Shown here piece after piece: positions 1 through 64,000 of a DNA stretch of 64,000 nucleotides. The notes below the pieces were generated by a model, which made no database searches, was not told the DNA's origin, and saw only the letters and a list, made by a program, of their open reading frames with translations. Position 1 is the stretch's first letter, and each line of letters begins with the position of its first letter. Source of the DNA: Pseudomonadota bacterium (GTDB lineage Bacteria; Pseudomonadota; Gammaproteobacteria; Acidiferrobacterales; Acidiferrobacteraceae). Position numbers and translations under genes: made by a program. The stretch covers positions 38,155-102,154 of the forward strand of contig JAKBUS010000001.1 in the NCBI GenBank assembly GCA_021841585.1. Direction: 5' to 3'.

Positions 1-309
1 GTGGCTCTCTATTATGACGAGGGAGGCCAGGAAAGCGAGGTCGGGCGCATGACCGAGGGCGAGCTCATGGGCGAGATGTCGTTCTTCGACCGCAAGCCGC
101 GCTCGGCGCGCATGCGCGCGAAATCCGATGACACGCGCGTGCTGCTGCTCTCGCGCGCCAAGTACAAGCGCATACGGGTCGAGCACCCTTACATCGCGGT
201 GAATCTCCTGGAGCATGCCGTGATCAGCCTCGACCACCTGTTCCGACGCGTCAGTAACGACGTCGCCGGCTTCTCCCAGTACATCCATGGGGGCGGCATC
301 AAGCGCTAG
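1..309 (+). CDS. cyclic nucleotide-binding (Crp-like) domain protein, probably 5'-truncated by the window edge
   Basis: Translation GELMGEMSFFDRKPRSARMRAKSDDTRVLLLSR resembles the phosphate-binding cassette region of cNMP-binding domains; ORF begins at base 1. Confidence 0.6.
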   Translation: MALYYDEGGQESEVGRMTEGELMGEMSFFDRKPRSARMRAKSDDTRVLLLSRAKYKRIRVEHPYIAVNLLEHAVISLDHLFRRVSNDVAGFSQYIHGGGIKR

Positions 310-1654
310 CCCCCAGGGCCGCGAGCAGGCGGCCGTGGAGGCCCGCGAATCCGCCGTTGCTCATGATGAGGATGTGGTCGCCCGGGCGGGCGTCGGCGAT
401 GAGCCCGGCGATCAGGTCCTCGTGGCTATGATAGACGCGCGCGCGGCCGCCAAGGCCGGCGAGGGCCGCCTCGACGTCCCATCCGATATCCGGCGGGGCA
501 TAGACATAGGTCGCGTCGGCCAGCGCCAGCGACGGGCCGAGGGTCTCGCGGTGCACCCCCTGACGCATGGTGTTGGAGCGCGGCTCCAGGACGGCCAGGA
601 CGCGCGCCGGCGCGACCCGCGTCTTCAGGGCCTCGAGCGTGGCATGAATGGCGGTCGGGTGATGGGCGAAATCGTCATAGACCGTGATGTCGCGCGCGCG
701 CCCATACACCTCGAGGCGCCTTTTCACCCCACGAAAGGTCGCAAGCGCCCGCAGTGCGGTCTCTGCCGGGACCCCGGCGAAACGCGCCGCGCTTACCGCC
801 GCCAGGGCATTAGCCACATTGTGGCGGCCGGCCAGCGACCAGTGCACGGCGCCGACCACGCGTCCGCGCAGACTCACCTCGAAGGCGCTGCCATCGGCGG
901 CCAGCAACCGCGCCTCCCAGCCATCGGCCCGCGAGAAGTATTCGACGGGGGTCCAGACGCCCGTTGCGATGACGTCGGCCAGGGCCGTATCCGTGCCGTT
1001 GGCGATGATCAGGCCGGTACCGGGGACGATACGCAGTAGATGCTGGAATTGGCGGGAGATCGACGCGAGATCCGGGTAGATGTCGGCGTGATCGTACTCC
1101 AGGTTATTCAAGATCAAGGCCCGCGGCCGGTAATGGACGAACTTGGCGCGCTTGTCGAAAAACGCGGTGTCGTACTCGTCGGCCTCGACCACGAAGAAGC
1201 GGGACGGGGTGAGCCGCGCCGATACCCCGAAGTCCTGCGGCACGCCGCCGATCAGGAATCCCGGCTCGAGCCCGGCCTGCTCCAGGATCCAGGCGACGAG
1301 GCTCGTGACCGTGGTCTTACCGTGAGTCCCGGCCACGGCGATGACGAAGCGGTCGCGCAAGACGTGCTCGGCCAGCCACTGGGGGCCCGAGACGTAGGGG
1401 ATGCCGGCATTCAAGACCTCCTCCACCGCCGGATTGCCGCGCGAGAGGGCGTTGCCGATCACCACCAGATCCGGGGCCGGTGTCGGCAGGGCGTCGTAGC
1501 CCTCGGTAACGGCGATGCCGCTCTCTTTCAGTTGGTCGCTCATGGGGGGATAGACCCCGCGATCGGAGCCCGTCACATCGAGACCCGCGGCCCGCGCCAA
1601 CAGCGCGAGCCCGCCCATGAATGTCCCACCGATTCCGAGAATATGGATGCGCAT
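299..1654 (-). CDS. mpl: UDP-N-acetylmuramate:L-alanyl-gamma-D-glutamyl-meso-diaminopimelate ligase
   Basis: MRIHILGIGGTFMGGLA N-terminus, AGTHGKTTVTSL P-loop, EADEYDTAFFDKRAKF and DDFAHHPTAI motifs; start placed at ATG 1654. Confidence 0.93.
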   Translation of the reverse strand: MRIHILGIGGTFMGGLALLARAAGLDVTGSDRGVYPPMSDQLKESGIAVTEGYDALPTPAPDLVVIGNALSRGNPAVEEVLNAGIPYVSGPQWLAEHVLRDRFVIAVAGTHGKTTVTSLVAWILEQAGLEPGFLIGGVPQDFGVSARLTPSRFFVVEADEYDTAFFDKRAKFVHYRPRALILNNLEYDHADIYPDLASISRQFQHLLRIVPGTGLIIANGTDTALADVIATGVWTPVEYFSRADGWEARLLAADGSAFEVSLRGRVVGAVHWSLAGRHNVANALAAVSAARFAGVPAETALRALATFRGVKRRLEVYGRARDITVYDDFAHHPTAIHATLEALKTRVAPARVLAVLEPRSNTMRQGVHRETLGPSLALADATYVYAPPDIGWDVEAALAGLGGRARVYHSHEDLIAGLIADARPGDHILIMSNGGFAGLHGRLLAALGASA

Positions 1655-2154
1655 CAGCTCTTGGGTAAAGGAAAAAGGGTAATAAGGATCCAGCCGCTCA
1701 CGAAGATCCCGGTCAAGGTCATGAGCGCGCTCAAGGGGAGCGGAAGCTCCAGGGCGTGCCAGAGGATCTTGGTGACGATGGCCGTAAACCACACCGCAAG
1801 GACAATGGCCAGGACCTCGGAGCCCAGGGCGCCGAAGCCGTGACCAAGCGACAAGGGCCAGGTGACGAGATTGATGAGCACGTTGCTGCCGTAGATCGCG
1901 GTCATGGTCTGCCCGTAGCGGACCCACAGCCGGCGTATGGCGATGAAGGCCGCGACCCACAGGCCAAGCAGGGTGGTCTGGGTGGTGGCGAAGCCAAGCC
2001 GCTGGATGTTATGCGAAAAACCGGTGTCGACCGCATAGTTCGTCGCCAACGCCAAGGCCGCGACGAGCGCCAGCAAGGCGCGCGAGGCCGGAAGGTCCTG
2101 CGGGCGGCCCACCAAAAACCCGATATCGAGAAACAGCTTGAGCAGCGCCCGCAT
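1654..2154 (-). CDS. uncharacterised multi-pass membrane protein
   Basis: Hydrophobic helices throughout; stop overlaps the mpl start (ATGA), suggesting translational coupling. Confidence 0.6.
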   Translation of the reverse strand: MRALLKLFLDIGFLVGRPQDLPASRALLALVAALALATNYAVDTGFSHNIQRLGFATTQTTLLGLWVAAFIAIRRLWVRYGQTMTAIYGSNVLINLVTWPLSLGHGFGALGSEVLAIVLAVWFTAIVTKILWHALELPLPLSALMTLTGIFVSGWILITLFPLPKS

Positions 2155-2265
2155 CTAGGGGCACGCACGCGAGCGGGATACGGGCGAGGGCGAAGACATA
2201 ATGGCGGATGATAAACCGCTTCGCGGCTGGAACAAAACGCCACATCCCTCTACACTGGCCGACCC

Positions 2266-3372
2266 ATGACCGAACTTCTGACAGACGGCGCGGCGCTCGC
2301 CCAGCTTTCCACCGCCATCACCGCGTCTCCCTGGACGGGTCTCGACACCGAATTCGTGCGCGAGCGCACCTACTACGCGAAGCTCTGCCTGGTCCAGGTC
2401 GCGACCCCGGACACCATGGCGCTGGTCGACCCTTTGCCTCTCGACATCACACCCCTCGGTCAGGCGCTTGCGGGCCCGGGGGTCAAGATTCTGCACGCCG
2501 GCCGGCAGGACCTGGAGCTCCTTTTGCAGGAGACCGGTGTACTGCCGGCGCCGCTGTTCGACACCCAGATGGCGGCGGCGCTGGTCGGCCACGACGAGCA
2601 GATCGGCTATGCAAATCTGGTCGCACAACTGCTCAAGGTGGAGCTCGCCAAGGATGCCACGCGCACCAACTGGGCGGCGCGCCCCCTGAGCGATCGCCAG
2701 CTCGCCTATGCGCAAGACGACGTACGCCATCTCGACGCCTTGCGCACGGCGCTGCTTGCGGAGCTCGAGCGCCTGGGGCGCACCGCGTGGCTCGTCGAGG
2801 ATTGCGCGGCCCTGAACGACCCCGGACTCTATCGCTTCTCGCCCGAACAACTGGTGCGTCGCTACCGCCAGGGTGCGAACCTGTCGCCACCCGCCCAGGC
2901 CCTGTTTCAGGCACTGCTGTTGTGGCGCGAGGACGCCGCCCGCGAGGCCGACCTGCCACGCGCGTGGGTGGTGCCAGACGCGGTCTTGATGGATCTCGCC
3001 GCCCGACCGCCGAAGGGTCGCGCGGACTTAGTGGAGCGGCGCGGGCTCGACGAGCGGCAGGTCCGCCGCCTGGGCGACCAGATGCTGGACGTGCTCCAGG
3101 GGGCCCCGGATCACCCCCTCCATCCGTGGCCCGCGGCACGCCTCGATGCCGAGGAGGAGCGGCTTTACCAAGCGCTCACGGCCCTCATCGATGCCCGTGC
3201 CCAGGCCTTGGGTATCCAGGGGGGCATCGTCGGCTCGCGCCGGACCTTGAAGGAGGTCGCGCAGGGCGCCGCGCCTGGGAACCTCGCGCGCGGCTGGCGC
3301 GCCGAGGTCCTTGGGGCGGAGGGCGAGCGGCTGCTTGCCGAGATCGCGGAGCGTCATGCCGACGCTACGTGA
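2266..3372 (+). CDS. rnd: ribonuclease D
   Basis: DTEFVRERTYYAKLCLVQV, HAGRQDLELL, YAQDDVRHL DEDD exonuclease motifs plus HRDC-like C-terminus. Confidence 0.92.
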   Translation: MTELLTDGAALAQLSTAITASPWTGLDTEFVRERTYYAKLCLVQVATPDTMALVDPLPLDITPLGQALAGPGVKILHAGRQDLELLLQETGVLPAPLFDTQMAAALVGHDEQIGYANLVAQLLKVELAKDATRTNWAARPLSDRQLAYAQDDVRHLDALRTALLAELERLGRTAWLVEDCAALNDPGLYRFSPEQLVRRYRQGANLSPPAQALFQALLLWREDAAREADLPRAWVVPDAVLMDLAARPPKGRADLVERRGLDERQVRRLGDQMLDVLQGAPDHPLHPWPAARLDAEEERLYQALTALIDARAQALGIQGGIVGSRRTLKEVAQGAAPGNLARGWRAEVLGAEGERLLAEIAERHADAT

Positions 3373-3955
3373 CGCGGCCTTTCTGCTCGGCGCCCCGCGG
3401 GCGCGCGACCTCCCTCCGGACACCGGCGCGGAGGTGGCGTTCGCGGGCCGCTCGAACGCCGGCAAGTCGAGCGCCTTGAACGCGCTGACCGCGCAGACGG
3501 GCCTCGCGCGCGTGAGCAAGACCCCGGGACGCACGCAGCAGCTGAACGTATTTGCGCTGTCGCACGACCAGCGCCTGGTCGACCTCCCCGGTTACGGCTA
3601 TGCCAAGGTCCCGCAGGCGTTGCGTCACACCTTCTTCGCGCTCACGACCGACTATCTCGAGCACCGCCGGAGCCTGAAAGGCCTCGTGCTGCTGGCCGAC
3701 ATTCGCCAGGGACTGAAGGCCGAAGACCATAGCCTCCTCCAAAGCCGCAATGACATCCCCATCCTGGTGCTGCTCTCCAAGGCCGACAAGATCAATCGCG
3801 GGGAGCGCCAACGCATCCTTCGCGAGCTGGCGAAGGTCGCGCCCGAGACCGCCTACCTCTTGCCATTTTCAGCCCTCACGCGCGAGGGCCTGGAGGAGAC
3901 GCGTGAGACGGTGTCGCAATGGCTTGGGCTCGGCGAACCGCCTCCCGCCGACTAA
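3356..3955 (+). CDS. engB: ribosome biogenesis GTP-binding protein YihA/YsxC/EngB
   Basis: FAGRSNAGKSSALNAL, TPGRTQQLN, DLPGYGYAKV, LLSKADKI G motifs; ATG at 3356 overlaps end of rnd. Confidence 0.92.
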   Translation: MPTLRDAAFLLGAPRARDLPPDTGAEVAFAGRSNAGKSSALNALTAQTGLARVSKTPGRTQQLNVFALSHDQRLVDLPGYGYAKVPQALRHTFFALTTDYLEHRRSLKGLVLLADIRQGLKAEDHSLLQSRNDIPILVLLSKADKINRGERQRILRELAKVAPETAYLLPFSALTREGLEETRETVSQWLGLGEPPPAD

Positions 3956-4272
3956 GGGCTTTGATGAGCGCCTTCGCGCCGTTAGCGATCTTGCTTGTAG
4001 CTATTAGCGTGGATCATTAAAACCCACGGCCTTTGACCGCTCCATGAAGTGTCCGTTGGCCCGCGAGGGGGGGTTCGCATCAAACCCGCAAAATCGCCGG
4101 GTTATCACCCGCATAGATCCCCCGTGCGGCAGTCCGCTAGGTCACCGATGTCGGTCTCGGCCGGCGTCGTGCGTGAGGGCGCGTAGCCCGCTCGGGGTGT
4201 AAGCCCGAACCCTTCTTGAGTTGTACGCCAACGCCAGCCGGAGGGGGCCGATGTCACGGCAGCTTGAGGTGA

Positions 4273-4686
4273 TCATGTGGGCGCTTGTAAGATTTTCAAA
4301 AGGACCTCGGGGGCGTGAATCGGCAGCGCTGCGCGGGCACAGCCTTGCGCGTCACGCGTGACGATGGCGCCCGCGCCCGCATGGCGGCCGGCGTCGTGCA
4401 GCACCGCATCCTCGAAATCCGCGAAGACCAATTCCTGCGCCGACTCCAGGACGGGCCGATTGACCGGCGCGATCTCAAAAAGCGAGAGCAGATCCTTCAC
4501 GTGCGTTCGCGTCCGCGGGGCACCTGGAGACTTATTGGCCAGACAATAAATGGTGGTGATCGTAGGGGCGCACAGGAGCCCATCCAAGCCCCCCCACTCC
4601 AGCGATGCCACAAGGAGCCTTGCGTCATGCGCGAAGGGTTCGCGGTCCAGAAGGACGTCAAGGATCACGCTGGTATCAAAAAGCAT
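4273..4686 (-). CDS. PIN-domain protein (VapC-like toxin)
   Basis: MLFDTSVILDVLLDREPF N-terminus and DFEDAVLHDAGRHAGAGAIVTRD acidic motifs; ATG at 4686 just after the antitoxin remnant stop. Confidence 0.8.
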   Translation of the reverse strand: MLFDTSVILDVLLDREPFAHDARLLVASLEWGGLDGLLCAPTITTIYCLANKSPGAPRTRTHVKDLLSLFEIAPVNRPVLESAQELVFADFEDAVLHDAGRHAGAGAIVTRDAQGCARAALPIHAPEVLLKILQAPT

Positions 4687-4688
4687 CC

Positions 4689-4887
4689 TCAACGAGGCTT
4701 CTCGCCCAAATAACGCAAATAGCCATCTCGATCAACGCCCCCTCCGCGCAAGACCCCCTTCAGGGAACGCGTGAGCGGAGGCAATTCGGGAGGGCCACCC
4801 TCGGGATCAGCCCCATCATTTAGGGACGCGCGCCCTTGCCCGCTTTATCAGCGCCTCATCCAATCGCGGCGTGAGCTTGGTGTTCAT
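4689..4887 (-). pseudogene. decayed DUF6364-like (ribbon-helix-helix type) antitoxin
   Basis: Frame 1: MNTKLTPRLDEALIKRARARVPK-stop; another frame: SLNDGADPEGGPPELPPLTRSLKGVLRGGGVDRDGYLRYLGEKPR-stop. The two halves look like the N- and C-terminus of one antitoxin family separated by a frameshift/deletion. Confidence 0.65.
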
Positions 4888-5126
4888 TCTCGGGACCTTT
4901 GCGACGTGTACTTTCCGGCATCAGTGTGCGTCTCCTGAACGGGGCGTCAAACCACGATGTCGGAGGCCCGGCGCTCGCGGACTCGCCCGATTTGGCCCCG
5001 AAAAGCGACCCTTTGCGTGATGAAGGATTCGCGAACAGCTCGGCCTTGGGTGGCCTTAGTGTCCCTTGACGATGCAGGGCAAGCGCGTCTTTACGCGGGC
5101 TTATGGGTGTGTATATGATGGCTCAT

Positions 5127-5161
5127 AAAAAAACCCCGGGCACAAGGGAGAGGGCCCGGGG
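5127..5161 (-). terminator. Rho-independent terminator downstream of polA
   Basis: Minus strand: CCCCGGGC-CCTCTCCCTTGT-GCCCGGGG followed by TTTTTTT. Confidence 0.85.
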
Positions 5162-5267
5162 ATAAACGAGACCCTGGGCCTAGCGGCCCAGGTTACCCGC
5201 TCAGGGAGGAGAAGCGGATAAAGGACATAACGTCCTACCTACATAGACCGCGGGTCCCGCAAGAAGT
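5127..5267 (-). ncRNA. candidate sRNA or polA 3'UTR-derived RNA with several hairpins and CU-rich loops
   Basis: Minus strand contains AGGAC-GUUAU-GUCCU, CCGCU-UCUCCUCCCUG-AGCGG, CCUGGGCC-GCUA-GGCCCAGG and a terminator hairpin; polA/engB neighbourhood. Confidence 0.45.
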
Positions 5268-7928
5268 TCAGTGGGCCTCGTCCCAGTTTTTCCCCACGCC
5301 GCATTCGGCGATGAGCGGTACCGAAAGGGCCGCGACCTGCTCCATGCGCGCCACGACCGCCTCCTTCAGGGCCGGGACCTCCGCGTCCGGGACCTCGAAT
5401 ACGAGCTCGTCATGGACCTGCATGATCATGCGCGCGGCCAATCCGGTGTCGGCGAGATAGGCGTCCACCGCCAGCATGGCCATTTTGATCAGGTCAGCGG
5501 CCGTACCCTGCAGGGGCGCGTTGATGGCGGTGCGCTCGGCGTATTGGCGCCGGCCGGCATGACTTGCCTTGATGTCTGGGATGTACAGCCGGCGGCCGAA
5601 GAGGGTCTCCACATAGCCCTGGCGGCGGGCCGTGGCGCGCATGTCCTCCATGTAGCGATGGACCCCCGGATAGCGGCGAAAATAGAGGTCGTAATAGTCC
5701 TGGGCGCGTCCCTGATCGATGCGCAGCTGGCGGGCGAGCCCAAACGCCGACATGCCGTACATGAGCCCGAAATTGATCGCCTTGGCCGCCCGCCGCTGGT
5801 CATCTGTGACGGTCTCCGGCGTCATGCCGAAGACCTCGGCGGCGGTCGCGCGATGCACGTCCCGGCCCTCCTGAAAGGCGCGCATCAGGCCCGCGTCCTG
5901 GGATAGGTGGGCCATGAGGCGCAGTTCAATCTGGGAGTAGTCGGCCGATAGAATGCGTTGGCCGGGGCCGGCCACAAAGGCCTGGCGGATACGCCGACCC
6001 TCCTCGGTGCGCACCGGGATGTTCTGGAGGTTCGGGTCGCTCGATGATAGGCGGCCGGTGGCGGCCACCGCCTGGTGGTAGGTCGTATGGATGCGACCGG
6101 TACGCGGGTCCACCATCGACGGCAGCTTGTCGGTGTAGGTGCTTTTCAGCTTCCCGACGGCCCGGTAATCGAGGATGAGCTGCGGCAGGGGGTAATCGAG
6201 GGCGAGCTCGGCGAGCACCTCCTCGGCCGTCGACGGCTGCCCCTTGGGGGTACGCTTCTTGACCGGGAGCTTCAGCTCCGTAAAGAGAATATCCTGGATC
6301 TGGGAGGGCGAATTGAGGTTGAAGGCGCGCCCGGCCAAATCATGCGCCTGGTTCTCGAGGCGCGCGAGCTTGATGCCGAGCTCGGCGCTTTGGCGGCGCA
6401 GCATGGCGGTGTCGATGGGCACGCCAGTGGCCTCAACGCGCGCCAGCACCGGGCTCAAAGGACGCTCTATCGTCGCGTAGATATGTGACAGGCCGGGCTG
6501 CGCGGCAAGCCGGCCGAGCAGTTCTGCATGCAGGGCGAGGAGCGCGGCGGCCGTGTCACCGGCGGCCGCCGCGCGCTCGTCGGACGGGACCGCCGAGAGC
6601 CCCCGGCGGGCGCGGCCTTCGCCGAGCAGCGTCGCCTGGGTCGCTGCCGGACGACCCAGGTATTTCAGGGCCAACGTGGCGAGGTCGTGGCTCGGCGCGC
6701 CGCTGTCTAGGACATAAGAGGCCAGCATGACATCGTCCCATGGCCCGGCAAAGCCGACGTGTTCCGGCATCAGGAGCCGGAGTAGGCGCTTGCTGTCGTG
6801 GACTACAAGTGGCGGCGCGCCATTTTCGAAGAGCGGATGCACGGCGGCAAGCAAGGCTTCGAGGGCGGGGCCGTTTAGGAGGGCCTCCGCCGCCGGGATC
6901 ATCCATGCCCCCCCGGCCGTTCCCACGACCAGCGCCACCACCCTTCCGCCGTCATCCCACAGATCGAGGGCCACGAGCGGGGCCGCCTGCCAGGTCGCGG
7001 CCTGCGCGTGGATGGCCTCGGGGTCGGTCAGGGTGATGGCGGCGGTCGGGACCCGGTGGGCCTCGGCGCCGAGCTCGGCAAGCCAGCTCTTGAATTCCAG
7101 CTCACCATACAACTGGCGGAGCCCCTCCCGGTCCGGGGGTTGCGGCACGAGATCTACGAGCGTGAGCGGCAAGGGCACGTCGCAGCGGATGGTGACAAGC
7201 TTACGCGCGAGCTCGAGCTGCGGCCGGCCCGCGCGCAAGGTCTCGCCCAGGCGCCCGGAGACCTCATCGGCATGCGCCATGAGCGCGTCGAGCGAACCAT
7301 AGGTCTCGAGCCAGCGCACCGCGGTCTTTGGGCCGGCGCCGGCCACGCCCGGGACGTTGTCGACCTTGTCGCCGACGATGGCGAGGTAATCGACGATGCG
7401 CTCGGGCGGCACGCCGAAGCGGGCGATCACGCCCTCGCGGTCAAGGGCCTGATCGGTCATGGTGTTGATCAGGGTGACATCCGCGGTCACGAGCTGCGCC
7501 ATGTCCTTGTCGCCCGTGGAGATCACCACCTTGAGGCCCTCGGCGCGCGCGAGGTTGGCGAGCGTGCCGATCACGTCGTCGGCCTCGACATCGGGCACCG
7601 CGAGCAGCGGGACGCCCAGGGCCCGGATCAAGGCGTGCAGCCGCGGGATCTGGACCACGAGGTCGTCGGGCATGGCCGTGCGTGTCGCCTTGTAATCGGC
7701 ATACAGGGTGTCGCGGAAGGTGCCGCCGGGGGCATCGAAGACCATGGCGATCAGCTGCGGCTTGTAATCCGCGCACAACTTCCGCAGCATGTTGGCTACG
7801 CCATAGATCGCGCCCGTCGGCTCACCACGCGTGTTTCGCAAATCGGGCATGGCGTGAAACGCCCGGTACAGATAGGATGAGCCGTCCACCAACAGCAAGA
7901 GTTGTCCAGGATTCCCGCTTGGTATCAT
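5268..7928 (-). CDS. polA: DNA polymerase I
   Basis: 5' nuclease domain (LLLVDGSSYLYRAFHAMP), polymerase motifs SADYSQIELRLMAHLS, RRAAKAINFGLMYGMS, MIMQVHDELVFEV. Confidence 0.96.
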   Translation of the reverse strand: MIPSGNPGQLLLLVDGSSYLYRAFHAMPDLRNTRGEPTGAIYGVANMLRKLCADYKPQLIAMVFDAPGGTFRDTLYADYKATRTAMPDDLVVQIPRLHALIRALGVPLLAVPDVEADDVIGTLANLARAEGLKVVISTGDKDMAQLVTADVTLINTMTDQALDREGVIARFGVPPERIVDYLAIVGDKVDNVPGVAGAGPKTAVRWLETYGSLDALMAHADEVSGRLGETLRAGRPQLELARKLVTIRCDVPLPLTLVDLVPQPPDREGLRQLYGELEFKSWLAELGAEAHRVPTAAITLTDPEAIHAQAATWQAAPLVALDLWDDGGRVVALVVGTAGGAWMIPAAEALLNGPALEALLAAVHPLFENGAPPLVVHDSKRLLRLLMPEHVGFAGPWDDVMLASYVLDSGAPSHDLATLALKYLGRPAATQATLLGEGRARRGLSAVPSDERAAAAGDTAAALLALHAELLGRLAAQPGLSHIYATIERPLSPVLARVEATGVPIDTAMLRRQSAELGIKLARLENQAHDLAGRAFNLNSPSQIQDILFTELKLPVKKRTPKGQPSTAEEVLAELALDYPLPQLILDYRAVGKLKSTYTDKLPSMVDPRTGRIHTTYHQAVAATGRLSSSDPNLQNIPVRTEEGRRIRQAFVAGPGQRILSADYSQIELRLMAHLSQDAGLMRAFQEGRDVHRATAAEVFGMTPETVTDDQRRAAKAINFGLMYGMSAFGLARQLRIDQGRAQDYYDLYFRRYPGVHRYMEDMRATARRQGYVETLFGRRLYIPDIKASHAGRRQYAERTAINAPLQGTAADLIKMAMLAVDAYLADTGLAARMIMQVHDELVFEVPDAEVPALKEAVVARMEQVAALSVPLIAECGVGKNWDEAH

Positions 7929-8679
7929 GACTGCCCCAAAATCTCAAAAGACCCTGATCAAGAAAAAACCGGCGCCCATGCACGGCGGCGGACCCGCCCC
8001 CGATGGCGCCCTATCGCGAGAGGCCTGGAAGATCTTCCAGATCATGGCGGAGTTCGTCGAGGGTTTCGAGGCCCTGGCGCAGATCCGGCCGTCGGTGAGC
8101 ATCTTCGGTTCGGCACGCATCGCCCCCGACCACCCCTATTTCGCGCTCACCGAGGACATCGCCCGGAAATTGTCGGACGCGGGTTTTAGCGTCGTGAGCG
8201 GTGGCGGCCCCGGCATCATGGAGGCCGCCAACAAGGGCGCCTATGCCGGCCCCTCACCGAGCGTCGGCCTGAATATCCGCCTGCCTCATGAGCAGGCTGG
8301 CAACGCCTACCAGGATATCCGCCTGACCTTCCAGCACTTCTTCGCGCGCAAGGTCATGTTCGTGAAGTATGCCACAGCCTACGTGGTCATGCCCGGCGGC
8401 TTCGGCACCCTGGATGAGCTGATGGAGATCCTGGCGCTCATCCAGACCGGCAAGAGCCGGCGCATCCCCATCATCCTCGTCCACACCCCGTTCTGGGCGG
8501 GCCTCGTGGAGTGGTTCCGCTCGGCCTTGCGGCGCGACGGCGTGATCAGCGAGGCGGACCTGGACCTCTTCGTCATGCTCGACCGGCCGGAAGACGTCAT
8601 CGATACCATATTCCGCTATTTCGAAGTGAGCGGCTTCGAGCCCTCCGAAGAGGAAAAGGAGATCCAGCTCAACCTCTGA
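7927..8679 (+). CDS. LOG-family (TIGR00730-type) Rossmann-fold protein
   Basis: SIFGSARI, SGGGPGIMEAANKGA, PGGFGTLDELMEILALIQ motifs. Confidence 0.9.
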   Translation: MTAPKSQKTLIKKKPAPMHGGGPAPDGALSREAWKIFQIMAEFVEGFEALAQIRPSVSIFGSARIAPDHPYFALTEDIARKLSDAGFSVVSGGGPGIMEAANKGAYAGPSPSVGLNIRLPHEQAGNAYQDIRLTFQHFFARKVMFVKYATAYVVMPGGFGTLDELMEILALIQTGKSRRIPIILVHTPFWAGLVEWFRSALRRDGVISEADLDLFVMLDRPEDVIDTIFRYFEVSGFEPSEEEKEIQLNL

Positions 8680-8697
8680 CGAGGGGCCTGGTTTCGT

Positions 8698-9663
8698 ATG
8701 TCGGTCTTCACGCGCATAGAAGAAACGGAGCTCGCGGCGTTCCTGGCGGGCTATCCGGTAGGGACCCTCCGATCCTTTGCGGGGATCGAGAGCGGCATCG
8801 AGAACACCAACTATTTCGTCTCTACGACGGGTGGCGAGTACGTGCTCACGCTATTTGAGCGCGTGGACCCCGCCGACCTGCCGTTCTTTCTCAACCTGAC
8901 GGCGTTTTTGGCCGAGCACGCGGTGCCCTGCGCCCACCCGGTGCGCGGCGCGGACGGCCAGTACGTGGGCATGCTGCACGGCAAGAGCGCGGCGCTCGTC
9001 ATGCGGCTCTACGGCCGATCGGTCACGGCCCCCTCGATGGCGCAGTGTTCCGCCATAGGCGAGGCCCTGGCGCGGCTGCACATAGCGGGCGCGGCATTTA
9101 CCTTTGGCGGGGAACGCCCCAATCCGCGGGGCCCCCGCTGGTGGCGGGCGGCGGCCGAACGACTGGCGGGCCACCTGGGCCCGGAAGACGCCGACATCCT
9201 CACCGAGGAGCTCCGTTTCCAAGCCCTCTACCGCTTCACGGATCTGCCACGCGGCATCATCCATGCCGACCTTTTTCGGGACAACGCGCTGTTCGATGGC
9301 GATCGCCTCACCGGCGTCATCGATTTTTACTACGCGTGCACCGATACCTGGCTTTATGACCTGGCCATCGCCGTGAACGACTGGGCCAGCGAGGACTGCG
9401 GGCGGCTCGATTTTCGGCGGGCCGGGGCGCTGGTCAACGCCTACCAGGGGGTTCGTCCGTTGACCAGCATCGAGCGTGGGGCATGGCCGGTGCTGCTACG
9501 TGCCGCGGCCCTGCGCTTTTGGCTCTCACGCCTGACCGATCTTCACTTCCCAAGGGCCGGCGAGCTGACGCACACTAAGGACCCGCTCGTCTTTCGGCGG
9601 GTACTGACGGCACGCCGGCGGGAGACACCGCGCCTGCGCGGCCTGTGGCGCGCAAAAGGCTAG
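8698..9663 (+). CDS. thrB: homoserine kinase (APH-fold type)
   Basis: GIESGIENTNYFVSTTGGEYVLTLFER and IIHADLFRDNALFDGDRLTGVIDFYYA motifs. Confidence 0.9.
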   Translation: MSVFTRIEETELAAFLAGYPVGTLRSFAGIESGIENTNYFVSTTGGEYVLTLFERVDPADLPFFLNLTAFLAEHAVPCAHPVRGADGQYVGMLHGKSAALVMRLYGRSVTAPSMAQCSAIGEALARLHIAGAAFTFGGERPNPRGPRWWRAAAERLAGHLGPEDADILTEELRFQALYRFTDLPRGIIHADLFRDNALFDGDRLTGVIDFYYACTDTWLYDLAIAVNDWASEDCGRLDFRRAGALVNAYQGVRPLTSIERGAWPVLLRAAALRFWLSRLTDLHFPRAGELTHTKDPLVFRRVLTARRRETPRLRGLWRAKG

Positions 9664-9700
9664 CGGCGCGCACGCGATCTTCTTGGAAAAGGGGTTTGCC

Positions 9701-10423
9701 ATGGACAAGGATCTGTCGCGGGCAGGGCCGTGGATCACGGGCGCCTATGCCCTCACGGCCGCGGATCTCGGGTTATGGGTAGGCACGACCGCCGCCTACC
9801 TCTTGGTCGCCGCGGTGGTCTCGGACCTGCCGCTCGCGGGCGAGGTGCTGCTGGTGCTGTTCACTCCGGCCATCGTGGCGGGCATCCTGCGCGAGGCCGC
9901 GCGCCCGGGTGCGGTCGGCCATTACGGGCGCCGCGCCCGCAACGTCTTCGTGGGGATCCTGCGCGATCCGGGGCTTGCGCTACCGGTCATGAGCGTCGCC
10001 ACGATCTTGTTGGGGGCGTGGGTCTTCTTGACGGTGCTGGCGATGATCCTGGGCGTGGACGGGGCCTCTCTCGGGGCGATGTTCGCGCATCGCGACCTAC
10101 TCGCCCGCATCTTTACCGGGCTACTGCTAGCCTTCTTCTGGGGCCTGCGGGTGGCGCTCATCATGACCGCGCTCTACGTGCTCGCGGCCACCGTGCTGGG
10201 CGGCGCGCGCCCCGTGGACGCCCTTGAGCAGACACTTGCGCTATGGCGTCAGCAACCGCTTACCATAGCGAGCCTCGGGGTGGTATTCGTGGCGCCGCTC
10301 ACGGTCGCCTCCTATCTCGGGCCATGGATCTATGGCCTCGTGGCGCTCGTCACCTTCATACCGCTCACGCTCGCGGTCTACCTGAGCTACGAGTCGCTTA
10401 GCGCCAGGGATCCCGGCTCATAG
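9701..10423 (+). CDS. integral membrane protein of unknown function (BPSS1780-like)
   Basis: Multiple TM segments, GEVLLVLFTPAIVAGILREAARPG; ATG at 9701. Confidence 0.6.
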   Translation: MDKDLSRAGPWITGAYALTAADLGLWVGTTAAYLLVAAVVSDLPLAGEVLLVLFTPAIVAGILREAARPGAVGHYGRRARNVFVGILRDPGLALPVMSVATILLGAWVFLTVLAMILGVDGASLGAMFAHRDLLARIFTGLLLAFFWGLRVALIMTALYVLAATVLGGARPVDALEQTLALWRQQPLTIASLGVVFVAPLTVASYLGPWIYGLVALVTFIPLTLAVYLSYESLSARDPGS

Positions 10424-11179
10424 GGCACCCTTTGCGCGTGGCGACGATGCGAAGGCATGCACCTGGTCGCCGCCGGCCTTTTGCGCCGCGCGCAAGGCCT
10501 CGTGGGCGTTCGCCAAAAACCGCTCCAGGTCCTGGCCGCGCCCGAACTCGGCGACGCCGCCGCTCATGGTGACCGCCGCCCTCTCGCCCTTGATGGTCAA
10601 CGTGATGGCGGTCACGGCCACGCGCAGACGCTCGGCGACGAGCAGGGCCTGCGGGGTGCGGGTCTGCGGCAAGACCACGAGAAATTCCCAGTCCTGATAG
10701 CGGCCCAGACGATCGGGTAGCCGCAGGGCCTCGCCCAGCGCCGCCGACACCGCCTCGAGTACCGGCGCCTCGGCCTCGGGCCCCAGGTGCTCCACGAGCG
10801 CCTGCGCGCCGTCGATGCCGAGACTTACGAGCGCAAGGGGCGTGCCGTAACGCTGGGATTGGGCCATGGCCTCGATGAGGCTCGAGGTGATGCCGCGCCG
10901 GTTCAGCGTGCGCGTAAGATCGTCGACGAAGCCCGTCGGCGTCGCCAGCGAGTCCGAGGCCGTCGGGCGCTTGACGGTCATGATGCGCGCGGCGAGCGCA
11001 TAGATGGCAACCGCGAGCCCCGCGGCCTGCAGCAGGGCAAACGCCGGCCACCAGGCCGGCCAGGCGAGACTGAGGGTGATGGCGGCGATGCCTGTCGCCA
11101 GCGCCAGCGCGCCGATGACGGCCACGAACGGCTTGCGCCGCAGCCCGCCTTGCTTGGTCAGGAACAAAAACGGTTTCAC
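10418..11179 (-). CDS. membrane-anchored GGDEF-family protein with degenerate active site
   Basis: Two N-terminal TM segments; FVDDLTRTLNRRG...DRLGRYQDWEFLVVLPQT...VTMSGGVAEF follows the GGDEF scaffold, but the signature reads QDWEF; GTG start at 11179 chosen because the longer ORF overlaps uvrD. Confidence 0.75.
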   Translation of the reverse strand: MKPFLFLTKQGGLRRKPFVAVIGALALATGIAAITLSLAWPAWWPAFALLQAAGLAVAIYALAARIMTVKRPTASDSLATPTGFVDDLTRTLNRRGITSSLIEAMAQSQRYGTPLALVSLGIDGAQALVEHLGPEAEAPVLEAVSAALGEALRLPDRLGRYQDWEFLVVLPQTRTPQALLVAERLRVAVTAITLTIKGERAAVTMSGGVAEFGRGQDLERFLANAHEALRAAQKAGGDQVHAFASSPRAKGAL

Positions 11180-11247
11180 GATCCATCCCGAGATCGAGGG
11201 TGTGTCAGGAACTATAGGCGTCCGCTGGGCCGCTTTCCAATCCGCCC

Positions 11248-13377
11248 CTAAAGATTCTTCAGGCCGGCATAGGCCAGGACCAGCCACTTCACGCCGCAGG
11301 CCGCGAACTGCACCTGCACGCGCGCCTGCGCGCCGTGGCCCTCGCTGTCGATGACGACCCCCTCGCCGAAGATCGCGTGCGCCACGCGCCCCCCGATCGA
11401 CGGGCCACCCGTGGCGGCCGACGGCGCCGGGGACGACGCGGCAGCCGCCATCCGCGGGCGGACATGATCGAGGAGGTGATCGGGGATCTCGGTCAGGAAT
11501 CGCGAGGGTGGTGAATAGCGGTCCTCGCCATGCAGGCGCCGGGTCTCGGCATAGCTCAGGGTGAGCTCGCGCATGGCGCGCGTGATGCCAACGTAACAGA
11601 GCCTGCGCTCCTCTTCAAGGCGCGTCTCGTCGTAAAGAGAGCGCTCATGCGGGAATAGCCCCTCCTCGAGGCCGGTCAAGAACACCACCGGGAACTCGAG
11701 GCCCTTGGCGGCATGCAGGGTCATGAGCTGGACCGAGTCCTGGCCCTCCCCGGCCTGCCCCTCCCCGGCCTCGAGCGCGGCATGCGCCAGAAACTCCAGG
11801 ACCGGCTGCCCTTCATGCTCCTCGGCCATGAAAAACCGCGCGGCCGACACCAGCTCCTCCAGGTTCTCGCCGCGCGCCTCGCCGCGCTCACGGCCCTCCT
11901 CGCGATAGAAGTCGAGGAGGCCGGTCTCCTTTAGGATGATTTCGATCAAGGTGTCGAGGGGCGTGCTCGCGGCATCCGCCGCCAAGCGCTCGATCAGCCC
12001 CACGAACCCGCGCACCGCCGTGGCCGCGCGCCCACTCAGGCCGCCGGCCGCCACGAGCGCGACCGCCGCCGCCCATAAGGAGACCCCCTCCCCCCGCGCC
12101 TTGGCGCGCAGGCCCTCGACGGTACGCGCCCCGATGCCGCGTGTCGGCACGTTGACGACGCGCTCGAAGGCCGTGTCATCATCGCGATTCAAGGCCAATC
12201 TCAGGTAGGCCAGGGCATCCTTGACCTCAGCGCGGTCGAAGAACCGCAGGCCCCCATAGACGCGATAGGGTATGCCGGCGCGCACGAGCAGCTCCTCGAA
12301 CAGGCGCGACTGGGCGTTGGAGCGATAGAGGATGGCGACATCGCGCGGACGGCCATCCTCGGAGAGCAGCCTGCGGATGCGCTCGATGACAAATTGCGCC
12401 TCATCCACCCCGCTGTAGGCGGCATAGACCGCCACCGGGCGACCCTCGCGCCCGGCGGTCCATAGGGTCTTGCCGAGGCGCTTGGCGTTGTGTGCGATCA
12501 CGGCATTGGCGGCCTCGAGGATGCGTCCGGTGGAACGATAGTTCTGTTCGAGGCGGATGGTGCGCGTACCCGGATGATCGCGTTCGAAGCGCAGGATGTT
12601 CTCGACCTCGGCGCCGCGCCACCCGTAAATGGACTGGTCGTCGTCGCCGACCACGAACAGGTGGCCGCCGGCGCCGAACAACCGCAGCCACTCGTACTGG
12701 ACGACGTTGGTGTCCTGGAATTCGTCGACCAGCGTGTGACGAAAGCGCCGCTGGTAATGCTCGCGCACCGCCGGGTGGTCGCGCATCACCTCGAGCGTGG
12801 CGAGCAGGAGCTCCGCGAAATCGACGAGGCCCTGCGCCCGGCACAAGGTTTCGTAGGCCTGGTAGACCTGGAGCAGCGCGCGCTGCGTCGGATCGGCGCT
12901 CGCCGCCACCCCGCGCGCCCGCCGCCCGGCCTCCTTGTGGCCGTTGATGAACGCCTGGACCATGCGCGGCGGGTAGCGCGCCTCGTCGAGCGCCTGGGCG
13001 CGCATGAGGCGCTTTACCAGGCGCTGCTGGTCGTCGCTATCGATGATCTGAAAGGCCTCGGGCAGCGAGGCCTCCCGCCAGTGGGCGCGCAGGAAGCGGT
13101 GCGAGAGGCCATGAAAAGTGCCGATCCAAAGGCCCGACACGCTCTGCCGCAAGAGCCCCTCCACGCGCCGGCGCATCTCTGTTGCGGCCTTGTTGGTAAA
13201 GGTCACGGCGAGAAACGAAAATGGCGAGGCCCCGCGGTCCACGAGCCAAGCGATCCGCTGGGTGAGCACGCGCGTCTTGCCGCTGCCCGCGCCCGCCAGG
13301 ATGCGCATGGGGCCGGGGACGGCGGTGACCGCCTCGCGCTGGGCCTCGTTTAGGCCATCGACGAACGAAGATTCCAT
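11248..13377 (-). CDS. uvrD: UvrD/Rep-family ATP-dependent DNA helicase
   Basis: LNEAQREAV, AGAGSGKTRVLTQRIAWLV, VDEFQDTN, GDDDQSIYGWRGAEV, LMTLHAAKGLEFPVVFLTG motifs. Confidence 0.92.
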   Translation of the reverse strand: MESSFVDGLNEAQREAVTAVPGPMRILAGAGSGKTRVLTQRIAWLVDRGASPFSFLAVTFTNKAATEMRRRVEGLLRQSVSGLWIGTFHGLSHRFLRAHWREASLPEAFQIIDSDDQQRLVKRLMRAQALDEARYPPRMVQAFINGHKEAGRRARGVAASADPTQRALLQVYQAYETLCRAQGLVDFAELLLATLEVMRDHPAVREHYQRRFRHTLVDEFQDTNVVQYEWLRLFGAGGHLFVVGDDDQSIYGWRGAEVENILRFERDHPGTRTIRLEQNYRSTGRILEAANAVIAHNAKRLGKTLWTAGREGRPVAVYAAYSGVDEAQFVIERIRRLLSEDGRPRDVAILYRSNAQSRLFEELLVRAGIPYRVYGGLRFFDRAEVKDALAYLRLALNRDDDTAFERVVNVPTRGIGARTVEGLRAKARGEGVSLWAAAVALVAAGGLSGRAATAVRGFVGLIERLAADAASTPLDTLIEIILKETGLLDFYREEGRERGEARGENLEELVSAARFFMAEEHEGQPVLEFLAHAALEAGEGQAGEGQDSVQLMTLHAAKGLEFPVVFLTGLEEGLFPHERSLYDETRLEEERRLCYVGITRAMRELTLSYAETRRLHGEDRYSPPSRFLTEIPDHLLDHVRPRMAAAASSPAPSAATGGPSIGGRVAHAIFGEGVVIDSEGHGAQARVQVQFAACGVKWLVLAYAGLKNL

Positions 13378-13414
13378 GGCGCGAGTTTAACCCGTGGGCC
13401 GGGCGCGGGAAACC

Positions 13415-13460
13415 GCAATGGCCGCGATCTTAGGCGTTGCGCATTGCAATGACCGCGCAA
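13415..13460. promoter_or_regulatory. repeat/palindrome array upstream of the YbjQ-PspA cassette
   Basis: GCAATGGCCGCG (13415-13426) and GCAATGACCGCG (13446-13457), 31 bp apart; palindrome CATTGCAATG (13442-13451); arms TTGCGC (13437-13442) and GCGCAA (13455-13460). Confidence 0.4.
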
Positions 13461-13500
13461 GTGGTGTCAACTAACAAGGTTACTAATTTTTGGACCCTTC

Positions 13501-13887
13501 ATGGACGAAATCCGCGATTTCGATCTCCATGCCGCCTGGATCCGCCGGGCGCAAACCGACCTTCATGCCTTTCTGGAGGCCCTCGCCGCGCGCCTCGAGG
13601 GCGCGCTCCCGGGACGCGTGCAGGTGGAACACAAGCGCGACGGGCTGTTGAGCGCGACCCGCCACATAACCACCATCACCATCCAGGTCGACGGTAGTCG
13701 CTACCTCCTGGATGCCCGCAACCACGATATTCGCGCAAGCCGTCAGCACGAGGTGCGCGGCGTGGTGCTGAAGACCGAGTCCCTTCCGCTCGACCGCTGG
13801 CTGCAAGACCTGGAAGACGAGCTGCGGCGGCTGTCGGGGAGCCTGGAGGGCGCGCGGGGGATCCTGCAAGACTTTTTGACGTCATAG
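13501..13887 (+). CDS. uncharacterised 128-aa protein, first gene of the YbjQ-PspA cassette
   Basis: ORF with tight spacing to the next co-directional gene; no family recognised. Confidence 0.65.
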   Translation: MDEIRDFDLHAAWIRRAQTDLHAFLEALAARLEGALPGRVQVEHKRDGLLSATRHITTITIQVDGSRYLLDARNHDIRASRQHEVRGVVLKTESLPLDRWLQDLEDELRRLSGSLEGARGILQDFLTS

Positions 13888-13895
13888 GAGGCATT

Positions 13896-14795
13896 ATGGC
13901 CCGCTTCGGTGCACCCGGCGGTAACGCCCAAGACGACGCGGGCTCGCTCGCCCGGCAGACGGCGTGGAACGAGGCGCTGACGCGCGGCACGGTGCCGGCC
14001 TTCGTGAAGGAGCGGCTCGCCGAGACCATGACCGGCAAGCGGCCATGGGTCAGCACCGCCTCACCCGCGGGTCTATTGGCGCAACGCTCCCACGGCATCC
14101 GCCCGCTCGGGCTCGTCTCCGGCAACTGCTGGTTCCAGTTCGGCTACTCATGGACACGCGGCCACTACGAGGGCTGGCACACGGCGCTCGACCGCCTGCG
14201 CGTGGAGGCCGGGCTCATGGGCGCCAACGCGGTGGTCGATGTGACCCTGCGCGTGCGACACATGCCGGGCACCGAGAATGAAGGCCACATGGACTATGGT
14301 GTCATGGGCACGGCCGTGCGCCTGGATGCGCTGCGCGAGTCGACCAATCCGGCGCTCGCCACGGTCTCCGCCCTGGAGTTCGCGCGCCTGCTCGAATCCG
14401 GCATCGTGCCCGTGGGACTTGCCATCGGCGCGCATTATGACTGGTTCGTGGCGAACGGCTATCAGACAGCGAACGTGGCGTCTTTCTGGAACCAGGAGAT
14501 CGCCCCGCTCTCGAGCTTTCTGACGCGCGTGCGCCGCCAGGCCCTGCAGGAGCTGCGCGATGACGGCGTGCGGCTGGGCTCGGGCGTGCTTGCCCACACC
14601 CAGCATACCGAGCTCTACCGCGTGGAGCCCGACGAGAGCAATCCCTATCCGCGCTTCCTCGCGCGCTATATCGCGCTTGGCACCGCCATCCTCCACGACA
14701 GCCGCTCGCTACGCCCATTCGGCGTGCGCCCGGTAATGAGCGTGCGCAACCCGCGGCTGCTGGCCGCCACTGACACCGTAAGGGAGGTCCTGTAA
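13896..14795 (+). CDS. YbjQ-like (putative heavy-metal-binding domain) protein with two divergent domains
   Basis: GIRPLGLVSGNCWFQFG...LRVEAGLMGANAVVDVTLRV...YGVMGTAVRL and GIVPVGLAIGAHYDWF...QALQELRDDGVRLGSGV...YIALGTAIL. Confidence 0.7.
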   Translation: MARFGAPGGNAQDDAGSLARQTAWNEALTRGTVPAFVKERLAETMTGKRPWVSTASPAGLLAQRSHGIRPLGLVSGNCWFQFGYSWTRGHYEGWHTALDRLRVEAGLMGANAVVDVTLRVRHMPGTENEGHMDYGVMGTAVRLDALRESTNPALATVSALEFARLLESGIVPVGLAIGAHYDWFVANGYQTANVASFWNQEIAPLSSFLTRVRRQALQELRDDGVRLGSGVLAHTQHTELYRVEPDESNPYPRFLARYIALGTAILHDSRSLRPFGVRPVMSVRNPRLLAATDTVREVL

Positions 14796-14797
14796 CA

Positions 14798-15622
14798 ATG
14801 AGCGATACAGTCCCCGATCTGCCGCAACACGCGCGCGAACGCCTGGAGGGCCTACGCGACACGAGCCGCCGGGGCGGCATCTTCACCTCCGACTTCTCGG
14901 TCAACGAATTTCTCATGGTGGGCGAGGCGGGCTTCGAGCCGCTTGGTCTGGTGGTGGGCTCGTGCATCTATCACACCGGCATCCAGTACGCCGGATGGGC
15001 CAAGAACCAGGAAATGGCTGTGCTGTCGCAGGCCATGTACGAGGCCCGCGAGCTTGCCATGACGCGCATGGAGCAGGAGGCGCAGTCCTTATCGGCGGAC
15101 GGCGTGGTCGGCGTGCGCCTCGAGGTCAAGCGCATGGACTGGGACAAGGATATTCTCGAGTTCCTCGCCATCGGCACGGCCATTGCCCACAGCAAGGGCC
15201 ACCCCGGCTTCAAGGGCCCGTCCGGCAAGCCCTTTACGTCCGACCTCTCGGGCCAGGATCTCTGGATGCTGCTGCAGTCTGGCTACCGGCCGCTCGCCCT
15301 GGTCATGGGCTCCTGCGTGTATCACGTGGCCCATCAAGGCATGTTCCAGTCGCTTGGCAATGTCGGCCGCAACGTCGAGATGCCGCTTTTCACGCAAGCC
15401 ATGTACGACGCCCGCGAACTGGCCATGGAGCGCATGCAGCAAGAGGCCAAGGAGGCCGGCGCCGAAGGCGTGGTCGCAGTCCAGCTCCACGAGGGCTCGC
15501 ACAACTGGCAGCCACACGTCATCGAATTCTTCGCCATCGGCACGGCGGTCAAGGCCATAGAAGACGCGGCCATCATCCCTGAACGACTGATCCCGCAGAT
15601 TGTCATACCAGTAAACGACTAA
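14798..15622 (+). CDS. YbjQ-like protein with internal domain duplication
   Basis: GFEPLGLVVGSCIYHTGIQYAGW...AMYEARELAMTRMEQEA...LEFLAIGTAI repeated as GYRPLALVMGSCVYHVAHQGMF...AMYDARELAMERMQQEA...IEFFAIGTAV. Confidence 0.78.
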   Translation: MSDTVPDLPQHARERLEGLRDTSRRGGIFTSDFSVNEFLMVGEAGFEPLGLVVGSCIYHTGIQYAGWAKNQEMAVLSQAMYEARELAMTRMEQEAQSLSADGVVGVRLEVKRMDWDKDILEFLAIGTAIAHSKGHPGFKGPSGKPFTSDLSGQDLWMLLQSGYRPLALVMGSCVYHVAHQGMFQSLGNVGRNVEMPLFTQAMYDARELAMERMQQEAKEAGAEGVVAVQLHEGSHNWQPHVIEFFAIGTAVKAIEDAAIIPERLIPQIVIPVND

Positions 15623-15637
15623 GGTAGGGAGGTTCCC

Positions 15638-16333
15638 ATGAGTCTTTTCAAGCGCGCGGCCGAGGTCATAGAGGCCAAGTTCAGCAAGATCATCAATGCC
15701 GCCGAGGACCCGAACGACACCCTCGACCTCTCCTACGAAAAGATGCTTGCCGGCCTCCAGGAGACGCGCCGCCACCTCGCCGATGTCGTGACCGAACAGA
15801 AGGTCCTGGAGCAACAGATGGCGGGGGCGCAGGCCGAGATCGCGCGCCACGACGGCGATGCGAGGCTTGCCCTGCAATCGAACCGTGAGGACTTGGCGCG
15901 CGCCGCGCTGACCCAGAAGCAGGCGGCGACCGCGAAGCTTGCGTCGCTCACCGAGGCCCACGACGCCATCGTCGCGCAGGTCCAAAAGCTCGTCGAATAC
16001 GAACACAAGTTCCAGGACAAGATCGATGCCTTCCGCACCCAGAAGGAGGTCCTGAAGAGCCAATACGGCAGCGCCCAGGCCCAGGTCAAGGTCAACGAAT
16101 CGCTGTCGGGTCTGAGCGAGAAACTGGGCGGCGTGGGCGAGAGCGTACGCCGCGCGAAAGACAAGACCGAGCAGATGCAGGCGCGCGCCCAGGCGGTCGA
16201 CACGCTCGCCGAGACCGGCGTCCTGGATGACGGCGATGACCGCTCGCAGTCCGAGCGCGAGCTCGACAAGCTGCGCTCGGGGGGCGCCGTGGACGCGGAA
16301 CTCGAGCGCCTCAAGGGCGAGATGAAGAAATAG
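15638..16333 (+). CDS. PspA/IM30 (ESCRT-III-like) family coiled-coil protein
   Basis: MSLFKRAAEVIEAKFSKIINAAEDPNDTLDLSYEKMLAGLQETRRHLADVV N-terminus, long coiled coil. Confidence 0.85.
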   Translation: MSLFKRAAEVIEAKFSKIINAAEDPNDTLDLSYEKMLAGLQETRRHLADVVTEQKVLEQQMAGAQAEIARHDGDARLALQSNREDLARAALTQKQAATAKLASLTEAHDAIVAQVQKLVEYEHKFQDKIDAFRTQKEVLKSQYGSAQAQVKVNESLSGLSEKLGGVGESVRRAKDKTEQMQARAQAVDTLAETGVLDDGDDRSQSERELDKLRSGGAVDAELERLKGEMKK

Positions 16334-16353
16334 CGCCCCAAAGTCCGGCAAGG

Positions 16354-16391
16354 CCTTCGCCCCGATCGCGGCGAAGGCGCCGCAAGTTTTT
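16354..16391 (+). terminator. possible terminator hairpin after the PspA-like gene
   Basis: CCTTCGCC-CCGATCGC-GGCGAAGG followed 9 nt later by TTTTT. Confidence 0.4.
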
Positions 16392-16572
16392 CCAATCCCC
16401 AAGCCACGGGATGGTCAGTTCCACCGGTCAGCGGTAACTTAGACGCCCCGCGTTGGCGCCGATGGTGCCGATTCATGGGGCGACCCACCCCATTCATGTC
16501 GGAAGAGGCCGCGCTTACCTTGTCTAGCGGCAATTGTGGGCTTTACGAATTGCCTATCGATCGGGATTTTGT

Positions 16573-16779
16573 ATGACAGCGGTCACGGTTTCGGAAACAT
16601 ATCGGGTCGTCGTTCCTCGCGGGGCACGGCTCGCGCTCGGCATCCGTCCCGGCCAGCGCCTGCGCGTTTTGGTCTATGAGGGACGCGTGGAGCTCGTCTC
16701 CGAGCGGGATATCCGCGAGGCATGCGGCCTCCTTGGGCCCCTTGATACCATGGTACCGAGGGACGGGGATCGAACGTGA
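16573..16779 (+). CDS. AbrB/MazE-type antitoxin-like protein
   Basis: VSETYRVVVPRGARLALGIRPGQRLRVLVYEGRVELV resembles the swapped-hairpin AbrB domain; overlaps the next PIN ORF by 4 nt. Confidence 0.7.
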   Translation: MTAVTVSETYRVVVPRGARLALGIRPGQRLRVLVYEGRVELVSERDIREACGLLGPLDTMVPRDGDRT

Positions 16780-16988
16780 GCGTGGTGGATGCCTGCAGCT
16801 GGCTTGATACTTTGCGGGCGGCGAGCAGGCCCAAGTTTTTCGCGCCCGCTCTAGGCGACACAGAGCGGCTGGTCGTCCCGACGATAGGCCTTCTTGAGGT
16901 CTTCAAGCGCGCAGCGCAGCGGCGCGATGTCGGTTGGGCGCTGCAGGCCATTGCGCTCATGCGGGCGCCCGTCAGCCACGGCCGGTAG
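16776..16988 (+). pseudogene. truncated PIN-domain (VapC-like) toxin
   Basis: MSVVDACSWLDTL...FFAPALGDTERLVVPTIGLLEVFKRAAQRRDVGWALQAIALM then premature stop; C-terminal catalytic half missing. Confidence 0.65.
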
Positions 16989-17156
16989 TCTTTCCCCACG
17001 CCGCGTCCGCGGTTTTTTTATTTACCTTTCGGAGCAGGCATCAACGCTTGGGGCGGCCATAATCCGCACCGCCTCGACGCCGTCGCATCTGACACATACG
17101 GAAAAGTTGCCAGCTTTATTATCATGTCACAGGAAAGCTTCCATTTAGGCTTTCAC

Positions 17157-18986
17157 TCATTCCACGGTCACCGATTTGGCGAGGTTGCGGGGCTGATCGA
17201 TGTCCGCGCCCTTGGAGACCGCGACATGGTAGGCGAGCAGCTGGAGGAGCACCGTGTAGATGATCGGGGCGAGCAGGTCGTCGGTGGGCGGCACGGTGAT
17301 GACGTGCGTCTGGGCGTCCTCGCTGATGCCGTTTTGGGCATCGGCAAACACGAACAGCTCGCCGCCGCGCGCGCGGACCTCCTGCAGGTTTGACTGCAGT
17401 TTCTCCAGGAGCTCGTTGTTGGGGGCCACCGCCACCACCGGCATGTCCGAGTCCACAAGCGCGAGTGGCCCGTGCTTCAGCTCACCGGCCGGATAGGCCT
17501 CGGCATGGATGTAGGAGATTTCCTTCAGCTTCAAGGCCCCCTCCATGGCCACCGGGTACTGGGTGCCGCGGCCGAGAAACAGCGCGTGCTGCTTGTTGGC
17601 GAAAAATGGCACCCATGCCTGCACGGCCCCGTCGAGACCGAGGACCCGCTCGATCTGACCGGGCAGGCTGCGCAGCAGATTGACGATGCGCGCCTCGCCC
17701 TCGGGTCCCAGGCCACGCTGGCGACCGAGCACCGCGACCAGCAAGAGCAGGGCCACGAGCTGGGTGGTGAAGGCTTTGGTGGAGGCCACCCCGATTTCAG
17801 GTCCCGCCTGGGTCATGAGCACGAGCTCGGAGCCGCGCACGAGCGAGCTCTCCGGGGCATTGCAGATGGCGAGTGTGTGTGTGAAGCCAAGCTCGCGGGC
17901 ATAGGCAAGGGCCGCCAGGGTGTCGGCGGTCTCGCCAGACTGCGAGAGCGTCACAAACAGCGTGTTGGGGACGACGCGCGGCTTGCGGTAACGAAACTCG
18001 CTTGCCACCTCGACTGTGCATGGCAGGTTCGCCAGACCCTCGAGCCAGTAACGCCCGATGAGTCCGGCATGATAGCTCGTGCCGCAGGCCACGATCTGCA
18101 CCGCTTCGATGTCCGCGAACAGGCCGGTGGCGGCATGACCGAAGGCCTGCTCATAGACACGCTCCAGACCGATGCGGTTTTCCAGGGTGTCGGTGATCGC
18201 ACGCGGCTGCTCGTGGATCTCCTTCAACATGTAGTGCCGGTACTCGCCGCGGGCGACGGCATCAGCCGACAGCTCGCTCTGCTTTATAAGGCGCTCCACG
18301 CGCGCGCCGTGCGCATCGTAGATGGTGACGGCATCGCGGGTGATATCGGCAATGTCGCCGTCTTCGAGAAACATGAAACGCTGGGTCACTGGCAAGAGGG
18401 CGGCGACGTCCGAGGCGATAAAATGTTCGCCGATGCCGACGCCGATCACGAGCGGGCTGCCGCGCCGGGCGGCGACGAGCCGGTCGGGCTCGCGGTTGCT
18501 GATGACGCCCAGGGCATAGGCCCCGCGCATGGACGGCAGGGCCGCGCGCACCGCCGCCAGCAGGTCGGAGGTCTCCTCAAGCCTGCGGTAGATCTCGTGG
18601 ACGATCACCTCGGTGTCGGTCTCGGAGGTGAACTCAAAGCCTTGCTGTATCTGCGCGCGCCGCAGGGCCGCATGATTCTCGATGATGCCGTTATGGACAA
18701 GCGCCACGGTGTGGCGGCAGATGTGCGGGTGGGCGTTCTCGGTCGCCGGGCGGCCATGGGTGGCCCAGCGCGTGTGCGCGATGCCGCAGGTCCCCTCCAT
18801 ATGCGCGTCGAGCCGTCCCTCGAGCTCGCGGACCTTGCCCACCGAGCGGGTGCGGGTCAGGCAGCGCTCATGATCGATGACGGCGACGCCGGCCGAGTCA
18901 TAACCGCGGTACTCGAGGCGCTTCAGCCCCTCGATCAGGATGGGTACCACATTGCGCTGCGCGACCGCGCCTACGATTCCACACAT
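17157..18986 (-). CDS. glmS: glutamine--fructose-6-phosphate aminotransferase (isomerizing)
   Basis: MCGIVGAVAQRNV N-terminus, YRGYDSAGVAV, TRWATHGRP, CGTSYHAGL, SQSGETADTLAAL, C-terminus LAKSVTVE. Confidence 0.97.
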   Translation of the reverse strand: MCGIVGAVAQRNVVPILIEGLKRLEYRGYDSAGVAVIDHERCLTRTRSVGKVRELEGRLDAHMEGTCGIAHTRWATHGRPATENAHPHICRHTVALVHNGIIENHAALRRAQIQQGFEFTSETDTEVIVHEIYRRLEETSDLLAAVRAALPSMRGAYALGVISNREPDRLVAARRGSPLVIGVGIGEHFIASDVAALLPVTQRFMFLEDGDIADITRDAVTIYDAHGARVERLIKQSELSADAVARGEYRHYMLKEIHEQPRAITDTLENRIGLERVYEQAFGHAATGLFADIEAVQIVACGTSYHAGLIGRYWLEGLANLPCTVEVASEFRYRKPRVVPNTLFVTLSQSGETADTLAALAYARELGFTHTLAICNAPESSLVRGSELVLMTQAGPEIGVASTKAFTTQLVALLLLVAVLGRQRGLGPEGEARIVNLLRSLPGQIERVLGLDGAVQAWVPFFANKQHALFLGRGTQYPVAMEGALKLKEISYIHAEAYPAGELKHGPLALVDSDMPVVAVAPNNELLEKLQSNLQEVRARGGELFVFADAQNGISEDAQTHVITVPPTDDLLAPIIYTVLLQLLAYHVAVSKGADIDQPRNLAKSVTVE

Positions 18987-18989
18987 GGG

Positions 18990-20381
18990 TCACTCCTTGT
19001 CGGGACGCGCCTGTTTGCGCGGACGCTGCCAGCCGCTGACGGTTTTCTGCGCCGTCCGGCTGAGCGTGAGTTCACCGGCGGGGGCGTCTTTCGTGACCGT
19101 GGATCCCGCGCCTATGGTGGCGTCGGCCCCGATCTCGACGGGCGCCACCAATTGCGTGTCGGACCCGATGAAGGCGCCATCGCCTATGACGGTGCGATGC
19201 TTGCGCGCGCCATCGTAATTACAGGTGATGACGCCGGCGCCGATATTGACGCCCTGGCCGATGACGGCGTCGCCGATGTAGCTCAGGTGGTTGATCTTGG
19301 TGTCCACGCCCACGCGCGCGGCCTTGATCTCCACGAAGTTGCCGACGCGCGCGTGGCCACCGAGTACGGTGCCGGGGCGCAGGCGCGCAAACGGGCCGAC
19401 CACGCAGTCGGGGCCCACATCCGCGCCGTCGATGACTGTGTGCGCCTCGATGCGCGCGCCGCGCGCGATGCGGCTGTCGCGGATGACGCAGTGCGCGCCT
19501 ACGCGTACGTCATCGGCGAGTTCCACGCGGCCCTCGAAGACACAGTTGACGTCGATCTGCACATCGCGCCCGGCGATCAATTGGCCGCGCACATCAAGGC
19601 GTCGCGGGTCCATGAGTTGCACGCCCACAGCCATAAGCATGGCCGCCTGGCGCTCCTGAAAGGCGCGCTCCAGGACCGCGAGGTCGGCGCGGCTATTGAC
19701 CCCCCAGACCTCGGTGGGGTCGCCGGGAGAGGCGGTGGCGACCGGCACACCGTCTGCGACCGCGAGCGCTATGATGTCCGTAAGGTAGAGCTCGCCCTGG
19801 GCATTGGTGGCGGATAGGCGCGGGATCCAGCGGCGCAGGTGGGCGGCAGGGGCCGCCAGCACGCCGCTATTGACCTCTCGTAGGGCCCGTTGCGCGGCAT
19901 CGGCGTCGCGCCACTCGACGATGCGTTCGACGCGCCCCTGGTCATCGCGCACGATGCGGCCGTACTGGTTTTCGTAATGGGCCTCGAAGGTCAGTAACGC
20001 GATGCCATCGGCGGCGCGTGCGCACAGGGTCTTCAGGGTGCCCGGGGTAATGAGAGGCACGTCGCCCAAGAGCACGAGCGTGAGGGCGTCGTCGGCAAGC
20101 CTTGGCAACGCGCAGCGCACCGCATCCCCGGTACCGCGCTGTTCGGCCTGCAAGACCCAGTCCACGGACGCCTCCGGAAACGCCGCGGGCACGCGCTCGC
20201 CGCCATGGCCATAGACCACATGGACGGCGCGCGGCACGAGCGCCATGGCGGTGTCGAGGACGTGCGTCAACAACGGGCGTCCGGCAAGCGTGTGCAAGAC
20301 CTTGGGCTTGGCCGACGCCATACGCCGCCCCTGGCCCGCCGCCAGAATGATGATTTCGAGAGAAGATACCGAGCCCTGCAT
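18990..20381 (-). CDS. glmU: bifunctional UDP-N-acetylglucosamine pyrophosphorylase/glucosamine-1-phosphate N-acetyltransferase
   Basis: ILAAGQGRRMASAKPKVLHTLAGRPLL, hexapeptide repeats, YDGARKHRTVIGDGAFIGSDTQLVAPV. Confidence 0.96.
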   Translation of the reverse strand: MQGSVSSLEIIILAAGQGRRMASAKPKVLHTLAGRPLLTHVLDTAMALVPRAVHVVYGHGGERVPAAFPEASVDWVLQAEQRGTGDAVRCALPRLADDALTLVLLGDVPLITPGTLKTLCARAADGIALLTFEAHYENQYGRIVRDDQGRVERIVEWRDADAAQRALREVNSGVLAAPAAHLRRWIPRLSATNAQGELYLTDIIALAVADGVPVATASPGDPTEVWGVNSRADLAVLERAFQERQAAMLMAVGVQLMDPRRLDVRGQLIAGRDVQIDVNCVFEGRVELADDVRVGAHCVIRDSRIARGARIEAHTVIDGADVGPDCVVGPFARLRPGTVLGGHARVGNFVEIKAARVGVDTKINHLSYIGDAVIGQGVNIGAGVITCNYDGARKHRTVIGDGAFIGSDTQLVAPVEIGADATIGAGSTVTKDAPAGELTLSRTAQKTVSGWQRPRKQARPDKE

Positions 20382-20438
20382 AGGTTCGGTATTAGAGCGA
20401 GCTTAGGGGCTAAAGGCAATGGCCGAAGGGTCGATGGC

Positions 20439-20906
20439 CTAATGCACGGGCGGTGTGAGCTGACCGAGGCGCTGTTCTTCGGGGGTCGCATCGCGGATCG
20501 CCTGTACGGTCACCGCGAAGCGCACCGTCTGGCCGGCGAGCGGGTGATTGGCATCGACCGTGAGCTTGCCATCGGCGATCGTGGTTACCACGAAACGGAC
20601 CGTCTCGCCCTGCTCGTTCTCGGCCTCCACCTCGGCCCCGACATGCTGGTACTCGGGGGGGACATTCGCGACATCGTCGGTGAACGTCAGCGCCGGGTCA
20701 TGCTCGCCAAAACCCTCGCTCGGCGCAAGCTCGACATCGACGGAGCCACCAACCTCCAGGCCCTCAAGGGCATTTTCGATCTTCTCGAACAACCCCTCCC
20801 CCGACCCATGGAGGTAGGAGATCGGGACATCCGTGTGTTCGAAGATCTCGCCGCTTTCGTCGCGCAACGTGTAGGTCAATGACACGACCTTGCCCTTGGT
20901 GATCAT
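20439..20906 (-). CDS. FKBP-type peptidyl-prolyl isomerase, SlyD-like
   Basis: YTLRDESGEIFEHT...YLHGSGEGLFEKIENALEGLEVGGSVDVELAPSEGFGEHDP. Confidence 0.88.
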   Translation of the reverse strand: MITKGKVVSLTYTLRDESGEIFEHTDVPISYLHGSGEGLFEKIENALEGLEVGGSVDVELAPSEGFGEHDPALTFTDDVANVPPEYQHVGAEVEAENEQGETVRFVVTTIADGKLTVDANHPLAGQTVRFAVTVQAIRDATPEEQRLGQLTPPVH

Positions 20907-20914
20907 GAGGCCTC

Positions 20915-21358
20915 CTACCGGATGCTCTCCGGTGCCGAATAGGACGATCGAGACCGGTAGCGCCGCACCACCGACAGGCGCGCGGCGGCCTGCCCCAACT
21001 CCGCCTGGGCACGCGCGTAGTCGGTCTTGCCGGCCTGCTCCTCGGCGTGGCGAGCGGCTTCCGCGACGGCGCGCGCCGCCAGGGCCTCGTCGATATCCTC
21101 GGCGCGCTCGCCGGCATCGGCGAGGACCGTGACACAGTGCGGCTGGACCTCGACGAATCCGCCGCTCACATAAAAAGTTTGCTCCGCGCCGTTTGCATCC
21201 TGCACGCGCAGTGCGCCCGCGCGAAGGACCGCCAGCAGCGGCGAATGGCCAGGCAAGAAGCCCGCCTCACCGTCGCGCAAGGGCGCGATGACGAGCGCCG
21301 CGTCCCCCGAGAACAGGGGGCCCTCGGCGTTGACGATATCGATGCGAAAGCTGCTCAT
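20915..21358 (-). CDS. atpC: ATP synthase F1 epsilon subunit
   Basis: FRIDIVNAEGPLFSGDAALVIAPLRDGEAGFLPGHSPLLAVLRAG; operon position. Confidence 0.92.
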   Translation of the reverse strand: MSSFRIDIVNAEGPLFSGDAALVIAPLRDGEAGFLPGHSPLLAVLRAGALRVQDANGAEQTFYVSGGFVEVQPHCVTVLADAGERAEDIDEALAARAVAEAARHAEEQAGKTDYARAQAELGQAAARLSVVRRYRSRSSYSAPESIR

Positions 21359-21364
21359 GACCGC

Positions 21365-22750
<1,386 letters not shown>

Positions 22751-23610
22751 CTAGACCGCCGACGCGCCGCTCACGATCTCCGCAATTTCCTGCGTGATCG
22801 CCGCTTGGCGCGCCTTGTTGTAGGCCAATTTCAGATCACCGATCAGACGCCCGGCGTTGTCGGTGGCGGCACGCATGGCAACCATGCGCGCCGCCTGTTC
22901 ACTCGCGAGATTCTCGATCACGACGCCGTGGACGCGCGTCTCCACATAGCGCTCGAGGATGTCGGACAAAACCTCCTGGGCCTCCGGCTCATAGAGATAG
23001 TCCCAGTGATGCCGGTCGACATCCGCTCCGGGCTCCGGCAGCGGTAACAGGTCCTCAGTCACCGCCACCTGGCTCATGGTGTTCTCGAAGCGGCTATAGA
23101 CGAGCACGATGCGGTCGAGGCGCTCCTCTTGGTAGGCGTCGACCAGGACCTTGACCACGCCTATGACCGATTGCAGGGTCGGGCGGTCCCCGAGCGGGGC
23201 GAGCTGCGCGATAACGGGGCTCCGGAGCCTGCGAAAATACGCCGCGCCCTTATTGCCCAACACCGCGACCTCACCCTGAATACCCGCCTCCTCCCACTCC
23301 TTCAGCTGGCCCACGGCGACGCGCAGAACATTGACGTTGAGCGCGCCGGCCAAGCCGCGATCAGAGGTCACGACCAGCAGCGCCGCGCGCCGCACGGGCC
23401 GCACGGCCAGCAGCGGGTGGCGATACTCGGGGTGCGCGGCGCGGATGTGGCGCATGATGGTCACCAGACTTTCGGCATACGGGCGCGTGGCGCGCATGCG
23501 CTCCTGGGCCTTGCGCATCTTGGCCGCCGCCACCATCTGCATGGCGCGGGTGATCTTCTGCGTGCTCTGCACGCTTCGGATCTTGTTGCGGATCTCCTTT
23601 CCGAGGGCCA

Positions 23611-23611
<1 letters not shown>
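22751..23611 (-). CDS. atpG: ATP synthase F1 gamma subunit
   Basis: KEIRNKIRSVQSTQKITRAMQMVAAAKMRKAQ. Confidence 0.96.
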
Positions 23612-25143
<1,532 letters not shown>

Positions 25144-25153
25144 AGGAATTCCT

Positions 25154-25687
25154 CTAGAAAGGGCTTAACGCATGGGCAAGGGCCGCGAGGCGGCCGCGGA
25201 TCGAGCCGTCGAGGACCATATCCCCATGCTGGACGATAACGCCGGCCAAAAGGCGGTCGTCGGTCTCCACGACCAGCTCCACGGAACGCCCGGTGCGGCG
25301 GGCCAACGCCGCGCGCAACCGTTCGCGCTGGGGCTCGCTCAGGGGCTGGGCGGTGGTAACGGTGGCGTGAGTGCGGTTTTCGGCCTCGTCTTTCAGGGCG
25401 GCAAAGGTCGTGGCGATCCACGGCAACGCGGCCAGCCGGTCATTGTGCAGCAGGAGATCGATGAGGCGCGCCACGAGAGCCTGGCCCGACCCGTCGGGCG
25501 TGAGCGCAGCGACCAGGCGGGCGCGCGGGATCTCGGGGTTCTCGGTCAAGGCCGCGATCGCCGGATCGGAGAGTGCCTGGCCCGCGACCTCGAGGGACGC
25601 AAGCAGGGCGGCGCGGTCGATCCCGGGGACCGCCATGAGCGCGCGGGCATAGGGGCGCGCGATCGCCGCCAGTTGAGCGTGAATCAC
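25154..25687 (-). CDS. atpH: ATP synthase F1 delta subunit
   Basis: [10 protein letters not shown]...[16 protein letters not shown]; operon position. Confidence 0.92.
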
Positions 25688-26154
25688 AACTGCCCCGCCA
25701 CTTCTTCGAGAAGCCGGTCGTGCAGGCGGCGATCGATCTCCCGTTCCACGATGCGCTCGGCCCCGGCCAGGGCCAGGCGCGCGACGTCGGCGCGCAGGCG
25801 CTCGCGCAGGCGGGTCATCTCGGCCTCGGCCTCGGCGCGCGCAAGCGTCATGGCATGTTCAGCCTCGGCGCGGGCACGGTCGCGGGCCTCTTCGATGATC
25901 TCGCGCGATCGCCGCTCGGCGTGGTCCAGGATCTCGGCGGCGCGCTCGCGCGCCACAGCCAGGATCTCGTCTTGCTGGCGTTGCGCGTCGTCGAGCGCCT
26001 TGCGGCCCTGGTCGGCCGCCGCCAAGCCATCGGCGATGCGCTTCTGGCGGCGCTCCATAACCGCCGTAAGCGGCCCCCAGAGGTAGCGCTTGACGAAGAT
26101 GATGAGCACCGCGAAGGTGACCATCTGGACGATGAGGGTCACGGATATCGGCAT
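25684..26154 (-). CDS. atpF: ATP synthase F0 b subunit
   Basis: N-terminal TM then long charged helix; operon position. Confidence 0.93.
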   Translation of the reverse strand: MPISVTLIVQMVTFAVLIIFVKRYLWGPLTAVMERRQKRIADGLAAADQGRKALDDAQRQQDEILAVARERAAEILDHAERRSREIIEEARDRARAEAEHAMTLARAEAEAEMTRLRERLRADVARLALAGAERIVEREIDRRLHDRLLEEVAGQL

Positions 26155-26179
26155 GGTGTGGGCGTGTCCCTATCTGACC

Positions 26180-26485
26180 TTAATGGGCGACGTGCGTGAT
26201 GGCGGCCACGGCCGCCCCCTCGAACGGGTTCACGAAGGTGAAGTACATGGCGAAGGCCGCGGCAATGAACGGAAACGACTCCATGAGGCCCGCGGTAATG
26301 AACATCTGGACGCGCAAGGTCGGCAACATCTCCGGCTGGCGGGCGATGCCCTCTATGTATTTGGAGCAGATGAGACCCCAGCCCAGGGCCGAGCCCAGGG
26401 CCGCTCCCGCGAAGATGATGCCAACGGCGACGGCCGTGTAGGAAAAGACCATGCCGATAACCGACGCAAGCTGCGGATCAACCAT
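26180..26485 (-). CDS. atpE: ATP synthase F0 c subunit
   Basis: YIEGIARQPEMLPTLRVQMFITAGLMESFPFIAAAF. Confidence 0.95.
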   Translation of the reverse strand: MVDPQLASVIGMVFSYTAVAVGIIFAGAALGSALGWGLICSKYIEGIARQPEMLPTLRVQMFITAGLMESFPFIAAAFAMYFTFVNPFEGAAVAAITHVAH

Positions 26486-26524
26486 AAAGCGACTCCTTGA
26501 ATGTAAAGATGAAAGAAACCGGGC

Positions 26525-27751
<1,227 letters not shown>

Positions 27752-27806
27752 CTAGGGTCAAACGGGGCCGTACGCCGACCGCCCGGGATCGGGACAGGCG
27801 CGGGCT

Positions 27807-28121
27807 TTAACGGGGGCCAGGCCGCGGCTTGGCCCATGCCGCGGCCTGCTGGCGCTCGGCAGGAGTCAGCTGCGCCTTGACTTGCCGGGCGAGTTCGGCC
27901 GCGCGATGCGACTTCGGGGCGGCGCGCTCGTACCAGGCCAGGGCATGGACGAGGTGGTCCGGCTGCCCAACCCCATACTGATACAGCTCACCTAGCTCGA
28001 GTTCGGCATTGGGGGCGCCGCTACGCGCCGCATGCCGCAGGCCCCGCAGACCGGCGTGCGCCGCGGGCCAACACAATATCACTAGGGTAAGGCCGGCGAT
28101 GCCGGGAGTCCATCGTTTCAC
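27807..28121 (-). CDS. small exported protein with a Sel1-like repeat
   Basis: Signal-peptide-like N-terminus then NAELELGELYQYGVGQPDHLVHALAWYERAA; GTG start at 28121. Confidence 0.55.
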   Translation of the reverse strand: MKRWTPGIAGLTLVILCWPAAHAGLRGLRHAARSGAPNAELELGELYQYGVGQPDHLVHALAWYERAAPKSHRAAELARQVKAQLTPAERQQAAAWAKPRPGPR

Positions 28122-28134
28122 GCCCCCTCCTGTC

Positions 28135-28986
28135 TCACGAGAATCGGCCGAGCAGTCCCTCGAGCTCGTCCATACTATGATAGTCGATCGTGATGCGTCC
28201 CGCCCCGGCACGCCGCGCCTGAATGCGGACCCGCGCCCCCAGGGTCTCGGTGAGGCGGCGCTCCAGCTGCTCGACATCCGGGTCGGGGGCGGCCTTAAGG
28301 GGCGCCGGTTGGCCGTGGCGCTGCACGAGCCGCTCGGTCTCGCGCACGTTCAGGGCGCGCGCCACCACCTCGCGCGCGAGGGCCGTCTGGGCCCTGGGGT
28401 CAGCGATGCCGAGCAAGGCGCGGCCGTGCCCCATCTCGAGGCGGCCGGTGTCGAGCAACTCGCGCACCTCCGGGGCAAGCCCAAGAAGCCGCAGGAGGTT
28501 GGTCACGGCGGCCCGCGATCGGCCGACATGGGTGGCAATCTCGTCGTGCGTGAGCCCGAATTCCTCCTGAAGACGCTTGAGGCCCGCGGCCTCCTCGAGG
28601 GGGTTCAGGTCCTCGCGCTGGATGTTTTCGATCAGGGCGACCGCCATCGCCGCTTGGTCGGGTATGTTGCGCACGATCACCGGCACCTCGGAGAGGCCCG
28701 CGATCTGGGCGGCTCGCCAGCGGCGCTCCCCGGCGATGATCTCGAAGCCGCCGGCCACCTCGCGCACGAGGATCGGTTGCACGATGCCCTGGGCGCGAAT
28801 GGAGTCGGCAAGCGCGTTCAAGGCCTCCGGCTCCATATGTGTGCGCGGCTGGTAACGGCCTCGCTGCAGGCGTTCGATCGGCAGCGTGCGGGTGGCATCC
28901 GCAGGCGCGGACAGGGTGTCGGGACGCTGGCTGTCGCCAAACAGGGCATCCAGGCCACGCCCGAGCCGGGGGCGTTTTTCCTTCAT
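28135..28986 (-). CDS. parB: chromosome partitioning protein ParB
   Basis: KRPRLGRGLDALFGD, ERLQRGRYQPR, VREVAGGFEIIAGERRWRAAQIAGL. Confidence 0.95.
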   Translation of the reverse strand: MKEKRPRLGRGLDALFGDSQRPDTLSAPADATRTLPIERLQRGRYQPRTHMEPEALNALADSIRAQGIVQPILVREVAGGFEIIAGERRWRAAQIAGLSEVPVIVRNIPDQAAMAVALIENIQREDLNPLEEAAGLKRLQEEFGLTHDEIATHVGRSRAAVTNLLRLLGLAPEVRELLDTGRLEMGHGRALLGIADPRAQTALAREVVARALNVRETERLVQRHGQPAPLKAAPDPDVEQLERRLTETLGARVRIQARRAGAGRITIDYHSMDELEGLLGRFS

Positions 28987-29765
28987 GGGGGTGGGTCTCC
29001 TGCGGCAGGTGGGGGTTCGCGCGCCAGAATCTCGGCGGCTAGGGCCAAGTAGGCCTGCGCCCCGCGCGACGCCCGATCATACTGGATCACCGGGACGCCA
29101 TGGCTTGGGGCCTCGGCCAGGCGGACGTTGCGCGGTATGATGGTCTGAAAGAGCTGGCCGCCGAAATGGCGGGTCAATTGATCCGAGACCTCGAGGGCCA
29201 GACTGTTGCGGGGGTCGAACATGGTGCGCAGCAGGCCTTCGATGGTCAGCGCCGGGTTCAGCTGGGCACGCACGCGTCGTATAGTACCGAGCAGGGCCGT
29301 GAGCCCCTCCAGGGCGTAGTACTCGCACTGCATGGGGATCAGCACGGCGTCGGCGGCCACGAGGGCGTTGACGGTCAAAAGGCTCAAGGCCGGTGGACAG
29401 TCGATATAGATGTAATCGTAGCCGCCCTGGAGGGGGACGAGCGCCTGGCGCAGGCGCCGCTCGCGCTGCGGGGCCTGCGCCAGCTCGAGTTCCGCGCCCG
29501 ACAGGTCGGCGTGCGCGGCGAGCATGTCGTAGCGGCACGCCGTCGGGGCGATGGCGTGCCGGGCCTCGACCTCGCCGAGCAGGACGTCGTACAGGCCGCG
29601 TTCCGTGCCCACCGCGCCGCTGCCCATGGTGGCATTGCCCTGTGGGTCGAGGTCGATGAGCAGGACGCGCCGGCCCTGCTCGGCAAGCGCCGCGGCCAGG
29701 TTGATGCTGGTCGTGGTCTTACCCACTCCGCCCTTTTGGTTGGCGATGGCGACGATGCGGGTCAT
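28983..29765 (-). CDS. parA: chromosome partitioning ATPase ParA (Soj)
   Basis: IVAIANQKGGVGKTTTSINLAAALAEQGRRVLLIDLDPQGNAT; start ATG 29765. Confidence 0.96.
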   Translation of the reverse strand: MTRIVAIANQKGGVGKTTTSINLAAALAEQGRRVLLIDLDPQGNATMGSGAVGTERGLYDVLLGEVEARHAIAPTACRYDMLAAHADLSGAELELAQAPQRERRLRQALVPLQGGYDYIYIDCPPALSLLTVNALVAADAVLIPMQCEYYALEGLTALLGTIRRVRAQLNPALTIEGLLRTMFDPRNSLALEVSDQLTRHFGGQLFQTIIPRNVRLAEAPSHGVPVIQYDRASRGAQAYLALAAEILAREPPPAAGDPPP

Positions 29766-30424
29766 GGCGCGCGCACGAGCGCCACGAGGTGGCGCTTGGC
29801 GGCAAGCCCCGGGACCTGCAGGGCGTGCACGGCCTGGACGGTAAAGGGTGGCGCCACGGCTGCCAACTCCTCGGTCGGAAGCGCGCCCTTCATGGCGGCG
29901 ATGACGCCGTCGGGCGCGAGCAGGCGGCCGGCGGCCAGCGCGATGTCGTTCAGGCTCGCGAACGCGCGCGCGGTGATTACCATATAAGGCGCCTCGGGGG
30001 CATGATCCTCCACGCGTCCCTGGGCGAGAACGACCTGGGTGAGGGCCAGGCGCGCGACCACCTCGGTCAGAAAATCCATGCGCTTGCGGGAACGATCGAG
30101 CAGCACCACTGGCCGTTGTGGTTGCAGCACCGCGACGGGGATACCCGGCAGGCCCGCGCCGCTGCCTATGTCGAGCAGGCGGCCGGCCGGCAGGTGCGGC
30201 AGGATGGTGAGGCTGTCTAGGATATGGCGCGCGACCATATCCTCGGGGTCGCGGATGGCCGTCAGATTGAACACCCGGTTCCAGCGCGACAGGGTCTCGA
30301 GATAGGACAGGAGGCGCGCCTCGGTGTGCGCATCGGCGGCAAGCCCCAGCGCCTGCAGACCGGCGTGCAGGCGCTCTCCTGCCCGCCCCCACGACTCCGT
30401 ACCCATCGGGCGCGCGCCACCCAT
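29762..30424 (-). CDS. rsmG: 16S rRNA (guanine527-N7)-methyltransferase
   Basis: SRWNRVFNLTAIRDPEDMVARHILDSL, LLDIGSGAGLPGIPVAV. Confidence 0.95.
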   Translation of the reverse strand: MGGARPMGTESWGRAGERLHAGLQALGLAADAHTEARLLSYLETLSRWNRVFNLTAIRDPEDMVARHILDSLTILPHLPAGRLLDIGSGAGLPGIPVAVLQPQRPVVLLDRSRKRMDFLTEVVARLALTQVVLAQGRVEDHAPEAPYMVITARAFASLNDIALAAGRLLAPDGVIAAMKGALPTEELAAVAPPFTVQAVHALQVPGLAAKRHLVALVRAP

Positions 30425-30425
30425 G

Positions 30426-32285
<1,860 letters not shown>

Positions 32286-32539
32286 GCCTAGACCTCCCGC
32301 GAAGGGGGATAATAGCATGGGCGCGGACAGGGCTTGCGGTGCAAGGCCGCGGGGCGTTTGTCGCGTCCGCTAATCCTTAGGGGCACGCGGACACGTCGGC
32401 GCGATAGGTCGCCACGCCGCGGTTGCGCACACGGCGTTGTCCGCCGGACGAGCGGGGCCCGCGCGCGCCTCCTTGGTCATACCACCAGACGGTAGGCGCC
32501 GGGGTTCGAGGCGGGCGCGCCCCTCCCCCCGGCGCGCGC

Positions 32540-34228
32540 TTAGTAGATGAAGCGCTGCCACAAGGGCACGAAGGCCATCTCTGGGGTATTGCCGCCACCC
32601 CCGAAGTTGGTGGCGTTGGACACACCGGGGGCGTACTTGATCTGCAGGTTGCCGTTGGTGTCGTTTAGGCTCGAGTTATTCCCAAGGGTCGAGGTCGAGG
32701 TGTTGTTGGTATTGGCGGTGTCGATCATGCCGGTGATGGTACCGGTGCCGGTAGCGGTCAAGGATTCGCCGGCCGCGACCACGCCGGTCAGGTCCGAATT
32801 GCCCTGGAGGGTCACATCGCCGCCGGTAATGATGCCGCTCGTGGTGGCGCCCGTCCCGCAGGTCGCGGCACTGCCGCTCGCGGTGCTATCGCTCGTGCAG
32901 TAATAGCCCGTGACCGTACCGCTCGGCTGGGTGGTATCGCTGGCCGTGGTCTCGGTCGTGGCGTTGATGGCGGGGACCGCCGTGGAGGGGGTCCCGGCGA
33001 CATAGACCGTCCCTCCGCCGCTATAGGGATAATTGACGCTGCCGCCGCTTAGTAGCACGGCATTGGCCACCGGCCCCGTGCCCTCGCCGGGGCTCGTGGT
33101 GTTGGTGCCGTCGGGGCAGACGTTCGTCGGGATGACCGCCTGATCGCAGACGTCAGGCATCTGTCCGTAGGCGACGATGTCATTGTGGGTCATAACGTTG
33201 ACGTTGCCGGTGGCAATCAGGGTGGCGTAGCCGGGCGTGCCGCTCGTGCTGTTGCCGATCTCGCCGGTATGAACGAGAAGGTCGCCGTAGAAAAACAGCA
33301 CCCCCGGGGTTGGGGTGCCCGTGATCTCCCATCCGCCATTGTTTTTCGATGGGGGCGTAATGCAGCCGGCGCCGCCGGCGGCGCACAACGAGGTCGAACT
33401 TGCCGGGAAGGAGGCAAGCGGGGTCGTGCCGGCGGGCACGAGGGCCGGGTCGTTGGCAAAGGTCACTTGCGGGTTGCCATTGGCGTCCACCGACAGGATG
33501 GCGTTGGCCTCGCCCGCCAGATTGTAGGTGTTGATGGAAGGCGACACCACGCTCGAGGTATCGATGTTCTGGGTGCAGGTGGCGGTCGTGCCACAACTCT
33601 TGCCGGTGCTATCGGTGATGGTGCCGGTGGCCTGCGCAGCGCCGGTCACGCTGGCGCTGCCCTGAATGCCGAGATTACCGACTACGGTCAACGAGCTTGC
33701 GCCGGTGCTGATGGAGACGTTACCGGTCAAGACCTGGCTGCCATTGATGAGAAAGGCGTAGTTGAGGGGCGTGAACGTGTAGATCGTGCCGGCATGAAGG
33801 TAGGCGCGAATGGCCGCCGAGCCCGTGGGCGTGGTGCCGACCGCATCGACCTCGATCTCGCCATTGGCGGCAAAGCTGTTATTGAGCACCGTGGCGGTAT
33901 AGTAGCCACCGTTGCCGTTGGCGGGGGCATGATTGACCACGACGAGCCCCGCCGGGATCGCGGTCGGGGAAAGATTGGTGGCGTTGCCGCTCGCGCACGT
34001 CGCGCTCGCTGAGCCACAGAAAAGCATATTGAAGTATTCCGCGGAGGCGGTCAGGGCGTCCTCGGCATAACTTTGCGCCTGGACACGCGTGCTGCTCGTG
34101 TCTTGCGACTGGCCGCTTGCCTGCATATGGCTGTAGGCGCCGTAAAGGCTGGCGGCGAGCGCCGCCCCCACCGCCAGGATCATGATGAGCGTGGATACGC
34201 CGCGTTGTGTTTTTAGGGATGTGCGCAT
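32540..34228 (-). CDS. PilX-like type IV pilus assembly protein with large Ser/Thr/Gly-rich C-terminal region
   Basis: QRGVSTLIMILAVGAALAASLYGAY N-terminal helix, last gene of a minor pilin cluster. Confidence 0.65.
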   Translation of the reverse strand: MRTSLKTQRGVSTLIMILAVGAALAASLYGAYSHMQASGQSQDTSSTRVQAQSYAEDALTASAEYFNMLFCGSASATCASGNATNLSPTAIPAGLVVVNHAPANGNGGYYTATVLNNSFAANGEIEVDAVGTTPTGSAAIRAYLHAGTIYTFTPLNYAFLINGSQVLTGNVSISTGASSLTVVGNLGIQGSASVTGAAQATGTITDSTGKSCGTTATCTQNIDTSSVVSPSINTYNLAGEANAILSVDANGNPQVTFANDPALVPAGTTPLASFPASSTSLCAAGGAGCITPPSKNNGGWEITGTPTPGVLFFYGDLLVHTGEIGNSTSGTPGYATLIATGNVNVMTHNDIVAYGQMPDVCDQAVIPTNVCPDGTNTTSPGEGTGPVANAVLLSGGSVNYPYSGGGTVYVAGTPSTAVPAINATTETTASDTTQPSGTVTGYYCTSDSTASGSAATCGTGATTSGIITGGDVTLQGNSDLTGVVAAGESLTATGTGTITGMIDTANTNNTSTSTLGNNSSLNDTNGNLQIKYAPGVSNATNFGGGGNTPEMAFVPLWQRFIY

Positions 34229-34246
34229 GACAAGGCCTCGCGCCAC

Positions 34247-34954
34247 TCAGGGCAAGTTGTGCAGACAGACGTCGACGGGTACCTGATCGGCCTGATGGGC
34301 GAAGAAGCCGCCTGTCAAGGTCTTGGGTATGGGCAATTGCAAGGTCACGAGCGGGTGCAGCACCGGGTTACCGACGATCTGCGAGCCACGCAGATCGCAG
34401 TCCTGGGCGTCGGTGACCGTGATCGGCGCAAGACTCGATTGCGCGACACTCGGCAACACCGTCTCGACATCCCAGTTGCTGGCGGTATTCAAGGCCGTGG
34501 CCGTACACATGCCACCCGGCACCTCTTCGTAATACACGAGCCGCTCGTTGCCGGCGTTGCTATTGGCGCCCTTGATGACCTGCAGGCCGGCGCAACCGGT
34601 CGGCGCGCCGCCGGCCGGGATCGACCAGTCCCAAAAGATCCCGTTGCCCTGGGCGCTGCCCTTCGAAGGTATCAAGACCGTGGTGTTGCTGCCGGGCCCC
34701 GTGCCGGTAACCAGTACAGCGTCGGTATTGAGTTGAGGGTTCGCGATGCCATAACCGGCATTGGCGGTATTCATGACGTCGAAGTCGTAATTGACCGCCT
34801 CGCTCAGGGTCTGCTGGCCCACAATCCCCTGGTCGACAAGCGAGCGCGAGACCGGCACATACAGGATCATGGCGGCGAGTACGAGCAGCGCACCGATCGC
34901 CATGGCGACCATGAGCTCGATTAAGGTAAAGCCCTTAGTGCGCGATGGTGACAC
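34247..34954 (-). CDS. PilW-like minor pilin
   Basis: GFTLIELMVAMAIGALLVLAAMILYVPVSRSLVDQ prepilin motif; GTG start at 34954. Confidence 0.75.
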   Translation of the reverse strand: MSPSRTKGFTLIELMVAMAIGALLVLAAMILYVPVSRSLVDQGIVGQQTLSEAVNYDFDVMNTANAGYGIANPQLNTDAVLVTGTGPGSNTTVLIPSKGSAQGNGIFWDWSIPAGGAPTGCAGLQVIKGANSNAGNERLVYYEEVPGGMCTATALNTASNWDVETVLPSVAQSSLAPITVTDAQDCDLRGSQIVGNPVLHPLVTLQLPIPKTLTGGFFAHQADQVPVDVCLHNLP

Positions 34955-35318
34955 TGCGAGACACTCCGAATGTGGTCCAGTGAGCGACGGCCGTGAGCTC
35001 CGTGACGGGCACCGTAAGGGTGGGCGCCACCGCCGGCACCGGCACTTGCGCGATGGTGCAGCTGATATCGATGGTGAACGCAAGACCCGTGTAGGTGGTG
35101 GCCGCTACGGTGCTGGTTGCGCCCGGGGCCGGACAGAGCTGACCGGGCGGGTGGCCGTCGAGCAACGCGAGCGTAGTATTCAGGACATCCTGGCGCTGAC
35201 TGTCGAAGACGTTGTTGTCGACGGCATGGTGCAGACCGAATCCCACACCGATCGCGATCAGGAGGAAGATCACGAGCGAGACCAGGGTCTCGATGAGCGT
35301 AAATCCCCTAGAAGACAT
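34935..35318 (-). CDS. PilV-like minor pilin
   Basis: MSSRGFTLIETLVSLVIFLLIAIGVGFGLHHAV prepilin motif. Confidence 0.75.
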   Translation of the reverse strand: MSSRGFTLIETLVSLVIFLLIAIGVGFGLHHAVDNNVFDSQRQDVLNTTLALLDGHPPGQLCPAPGATSTVAATTYTGLAFTIDISCTIAQVPVPAVAPTLTVPVTELTAVAHWTTFGVSRSVTIAH

Positions 35319-35871
35319 AAGTATCACTCGCCGCGGCCGTGCCCGTGGTGCTCGCCTGGAAGGTCCATTGGCCGTTGACCGCGCCCGGCCAGTAGCAGGC
35401 GCCCTGCGACGCGGGCGCCTGTGTGGAGGGGCCGAGCAGGGGTTGGCCCAGGGGACTGAAGGCCAGACAGGTGAAGGCCGTTTGATCGCTCGCCCCTGGA
35501 TTAATGATGAGATGGACATTGGCCGACACCGCACTCACGCGCACCTGCACGGGACCGGCCGCCGGGTTGGTATTACCGGCACACCCCCCGTGACTCCCGG
35601 TACAGACATAGAGGTACTGGCTGCCGCCTTGGGTGACAAGCTGCAGGGACCAGTTGTGATAGGTGGTCGCGGACACGGGGGGGCTCATCAGGGCATTGGC
35701 CATGGCCACCTGCAGGGCCGTGCGCACACGCGCCTGGGCGACATTGACATTGTCTGTCCCGAGCCATGACATGAGGCCGAGGAAGCCCGCGCCGATCAGG
35801 ATGGCGACGATCGAGAGCACCACCACAAGCTCGACCAGGGTGAGGCCGCGATTTGCGCGAGCCCCGCTCAT
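35308..35871 (-). CDS. FimT/GspH-like minor pilin
   Basis: RGLTLVELVVVLSIVAILIGAGFLGLMSWL prepilin motif; start 35871 or 35898. Confidence 0.75.
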   Translation of the reverse strand: MSGARANRGLTLVELVVVLSIVAILIGAGFLGLMSWLGTDNVNVAQARVRTALQVAMANALMSPPVSATTYHNWSLQLVTQGGSQYLYVCTGSHGGCAGNTNPAAGPVQVRVSAVSANVHLIINPGASDQTAFTCLAFSPLGQPLLGPSTQAPASQGACYWPGAVNGQWTFQASTTGTAAASDTYVF

Positions 35872-35899
35872 GGGACGATCCGGGTACCGACTGCCCATA

Positions 35900-36376
35900 T
35901 CACCACCCCACGACCGTCGTGCCGTTGGGAAGGACCTCGCAACGGTCGTTTAGGCTGTCCAGGTAGAAGACCTCATTGGTGGGCAGCCCCGAGGCCGCGG
36001 TCGGCGTGGCCGACAACGAGTAGCTGGGTCCGGAGGGGGCGGCGACGTTGCACACGCCCGTGTCCGGGTTCTGAATGGCGTAGGTGAACAACGGGTTGGG
36101 GTTGTTGCCGGGGTTCCAACCCGGTATGGCGTTGGCGATGAGGGTCTGGCTGGCCGGATAGGCGTTGTTGTTCTGGTAATAACGCTCCATGAGGGTCGAT
36201 AGCAAGACGAGATTTCCCTCGGCGCGCCCGATCTTGGCGTCCTTGATATAATTCGAATAGATGGGGATGGCGATGGCCGCGATGATGGCGAGAATGGCAA
36301 TTACGACCATGATCTCGACGAGCGTCAGACCACGCTGTCGCGGGAAACGTCTTTCGTGTGGCCGCCGTGCCGCCAT
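35900..36376 (-). CDS. PilE/PilA-like type IV pilin
   Basis: RQRGLTLVEIMVVIAILAIIAAIAIPIYSNYIKDAKIGRA prepilin motif; start ATG 36376. Confidence 0.85.
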   Translation of the reverse strand: MAARRPHERRFPRQRGLTLVEIMVVIAILAIIAAIAIPIYSNYIKDAKIGRAEGNLVLLSTLMERYYQNNNAYPASQTLIANAIPGWNPGNNPNPLFTYAIQNPDTGVCNVAAPSGPSYSLSATPTAASGLPTNEVFYLDSLNDRCEVLPNGTTVVGW

Positions 36377-36621
36377 ATACCATTCGCCCCTTGCCGCGCC
36401 CCAAGATACGCGCCTCCTCCGTCTGGTGCCCATCGGAAGGCCGCGAGACAGCCCGCGACGCGAACGGGCTTGTCTAGTGAGTGATTATAGACGAGACCGC
36501 CAGAGCCATCGGCCATGATCGGATCCGCTGATGAACGGTAGCGTTTGTATGACCGAAAGGCTGAGGTCGTGCGCGGCGGGGTTCGTAGGCAGACGCGAGC
36601 GGAACCCCTATACTGGGGGTC

Positions 36622-37539
36622 GTGGACACCCCTATAGGTTGGCATACCCGGCTTGCGCTCGCGCAGGCCGCGCTCGAGACGATCTTGGTCGGCAAGACCG
36701 AGTCGGTGCGGCTGGCCCTGTGTTGCGCGCTCGCCGGCGGCCACCTGCTGCTGGAAGATGTGCCCGGGGTCGGCAAGACCACGCTGGCCTACGGCCTGCA
36801 GGCGGTCCTGGGGCTGTCCTTCAAGCGCCTGCAATTCACCGCCGACCTGCTGCCGGCCGACGTCATCGGGGTATCGATATTCGATCCCGAAGTACGCGGC
36901 TTTAGTTTTCACAAGGGGCCGATCTTCACGCAACTATTGCTCGCAGACGAGATCAACCGCGCCACCCCCAAGACCCAGAGCGCCTTGCTCGAGGCCCTGG
37001 CCGAGGGGCAGGTCACGGTCGATGGCGTGCCGCACCGGTTGCCGGAGCCGTTTTTCGTGGTCGCCACCCAGAACCCCCATCATCAGATCGGCACCTTCCC
37101 GCTGCCCGAGTCGCAAATGGATCGCTTTCTGATGCGCCTGACCTTGGGCTACCCGGACCGCGCCGCGGAACGGCAGATCCTGACCGGTGGCGATCGCCAA
37201 GCCATGGCCCGCCAACAGGCGCCGCTGCTTGCCGCCACCGATCTCGTGGCCTTGCGCGCACGGGTGCGCGCGGTGCGCTGTTCAGAGGCGCTGCTCGACT
37301 ACATTCAGGACTTGCTCGCGGCGAGCCGCGCGCGGCCCGACTGGGGTGGCGGGTTCTCCCCACGTGCCGGGCTTGCGCTACGCGATGCCGCGCGCGCCTA
37401 TGCGGTCCTGGCGGAACGGGACTATGTGCTGCCCGAGGATGCCCAGGCGGTAGCGGTGGCGGTCCTCGCCCACAGGCTTTCGGCTGGCGACCCCGAGCGC
37501 GAGGTGCGCCAGCTGCTCGAGACCGTGGCCGTGCCATGA
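36622..37539 (+). CDS. MoxR-family AAA+ ATPase
   Basis: LLLEDVPGVGKTTLAYGL, LLADEINRATPKTQSALLEAL, VVATQNPHHQIGTFPLPESQMDRFLM. Confidence 0.94.
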   Translation: MDTPIGWHTRLALAQAALETILVGKTESVRLALCCALAGGHLLLEDVPGVGKTTLAYGLQAVLGLSFKRLQFTADLLPADVIGVSIFDPEVRGFSFHKGPIFTQLLLADEINRATPKTQSALLEALAEGQVTVDGVPHRLPEPFFVVATQNPHHQIGTFPLPESQMDRFLMRLTLGYPDRAAERQILTGGDRQAMARQQAPLLAATDLVALRARVRAVRCSEALLDYIQDLLAASRARPDWGGGFSPRAGLALRDAARAYAVLAERDYVLPEDAQAVAVAVLAHRLSAGDPEREVRQLLETVAVP

Positions 37540-38447
37540 GCCGGCCGGCCCAGACCCTTGGGCGGCGCTCCATCTACCTGCTGCCGACGCGCGAGGGTCT
37601 GTGGTTCGCCGCGACCGTTTTCGTCTTGCTGCTCGCGGCCGTGAACTACGGCAACGGGCTTGCCTATGCGGTCACCTTCCTGCTGGCGGCCTTCGCCACC
37701 CTGTCGTCGGCCCAGGGCCAGCGTAACCTGCTCGGGCTCGTGGTCCATGAAGGCCTGCCGCGTCCGGCATTCGCCGGTTCCGTGGCCGGATTCCGGGTGA
37801 TCCTAACAAACCCGACCGACACCCCGCGGCTCGGGGTCATCATCACTGGACACCCGGGACCCCCGATTACCGTGGATCTCGGCCCCCGCGAGCAGCGCGG
37901 CATCGAGATTCCGTGGCCCACCACGCATCGCGGGGTGGTGCCCGCGCCGCGGGTACGCATCAGCAGCCGTTATCCATTTGGCCTCATGCGCGTGTTCTCG
38001 CGACGGATCGCGCTCGAGGATCCGGCGATCGTCTATCCCCGGCCGGCGCCGTACGCACCCCTGCCTGCGGGGAATGCCAGCGAGGACCCCGATAGCGAGA
38101 CGGCGGCCCATAGCGGGAGCGGGGGTGGCGACTTCGCGGGGCTTGCCGACTACCGGCCCGGGGAGAACCCGCGGCACATCCACTGGCGGGCCATGGCGGC
38201 CGGCAAGGGCGTGTTGATAAAGCGCTTCGCCGGGCTTGCCGAGCGCGAGATCTGGCTTGCCCTGGACACCGGCGGTGACCGCGAGGAGGGCCTTCGGCGC
38301 TTGTGCCGGCAGAGCCTGGATGCCGAAAAGGGCGGCTGGCGCTACGGGCTTGTCCTGGAGCCGCTGTGCATCGCCCCCGGGGCGGGGGCCGCGCATCTCG
38401 AGCGCTGCCTGAAATCCCTGGCGCTGTATGACGACACGCGCCGCTGA
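37536..38447 (+). CDS. DUF58 domain-containing protein
   Basis: GGGDFAGLADYRPGENPRHIHWRAMAAGKGVLIKRFAG. Confidence 0.88.
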   Translation: MSRPAQTLGRRSIYLLPTREGLWFAATVFVLLLAAVNYGNGLAYAVTFLLAAFATLSSAQGQRNLLGLVVHEGLPRPAFAGSVAGFRVILTNPTDTPRLGVIITGHPGPPITVDLGPREQRGIEIPWPTTHRGVVPAPRVRISSRYPFGLMRVFSRRIALEDPAIVYPRPAPYAPLPAGNASEDPDSETAAHSGSGGGDFAGLADYRPGENPRHIHWRAMAAGKGVLIKRFAGLAEREIWLALDTGGDREEGLRRLCRQSLDAEKGGWRYGLVLEPLCIAPGAGAAHLERCLKSLALYDDTRR

Positions 38448-40374
38448 AGCCGCGGTTTTCGCGCCCCCACCGCTCGTTGCCGGGCTGGTGGTGCTTGTTT
38501 GTCTGCCGCTTTTGGCGCACCTGCCATGGTGGACGGTGGTGGCGGCTTTGCTGTTTACCGGCTGGCGCTACGCGCGAGACCGCTATGTCGCGCGGCCACC
38601 GCGATTTCTGCTCTGGCTCTTGGTGGCCGCCGTCACCCTGCTCGTCTACGCGCATTTCCATACCCTGTTCGGCGAGCACCCCGGCTTGAGTTTCTTGATC
38701 ATGCTGCTCGGCCTCAAATGCCTGGAGTCCGACTCGCCGCGTGATGCCGTGGTGTTGGTGCTCCTGAGTTATGTCGCCCTGCTCGGCGACCTTCTGTTTC
38801 AACCCTCCATAGCCATGGGCGCCTTCTCTTTACTGTTTCTGATTGCATCGTTCGTGGCCCTGTCCGCCATTGCGCAGCCACAAGGGCTCGGCATGCGCCA
38901 ACGCTTCCGTCAAAGCACGGTGATCATGCTGCAGGCCATTCCCCTGGCGGCGCTCGCCTATGTCGTGTTCCCGCGCATCGCCGGGGGGCTCTGGCACAGC
39001 GCGCCGCGGCCAGTCGGCCAGACCGGGCTTACGCCCGATCTACGGCCAGGATCCCTGAGCGCGCTGTTGTCCTCGCGCGCGGTGGCCATGCGCGTGATCT
39101 TTCACGGGCCCCGCCCCGCCCGCGACCGGCGCTACTTCCGTGCCTATGTCCTGACCGTGACCAACGGACGGGTCTGGCGGCCCGGGCGGCTGCGCACCAT
39201 CGGCCATACTCGAGGAGGCCCCCTTAGCTCCTATACCGTGCTCTTGAACCCCACCGGCAACCGCGTGCTGCCGGCCCTCGACTGGCCCCTGAAGGTCCCC
39301 AACGGGGACGTCCTGGGCCCCGGGGGGGTGGTGCGAGCCCGCCATGCGGTGCGGCATCTGTTGCGCTATCGGGTGACGAGCGGCGCGCGCCGCTATGGTC
39401 CCCTCACGCCCGGTGGGCGGCGGCGCGACCTGGCGCTGCCCGCCACCCTCGATCCGCGCATCCGGCAGCTAGTGGCGCGCTGGCGCAAGACGGGCTCGGC
39501 GCCGCGCGCCTTGGCGAACGACGCCCTGACCTATTTCGTGAGGCACCACTTCGTCTATACCTTGAACCCCCCGACCATGGGGCGCGACCCGATCCCACGC
39601 TTTCTGTTCCATGTACGCGCCGGCTATTGCGAAGATTATGCGGCGGCGTTCGCCACGCTGATGCGCGCAGCCGGCGTGCCGGCGCGCGTGGTTGTGGGAT
39701 TCTACGGCGGGGAATTCAATCCCGACGGCGGCGATATTATCGTGCGCGACTACGATGCCCATGCCTGGGACGAGATTTGGGTGCGGGGCCGCTGGCTGCG
39801 CGTCGATCCCACCGCTGTCGTGGCGCCGGGGGCGCTCCAGGAGCGATGGCCGGCATTTCGACGATTTTTGGAGCATGGCGCCCTGTTTCATGGCTCGCGA
39901 TCCTGGTGGGGCCGGCTTCATCATCGTCTCGGGTTGTGGCGCGATGCCGCGACCACCGAGTGGGACAACTGGGTGGTGGATTACAGCAGCCGCCGTCAGG
40001 CCGAGCTCCTGCGGCGGCTTGGCTTACGCGATGCCGGCCCGCTGGCCTTGGGTTTGGTAACCCTGATTCTGGCGCTCACCGCGCTCTCGCTGGTGAAGAC
40101 GCTCGGCGGACGGGTGCGTGTTGCGCGCGACCCGGCGCGGCGCGCCTATGAACGCTACTGCCGGCGTCTAGAGCGAGTCGGGCTGGCGCGCGCCGGCGGT
40201 GAAGGCCCCCGGGATTTCAGTGTCCGGGCCCGCGTGGCGCGACCCGACCTGGGCACCGAGATTGCCGCCATCACCCGCTGTTATGTCGCATGCCGTTATG
40301 GCGGGCGAAACGAGGCCTTGGCGGAACTGAGGGCCCGCGTGGCGCGCTTTAGGCCGCGACCCCGGTCGCGCTAG
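38428..40374 (+). CDS. TgpA-like DUF3488/transglutaminase-like membrane protein
   Basis: Multi-TM N-terminus; RAGYCEDYAAAFATLMRAAGVPARVVVGFYGGEFN and DYDAHAWDEIWV transglutaminase motifs. Confidence 0.9.
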   Translation: MTTRAAEAAVFAPPPLVAGLVVLVCLPLLAHLPWWTVVAALLFTGWRYARDRYVARPPRFLLWLLVAAVTLLVYAHFHTLFGEHPGLSFLIMLLGLKCLESDSPRDAVVLVLLSYVALLGDLLFQPSIAMGAFSLLFLIASFVALSAIAQPQGLGMRQRFRQSTVIMLQAIPLAALAYVVFPRIAGGLWHSAPRPVGQTGLTPDLRPGSLSALLSSRAVAMRVIFHGPRPARDRRYFRAYVLTVTNGRVWRPGRLRTIGHTRGGPLSSYTVLLNPTGNRVLPALDWPLKVPNGDVLGPGGVVRARHAVRHLLRYRVTSGARRYGPLTPGGRRRDLALPATLDPRIRQLVARWRKTGSAPRALANDALTYFVRHHFVYTLNPPTMGRDPIPRFLFHVRAGYCEDYAAAFATLMRAAGVPARVVVGFYGGEFNPDGGDIIVRDYDAHAWDEIWVRGRWLRVDPTAVVAPGALQERWPAFRRFLEHGALFHGSRSWWGRLHHRLGLWRDAATTEWDNWVVDYSSRRQAELLRRLGLRDAGPLALGLVTLILALTALSLVKTLGGRVRVARDPARRAYERYCRRLERVGLARAGGEGPRDFSVRARVARPDLGTEIAAITRCYVACRYGGRNEALAELRARVARFRPRPRSR

Positions 40375-41537
40375 GAGGCGCGCGCGGCCCGGCGGTGGGC
40401 CATCACCAGCCAGGCGGTGCCAAGCATGAAGGCGAGCGGCGAGGCCACGAGGATGGCGAGCTTGCCGGCGGCGCGCTCGGGGCCGGGCGGGAACGCCAGG
40501 GCGTTGATAAAGAGCGCCATCGTAAAGCCGATGCCGCTCAGCCATGCGGCGCCCCCGAGGTGGCGGGGGGCCACGCCGCTCGGCAGCTCGCCGAGGCGCA
40601 GATTCGCTGCCAGCCACGATACCCCTCCCACACCGCAGAACTTGCCGAGGAGCAGACCCAAAAGGACCCCGAGCAGGATCCGTCCATGGGCGGTAAGATC
40701 ATGGACGGCGAGCGGCAGGCCGGCATTGGCGAGCGCGAAGAGCGGCAAGACGCCGTAGGTGACATACGGCGCGAGGCGACGCTCCAGGCGGTGCGCGAGC
40801 GGCACATGGTCGGCGGCCGCGTCGGGCCTGAAGGCGGGCAGCGCCACCGCCACCAGGACGCCGGCGAGCGGCGGGTCAATCCCGGCGCCCCACAGGGCGG
40901 CCCATAACGCGCCCCCCAGGACTAGATGGGGCCAGACCCACCGCCGGGGGCGGCGGGCGAGCGCCAGCAAGGCGGCGAATACCGCCAAGGCGCCCACGAG
41001 CGGCAGGGGCTCGATGCCCTGGTTATAGTAGAACGCGATGACCAGAATGGCGCCGACATCATCGACGATGGCGAGCGCCAGGACGAAGATCAGCAGGTTA
41101 CGCGGGACGCGCCGGCCAAGCACCGCGAGCGCGGCCGCGGCAAAGGCGACGTCGGTACTCATCGGGATCCCCCAGCCATGGGCCGCCATTCCGTGCCGGT
41201 TCAAGGCATGGTAGATGAGCGCCGGGAGCAGCATGCCGCCCATCGCCGCGAGCAGCGGGAGGATCATGGCGCGCGGATGACGCAAGGCGCCGTGCGTGAC
41301 TTCGCGCTTGAGCTCCAAGCCTATGACCAAAAAGAACAGCGTCATGAGACCCTTGTCCACCACCGCCTGGAAGGTCAGCGCGAGGTGCGGCGCGAGCGGA
41401 TGGGGCGTGCGCCAAAAGTCACGATAGGCGCTGCCGTAGCGGGAATTGGCGACAATGAGGGCTGCGAGCGCCGACGAAAACAGCAGCAGCGCCCCCATGA
41501 GAGGGCCCTGGCCCCGCACGTCATGAACGGTGGACAC
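40371..41537 (-). CDS. nhaA: Na+/H+ antiporter NhaA
   Basis: MTLFFLVIGLELKREVTHGAL, GWGIPMSTDVAFAAAALAVLG, LALAIVDDVGAILVIAFYY. Confidence 0.95.
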   Translation of the reverse strand: MSTVHDVRGQGPLMGALLLFSSALAALIVANSRYGSAYRDFWRTPHPLAPHLALTFQAVVDKGLMTLFFLVIGLELKREVTHGALRHPRAMILPLLAAMGGMLLPALIYHALNRHGMAAHGWGIPMSTDVAFAAAALAVLGRRVPRNLLIFVLALAIVDDVGAILVIAFYYNQGIEPLPLVGALAVFAALLALARRPRRWVWPHLVLGGALWAALWGAGIDPPLAGVLVAVALPAFRPDAAADHVPLAHRLERRLAPYVTYGVLPLFALANAGLPLAVHDLTAHGRILLGVLLGLLLGKFCGVGGVSWLAANLRLGELPSGVAPRHLGGAAWLSGIGFTMALFINALAFPPGPERAAGKLAILVASPLAFMLGTAWLVMAHRRAARAS

Positions 41538-41640
41538 GGTGGTTCTCCCGGAATGGCGGGGTCTTGCGCGGATCCCGCCCGGCGATTATACGGGAGGCAT
41601 GACGGAGGTTCACGAAAAACCGGCGGCCGGGGCCTTTAAG

Positions 41641-42951
41641 CTACTTGCCGATGCAGAACTCCGAGAAGATGCGGCCGAGGAGGTCTTCGTTGGTGAAGCG
41701 GCCGATGATCTCGCCCACGCCTTCGTGGGCGAGCCGCAATTCCTCGGCGACCAGTTCGGCGCTCCCCTCCCCCTGGTGCACAAGCGCGGCGGCGATGGCG
41801 CGTTCGACCCTCTCGAGGGCCACGACATGACGGCGGCGGGCGGTAAATACACCCTCCGCCTCGCGGTCTTGGGCGGTGGCCAGGAAACGCGCGCGCAGCC
41901 CGGCGCGCAAGGCGGCGATGCCGGCGCCGGATGGCGCGCACACCGCATAGCCCTCGGGGCACGGGCCGCTTGCGCGCCCGCTGATATCGATCTTCGTATA
42001 GATGATGAGGCTCGCCGGCGGCGCCGGTGGTGGTTCTTGCTCACCGTCGTCGACGAGCCAGAGCACGCAGTCGGCTTGCGCCAAAGCGGCCTCGGCGCGC
42101 CGTATGCCTTCGCGTTCCACCGGGTCGTCGGTGGCGCGCAGCCCGGCGCTATCCGTTAGTTCCAGCGTGAGCCCCTCGATCACGACGCGTTCGCGGACCA
42201 GGTCGCGGGTGGTCCCCGGGTAGGGGCTCACGATCGCCGCCTCGTGACCGGCCAAGGCGTTGAACAACGTCGATTTTCCGGCGTTCGGGGGGCCGGCGAT
42301 CGCAACCCGCACCCCTTCTTGCAAGATGCGGCCCTCGCGCCCGCGGCGCGCGGCCTCGGCGATATCCGACGAGAGCGCCGTGAGGCTTGCGGTAAGCGCG
42401 GTGTCCTCGGCGATATCAAGGGCCTCGTCGGGAAAGTCGAGCGCCGCCTCCACATGGCAGCGCAGATCGGCAAGGCGCTCGTCCAAGGCCCGCACGATCG
42501 TGGAAAAGGCCCCCTGCAGGGTCTGAGCGGCGGCGCGCGCCGCGCCCTCGTGGGCGCTTTCTATGAGGTCGGCGACCGCCTCGGCCTGCACGAGATCGAT
42601 CTTGCCGTTGAGAAAGGCGCGCTCGGTGAATTCCCCGGGGCGCGCAGCTCGCGCCCCCAGGGCCACGAGGGCACGTATGAGGCGATCTTGGACCACGGGA
42701 CTGCCGTGGCCCTGTAGCTCAAGGACGTCCTCGCCGGTGAACGACCCGGGGGCCGGGAAGAACAGCGCCACGCCCTGGTCGAGCACCCGCCCCTCTTCAT
42801 CGCGGAACACCGAGAGCGTGGCGACGCGCGCGGGCGGGACCGCCGCGAGGACCGCCAGGGCGAGACGCGGCGCGAGTGGACCGGAGACGCGCACGATGCC
42901 GATACCGCCCATGCCAGGGGGTGTGGCGATCGCGCAGATCGTGTCGATCAA
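41641..42951 (-). CDS. mnmE: tRNA uridine-5-carboxymethylaminomethyl(34) synthesis GTPase MnmE
   Basis: DTICAIATPPGMGGIGIVRVSG, IAGPPNAGKSTLFNAL, C-terminal FCIGK. Confidence 0.96.
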   Translation of the reverse strand: MIDTICAIATPPGMGGIGIVRVSGPLAPRLALAVLAAVPPARVATLSVFRDEEGRVLDQGVALFFPAPGSFTGEDVLELQGHGSPVVQDRLIRALVALGARAARPGEFTERAFLNGKIDLVQAEAVADLIESAHEGAARAAAQTLQGAFSTIVRALDERLADLRCHVEAALDFPDEALDIAEDTALTASLTALSSDIAEAARRGREGRILQEGVRVAIAGPPNAGKSTLFNALAGHEAAIVSPYPGTTRDLVRERVVIEGLTLELTDSAGLRATDDPVEREGIRRAEAALAQADCVLWLVDDGEQEPPPAPPASLIIYTKIDISGRASGPCPEGYAVCAPSGAGIAALRAGLRARFLATAQDREAEGVFTARRRHVVALERVERAIAAALVHQGEGSAELVAEELRLAHEGVGEIIGRFTNEDLLGRIFSEFCIGK

Positions 42952-42961
42952 CCGGCGCCCT

Positions 42962-44590
42962 TCAGCCCTTGTCCACGCGGCGCATCACCCACTGCTGCTG
43001 GAGGATGGACAAGACATTATTCGTGACCCAGTACAGCACCAGGCCCGCCGGGAAGAACAGGAAGAACGCGGTGAATACCACCGGCATCACCATCATCACC
43101 TTGCGCTGCGTGGGATCCATCATGGCCGGGTTCAACATCTGTTGAACGAGCATGGAGATCCCCATGAGGATGGGCAGCACGAAGTAGGGGTCGGGCGCCG
43201 CGAGATTATGAATCCACAGCATGAAGGGGGCGTCACGCAGCGCCACGCTGTCGAGCAAGACCCAGTAGAGGGCGATAAAGACCGGGATCTGGACGATCAT
43301 CGGCAGACAGCCGCCCAGCGGATTCATTTTCTCGGTCTTGTAGAGCTCCATCATGGCCTGCTGGAGCGCGGTCTTGTCGGAGCCGTGTCGCTCCTTCAAG
43401 GCGGCCATGCGCGGCTGGAGTTTGCGCATCTTGGCCATCGACTTGAAGCTAGCCGCCGACAGCGGAAAGAAGATCAACTTGATAAGGACCGTGAGCAGGA
43501 TGATGGATACGCCCCAGTTGCCGACCACGCGCTCGATGTGCGCAAGCACCCAGTAGAGGGGTTGGGCGAGCACGGTGAGCCAACCGTAATCGACGGTGAG
43601 GTTGAGGCCTGGGGCAACCTTACTCAACACGGATGGCTTTTTGGGACCGAGAAAGAGGCGGGTCTTCAACACCACGGTGTGGCCAGGGGCCACCACCACC
43701 GGCCGGGCGGTCTTGTAGCCGATGATGTAGCGGGGACCCGCGAGCACCGAACTATAGAAAATGGCCGGCTGCGCCGGGGCGGGGATCGCCGCCCCGAGGA
43801 AGTAGTGTTGCGAAACCGCCACCCACCCGCCGCTCGCGGTGAGGTGCAGCGGGTGTTTGACCATGCGCGGAAATGGCAGCTTATGGTATTTGTGGGCGGG
43901 GCTATAGAAGGCCGCGCCGACATAAATGGGGGCGGAGTGCAGGAAGTGCGACGGCGGCGCCGGGCTGTGGACGAACTGGTTGTAGAGATAGACCATCAGC
44001 GGCTTGTGGCCGGTATTGGAAACGGCATAGCGCACCGGTACGGTATAGCTCGAGGGCGCGAAGGTATAGGTCTTCACGACCCGGACGGCGCCCTTGTGCC
44101 AGCGGAATCGGACACGCACGGGCTTGGTATCGGCGGTGATGCGGGAACCGGCGTGGCGGGTAGCATATACGGTGGTATGGTTCGGCAACGGCACGCGCCC
44201 GAGCAGGCCGTTCTCGTTGATAAACACCCGGCGCCCGCTCGGTTTGAGCAGGGCATAGGGGCGTCTCGCGTGACTTTTGTCGGCGAAATAGCCGTGCAAG
44301 ACCAGGCGGGAAATATCGGCACCCTGGGTGTCGAGGGTAGCGGTCAGGACCCGGGTCTTCACCACCAGCGAGGCGGCGTGAGTCGTCACGGGGGCTATGG
44401 CGTGTGTAGGCGCGGGGGGCGCAACGGCCGCGGGGGCGCTCGGGGGGACGGCCTGACCTGGGGCCGCGGGCAGGGCGCTCGTGGTAGCCACCGGATGGGT
44501 CACCGGGGTGTGCCAGTGTTGCCAGTCGGTCCATAGGAAAAACAGGATGACGGCTAGCAGGATGTAGAGTACCGGACGATAGCTATTCAT
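42962..44590 (-). CDS. yidC: membrane protein insertase YidC
   Basis: MNSYRPVLYILLAVILFFLWTDW; KMRKLQPRMAALKERHGSDKTALQQAMMELYKTEKMNPLGGCLPMIVQIPVFIALYWVL. Confidence 0.95.
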   Translation of the reverse strand: MNSYRPVLYILLAVILFFLWTDWQHWHTPVTHPVATTSALPAAPGQAVPPSAPAAVAPPAPTHAIAPVTTHAASLVVKTRVLTATLDTQGADISRLVLHGYFADKSHARRPYALLKPSGRRVFINENGLLGRVPLPNHTTVYATRHAGSRITADTKPVRVRFRWHKGAVRVVKTYTFAPSSYTVPVRYAVSNTGHKPLMVYLYNQFVHSPAPPSHFLHSAPIYVGAAFYSPAHKYHKLPFPRMVKHPLHLTASGGWVAVSQHYFLGAAIPAPAQPAIFYSSVLAGPRYIIGYKTARPVVVAPGHTVVLKTRLFLGPKKPSVLSKVAPGLNLTVDYGWLTVLAQPLYWVLAHIERVVGNWGVSIILLTVLIKLIFFPLSAASFKSMAKMRKLQPRMAALKERHGSDKTALQQAMMELYKTEKMNPLGGCLPMIVQIPVFIALYWVLLDSVALRDAPFMLWIHNLAAPDPYFVLPILMGISMLVQQMLNPAMMDPTQRKVMMVMPVVFTAFFLFFPAGLVLYWVTNNVLSILQQQWVMRRVDKG

Positions 44591-44610
44591 GATCGGGGTT
44601 TCAAACAACC

Positions 44611-44823
44611 TCAGCGAGGAACGGGGTCATGCCCGCCGGCGTGCCACGGATGGCAGCGGGCGATGCGTTTCACGGCAAGCCAGAGGCCGCGCAGCGGCCC
44701 GTGGCGATCTATAGCCTCAATGGCATAGGCCGAGCAGGTCGGTTGATACCGGCAATGCGCGCCGAGCCATGGGCTTATGAAATATTGATAGCCGCGAATC
44801 ACTTGTATCAGGGTTTTGCGCAT
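44611..44823 (-). CDS. yidD: membrane protein insertion efficiency factor YidD
   Basis: [35 protein letters not shown]. Confidence 0.93.
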
Positions 44824-45173
44824 AAACGACAGATCTTCTGCGACAGGGACCCCAAGGCCTCGGTGAAGGCCTTGGGGTCCGCGCGGACCGCGTCGGGATA
44901 GGCGACGACCACAAAATCCAGGGGATGCAGGCGGGCCTGTTCACGGCGGAAGTATTCCCGAATCCGTCGCTTGATCTTATTCCTTACAACGGCCTTGCGC
45001 GAGACCTTGCGGGATACGGCGAGGCCTAAACGGGGATGCTCAAGGCCGCTTGCCAGGGCCAGGATCCCCATGAAGGGGTGGCGGACCTTTTTGCCGGTCT
45101 TGAATATCTCCTGATAACGCTCGGGATCCGTCAGGCGCGCATACCGCGGGAAAGCTTGGGCGCCCCGAGTCAC
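44808..45173 (-). CDS. rnpA: ribonuclease P protein component
   Basis: [29 protein letters not shown]. Confidence 0.93.
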
Positions 45174-45179
45174 CGCACG

Positions 45180-45314
45180 TCAGGCGCTGAGACGCGAGCG
45201 GCCCTTGGCGCGCCGCGCGTTGATGACAGCGCGCCCGCCGGGCGTGCTCATGCGCGCGCGGAAACCGTGAGTGCGTTTACGCTTTAGGACGCTGGGCTGG
45301 AATGTTCTTTTCAT
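45180..45314 (-). CDS. rpmH: 50S ribosomal protein L34
   Basis: Not in ORF track; minus strand encodes [44 protein letters not shown]. Confidence 0.97.
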
Positions 45315-45418
45315 GGCAAACCCTTATAAAGTCAATGAGTCTCAAAAGGCCGGAACACTACGAGGTCCGCACGCATTTGTCAACGGCAGGCCCGGCGGGG
45401 GAAAGAGTTTTGATATCT

Positions 45419-45427
45419 TGTGGATAA
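45419..45427 (-). promoter_or_regulatory. DnaA box upstream of dnaA
   Basis: TGTGGATAA (reverse of TTATCCACA). Confidence 0.7.
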
Positions 45428-45483
45428 CTTGGGCCGGCCCTAGACTATCCGCCCTGCCCCCTTCTCTATCAGGTTGTGATGCC

Positions 45484-46812
45484 GTGAGTCAGCCGACCGT
45501 CTGGAAAAAATGTTTGGACCGGCTCGAAGAGGAGCTGTCCGCGCAACAATTCAATACCTGGATCCGGCCGCTGCAGGCCGAGTGGGAGAAAAACTGTCTA
45601 CGGTTGCTCGCCCCCAACCGCTTTGTGACGGAATGGGTAAAGGACCGGTTCGCCGAGCGGATCGCCGAACTGGCAGCACAATATCAGGGCGGGTCGGGGG
45701 CTGTAAGCGTCATCGTGCAAGTGGGGAGCGCATCGGCAAAGAACGCGGCGCCGCCGAAAACTGTGAGCACCACGCGCCGCGAGACGCCGCAGAGTTCACG
45801 TCTCAATCCGGATTTTACCTTTGAGACCCATATCGAGGGAAAGTCCAACCAGCTGGCCCGCGCGGCCGCCCGCCAGGTCGGCGAGAACCCCGGCGGTGCC
45901 TACAATCCTCTTTTCATATATGGGGGCGTCGGGTTAGGAAAGACTCACTTAATGCAAGCGGCCGGCAATCTACTGACCACCCATAAGCGTGAGGCACGGG
46001 TGTCCTATGTCCATTCCGAACGGTTCGTGGCGGATATGGTGAAGGCCTTACAGCACAACGCCATCAACGAGTTTAAAAAACATTACCGCTCGCTCGATGC
46101 CCTATTGATTGATGACATTCAATTTTTTGCCGGCAAGGAACGTTCGCAAGAGGAATTCTTCCACACATTCAACGCCCTACTCGAAGGCCAGAAACAGGTC
46201 ATTATTACCGCCGATCGCTTCCCCAAGGAGTTTGTGGGTGTCGAGGAACGCTTGGTGTCACGGTTTGGTTCAGGGCTTACGGTCTCGATAGAGCCGCCGG
46301 AATTGGAGACCCGTGTCGCCATCTTGATTAAGAAGGCGCAGCAAGAAGGGATCCCCTTGCGCGACGAGGTCGCGTTTTTTATCGCCAAGCGCGTACGTTC
46401 CAATGTGCGAGAGCTGGAAGGGGCGCTGCGCCGTGTCATGGCGAGCGCCAACTTCACGGGCCGCGCCATTGACCTGACGCTCGCCGCCGAGAGCCTTAAA
46501 GACCTCCTCGCTTTTCAGGAACGACTCGTCACTATCGCTAATATTCAAAAGATGGTGGCCGAGTACTTCAAGATCCGGGTATCGGATCTCAGCGCCAAGA
46601 GCCGATCGCGTCAGGTCACGCGTCCCCGGCAGATTGCCATGGCGCTTTCCAAGGAATTAACCAACCACAGTCTCCCCGAAATCGGTAAGGAATTCGGGGG
46701 ACGTGATCACTCCACGGTCATTCATGCGTGCCGAAAGGTCAGCGAGCTTATAGAAGGGGACCCACGGATCAAGGAAGATTACGCGAACCTGACGCGGATA
46801 TTGACGACATAA
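45484..46812 (+). CDS. dnaA: chromosomal replication initiator protein DnaA
   Basis: [68 protein letters not shown] start 45484. Confidence 0.97.
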
Positions 46813-46814
46813 GC

Positions 46815-47030
46815 TGTGCATGAAAAAGGAGAAATCGGGCTTTTTCTGGAAAGCCGGGTTTTATGCACATCTGTCCACAAGCTTACCCACAGTCGGGGAC
46901 GATAGTTATACCGGGGTTATGGGTGACGATTAACGCTCGGATACCAGCTAAAGAGAGGGTTATCCACAGAAAAGGTGGGGCGTAATAATAAAAACAACAA
47001 AAGAGAGATCTATAAACCGTTTGTTACAGA
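46815..47030. other. oriC: candidate oriC (dnaA-dnaN intergenic region)
   Basis: DnaA boxes TTATGCACA (46861-46869) and TTATCCACA (46960-46968), near-matches TTACCCACA (46883-46891) and TGTGCATGA (46815-46823), GC block then AT-rich TAATAATAAAAACAACAAAAG. Confidence 0.7.
46837..46862 (+). terminator. possible dnaA terminator hairpin
   Basis: GGCTTT-TTCTGG-AAAGCC-GGG-TTTT. Confidence 0.45.
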
Positions 47031-47052
47031 CGAAGAGGATAACGGTATCCAT

Positions 47053-48156
47053 ATGCGGATTAACGTAGCGCGTGACGACCTTCTAAAGGCCTTGAGTGTG
47101 GTGGGGAGTGTGGTGGAGAGAAGGCAAGCGAAGCCGATCTTGACGCACATATTATTAACGGCGGGTGATGGCGAGATCGTGCTTACCGGGACCGACTTGG
47201 AACTCGAGGTCGTGGCGCGCTGCCCGGCCGAGGTTCAGGAGCCGGGTAAGGTGACGGTGCCCGGGAGGAAGTTCCTCGATATCGTCCGGACCCTGCCGGC
47301 GGAAAGCCAGTTGCGGTGCCAGATGGAAGGCGGGCGGTTTCGTGTGGCGATGGGGAAAAGCCGCTTTCAGTTGGCCACGCTGCCCGTGGAAGATTTTCCG
47401 AATCTCATGGATATTCAATGGGATATGACATTTTTGATGGCGCGGGCCGACCTTAGGCGCGCGATCGAGAAGACACAGTTTTGCATGGCGCAACAAGATG
47501 TGCGGTATTACCTGAATGGGGTGATGCTGGAGATGAGTGGCCGGGCATTGAGGGCAGTGGCCGCGGATGGGCATCGGCTGGCGTTGTGCGCGGCGGAGAT
47601 GGGGAGTGAGATTTCGGGGGAACGGCAGGTGATCGTGCCGCGCAAGGCGGTGGCGGAGATGGGCCGGTTCCTGGGGGATGGAAGCGTTCCGGTGGAGGTC
47701 GGCCTGTCGGCGAACCATATCCGGGTGTCGCAGGACAATTTGGTGTTCGTATCGAAGCTAGTCGACGGCCGATTCCCGGATTATCACCGGGTCATACCGC
47801 AGACCGTGAAGCATGAGGTGGCTTTGCCGCGCGGGCCGATATTGGAGATGTTGGGGCGCGTGGGTGTCGTGTCGACAGAGAAGTTTCGTGGGATCCGACT
47901 GCGGTTCCAAGGAAATATACTTGCGGCCAGTGCGACCAACACGGATCGCGATGAGGCCTGGGAGGAGTTGGAATTGACGGGGCCGGTGCCGGAGCTGGAG
48001 ATAGGGTTTAATGTGACCTACCTGGTGGAGGCGATCTCGGCGCTCGAGGAAGACGAGTTCATGTTCGGTTGGAACGACAGCAACGGCGGGGTGAGATTGA
48101 AGGCCGGGAAGTCGGGCGATGATCAGGTCTATGTGGTGATGCCGGTGCGTCTCTAG
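47053..48156 (+). CDS. dnaN: DNA polymerase III beta sliding clamp
   Basis: MRINVARDDLLKALSVVGSVVERRQAKPILTHILL; C-terminal YVVMPVRL. Confidence 0.96.
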   Translation: MRINVARDDLLKALSVVGSVVERRQAKPILTHILLTAGDGEIVLTGTDLELEVVARCPAEVQEPGKVTVPGRKFLDIVRTLPAESQLRCQMEGGRFRVAMGKSRFQLATLPVEDFPNLMDIQWDMTFLMARADLRRAIEKTQFCMAQQDVRYYLNGVMLEMSGRALRAVAADGHRLALCAAEMGSEISGERQVIVPRKAVAEMGRFLGDGSVPVEVGLSANHIRVSQDNLVFVSKLVDGRFPDYHRVIPQTVKHEVALPRGPILEMLGRVGVVSTEKFRGIRLRFQGNILAASATNTDRDEAWEELELTGPVPELEIGFNVTYLVEAISALEEDEFMFGWNDSNGGVRLKAGKSGDDQVYVVMPVRL

Positions 48157-48191
48157 GAGGAAGAAGGGGGCGCTTCGCGCGGGATGATGTT

Positions 48192-51705
<3,514 letters not shown>

Positions 51706-51711
51706 GGTTTT

Positions 51712-51948
51712 ATGGATGACGATGCCTACCGACCGATCCCGTGCGCGACCCAGGATCGGTATGAGCGCGCCATTATCACCGGGCAGCCGCTGGCCTTAAA
51801 CTGGCCTTACGGCGACCACCGAATCGATGACCGCGTGCGGGTCCTCGATCTAGAGACCTCTCAAGGGGTCGAGTATGTGCGCTTCATGGACAGCCGCGGC
51901 CGCCTCCATTGCGTGCGGCTAGACCACGTGCGCCTCCACGACGACTGA
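51712..51948 (+). CDS. Rof/YaeO-like Rho-binding antiterminator
   Basis: YRPIPCATQDRYERAIITGQPLALNW...VEYVRFMDSRGRLHCVRLDHVRL resembles E. coli Rof (YQPINCDDYDNLELAC...VEYLVVEAAGETRELRLDKI). Confidence 0.65.
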   Translation: MDDDAYRPIPCATQDRYERAIITGQPLALNWPYGDHRIDDRVRVLDLETSQGVEYVRFMDSRGRLHCVRLDHVRLHDD

Positions 51949-52235
51949 GCTTCGGCGCCCCTACGGCGCTCGCGGACACCAGCCCACGCCACCCCTGCGG
52001 CCCGCAGGTCGTAGTCGATCCGCGTCCACCGCCGTCTGTTCGCGCACCTTGTGCTGACACAACGCCGGCGCGGGCGAAAGTCGTGGCGCAGGGTGTCTCG
52101 GCGGGCGTTGCGGACATGATCGTATTCGGCGAGCGCCGGCATCCCTTCGAAATCCTGCACGGCGTGCCCCTAACGCCTCAACGAGTCGAATAAAGAAAGA
52201 CCGGACCTTCAGTTCGCGGCTTGCCTCAAGAGCGG

Positions 52236-53279
52236 ATGGTCGACACCGAACCCCCTGGCCGCCGGCCGGAGGCAGGTCCCCGGCCCCCGAGGCTCGGCGA
52301 CGCCGTTTTCAATGTCGGTACACAACCCAAAAAAGCGGAACCAAAAAATCCCCGCGGTGCCGACGCTGCCTTGCCCAAAGCAAAATTGACAAGCCCATCG
52401 CTCTTTGCCAATATTTTCGCAAGGCTCGCAAAACTTGCTCAGAGGCCGTCGGCCGATAAACCTCCGCCACCGGACGGGCGCCTCATGACACCCAGTGCCC
52501 TCGTTTCTCCGCCCCCCACCTACACCGTTGCCTACACCCAGCATGCCGGCAAGATTCGCGGTCATGCCCAGCAGGACTGCCTATGGGCGGGAGAATCCAT
52601 CTGGCAATGTGACGATCTGCCCGTGTCCGCCTACACGACGAATGCCCTGGCGCTATGTGTGGCGGTGGCCGATGGCGTGAGCGTAAGCCCAGCCCCCGCC
52701 AAAGCAAGCCAGGTCGTCATGGCGGCTTTGGCGAAAGAGTTCGCGCAGGGTCATGCCCTGGACGCCCGACTGGCCCGCCGTCTCCAGGCCCGTTTATGCG
52801 ATACCTTGGCCCATCACGGACGTACCCGTGGCTCAGCCACCACCCTCGCCGCCGTTCACCTTCACCCTCCGTACGCCACGATGCTCAATGTCGGCGACAG
52901 CCGCGTCTACCAAGTCACCGCGCAGAACCACTGGACCCAGCTCTCTCGGGATCACACCGTGCTGAATACCTTGATCGAAAAGGGGGAAGCCGACCCAAAC
53001 ACCCAATACGCCAGCTTCTACGGCGCGCTGGATTCCTGTCTGATCGCCGACGAGGAGGAGGCCGATTTCCGAATCCATACCTGCACCATCATTTTGGCGC
53101 TCGCGGACACCCTCGTCATTTGCACCGATGGGGTTCATGACACCCTGGGACACAAACTCGCCAGCTTGTTCGACCCGCAACAATCTTTGACCGAGCAAGT
53201 GACCCGCTGGCGAAAGGCCGTTCTCAAGGCCGGCGCCCCGGATAACCTGTCGCTGATCGCCGTGCGGGCCGCGTCATAG
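52236..53279 (+). CDS. PP2C-family serine/threonine phosphatase with Pro-rich N-terminal extension
   Basis: LCVAVADGVS, ATMLNVGDSRVYQV, SRDHT, LVICTDGVHDTL, APDNLSLIAVRA; start uncertain (ORF begins 52221). Confidence 0.8.
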   Translation: MVDTEPPGRRPEAGPRPPRLGDAVFNVGTQPKKAEPKNPRGADAALPKAKLTSPSLFANIFARLAKLAQRPSADKPPPPDGRLMTPSALVSPPPTYTVAYTQHAGKIRGHAQQDCLWAGESIWQCDDLPVSAYTTNALALCVAVADGVSVSPAPAKASQVVMAALAKEFAQGHALDARLARRLQARLCDTLAHHGRTRGSATTLAAVHLHPPYATMLNVGDSRVYQVTAQNHWTQLSRDHTVLNTLIEKGEADPNTQYASFYGALDSCLIADEEEADFRIHTCTIILALADTLVICTDGVHDTLGHKLASLFDPQQSLTEQVTRWRKAVLKAGAPDNLSLIAVRAAS

Positions 53280-53667
53280 CAATAACGATCCAAAAGTCCC
53301 TTGCCACACAACAATAACCGAGGCTTCAGTAACCGCGCCCTGTGTGCCCTACCGCAGGCCTCATACCGATCAAGCGCAGCGCGCGCTTGGCAAAAACCGT
53401 AAGACCCAGAGCCCACTCGAGTGCTTCGCAAAATACGGCCTAGCCTCGATCATCCACCCCATGAACGGCCAAACGGCCTCTGCGAGGGCCATTCCTGTCG
53501 CCAAACCTGCGTTGCGCCTTTTCCGACCAGCGTCCCGTCAGCGCCACCTCTGGCTTTACGGGTGACGGTTATGGGGTGACCACCCATTAACTTGCGGGAC
53601 ACAACCGCGCGCCCCGTTGCCGAAGGTCCCTAGAGTCCGCCCCCGCAGCCGCCACGTCCTGCCCCCT

Positions 53668-54330
53668 TCAGGTCGCGCCGCCCCTTTTAGTAAATCGCAG
53701 ATCGCGGGCCGCCTGCCCGAGTCTCAGGCCGCGCCGCTCAAACCGCGTCCACGGACGCGCCCCCCTACCCTCCTCGCCCAAGGTCAAGGCCGGAACCGAC
53801 GACGCCGCTTCAAGCATGGCATCGGCGTAAGGCGCCCAGTCCGTGGCCATGTGCAACACCCCTCCGGGGCGCAAAATGCGCGCCACCTCCCGGAGGAATG
53901 GGCTCTGCACCAGGCGCCGCTTATGGTGGCGGGTCTTTGGCCAGGGGTCGGGAAAAAACACCTGCACGGCCCCAATCCGTCCATCGGGGATCTGGCGCAA
54001 CAGCACCTGCACGTCCGCCTCAATCACGCGTACGTTCGCAAGCCCCGCCTGCTCAATGCCACGCAACACCTTAACAAGCCCCGCGCGATAGACCTCGACC
54101 CCGACATAATCGCGTGCCGAATCGCCTGCCGCCAAAGTCAGTAACGACTCACCATCTCCAAACCCAATATCCAAAACGACTTCCCGGCTCCCCTCTCCGA
54201 GCCTGTGCCACTCATGGTCGGCGATCGCTAGTCGTCCCCACAGGCGTTCGCGCGCGGCCTTTGCCGCGTCGCCCAGGGGCCGTTCCCGACGCGCGTAGCT
54301 GCGGATCTCGCGTGCCGGAAAGCCGTTCAC
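53668..54330 (-). CDS. trmB: tRNA (guanine-N7-)-methyltransferase
   Basis: [64 protein letters not shown]. Confidence 0.94.
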
Positions 54331-55115
54331 GAGACCAGCCCGGCAGTGGGTGACGAGGGGTCAGCTGACGTGCGCCGTGGCATGCGCCCCGCGCGATAGG
54401 CCTGGCGGCCTGCCTCCACCCCCTTGCGCATGGCCTCAGCCATCATCACCGGGTCGCGGGCCGCCGCAATCGCCGTGTTCATCAGCACCCCATCACACCC
54501 AAGCTCCATGGCCACGGCCGCGTCCGAGGCCGTACCGACCCCGGCGTCGACCAGGATGGGCACGCGCGCATTTTCGACAATGAGGCGAATGTTCAAAGGG
54601 TTCCGTATACCCAGTCCGGAGCCGATGGGGGCCGCAAGCGGCATCACCGCGATGCAACCAATGGCCTCCAGTCGCTTGGCCGCAACCGGATCATCGCTTG
54701 TATAAACCATGACCTCGAAGCCTTCCGCCACCAACGTCTCGGCCGCTTTGATGGTCTCCATCATGTCCGGGAACAAGCTGCTTTTGTCGCCTATGACCTC
54801 GAGCTTCACAAGCCTGTGATCATCCAACAGCTCGCGCGCCAGTCGGCAAGTCCGCACCGCCTCGTCTGCCGTATAGCAGCCGGCGGTGTTGGGCAGGATC
54901 GTGAATCGCTCCGGGGGCAAGACCTCAAGCAGGTTGGGCTCGCCCGGATTTTGGCCGAGGTTGGTGCGTCGCACCGCCACGGTAACGATCTCCGCCCCGC
55001 TCGCCTCGATCGCGCGCCGCGTTTCGTCCAGGTCCTTGTATTTTCCTGTCCCGACGAGCAATCGCGAACCAAATGTGCGCGCACCCAGCCGCCAAACATC
55101 ATTTCCTTGCGCCAT
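54327..55115 (-). CDS. thiG: thiazole synthase
   Basis: [64 protein letters not shown]. Confidence 0.95.
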
Positions 55116-55117
55116 CT

Positions 55118-55318
55118 TTAACCACCCCCAATTGCCTGAACAATCTCGATCCGATCGCCGTCTCGCAGGACACGCGTGCTGTGCTGGGCGCGGGGCACGA
55201 TCTCGTGGTTGATCTCGACTGCGATGCGCTTACCCACAAGCCCCATATCGACCAACAAAGCCGTGAGGCCCATGGTGTCGGGGAAGGTCCGAGACGTTCC
55301 GTTCACATAAATCTGCAT
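55118..55318 (-). CDS. thiS: sulfur carrier protein ThiS
   Basis: [14 protein letters not shown]...[14 protein letters not shown] with C-terminal GG; adjacent to thiG. Confidence 0.88.
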
Positions 55319-55380
55319 GGACAATGGCACGTATCCCCAAAAAACGGTATATTGTATTGCCTCTCAGGCCGTCCGGCTAT

Positions 55381-55454
55381 GCGGGTGTAGTTCAATGGTA
55401 GAACTTCAGCTTCCCAAGCTGATAGCGAGGGTTCGATTCCCTTCACCCGCTCCA
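55381..55454 (+). tRNA. tRNA-Gly (CCC)
   Basis: GCGGGTG/CACCCGC acceptor stem, anticodon arm TCAGC-TTCCCAA-GCTGA, GGTTCGATTCC T arm, encoded CCA. Confidence 0.95.
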
Positions 55455-55827
55455 CCTCAACCTTCCAGAGACCCCCAGGGGACGCGCGGGACCAGAACCA
55501 CGCGGCGTCAATGCGTCGGCGGCCCTATTCCCCCGATCACGCCTTCTCGCACATGATGCAGATGGCGCGGCGCACCCAAGCGGGGGCGTCGCAACGGCCC
55601 TTCATCCCAACACCCGACCCTTGAAGACCGATGATCCCCAGCAAACCGCGGGTTCCTGACCTGAATCGGCTATAGGCCCCGCCTCCGCCCTCGATGTCCA
55701 CGCCTCCCCGAACATCAAGACTTGGCTGACCGGGCGCCCTCGGCCGGACCCCTATGCGCACCCCGGACCTATGGTCAGCACCGCCGCGCCGCTTTAGACT
55801 GAGCCCCTTTCGTTTTCGGGCGGTAAC

Positions 55828-57711
55828 GTGAAAAAACGCACGCGCATCCTCGCCATCACGGCAAGTGTCATCGTGGTCCTGTTCGCGGCCGGCGTCGCCC
55901 TCCTCCCGGCGCTCATGACCTTGGACGGGGTCAAGGGCCAGATCGCCGAGACCCTGAGTCAGGCGACCGGCCGATCCGTCAGGATTCACAGGCTTAGCCT
56001 ATCGGTCTTCCCATGGTTCGGTATCCGCCTGGACGGGGCTACGCTTGGTAACGCCCGCGGTTTCGGGTCCGTCCCGCTGGCGCGCGTCGACGATGTGCGC
56101 ATCGAGGTGCGCATCATCCCCCTGCTCAACCGCCACATCGTGTTGCGCCGCGTGATCCTGACGGGCCTACGCCTGAACCTCCAGGAGAACGCAGCCGGTC
56201 TCACCAATTGGGCCACGCTGACCCGTGCCAAGCCCACGCCCCGCGCGGCTGCGGCCGCAAAGGCCGAGGCCCATGAGGCGCCGGCCTTTGTTCTTGCAAG
56301 CGCCGCAGGCCTTACCGTAAGACGCGCGTTCATCCGCTACGACAACGCCCGCACGCACAGCCGCGACACGCTGTCTGATCTGGCCTTGCGCCTAGGTGTC
56401 GTCGTGCCGGGACGGCCGGTGGCCATCAGCCTCCACGCCCTTTTGAAGACCGCGGGCCATCCGCCCCTCCCGTTTCGCCTCGCCGCCCAGGCCACCTACA
56501 AAGCGTCCGGGCTCACGCTCGCCCCGTTGCGCCTGCAGGTTGCAAACCTCGTCGCCCACGGCAGGCTCCATGTCCTGCACGCCACCGCGGGCATCAGTGC
56601 CAGCGGCCGGCTCATTGTGCCCCCATTCGCCCCACGCCCCCTGCTGGCGGCCCTGGGTCTCCATTACACGCCGCGCGACCCCCATGTCCTGCAGCAGTCC
56701 TCGGCAGACCTGAGCTTCCATTGGGATCCATCCGCGCTCACGCTCGCCCCGTTGCGCCTGACACTCGACAAAACCACCATCACCGGCGGCATTACGCGCA
56801 TCGCCCGCCCGCTCCTGTACCGGGCCCGCCTTGCCATCGACCACCTACGGCCGATGCCTTATCTCCCTGCGCCCGCCAGTACCTCACCTGCGGCATCACC
56901 CGTGCGCACACCTGCGGGGCGCGCGCCGCCGTCGACGATCACAAGCACCCCGCTAGTCGCCACCATCTTCTGCGGGCGCCTCCACGTCCACGGCTTGGTG
57001 GCCACAAATCTCCACGCCCATATCCGCTCGTCCGCCGGTCACGTCGTCGTGAAGCCGCTGACCATGGCGCTCTACCAAGGCCGCTTCGCGGGCACCATCA
57101 AGGCCGCGCTCGCCAGCCATCCGCGCGCCTGGCGCGTGAATGCCCTGATCCAAAACGTCCAGGCGAGCGCGGTCCTGCGCGCCCTGCATCTCTTTCCGGA
57201 ATTCTCGGGGGCCGTGGATGCCGATCTCCACCTCCATGGCTCGGGGACGAAGCTTCCCGCCATCGAGCGTAGCGCCTCAGGACGCCTGACCGCGAGCATG
57301 CCAAAGGGCACCCTCCGCGGCATCGACCTCGATTTCATCGCCAAGGATCCCAAGGCCGTGGCGGGCGCGCACAAGGCCCGCGCCAACCAGGGCACGGCGT
57401 TCTCCAACTTGCATGCCAGCGCCACCGTCTCCCACGGCGTCGTCCATATGGGCGCTCTGGCGCTTCATACCACACGCGCCGTCATCCATGGACACGGCCG
57501 CGTAACGCTTGCCACGAAGAGCATTAACTATCTGCTCGACGTAGCCTTGCCGAGCGGCTTCGTCATCCCGGTGCGCGTCCACGGTCCGGCCGGCCACATC
57601 CGGTTCAATGTTTCCCTGAACCGGCTATTCAGCGATTCCACCCACAATGGTCTCGGCAAGACCCTGAACACCCTGGGTGGCGTCCTGAAGCATGCCCTCG
57701 GCATTCCCTAG
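55828..57711 (+). CDS. AsmA-family protein
   Basis: N-terminal TM, ATGRSVRIHRLSLSVFPWFGIRLDGATLGNARGFG; FSNLHASATVSHGVVHMGALALHT C-terminal region. Confidence 0.85.
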   Translation: MKKRTRILAITASVIVVLFAAGVALLPALMTLDGVKGQIAETLSQATGRSVRIHRLSLSVFPWFGIRLDGATLGNARGFGSVPLARVDDVRIEVRIIPLLNRHIVLRRVILTGLRLNLQENAAGLTNWATLTRAKPTPRAAAAAKAEAHEAPAFVLASAAGLTVRRAFIRYDNARTHSRDTLSDLALRLGVVVPGRPVAISLHALLKTAGHPPLPFRLAAQATYKASGLTLAPLRLQVANLVAHGRLHVLHATAGISASGRLIVPPFAPRPLLAALGLHYTPRDPHVLQQSSADLSFHWDPSALTLAPLRLTLDKTTITGGITRIARPLLYRARLAIDHLRPMPYLPAPASTSPAASPVRTPAGRAPPSTITSTPLVATIFCGRLHVHGLVATNLHAHIRSSAGHVVVKPLTMALYQGRFAGTIKAALASHPRAWRVNALIQNVQASAVLRALHLFPEFSGAVDADLHLHGSGTKLPAIERSASGRLTASMPKGTLRGIDLDFIAKDPKAVAGAHKARANQGTAFSNLHASATVSHGVVHMGALALHTTRAVIHGHGRVTLATKSINYLLDVALPSGFVIPVRVHGPAGHIRFNVSLNRLFSDSTHNGLGKTLNTLGGVLKHALGIP

Positions 57712-57713
57712 CG

Positions 57714-58727
57714 GTGGACGATTTCGCGCGCCGGCTGCTTGCCTGGTATCGCCGCCATGGGCGCCACGACCTCCCATGGCAGGTCGGCGACCCCTATGCG
57801 CGTTGGCTCGCCGAGGTCATGCTCCAGCAGACCACGGTGACCGCTGTCATCCCCTATTTTCAGCGCTTCATGAATGCTTTTCCGACCGTGCAGGCGCTCG
57901 CCCGGGCCTCCCAGGACGAGGTCCTCGTCCACTGGGCGGGCCTCGGATACTATGCGCGGGCGCGCAATCTTCATGCCGCCGCCCGTCGCATCACCGAACA
58001 GTACGCCGGCGATTTTCCGCGCACCGCAGAGGCCTGGGCGGCCCTGCCCGGGGTGGGGCCGTCGACCGCCGCGGCGATCGTGGCGTTTGCCTTCGGAATC
58101 CCCGCGCCCATACTCGACGCCAACGCCCGCCGCGTATTGGCCCGTTACCACGCGGTAAGCGGCCGAGATGCGCGCGCCCTGCGCGAGCTCTGGATGCACG
58201 CCCGCGACCACACCCCCACGCGTGAAGCGGCCGCCTATACGCAAGCGATCATGGACCTCGGTGCGCTGGTCTGCCGCAAGACCCCGGACTGCGCCGCCTG
58301 CCCGGTCGCCGCGGACTGCGCCTTCGAGGGCGAGGACGTGCCAGTTATGCGGCGAGCGCGCCCCGAGCGCGCGGTATTCATGGCCGTGATTCGCGATCCG
58401 AAGCGCGGCTTCTTGCTGGTACGCAGGCCCCCCCACGGTGTCTGGGGCGGGCTCTGGAGTCTGCCGGAAAGCGCCGAGCTCAAAGACCTGCCGGCGGCGG
58501 TCGCGGCCTTGGGTCTTGAGCCCCGGCTGGGCACGGCCGCGGCGCCTATCCGCCATGTATTTACCCACTTCCGGCTAACCATAACGCCGATCCCCATCGA
58601 GGGGGCGTCTCAAGGATGCGGCGTAGCGGAGCGCGGCGACGTGATGTGGTATAAAGGACGCGGGCCTGGTCCCGGGATGCCAGCACCCATTCGCCGCCTG
58701 CTCAACCAATTTCTGGAGGTGCCATGA
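57714..58727 (+). CDS. mutY: A/G-specific adenine glycosylase
   Basis: [45 protein letters not shown]6-C-X2-C-X5-C cluster ([16 protein letters not shown]), Nudix-like C-terminus. Confidence 0.95.
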
Positions 58728-58999
58728 GTCGAACCGTATTGTGCGTGAAGCTCAAGAAAGAAGCGGAGGGCTTGGCCTACCCGACCTACCCAGGCGAGCT
58801 CGGCAAGCGGATCTTCGAGAGCGTCTCCAAGGAGGCCTGGGGACAATGGCTCGGCCACCAGACCATGCTCATCAACGAGTACCGCCTGAGCCCGATGGAC
58901 CCCAAGGCGCGCAAGTTTCTCGAAAAGGAAATGGAGTCGTATTTCTTTGGTGAGGGCTCGACGATCCCCGAGGGCTACAAGCCCCCGGGGAGCAAATGA
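58724..58999 (+). CDS. YggX-like Fe(2+)-trafficking / oxidative damage protection protein
   Basis: [55 protein letters not shown]. Confidence 0.93.
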
Positions 59000-59008
59000 C
59001 CACGCGCC

Positions 59009-59734
59009 CTACGCGTGCCCCTTCACGAGGTTCGCCGTAAAGAAGTTCTTCGTCATGCGCCAGCCGGTCTCGGTGGCGCGCGCCTCGGCCGGGCCCGCCT
59101 TGTCCATGAAGGCATGCCCGACGTCTGGGAATACACTCATCGTATAGCGCTTGTTAGCGCGGCTCAGGCTTTCGGCCACGCGCGCGTGCTCATCGGGCCC
59201 TATCGAGGTATCTTGGGCCCCATAGCAAAGCAGTAGCGGCGCCTGCAGCCGCGGGACGTTGCCCAGAATCGAGGTCCGGCCGAGCATATCCTTGGGATTG
59301 TCTATTCCACCGCCATAGAAAGATATGGTTGCGCCGATGTCGTGCGGATAGCGTGTCGCCGCGAGGAATGCCAAACGACCGCCGTTGCAAAATCCCATGA
59401 CGCCAAGCCTGTCGGCCGCCACGTCCTTGCGCGCCTTAAAAAAACCGACGGCGCGATCGAAGGCATCCATCACCCCCTCGTCCCCGACGGCCTTAAATTT
59501 GGCCGCGGCCCCCTGAATATCCGGCGGCGCGAACAGCGCCCCGTCGTAGAAGTCGAGCACGAAGGCGGCAAATCCAAGCCCCGCAAGTTTCTCGCCCACG
59601 ACCCGCATATGGTCGTTGACACCCCAGATCTCCATGAACACGACCACGAGCGGCGCGGGGCCGCCGGGCGGCTTGACGAGGTAACCGCGCACATTGGACT
59701 CATCCAGATAAGCCGCGGATTTTTGCTTTTCCAT
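59009..59734 (-). CDS. dienelactone hydrolase family protein
   Basis: LGVMGFCNGGRLAFLAA nucleophile elbow, FPDVGHAFMD. Confidence 0.88.
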   Translation of the reverse strand: MEKQKSAAYLDESNVRGYLVKPPGGPAPLVVVFMEIWGVNDHMRVVGEKLAGLGFAAFVLDFYDGALFAPPDIQGAAAKFKAVGDEGVMDAFDRAVGFFKARKDVAADRLGVMGFCNGGRLAFLAATRYPHDIGATISFYGGGIDNPKDMLGRTSILGNVPRLQAPLLLCYGAQDTSIGPDEHARVAESLSRANKRYTMSVFPDVGHAFMDKAGPAEARATETGWRMTKNFFTANLVKGHA

Positions 59735-59779
59735 GTCAGTTTTCTCCTTTGGAACAAAGGATAAACGAAATCCGCCGCG

Positions 59780-61150
59780 CTACGCGCCGACCGCGCACTG
59801 CGCAAGTTGTGCCGTGGTCGGTTCCGCGCAGCAGTACCAAGGCTCGGATAGCTGCGGGCCCTCGGGCCCCGCGCAGCCGGCCGCGAGCGCCGGGACCTTG
59901 CGTCCCGCCGCCTCATGCGCCAGCCGCCACAGACCCGCAAAGGTCTCCCAGCGGCTGCATTCGCTCCCGGCCTGCTCCACCCATGCCTGGGCGCGGGCCT
60001 GCAAGACATCGACGCGCGCGTCGGGGTTTGCCCACGGGTAGCCCAGGATCGCATCGGTGAATGGCTGAAGCTGTTCGCGAAAGCCTGGGATGCGCAGGAG
60101 ATAGGAATCCTCCGGAATGAGCAGGCGGATTGCAAGCTGAATGGGCGCCACGCTGTTGATAAGCCCGAGGTCGCGCACGCGCGCGAGCAGGCCCACATAA
60201 TCGTCAAGGGTCGTCCAAGGGGTAAACGGCACGAAGGTCGGGGCGAGCGCCATGCCGGCTCCGCGCACCAGCGCCACGGCGCGGCCAATGTCTTCCCCCG
60301 CGTGCCCCTTGTCGAGGTGACCAAGCACCGTATCGTCGAACGACTCGGCGGCGCTTGTGATGAACAGACAGCCGTACTCGCGCAGCCGCGGCAAAAGGTC
60401 TTGATGCGTCAAGATATGCGAGATCTTGATCGTGGCGTCGAAGGTCACATGCGGCCAACGATCATGTATCACCGCCAGCACCCGCAGGGCGTGGGTGGGC
60501 CCGTTCAGGAAATCCGGGTCCCCGAAGGACAGGTGGGTGGCGCCCTGTGCTATCTGCTGCTCGGCGTCGGCGACCACCACGTCCCGCGGGATCGCTCGGA
60601 ACCGACCCTCGTACACGGGGACCAGCGGGCAGTGACGGCAAAGATACTTGCAACCACGCGAGGCCTCCACGAAGCCCACGGTCTTGCGCGAGCCATCCGG
60701 CAGCCCGAGGTGCGCATAGCGCGCCAGGGGCGGCAGCCCGGCGCGATCTGGGACCACGAACGTCACCTTCGCAAGGCCCCCGTCCGGTTCGCCCCCCGCA
60801 GCTACCGCGAGCAGGCCGTTCTCGAACTCCGGACCCAGCACCACATCCACGCCCAAACCCCTCAGAAGCGCCCGGTTAGGTGGGCCATAGACCCCATAAC
60901 AGACAATGCGCGCACCGCGGGCCCGGCGCCGCAACTCCGGCAACAGGCCCATGGCGATGCGCGTGGCGGTGTGCATGCCAAGCGCGATCCCGATAAGCCC
61001 GAAGCCGTCGAGGCCGCCCCTGGGAAGCGTGGCGAGCGTCAAGTCGACCAAAACCACCTCGTGGCCGCGCGCGCGCAGCAGCGCCGCGGGGTGGGCCAGC
61101 GAGTGGGGTTGACGGCCGAGCTCGTACGGGCTGATCAAAAGCACTTTCAT
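59780..61150 (-). CDS. B12-binding/radical SAM protein, CUAEP/CCAEP-tail type
   Basis: Rossmann-like N-terminus MKVLLISPYELGRQPHSLAHPAALLRARGHEV, radical SAM CKYLCRHC (CxxxCxxC), C-terminal PWYCCAEP. Confidence 0.82.
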   Translation of the reverse strand: MKVLLISPYELGRQPHSLAHPAALLRARGHEVVLVDLTLATLPRGGLDGFGLIGIALGMHTATRIAMGLLPELRRRARGARIVCYGVYGPPNRALLRGLGVDVVLGPEFENGLLAVAAGGEPDGGLAKVTFVVPDRAGLPPLARYAHLGLPDGSRKTVGFVEASRGCKYLCRHCPLVPVYEGRFRAIPRDVVVADAEQQIAQGATHLSFGDPDFLNGPTHALRVLAVIHDRWPHVTFDATIKISHILTHQDLLPRLREYGCLFITSAAESFDDTVLGHLDKGHAGEDIGRAVALVRGAGMALAPTFVPFTPWTTLDDYVGLLARVRDLGLINSVAPIQLAIRLLIPEDSYLLRIPGFREQLQPFTDAILGYPWANPDARVDVLQARAQAWVEQAGSECSRWETFAGLWRLAHEAAGRKVPALAAGCAGPEGPQLSEPWYCCAEPTTAQLAQCAVGA

Positions 61151-61324
61151 GCCCCCATGATACGGGAAAGCCGTGCCCTTGTCGGCCCGCCCCCGGTCCG
61201 CGGGGCTGCGGGTCACCACGACACGCCGCCCCGCCCCACAACACCCCCTTGTCCATGATCCCGCTGTCTTGCTGCCGCGGGACGTCTTGACGTGGCCCGG
61301 GTGAGCGGCTTTAATGCGCGCTTC

Positions 61325-61400
<76 letters not shown>

Positions 61401-61448
61401 ATGAAAACAATGACTTAAGGCGTTTTCCGCAATACCGAATTTTTCCAT

Positions 61449-62870
61449 GTAAGCACTCGGGGCGATTTCGGCCCTACCTCGCCCTTCCCTTGACTCCCTG
61501 CCGGTATCGGGCTGCTCAGGTCGGACACGACAGTAGGGGGATTATGGGCCGGAACCTTTCTCCCAGGACACAACAGATCACTACGATAAAGGATTCTGTT
61601 GGTGGAATTCTGCGAGAATACGCTCGCGCAAAAGCCGACCGCCCAGTGCCGTTGGCGGTACACAGTAACCGACCCATAACACACCCTGCCGCAGTTCCCC
61701 TGATCCCGTTACGCTTCCCGTCCATCACATTGATGGAGGGTGGTGAGTGGCGAAGATCCGCAATCATAAAGCCTGGCAAGCGCTTTTTTGGTGCGAGGCA
61801 AGCGCGAAGAGTGCGCGTGACTTCTGTGCCCGCCACGGCCTGCAGTTGGCGTACTTCTATCGGCGCAGCCTGGAGCGCCGCGGGCGTTCGGCGAGTCGCC
61901 GGGGGCAAGATACGCAGCCCACTCCAACCGTTGCGGCCTTCGTGCCGGTGACACGGTCACACCCCGCGGTCCACAGGCGGCGATCACGCTCACCGCCGGC
62001 AAGGCCTCTCTGGCGCTCTCGTCTTCCGTGTCCCCCGCCTGGGTGGCCGCCCTCCTTATGGCCCTTAAGGCCTGATTCCCATGCGCATGTTCATAGAGCC
62101 GCTGGCCGTATACCTGCACCGCGAGCCCATAGACATCCGGGCGAGGATAGACGGGCTCGCTATAAGGGTGGAGCAAAAGATGACCTTGTCGCCTTTGACG
62201 GGTGCCCTTTTGCCTTCACGAACCGCAGGCGCAACCGCGTGAAGGTCCTTTATTGGGATCAGACCGAGCTTGCGCTGTGGGTCAAGCGCCTGGAGGCGGC
62301 GCGCTTCGCCTAGCCGCGCAAAGTCTCCGATGCGGTGTGGGCGCTCACACAAGACCGGCTTTAGTGGCTGCTCGCAGGCTACGACATCACGCTCATGAAG
62401 CCGCAGCGGTCCTTGGTGTATCAGTGGGTTTCTTAAGTCAACAATCTATTATTTGTGTGGGATGTCTGTTCGATTATCGTATAATCGTGGCTATGAAAAA
62501 CAGTATACGAGACACGGCGCTACCGAACGATATCGAGGCCCTGAAGGCCGTGATCGTCGAGCGCGACGAGACGATCAGTGAGCGCGATGCCACGATCGAA
62601 CGCTTGACGCGTCATGCCGAGCGCCTGCAAGAACAATTGAACTAGGCCGCCCGGCGCTATAGCGCGCACAGCAAAAAAGGCCCAAGCCCGCAGATGGGGC
62701 TCTTTGGTGAGGTCGAGGTCGAGGCTCTTGCCACTGAAGAGCCGCCAGCAGTCGAGAGCGTGGTGGCAGGCCACATCCATCGGCAAGGCCCGGGGCTATC
62801 GGAAGCCCTTGCCCACCGCTCAAAGCCTACAGGCGGCCTGCCGATTCACCTTGAAGGATAATGGGGTGCT
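61449..62870 (+). mobile_element. decayed IS66-family remnant
   Basis: Fragments of all three IS66 genes: TnpA-like ARDFCARHGLQLAYFYRRSLERRG (61747 on), TnpB-like MRMFIEPLAVYLHREPIDIRARIDGLAIRVEQK then frameshift to PFAFTNRRRNRVKVLYWDQTELALWVKRLEAARFA, TnpC-like LPNDIEALKAVIVERDETISERDATIERL then stop/frameshift to KARGYRKPLP; GTAAGC terminus-like start at 61449. Confidence 0.65.
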
Positions 62871-63148
62871 ATGACCGCGCAGAGCCCTTGCCGGGGCGCG
62901 ACCTTCCCCCTATTTGAAAGCCGCTTCTCGCGACGGGCGGGCTCCCTGTGGGTCTCGAAGGTGCCAGCCGCCAATATCATCGGGCGCATTCCGTATCGGT
63001 TGGCGCCATTATACCATAACGGCTTGTGTATATAAACTGAATTGGGGTTGTCCAAAGCGACGTCGAAGACGGGGTGGAGCGGATGACGAGGCCCGAGTCT
63101 TAGGACGACCCACTATTGTGTCAATTGTGTCAATCCCTCCATCCTGAG

Positions 63149-63712
63149 CTACCGATAAAAAATTCCCCGGAAGATAGGCGCACCCTTCTTTTGGTGAAGG
63201 ATGGCAAAGCTGATGTGGCCAATCAAGTATGCCCACACGAAATAGGAAATCATTTTATGCAGCCATGACACCTGCATATACTCATGGAAATCCGTCGAAC
63301 TGCTCGAGGCCCCATGTCCGCCAGGGATGACGAAAAATATCCAGACACCGGTGATCGCCATGCCTGTGACGGCCAAGATCCCTAAGCCATGCCAAAAGCT
63401 CGCGAGACCGATATGATTAGGCCCACCCGACGGCAACGTGCCGCGGAAAAGTCCGCGTATGTCCGCCCCTACAGCCTGCATGCCTGCGCGGTTCCAGGGA
63501 AAGAGCGTGCCAAAATCCTGGATAGAATATATCCACAACCAGACGACAAATATCACGGTGCTGGCCGCTAGCCCGTCCCACTCATGAAAATAAAAAAATG
63601 CCCGGGTCTGCGGATCCGGGACCAGTAGACCGGAGATTAACTGAGCACTGATTGTCAGTGCCAGGCCCCAGTGCAAAATACGGGTCATCAGATCCCATCG
63701 CGTCTCATCCAT
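63149..63712 (-). CDS. cytochrome b/b6 domain-containing membrane protein (cytochrome b561-like)
   Basis: RILHWGLALTISAQLISGLLV, FWHGLGILAVTGMAITGVW, HKMISYFVWAYLIGHISFAILHQKKG. Confidence 0.82.
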   Translation of the reverse strand: MDETRWDLMTRILHWGLALTISAQLISGLLVPDPQTRAFFYFHEWDGLAASTVIFVVWLWIYSIQDFGTLFPWNRAGMQAVGADIRGLFRGTLPSGGPNHIGLASFWHGLGILAVTGMAITGVWIFFVIPGGHGASSSSTDFHEYMQVSWLHKMISYFVWAYLIGHISFAILHQKKGAPIFRGIFYR

Positions 63713-64000
63713 TGCAACCCTCCTCATGGGCAAGCTCGCTTACCGTTACCGTTCTCGATACCCAGAGAATGACGGCTGGTGGCGGTCGCTGACAGTCACC
63801 CCCTGGTAGGCTAGAGCGGTCACCTTACGATAGAGAGAAGCGACAAGCAATGCCTGGCCTCTTCCCATAGTCCGCGGGATTTTCCAAGAAGCGGCCCCGC
63901 GAGAAACGCTTATGACAGAGCCAGAATCCCTTATGTAGGTTAAGCCGGTGCCCGCCCACCGGGCGCGCGCAAACCGTGCGAAAGGCTTACGCAGGAGCGG

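Follow-up and report, generated by a model that had tools for sequence, protein, structure and literature searches.

Four tightly packed genes that set two tandem YbjQ-like proteins beside a PspA-like protein raise the question of what these two protein families might do together. PspA, a bacterial relative of ESCRT-III, is from a family that coats and stabilises stressed membranes and limits proton leakage. To our knowledge, the partners of PspA in bacteria without PspB, PspC and PspF are largely an open matter, and we know of no established role for YbjQ, a widespread fold. A compact, lineage-crossing cassette linking YbjQ and PspA makes both questions testable in one operon. The genes lie within a 64,000-nucleotide stretch of DNA, the whole of which is referred to here as the window.

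Gene layout and protein families

The four genes were found to fill positions 13501-16333 of the window with intergenic gaps of 8, 2 and 15 bp (Table 1), in agreement with the tightly packed, co-directional arrangement given in a preliminary description of this DNA. The host genome is 2.57 Mb in size and nearly complete (99.67%), and its closest relatives are Acidiferrobacter-type bacteria, for the most part MAGs. The cassette holds all of the YbjQ domains and the sole PspA of this genome. The TCAACT portion of an element upstream of A128 was conserved in 13 of 13 aligned Acidiferrobacteraceae-type loci, and the element was not recognised in other lineages; judged from its sequence, it is a putative promoter of the cassette. 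A regulon built on this element was rejected, as the sole second copy in the genome sits in coding-like sequence. On the other side of the cassette, positions 16573-16985 hold a MazE-like antitoxin gene (PF04014) and, overlapping it, an ORF of 70 aa whose weak PIN-domain match stays under the cut-off; the two may be a truncated toxin-antitoxin pair.

Table 1. Features of the cassette, in window coordinates
Feature	Positions	Strand	Basis or remark
Upstream element TTGCA[A/T]-N17-TCAACT	13444-13472	+	28 bp 5' of the A128 start; promoter-like spacing
A128, 128 aa, family without match	13501-13887	+	No match in Pfam or NCBIfam; homologues in most cassettes; AlphaFold2
Y1, diverged tandem YbjQ protein, 299 aa	13896-14795	+	PF01906; profile alignment with Y2; domain comparisons
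Y1 domains	about 14052-14333 and 14361-14705	+	
Y2, tandem YbjQ protein, 274 aa, most conserved cassette member	14798-15622	+	PF01906; conservation; predicted fold
Y2 domains	about 14894-15205 and 15233-15565	+	
PspA/IM30 (ESCRT-III-like) protein, 231 aa	15638-16333	+	PF04012; profile match to solved PspA/Vipp1 structures

The membership of Y1 and Y2 in the YbjQ family, as proposed in the preliminary description, was confirmed by matches to YbjQ_1 (PF01906, cut-off 23 bits) in two stretches of Y2 (83.1 bits) and in domain 1 of Y1 (30.6 bits), and profile searches did not place the repeated domains in an unrelated family. Domain 2 of Y1 was missed by the Pfam model. That each protein carries two domains, those of Y1 having diverged, was borne out by domain comparisons and by a Y1-Y2 profile alignment spanning 249 columns (E 7e-44). 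Domains 1 and 2 of Y2 share 49 of 101 aligned residues (49%; Z 37 against shuffles) and each Y1 domain resembles Y2 (Z 9-14.5); the direct likeness between the two Y1 domains is lost (Z 1.5). A short domain tree with long branches placed the first domain of Y1 with that of Y2 (SH-aLRT 94) and apart from the second domains, a pattern suggestive of the duplication of an ancestral tandem gene.

Y2 retains 55-96% identity across phyla. Its predicted structure (pLDDT 81) matched YbjQ crystal structures, with RcsF next; the model aligned to 1vr4_B with a TM-score of 0.77 by target and an rmsd of 1.1 over 84 columns (E 7e-4), and the YbjQ fold was also recovered by VIA-align (Z 6.4, rmsd 2.5 over 76 residues). 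YbjQ proteins of solved structure form pentamers (PMC4092069). For any assembly of the tandem proteins, a pair of stacked rings is no less likely than a pseudo-symmetric ring, because a two-domain chain that closes a five-domain ring leaves one domain over. Y1 and Y2 of the window itself showed neither a transmembrane segment nor a convincing amphipathic N-terminus, nor was a signal peptide or a lipobox visible in them, and searches of Pfam and NCBIfam gave no DNA-binding domain in any of the four proteins. Short aromatic/basic N-termini, e.g., MSWFDRF, are frequent among Y1 proteins and have inconsistent hydrophobic moments; docking of Y1 to the membrane through an amphipathic N-terminus is only suggestive.

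The fourth gene had been described as PspA-like, and PF04012 covered the whole of its product (residues 2-228, 102.2 bits, cut-off 33.9). The NCBIfam equivalog for canonical PspA, TIGR02977, was not reached (92 bits versus a cut-off of 243). The earlier observation that PspBC and PspF are not evident nearby also holds, since none lies beside the cassette; PspC (PF04024) was without a match in the entire host genome, the same search being positive for E. coli. TelA (PF05816) was likewise without a match in the host genome.

For A128, AlphaFold2 (pLDDT 78) predicted a succession of helix-helix, five strands and helix-helix. A Foldseek search of structures with this model gave nothing significant, and comparison with several frataxins gave Z 5.1-5.7 and rmsd 3.4-4.4 over 78-81 residues, with unrelated folds scoring similar Z. 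A trusted structural match to a named fold did not emerge. Homologues of A128 were also found on Streptomyces and Aulosira plasmids. A128 was present in 17 of the 18 genomes of the host's own family and in 0 of 42 other genomes of its order or class.

Conservation, variants and transfer of the cassette

A scan of 84,980 species genomes, in which near relatives are favoured, gave 66 loci with a Y2 relative (57-99% identity). Later genomes and plasmids were added, and the scoring covered 83 loci. Of these, 50 held A128 together with two YbjQ genes and PspA, and one held an expanded set in which PspA accompanies four YbjQ genes; the co-conservation that was to be checked by a survey of gene neighbourhoods was thereby established. 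A128 was not recognisable in 15 of the 83 loci, some of which are explained by a contig end. A further 17 of the 83 carried A128 and YbjQ with no adjacent PspA, two of them with TelA. The suggested pairing of YbjQ with PspA was consequently upheld as a linkage in the 50 loci, but PspA is not obligate: the core of the cassette is A128-Y1-Y2, three genes that Actinobacteria and Streptomyces plasmids carry with no PspA. Since PspA is not adjacent in the 17 loci, and some of these genomes hold PspA only in other known contexts, it was deduced that the core can work without a linked PspA. The idea of a cassette-type PspA kept in trans was dropped, four such PspAs being in PspAB/M48 contexts and one beside PspAA.

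The four-gene set occurred in Proteobacteria, in Planctomycetota-labelled MAGs and in Alicyclobacillaceae. The order was A128-Y1-Y2-PspA at most loci, Y2-PspA-A128-Y1 in Acidiphilium and Y1-Y2-PspA-A128 in Acidithiobacillus sulfuriphilus. Across lineages, no wider conserved neighbourhood was found besides shadow ORFs and scattered common families. Y2 relatives were sparse elsewhere: 1 of 248 other genomes in Pseudomonadota, 2 of 385 in one class of that phylum, 3 of 348 in the phylum of a Bacillota locus (starting genome included) and 11 of 396 in the phylum of an actinobacterial locus, a count that includes the starting genome and lone tandem YbjQ proteins. Hosts include Acidiphilium, Acidithiobacillus, Thiomonas, Acidocella, Alicyclobacillus and MAG series that we take to be from mine water. 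These names suggest an acid or metal setting for the cassette; cassette genes were also found in Streptomyces and in lichen and soil hosts, so the acid setting is not exclusive.

The Y2 tree conflicts with taxonomy. Acidiphilium and Acidocella, which belong to one NCBI family, sit in different starred clades, the betaproteobacterial Thiomonas clusters with Acidithiobacillus, and the gammaproteobacterial Dyella and Rhodanobacter cluster with the alphaproteobacterial Caulobacter. It was therefore concluded that the cassette has been transferred across lineages, of which many are acidophiles; Planctomycetota and like MAG labels may be binning errors, and the named isolates suffice for this conclusion. 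Pairwise distances were correlated between Y1 and Y2 (0.94) and between A128 and Y2 (0.83), for which shared descent is partly responsible; by these sequence comparisons, the cassette genes have been co-inherited as one unit. A phage origin was rejected (0 relatives among 50,697 phage records), as was spread by plasmids, relatives being on just two Streptomyces plasmids and one cyanobacterial plasmid. Anti-phage defence found no support in PADLOC: its defence models gave no match to A128, Y1 or Y2, and for PspA gave weak coiled-coil matches alone (E 0.002 or worse).

Several variants bear on how the cassette may be used. In two loci whose cassettes have no adjacent PspA, the envelope-stress protein TelA (PF05816) abuts A128 by 1 nt, namely L055:3366-4676 (Acidocella facilis) and L098:2627-4171 (another alphaproteobacterium). 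The contig of L055 ends soon after Y2, and a search of its genome did not find PspA. TelA in place of PspA is a possible effector swap, as read from two loci of which one is at a contig end. At L057, Y1 starts with a transmembrane helix. The expanded set (L130:581-6651) comprises A128, a triple-YbjQ protein, an M48 peptidase, two copies of Y1, Y2 and PspA, and the triple-YbjQ protein, with the peptidase and PspA beside it, ends in a C-terminal transmembrane segment. These two divergent members tie YbjQ proteins to the membrane.

Some loci showed other departures from the common form. The actinobacterial genomes L123-L125 encode a standalone tandem YbjQ protein without A128 or Y1, and beside that of L124 a protein beginning MERLSGLDAFFLYLET is encoded. 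In two MAGs of Actinobacteria, the gene after Y2 (L053:6907-7332 and L054:6976-7398) encodes a protein of 141-142 aa that is alike in both and gave no credible match in Pfam; it is possibly a lineage-specific extra member. In Thiomonas delicata (L042:4894-6801), a frameshift joins the greater part of Y1 to the open frame of Y2, which is either a sequencing error or a real fusion.

Proposed role and rival explanations

We hypothesize that the cassette is a single operon which spreads by horizontal transfer and preserves the integrity of the cytoplasmic membrane during stress, the stress probably being acid, dissolved metal or both; we hold this tentatively, at slightly under an even chance. In this mechanism, the YbjQ domains of Y1 and Y2 would join the two proteins into a scaffold, either a ring or stacked rings, docked on the inner side of the membrane. 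With A128 serving as its adaptor, this scaffold would sense damage or metal and would recruit or control PspA, which would polymerise on the bilayer and limit proton leakage; at loci without PspA, TelA or an unlinked effector might take the last step. This proposal is consistent with the tight spacing, with the recurrence of the four-gene set in three different orders, with the presence of the host's only PspA in the operon of a genome that lacks PspC, and with the transmembrane variants, the TelA loci, the RcsF-like fold and transfer as a unit. Against it stand the 17 loci with A128 but no adjacent PspA and the lack of a transmembrane segment in the window's own Y1 and Y2.

It was also considered that the core A128-Y1-Y2 handles metals or oxyanions, the YbjQ domains binding a metal through the Cys-x2-His and storing or sensing it, and PspA or TelA merely repairing damage by toxic ions. 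C173 and H176 in domain 2 of Y2 were invariant in 34 homologues, and if the protein has a metal or redox site, this Cys-x2-His is where it would most plausibly lie. The Pfam description of PF01906 is 'putative heavy-metal-binding', TelA is named after toxic-anion resistance, and metal-rich mine water is presumably home to many of the hosts. The metal label of YbjQ, however, is a prediction and not a measurement (PMC4092069), the Cys matching C173 is replaced by Ser in domain 1 of Y2 in 10 of 34 and kept in domain 1 of Y1 in 26 of 33, and no metal transporter or metal regulator was conserved near the cassette. Metal handling as the primary role was deemed unlikely. The operon position of the genome's sole PspA, together with the missing PspC, would equally suit a purely regulatory role, in which Y1 and Y2 hold PspA inactive and release it on stress in place of PspB, PspC and PspF, with no part as a scaffold; this was judged quite improbable. 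Against it, there are genomes and plasmids that conserve A128-Y1-Y2 with no PspA linked to it, and a DNA-binding domain is absent. Chance proximity of separate housekeeping or stress genes might be suspected from the genomes that hold Y1-Y2 alone or a lone tandem YbjQ protein. It is contradicted by the co-conservation, since the linkage outlasts changes of gene order and transfer between lineages and the flanking genes differ, and we give it very little credence.

A broader form of the membrane-protection proposal would make A128-Y1-Y2 a stand-alone, undescribed machine, in which a YbjQ-fold scaffold serves exchangeable effectors (PspA, TelA and an M48-peptidase-linked version) and has spread horizontally as portable membrane protection in acidic, metal-rich habitats. 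This is conceivable, and we would set its chance noticeably below even. If the cassette protects against protons or metals, it would be a candidate for a transferable unit that gives mine-water and bioleaching bacteria acid tolerance.

Comparison with known systems

The A128-Y1-Y2-PspA cassette looks like an undescribed form of a PspA-type stress system. Two broad surveys of PspA (PMC11237479, PMC9239133) do not bring up YbjQ in their main text, and among open-licence papers none was found that connects YbjQ with PspA or with stress in acidophiles. Like the known Psp systems (PspABC/PspF, LiaIH, PspA-PspAA and PspA-PspAB-metallopeptidase), it is a compact operon of PspA/IM30 with small partners; unlike in these, the partners are A128 and two tandem YbjQ proteins, in a genome with no PspC. 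Metallopeptidases occur in PspA-PspAB operons (PMC11237479), one of which was also observed in L093, and the M48 peptidase of the expanded cassette recalls this arrangement. The TelA/YaaN proteins of tellurite and antimicrobial tolerance are met in the two PspA-less cassettes where TelA abuts A128, whereas the host genome itself has no TelA; Listeria without TelA is sensitised to nisin (PMC12791056).

With the YbjQ/UPF0145 family (PF01906; the pentamers 1y2i, 1vr4 and 2gtc), Y2 has the sequence family and the predicted fold in common. It differs in having two domains per chain and a second tandem protein as its partner in the cassette, in the extra N-terminal motif FTSDLSxxEF before each Y2 domain, and in the invariant Cys-x2-His. 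YbjQ and the envelope-stress sensor RcsF have a common fold (PMC4092069), and the predicted Y2 domain resembles this E. coli outer-membrane stress sensor, which is a single-domain lipoprotein, whereas Y1 and Y2 are tandem proteins with no visible export signal.
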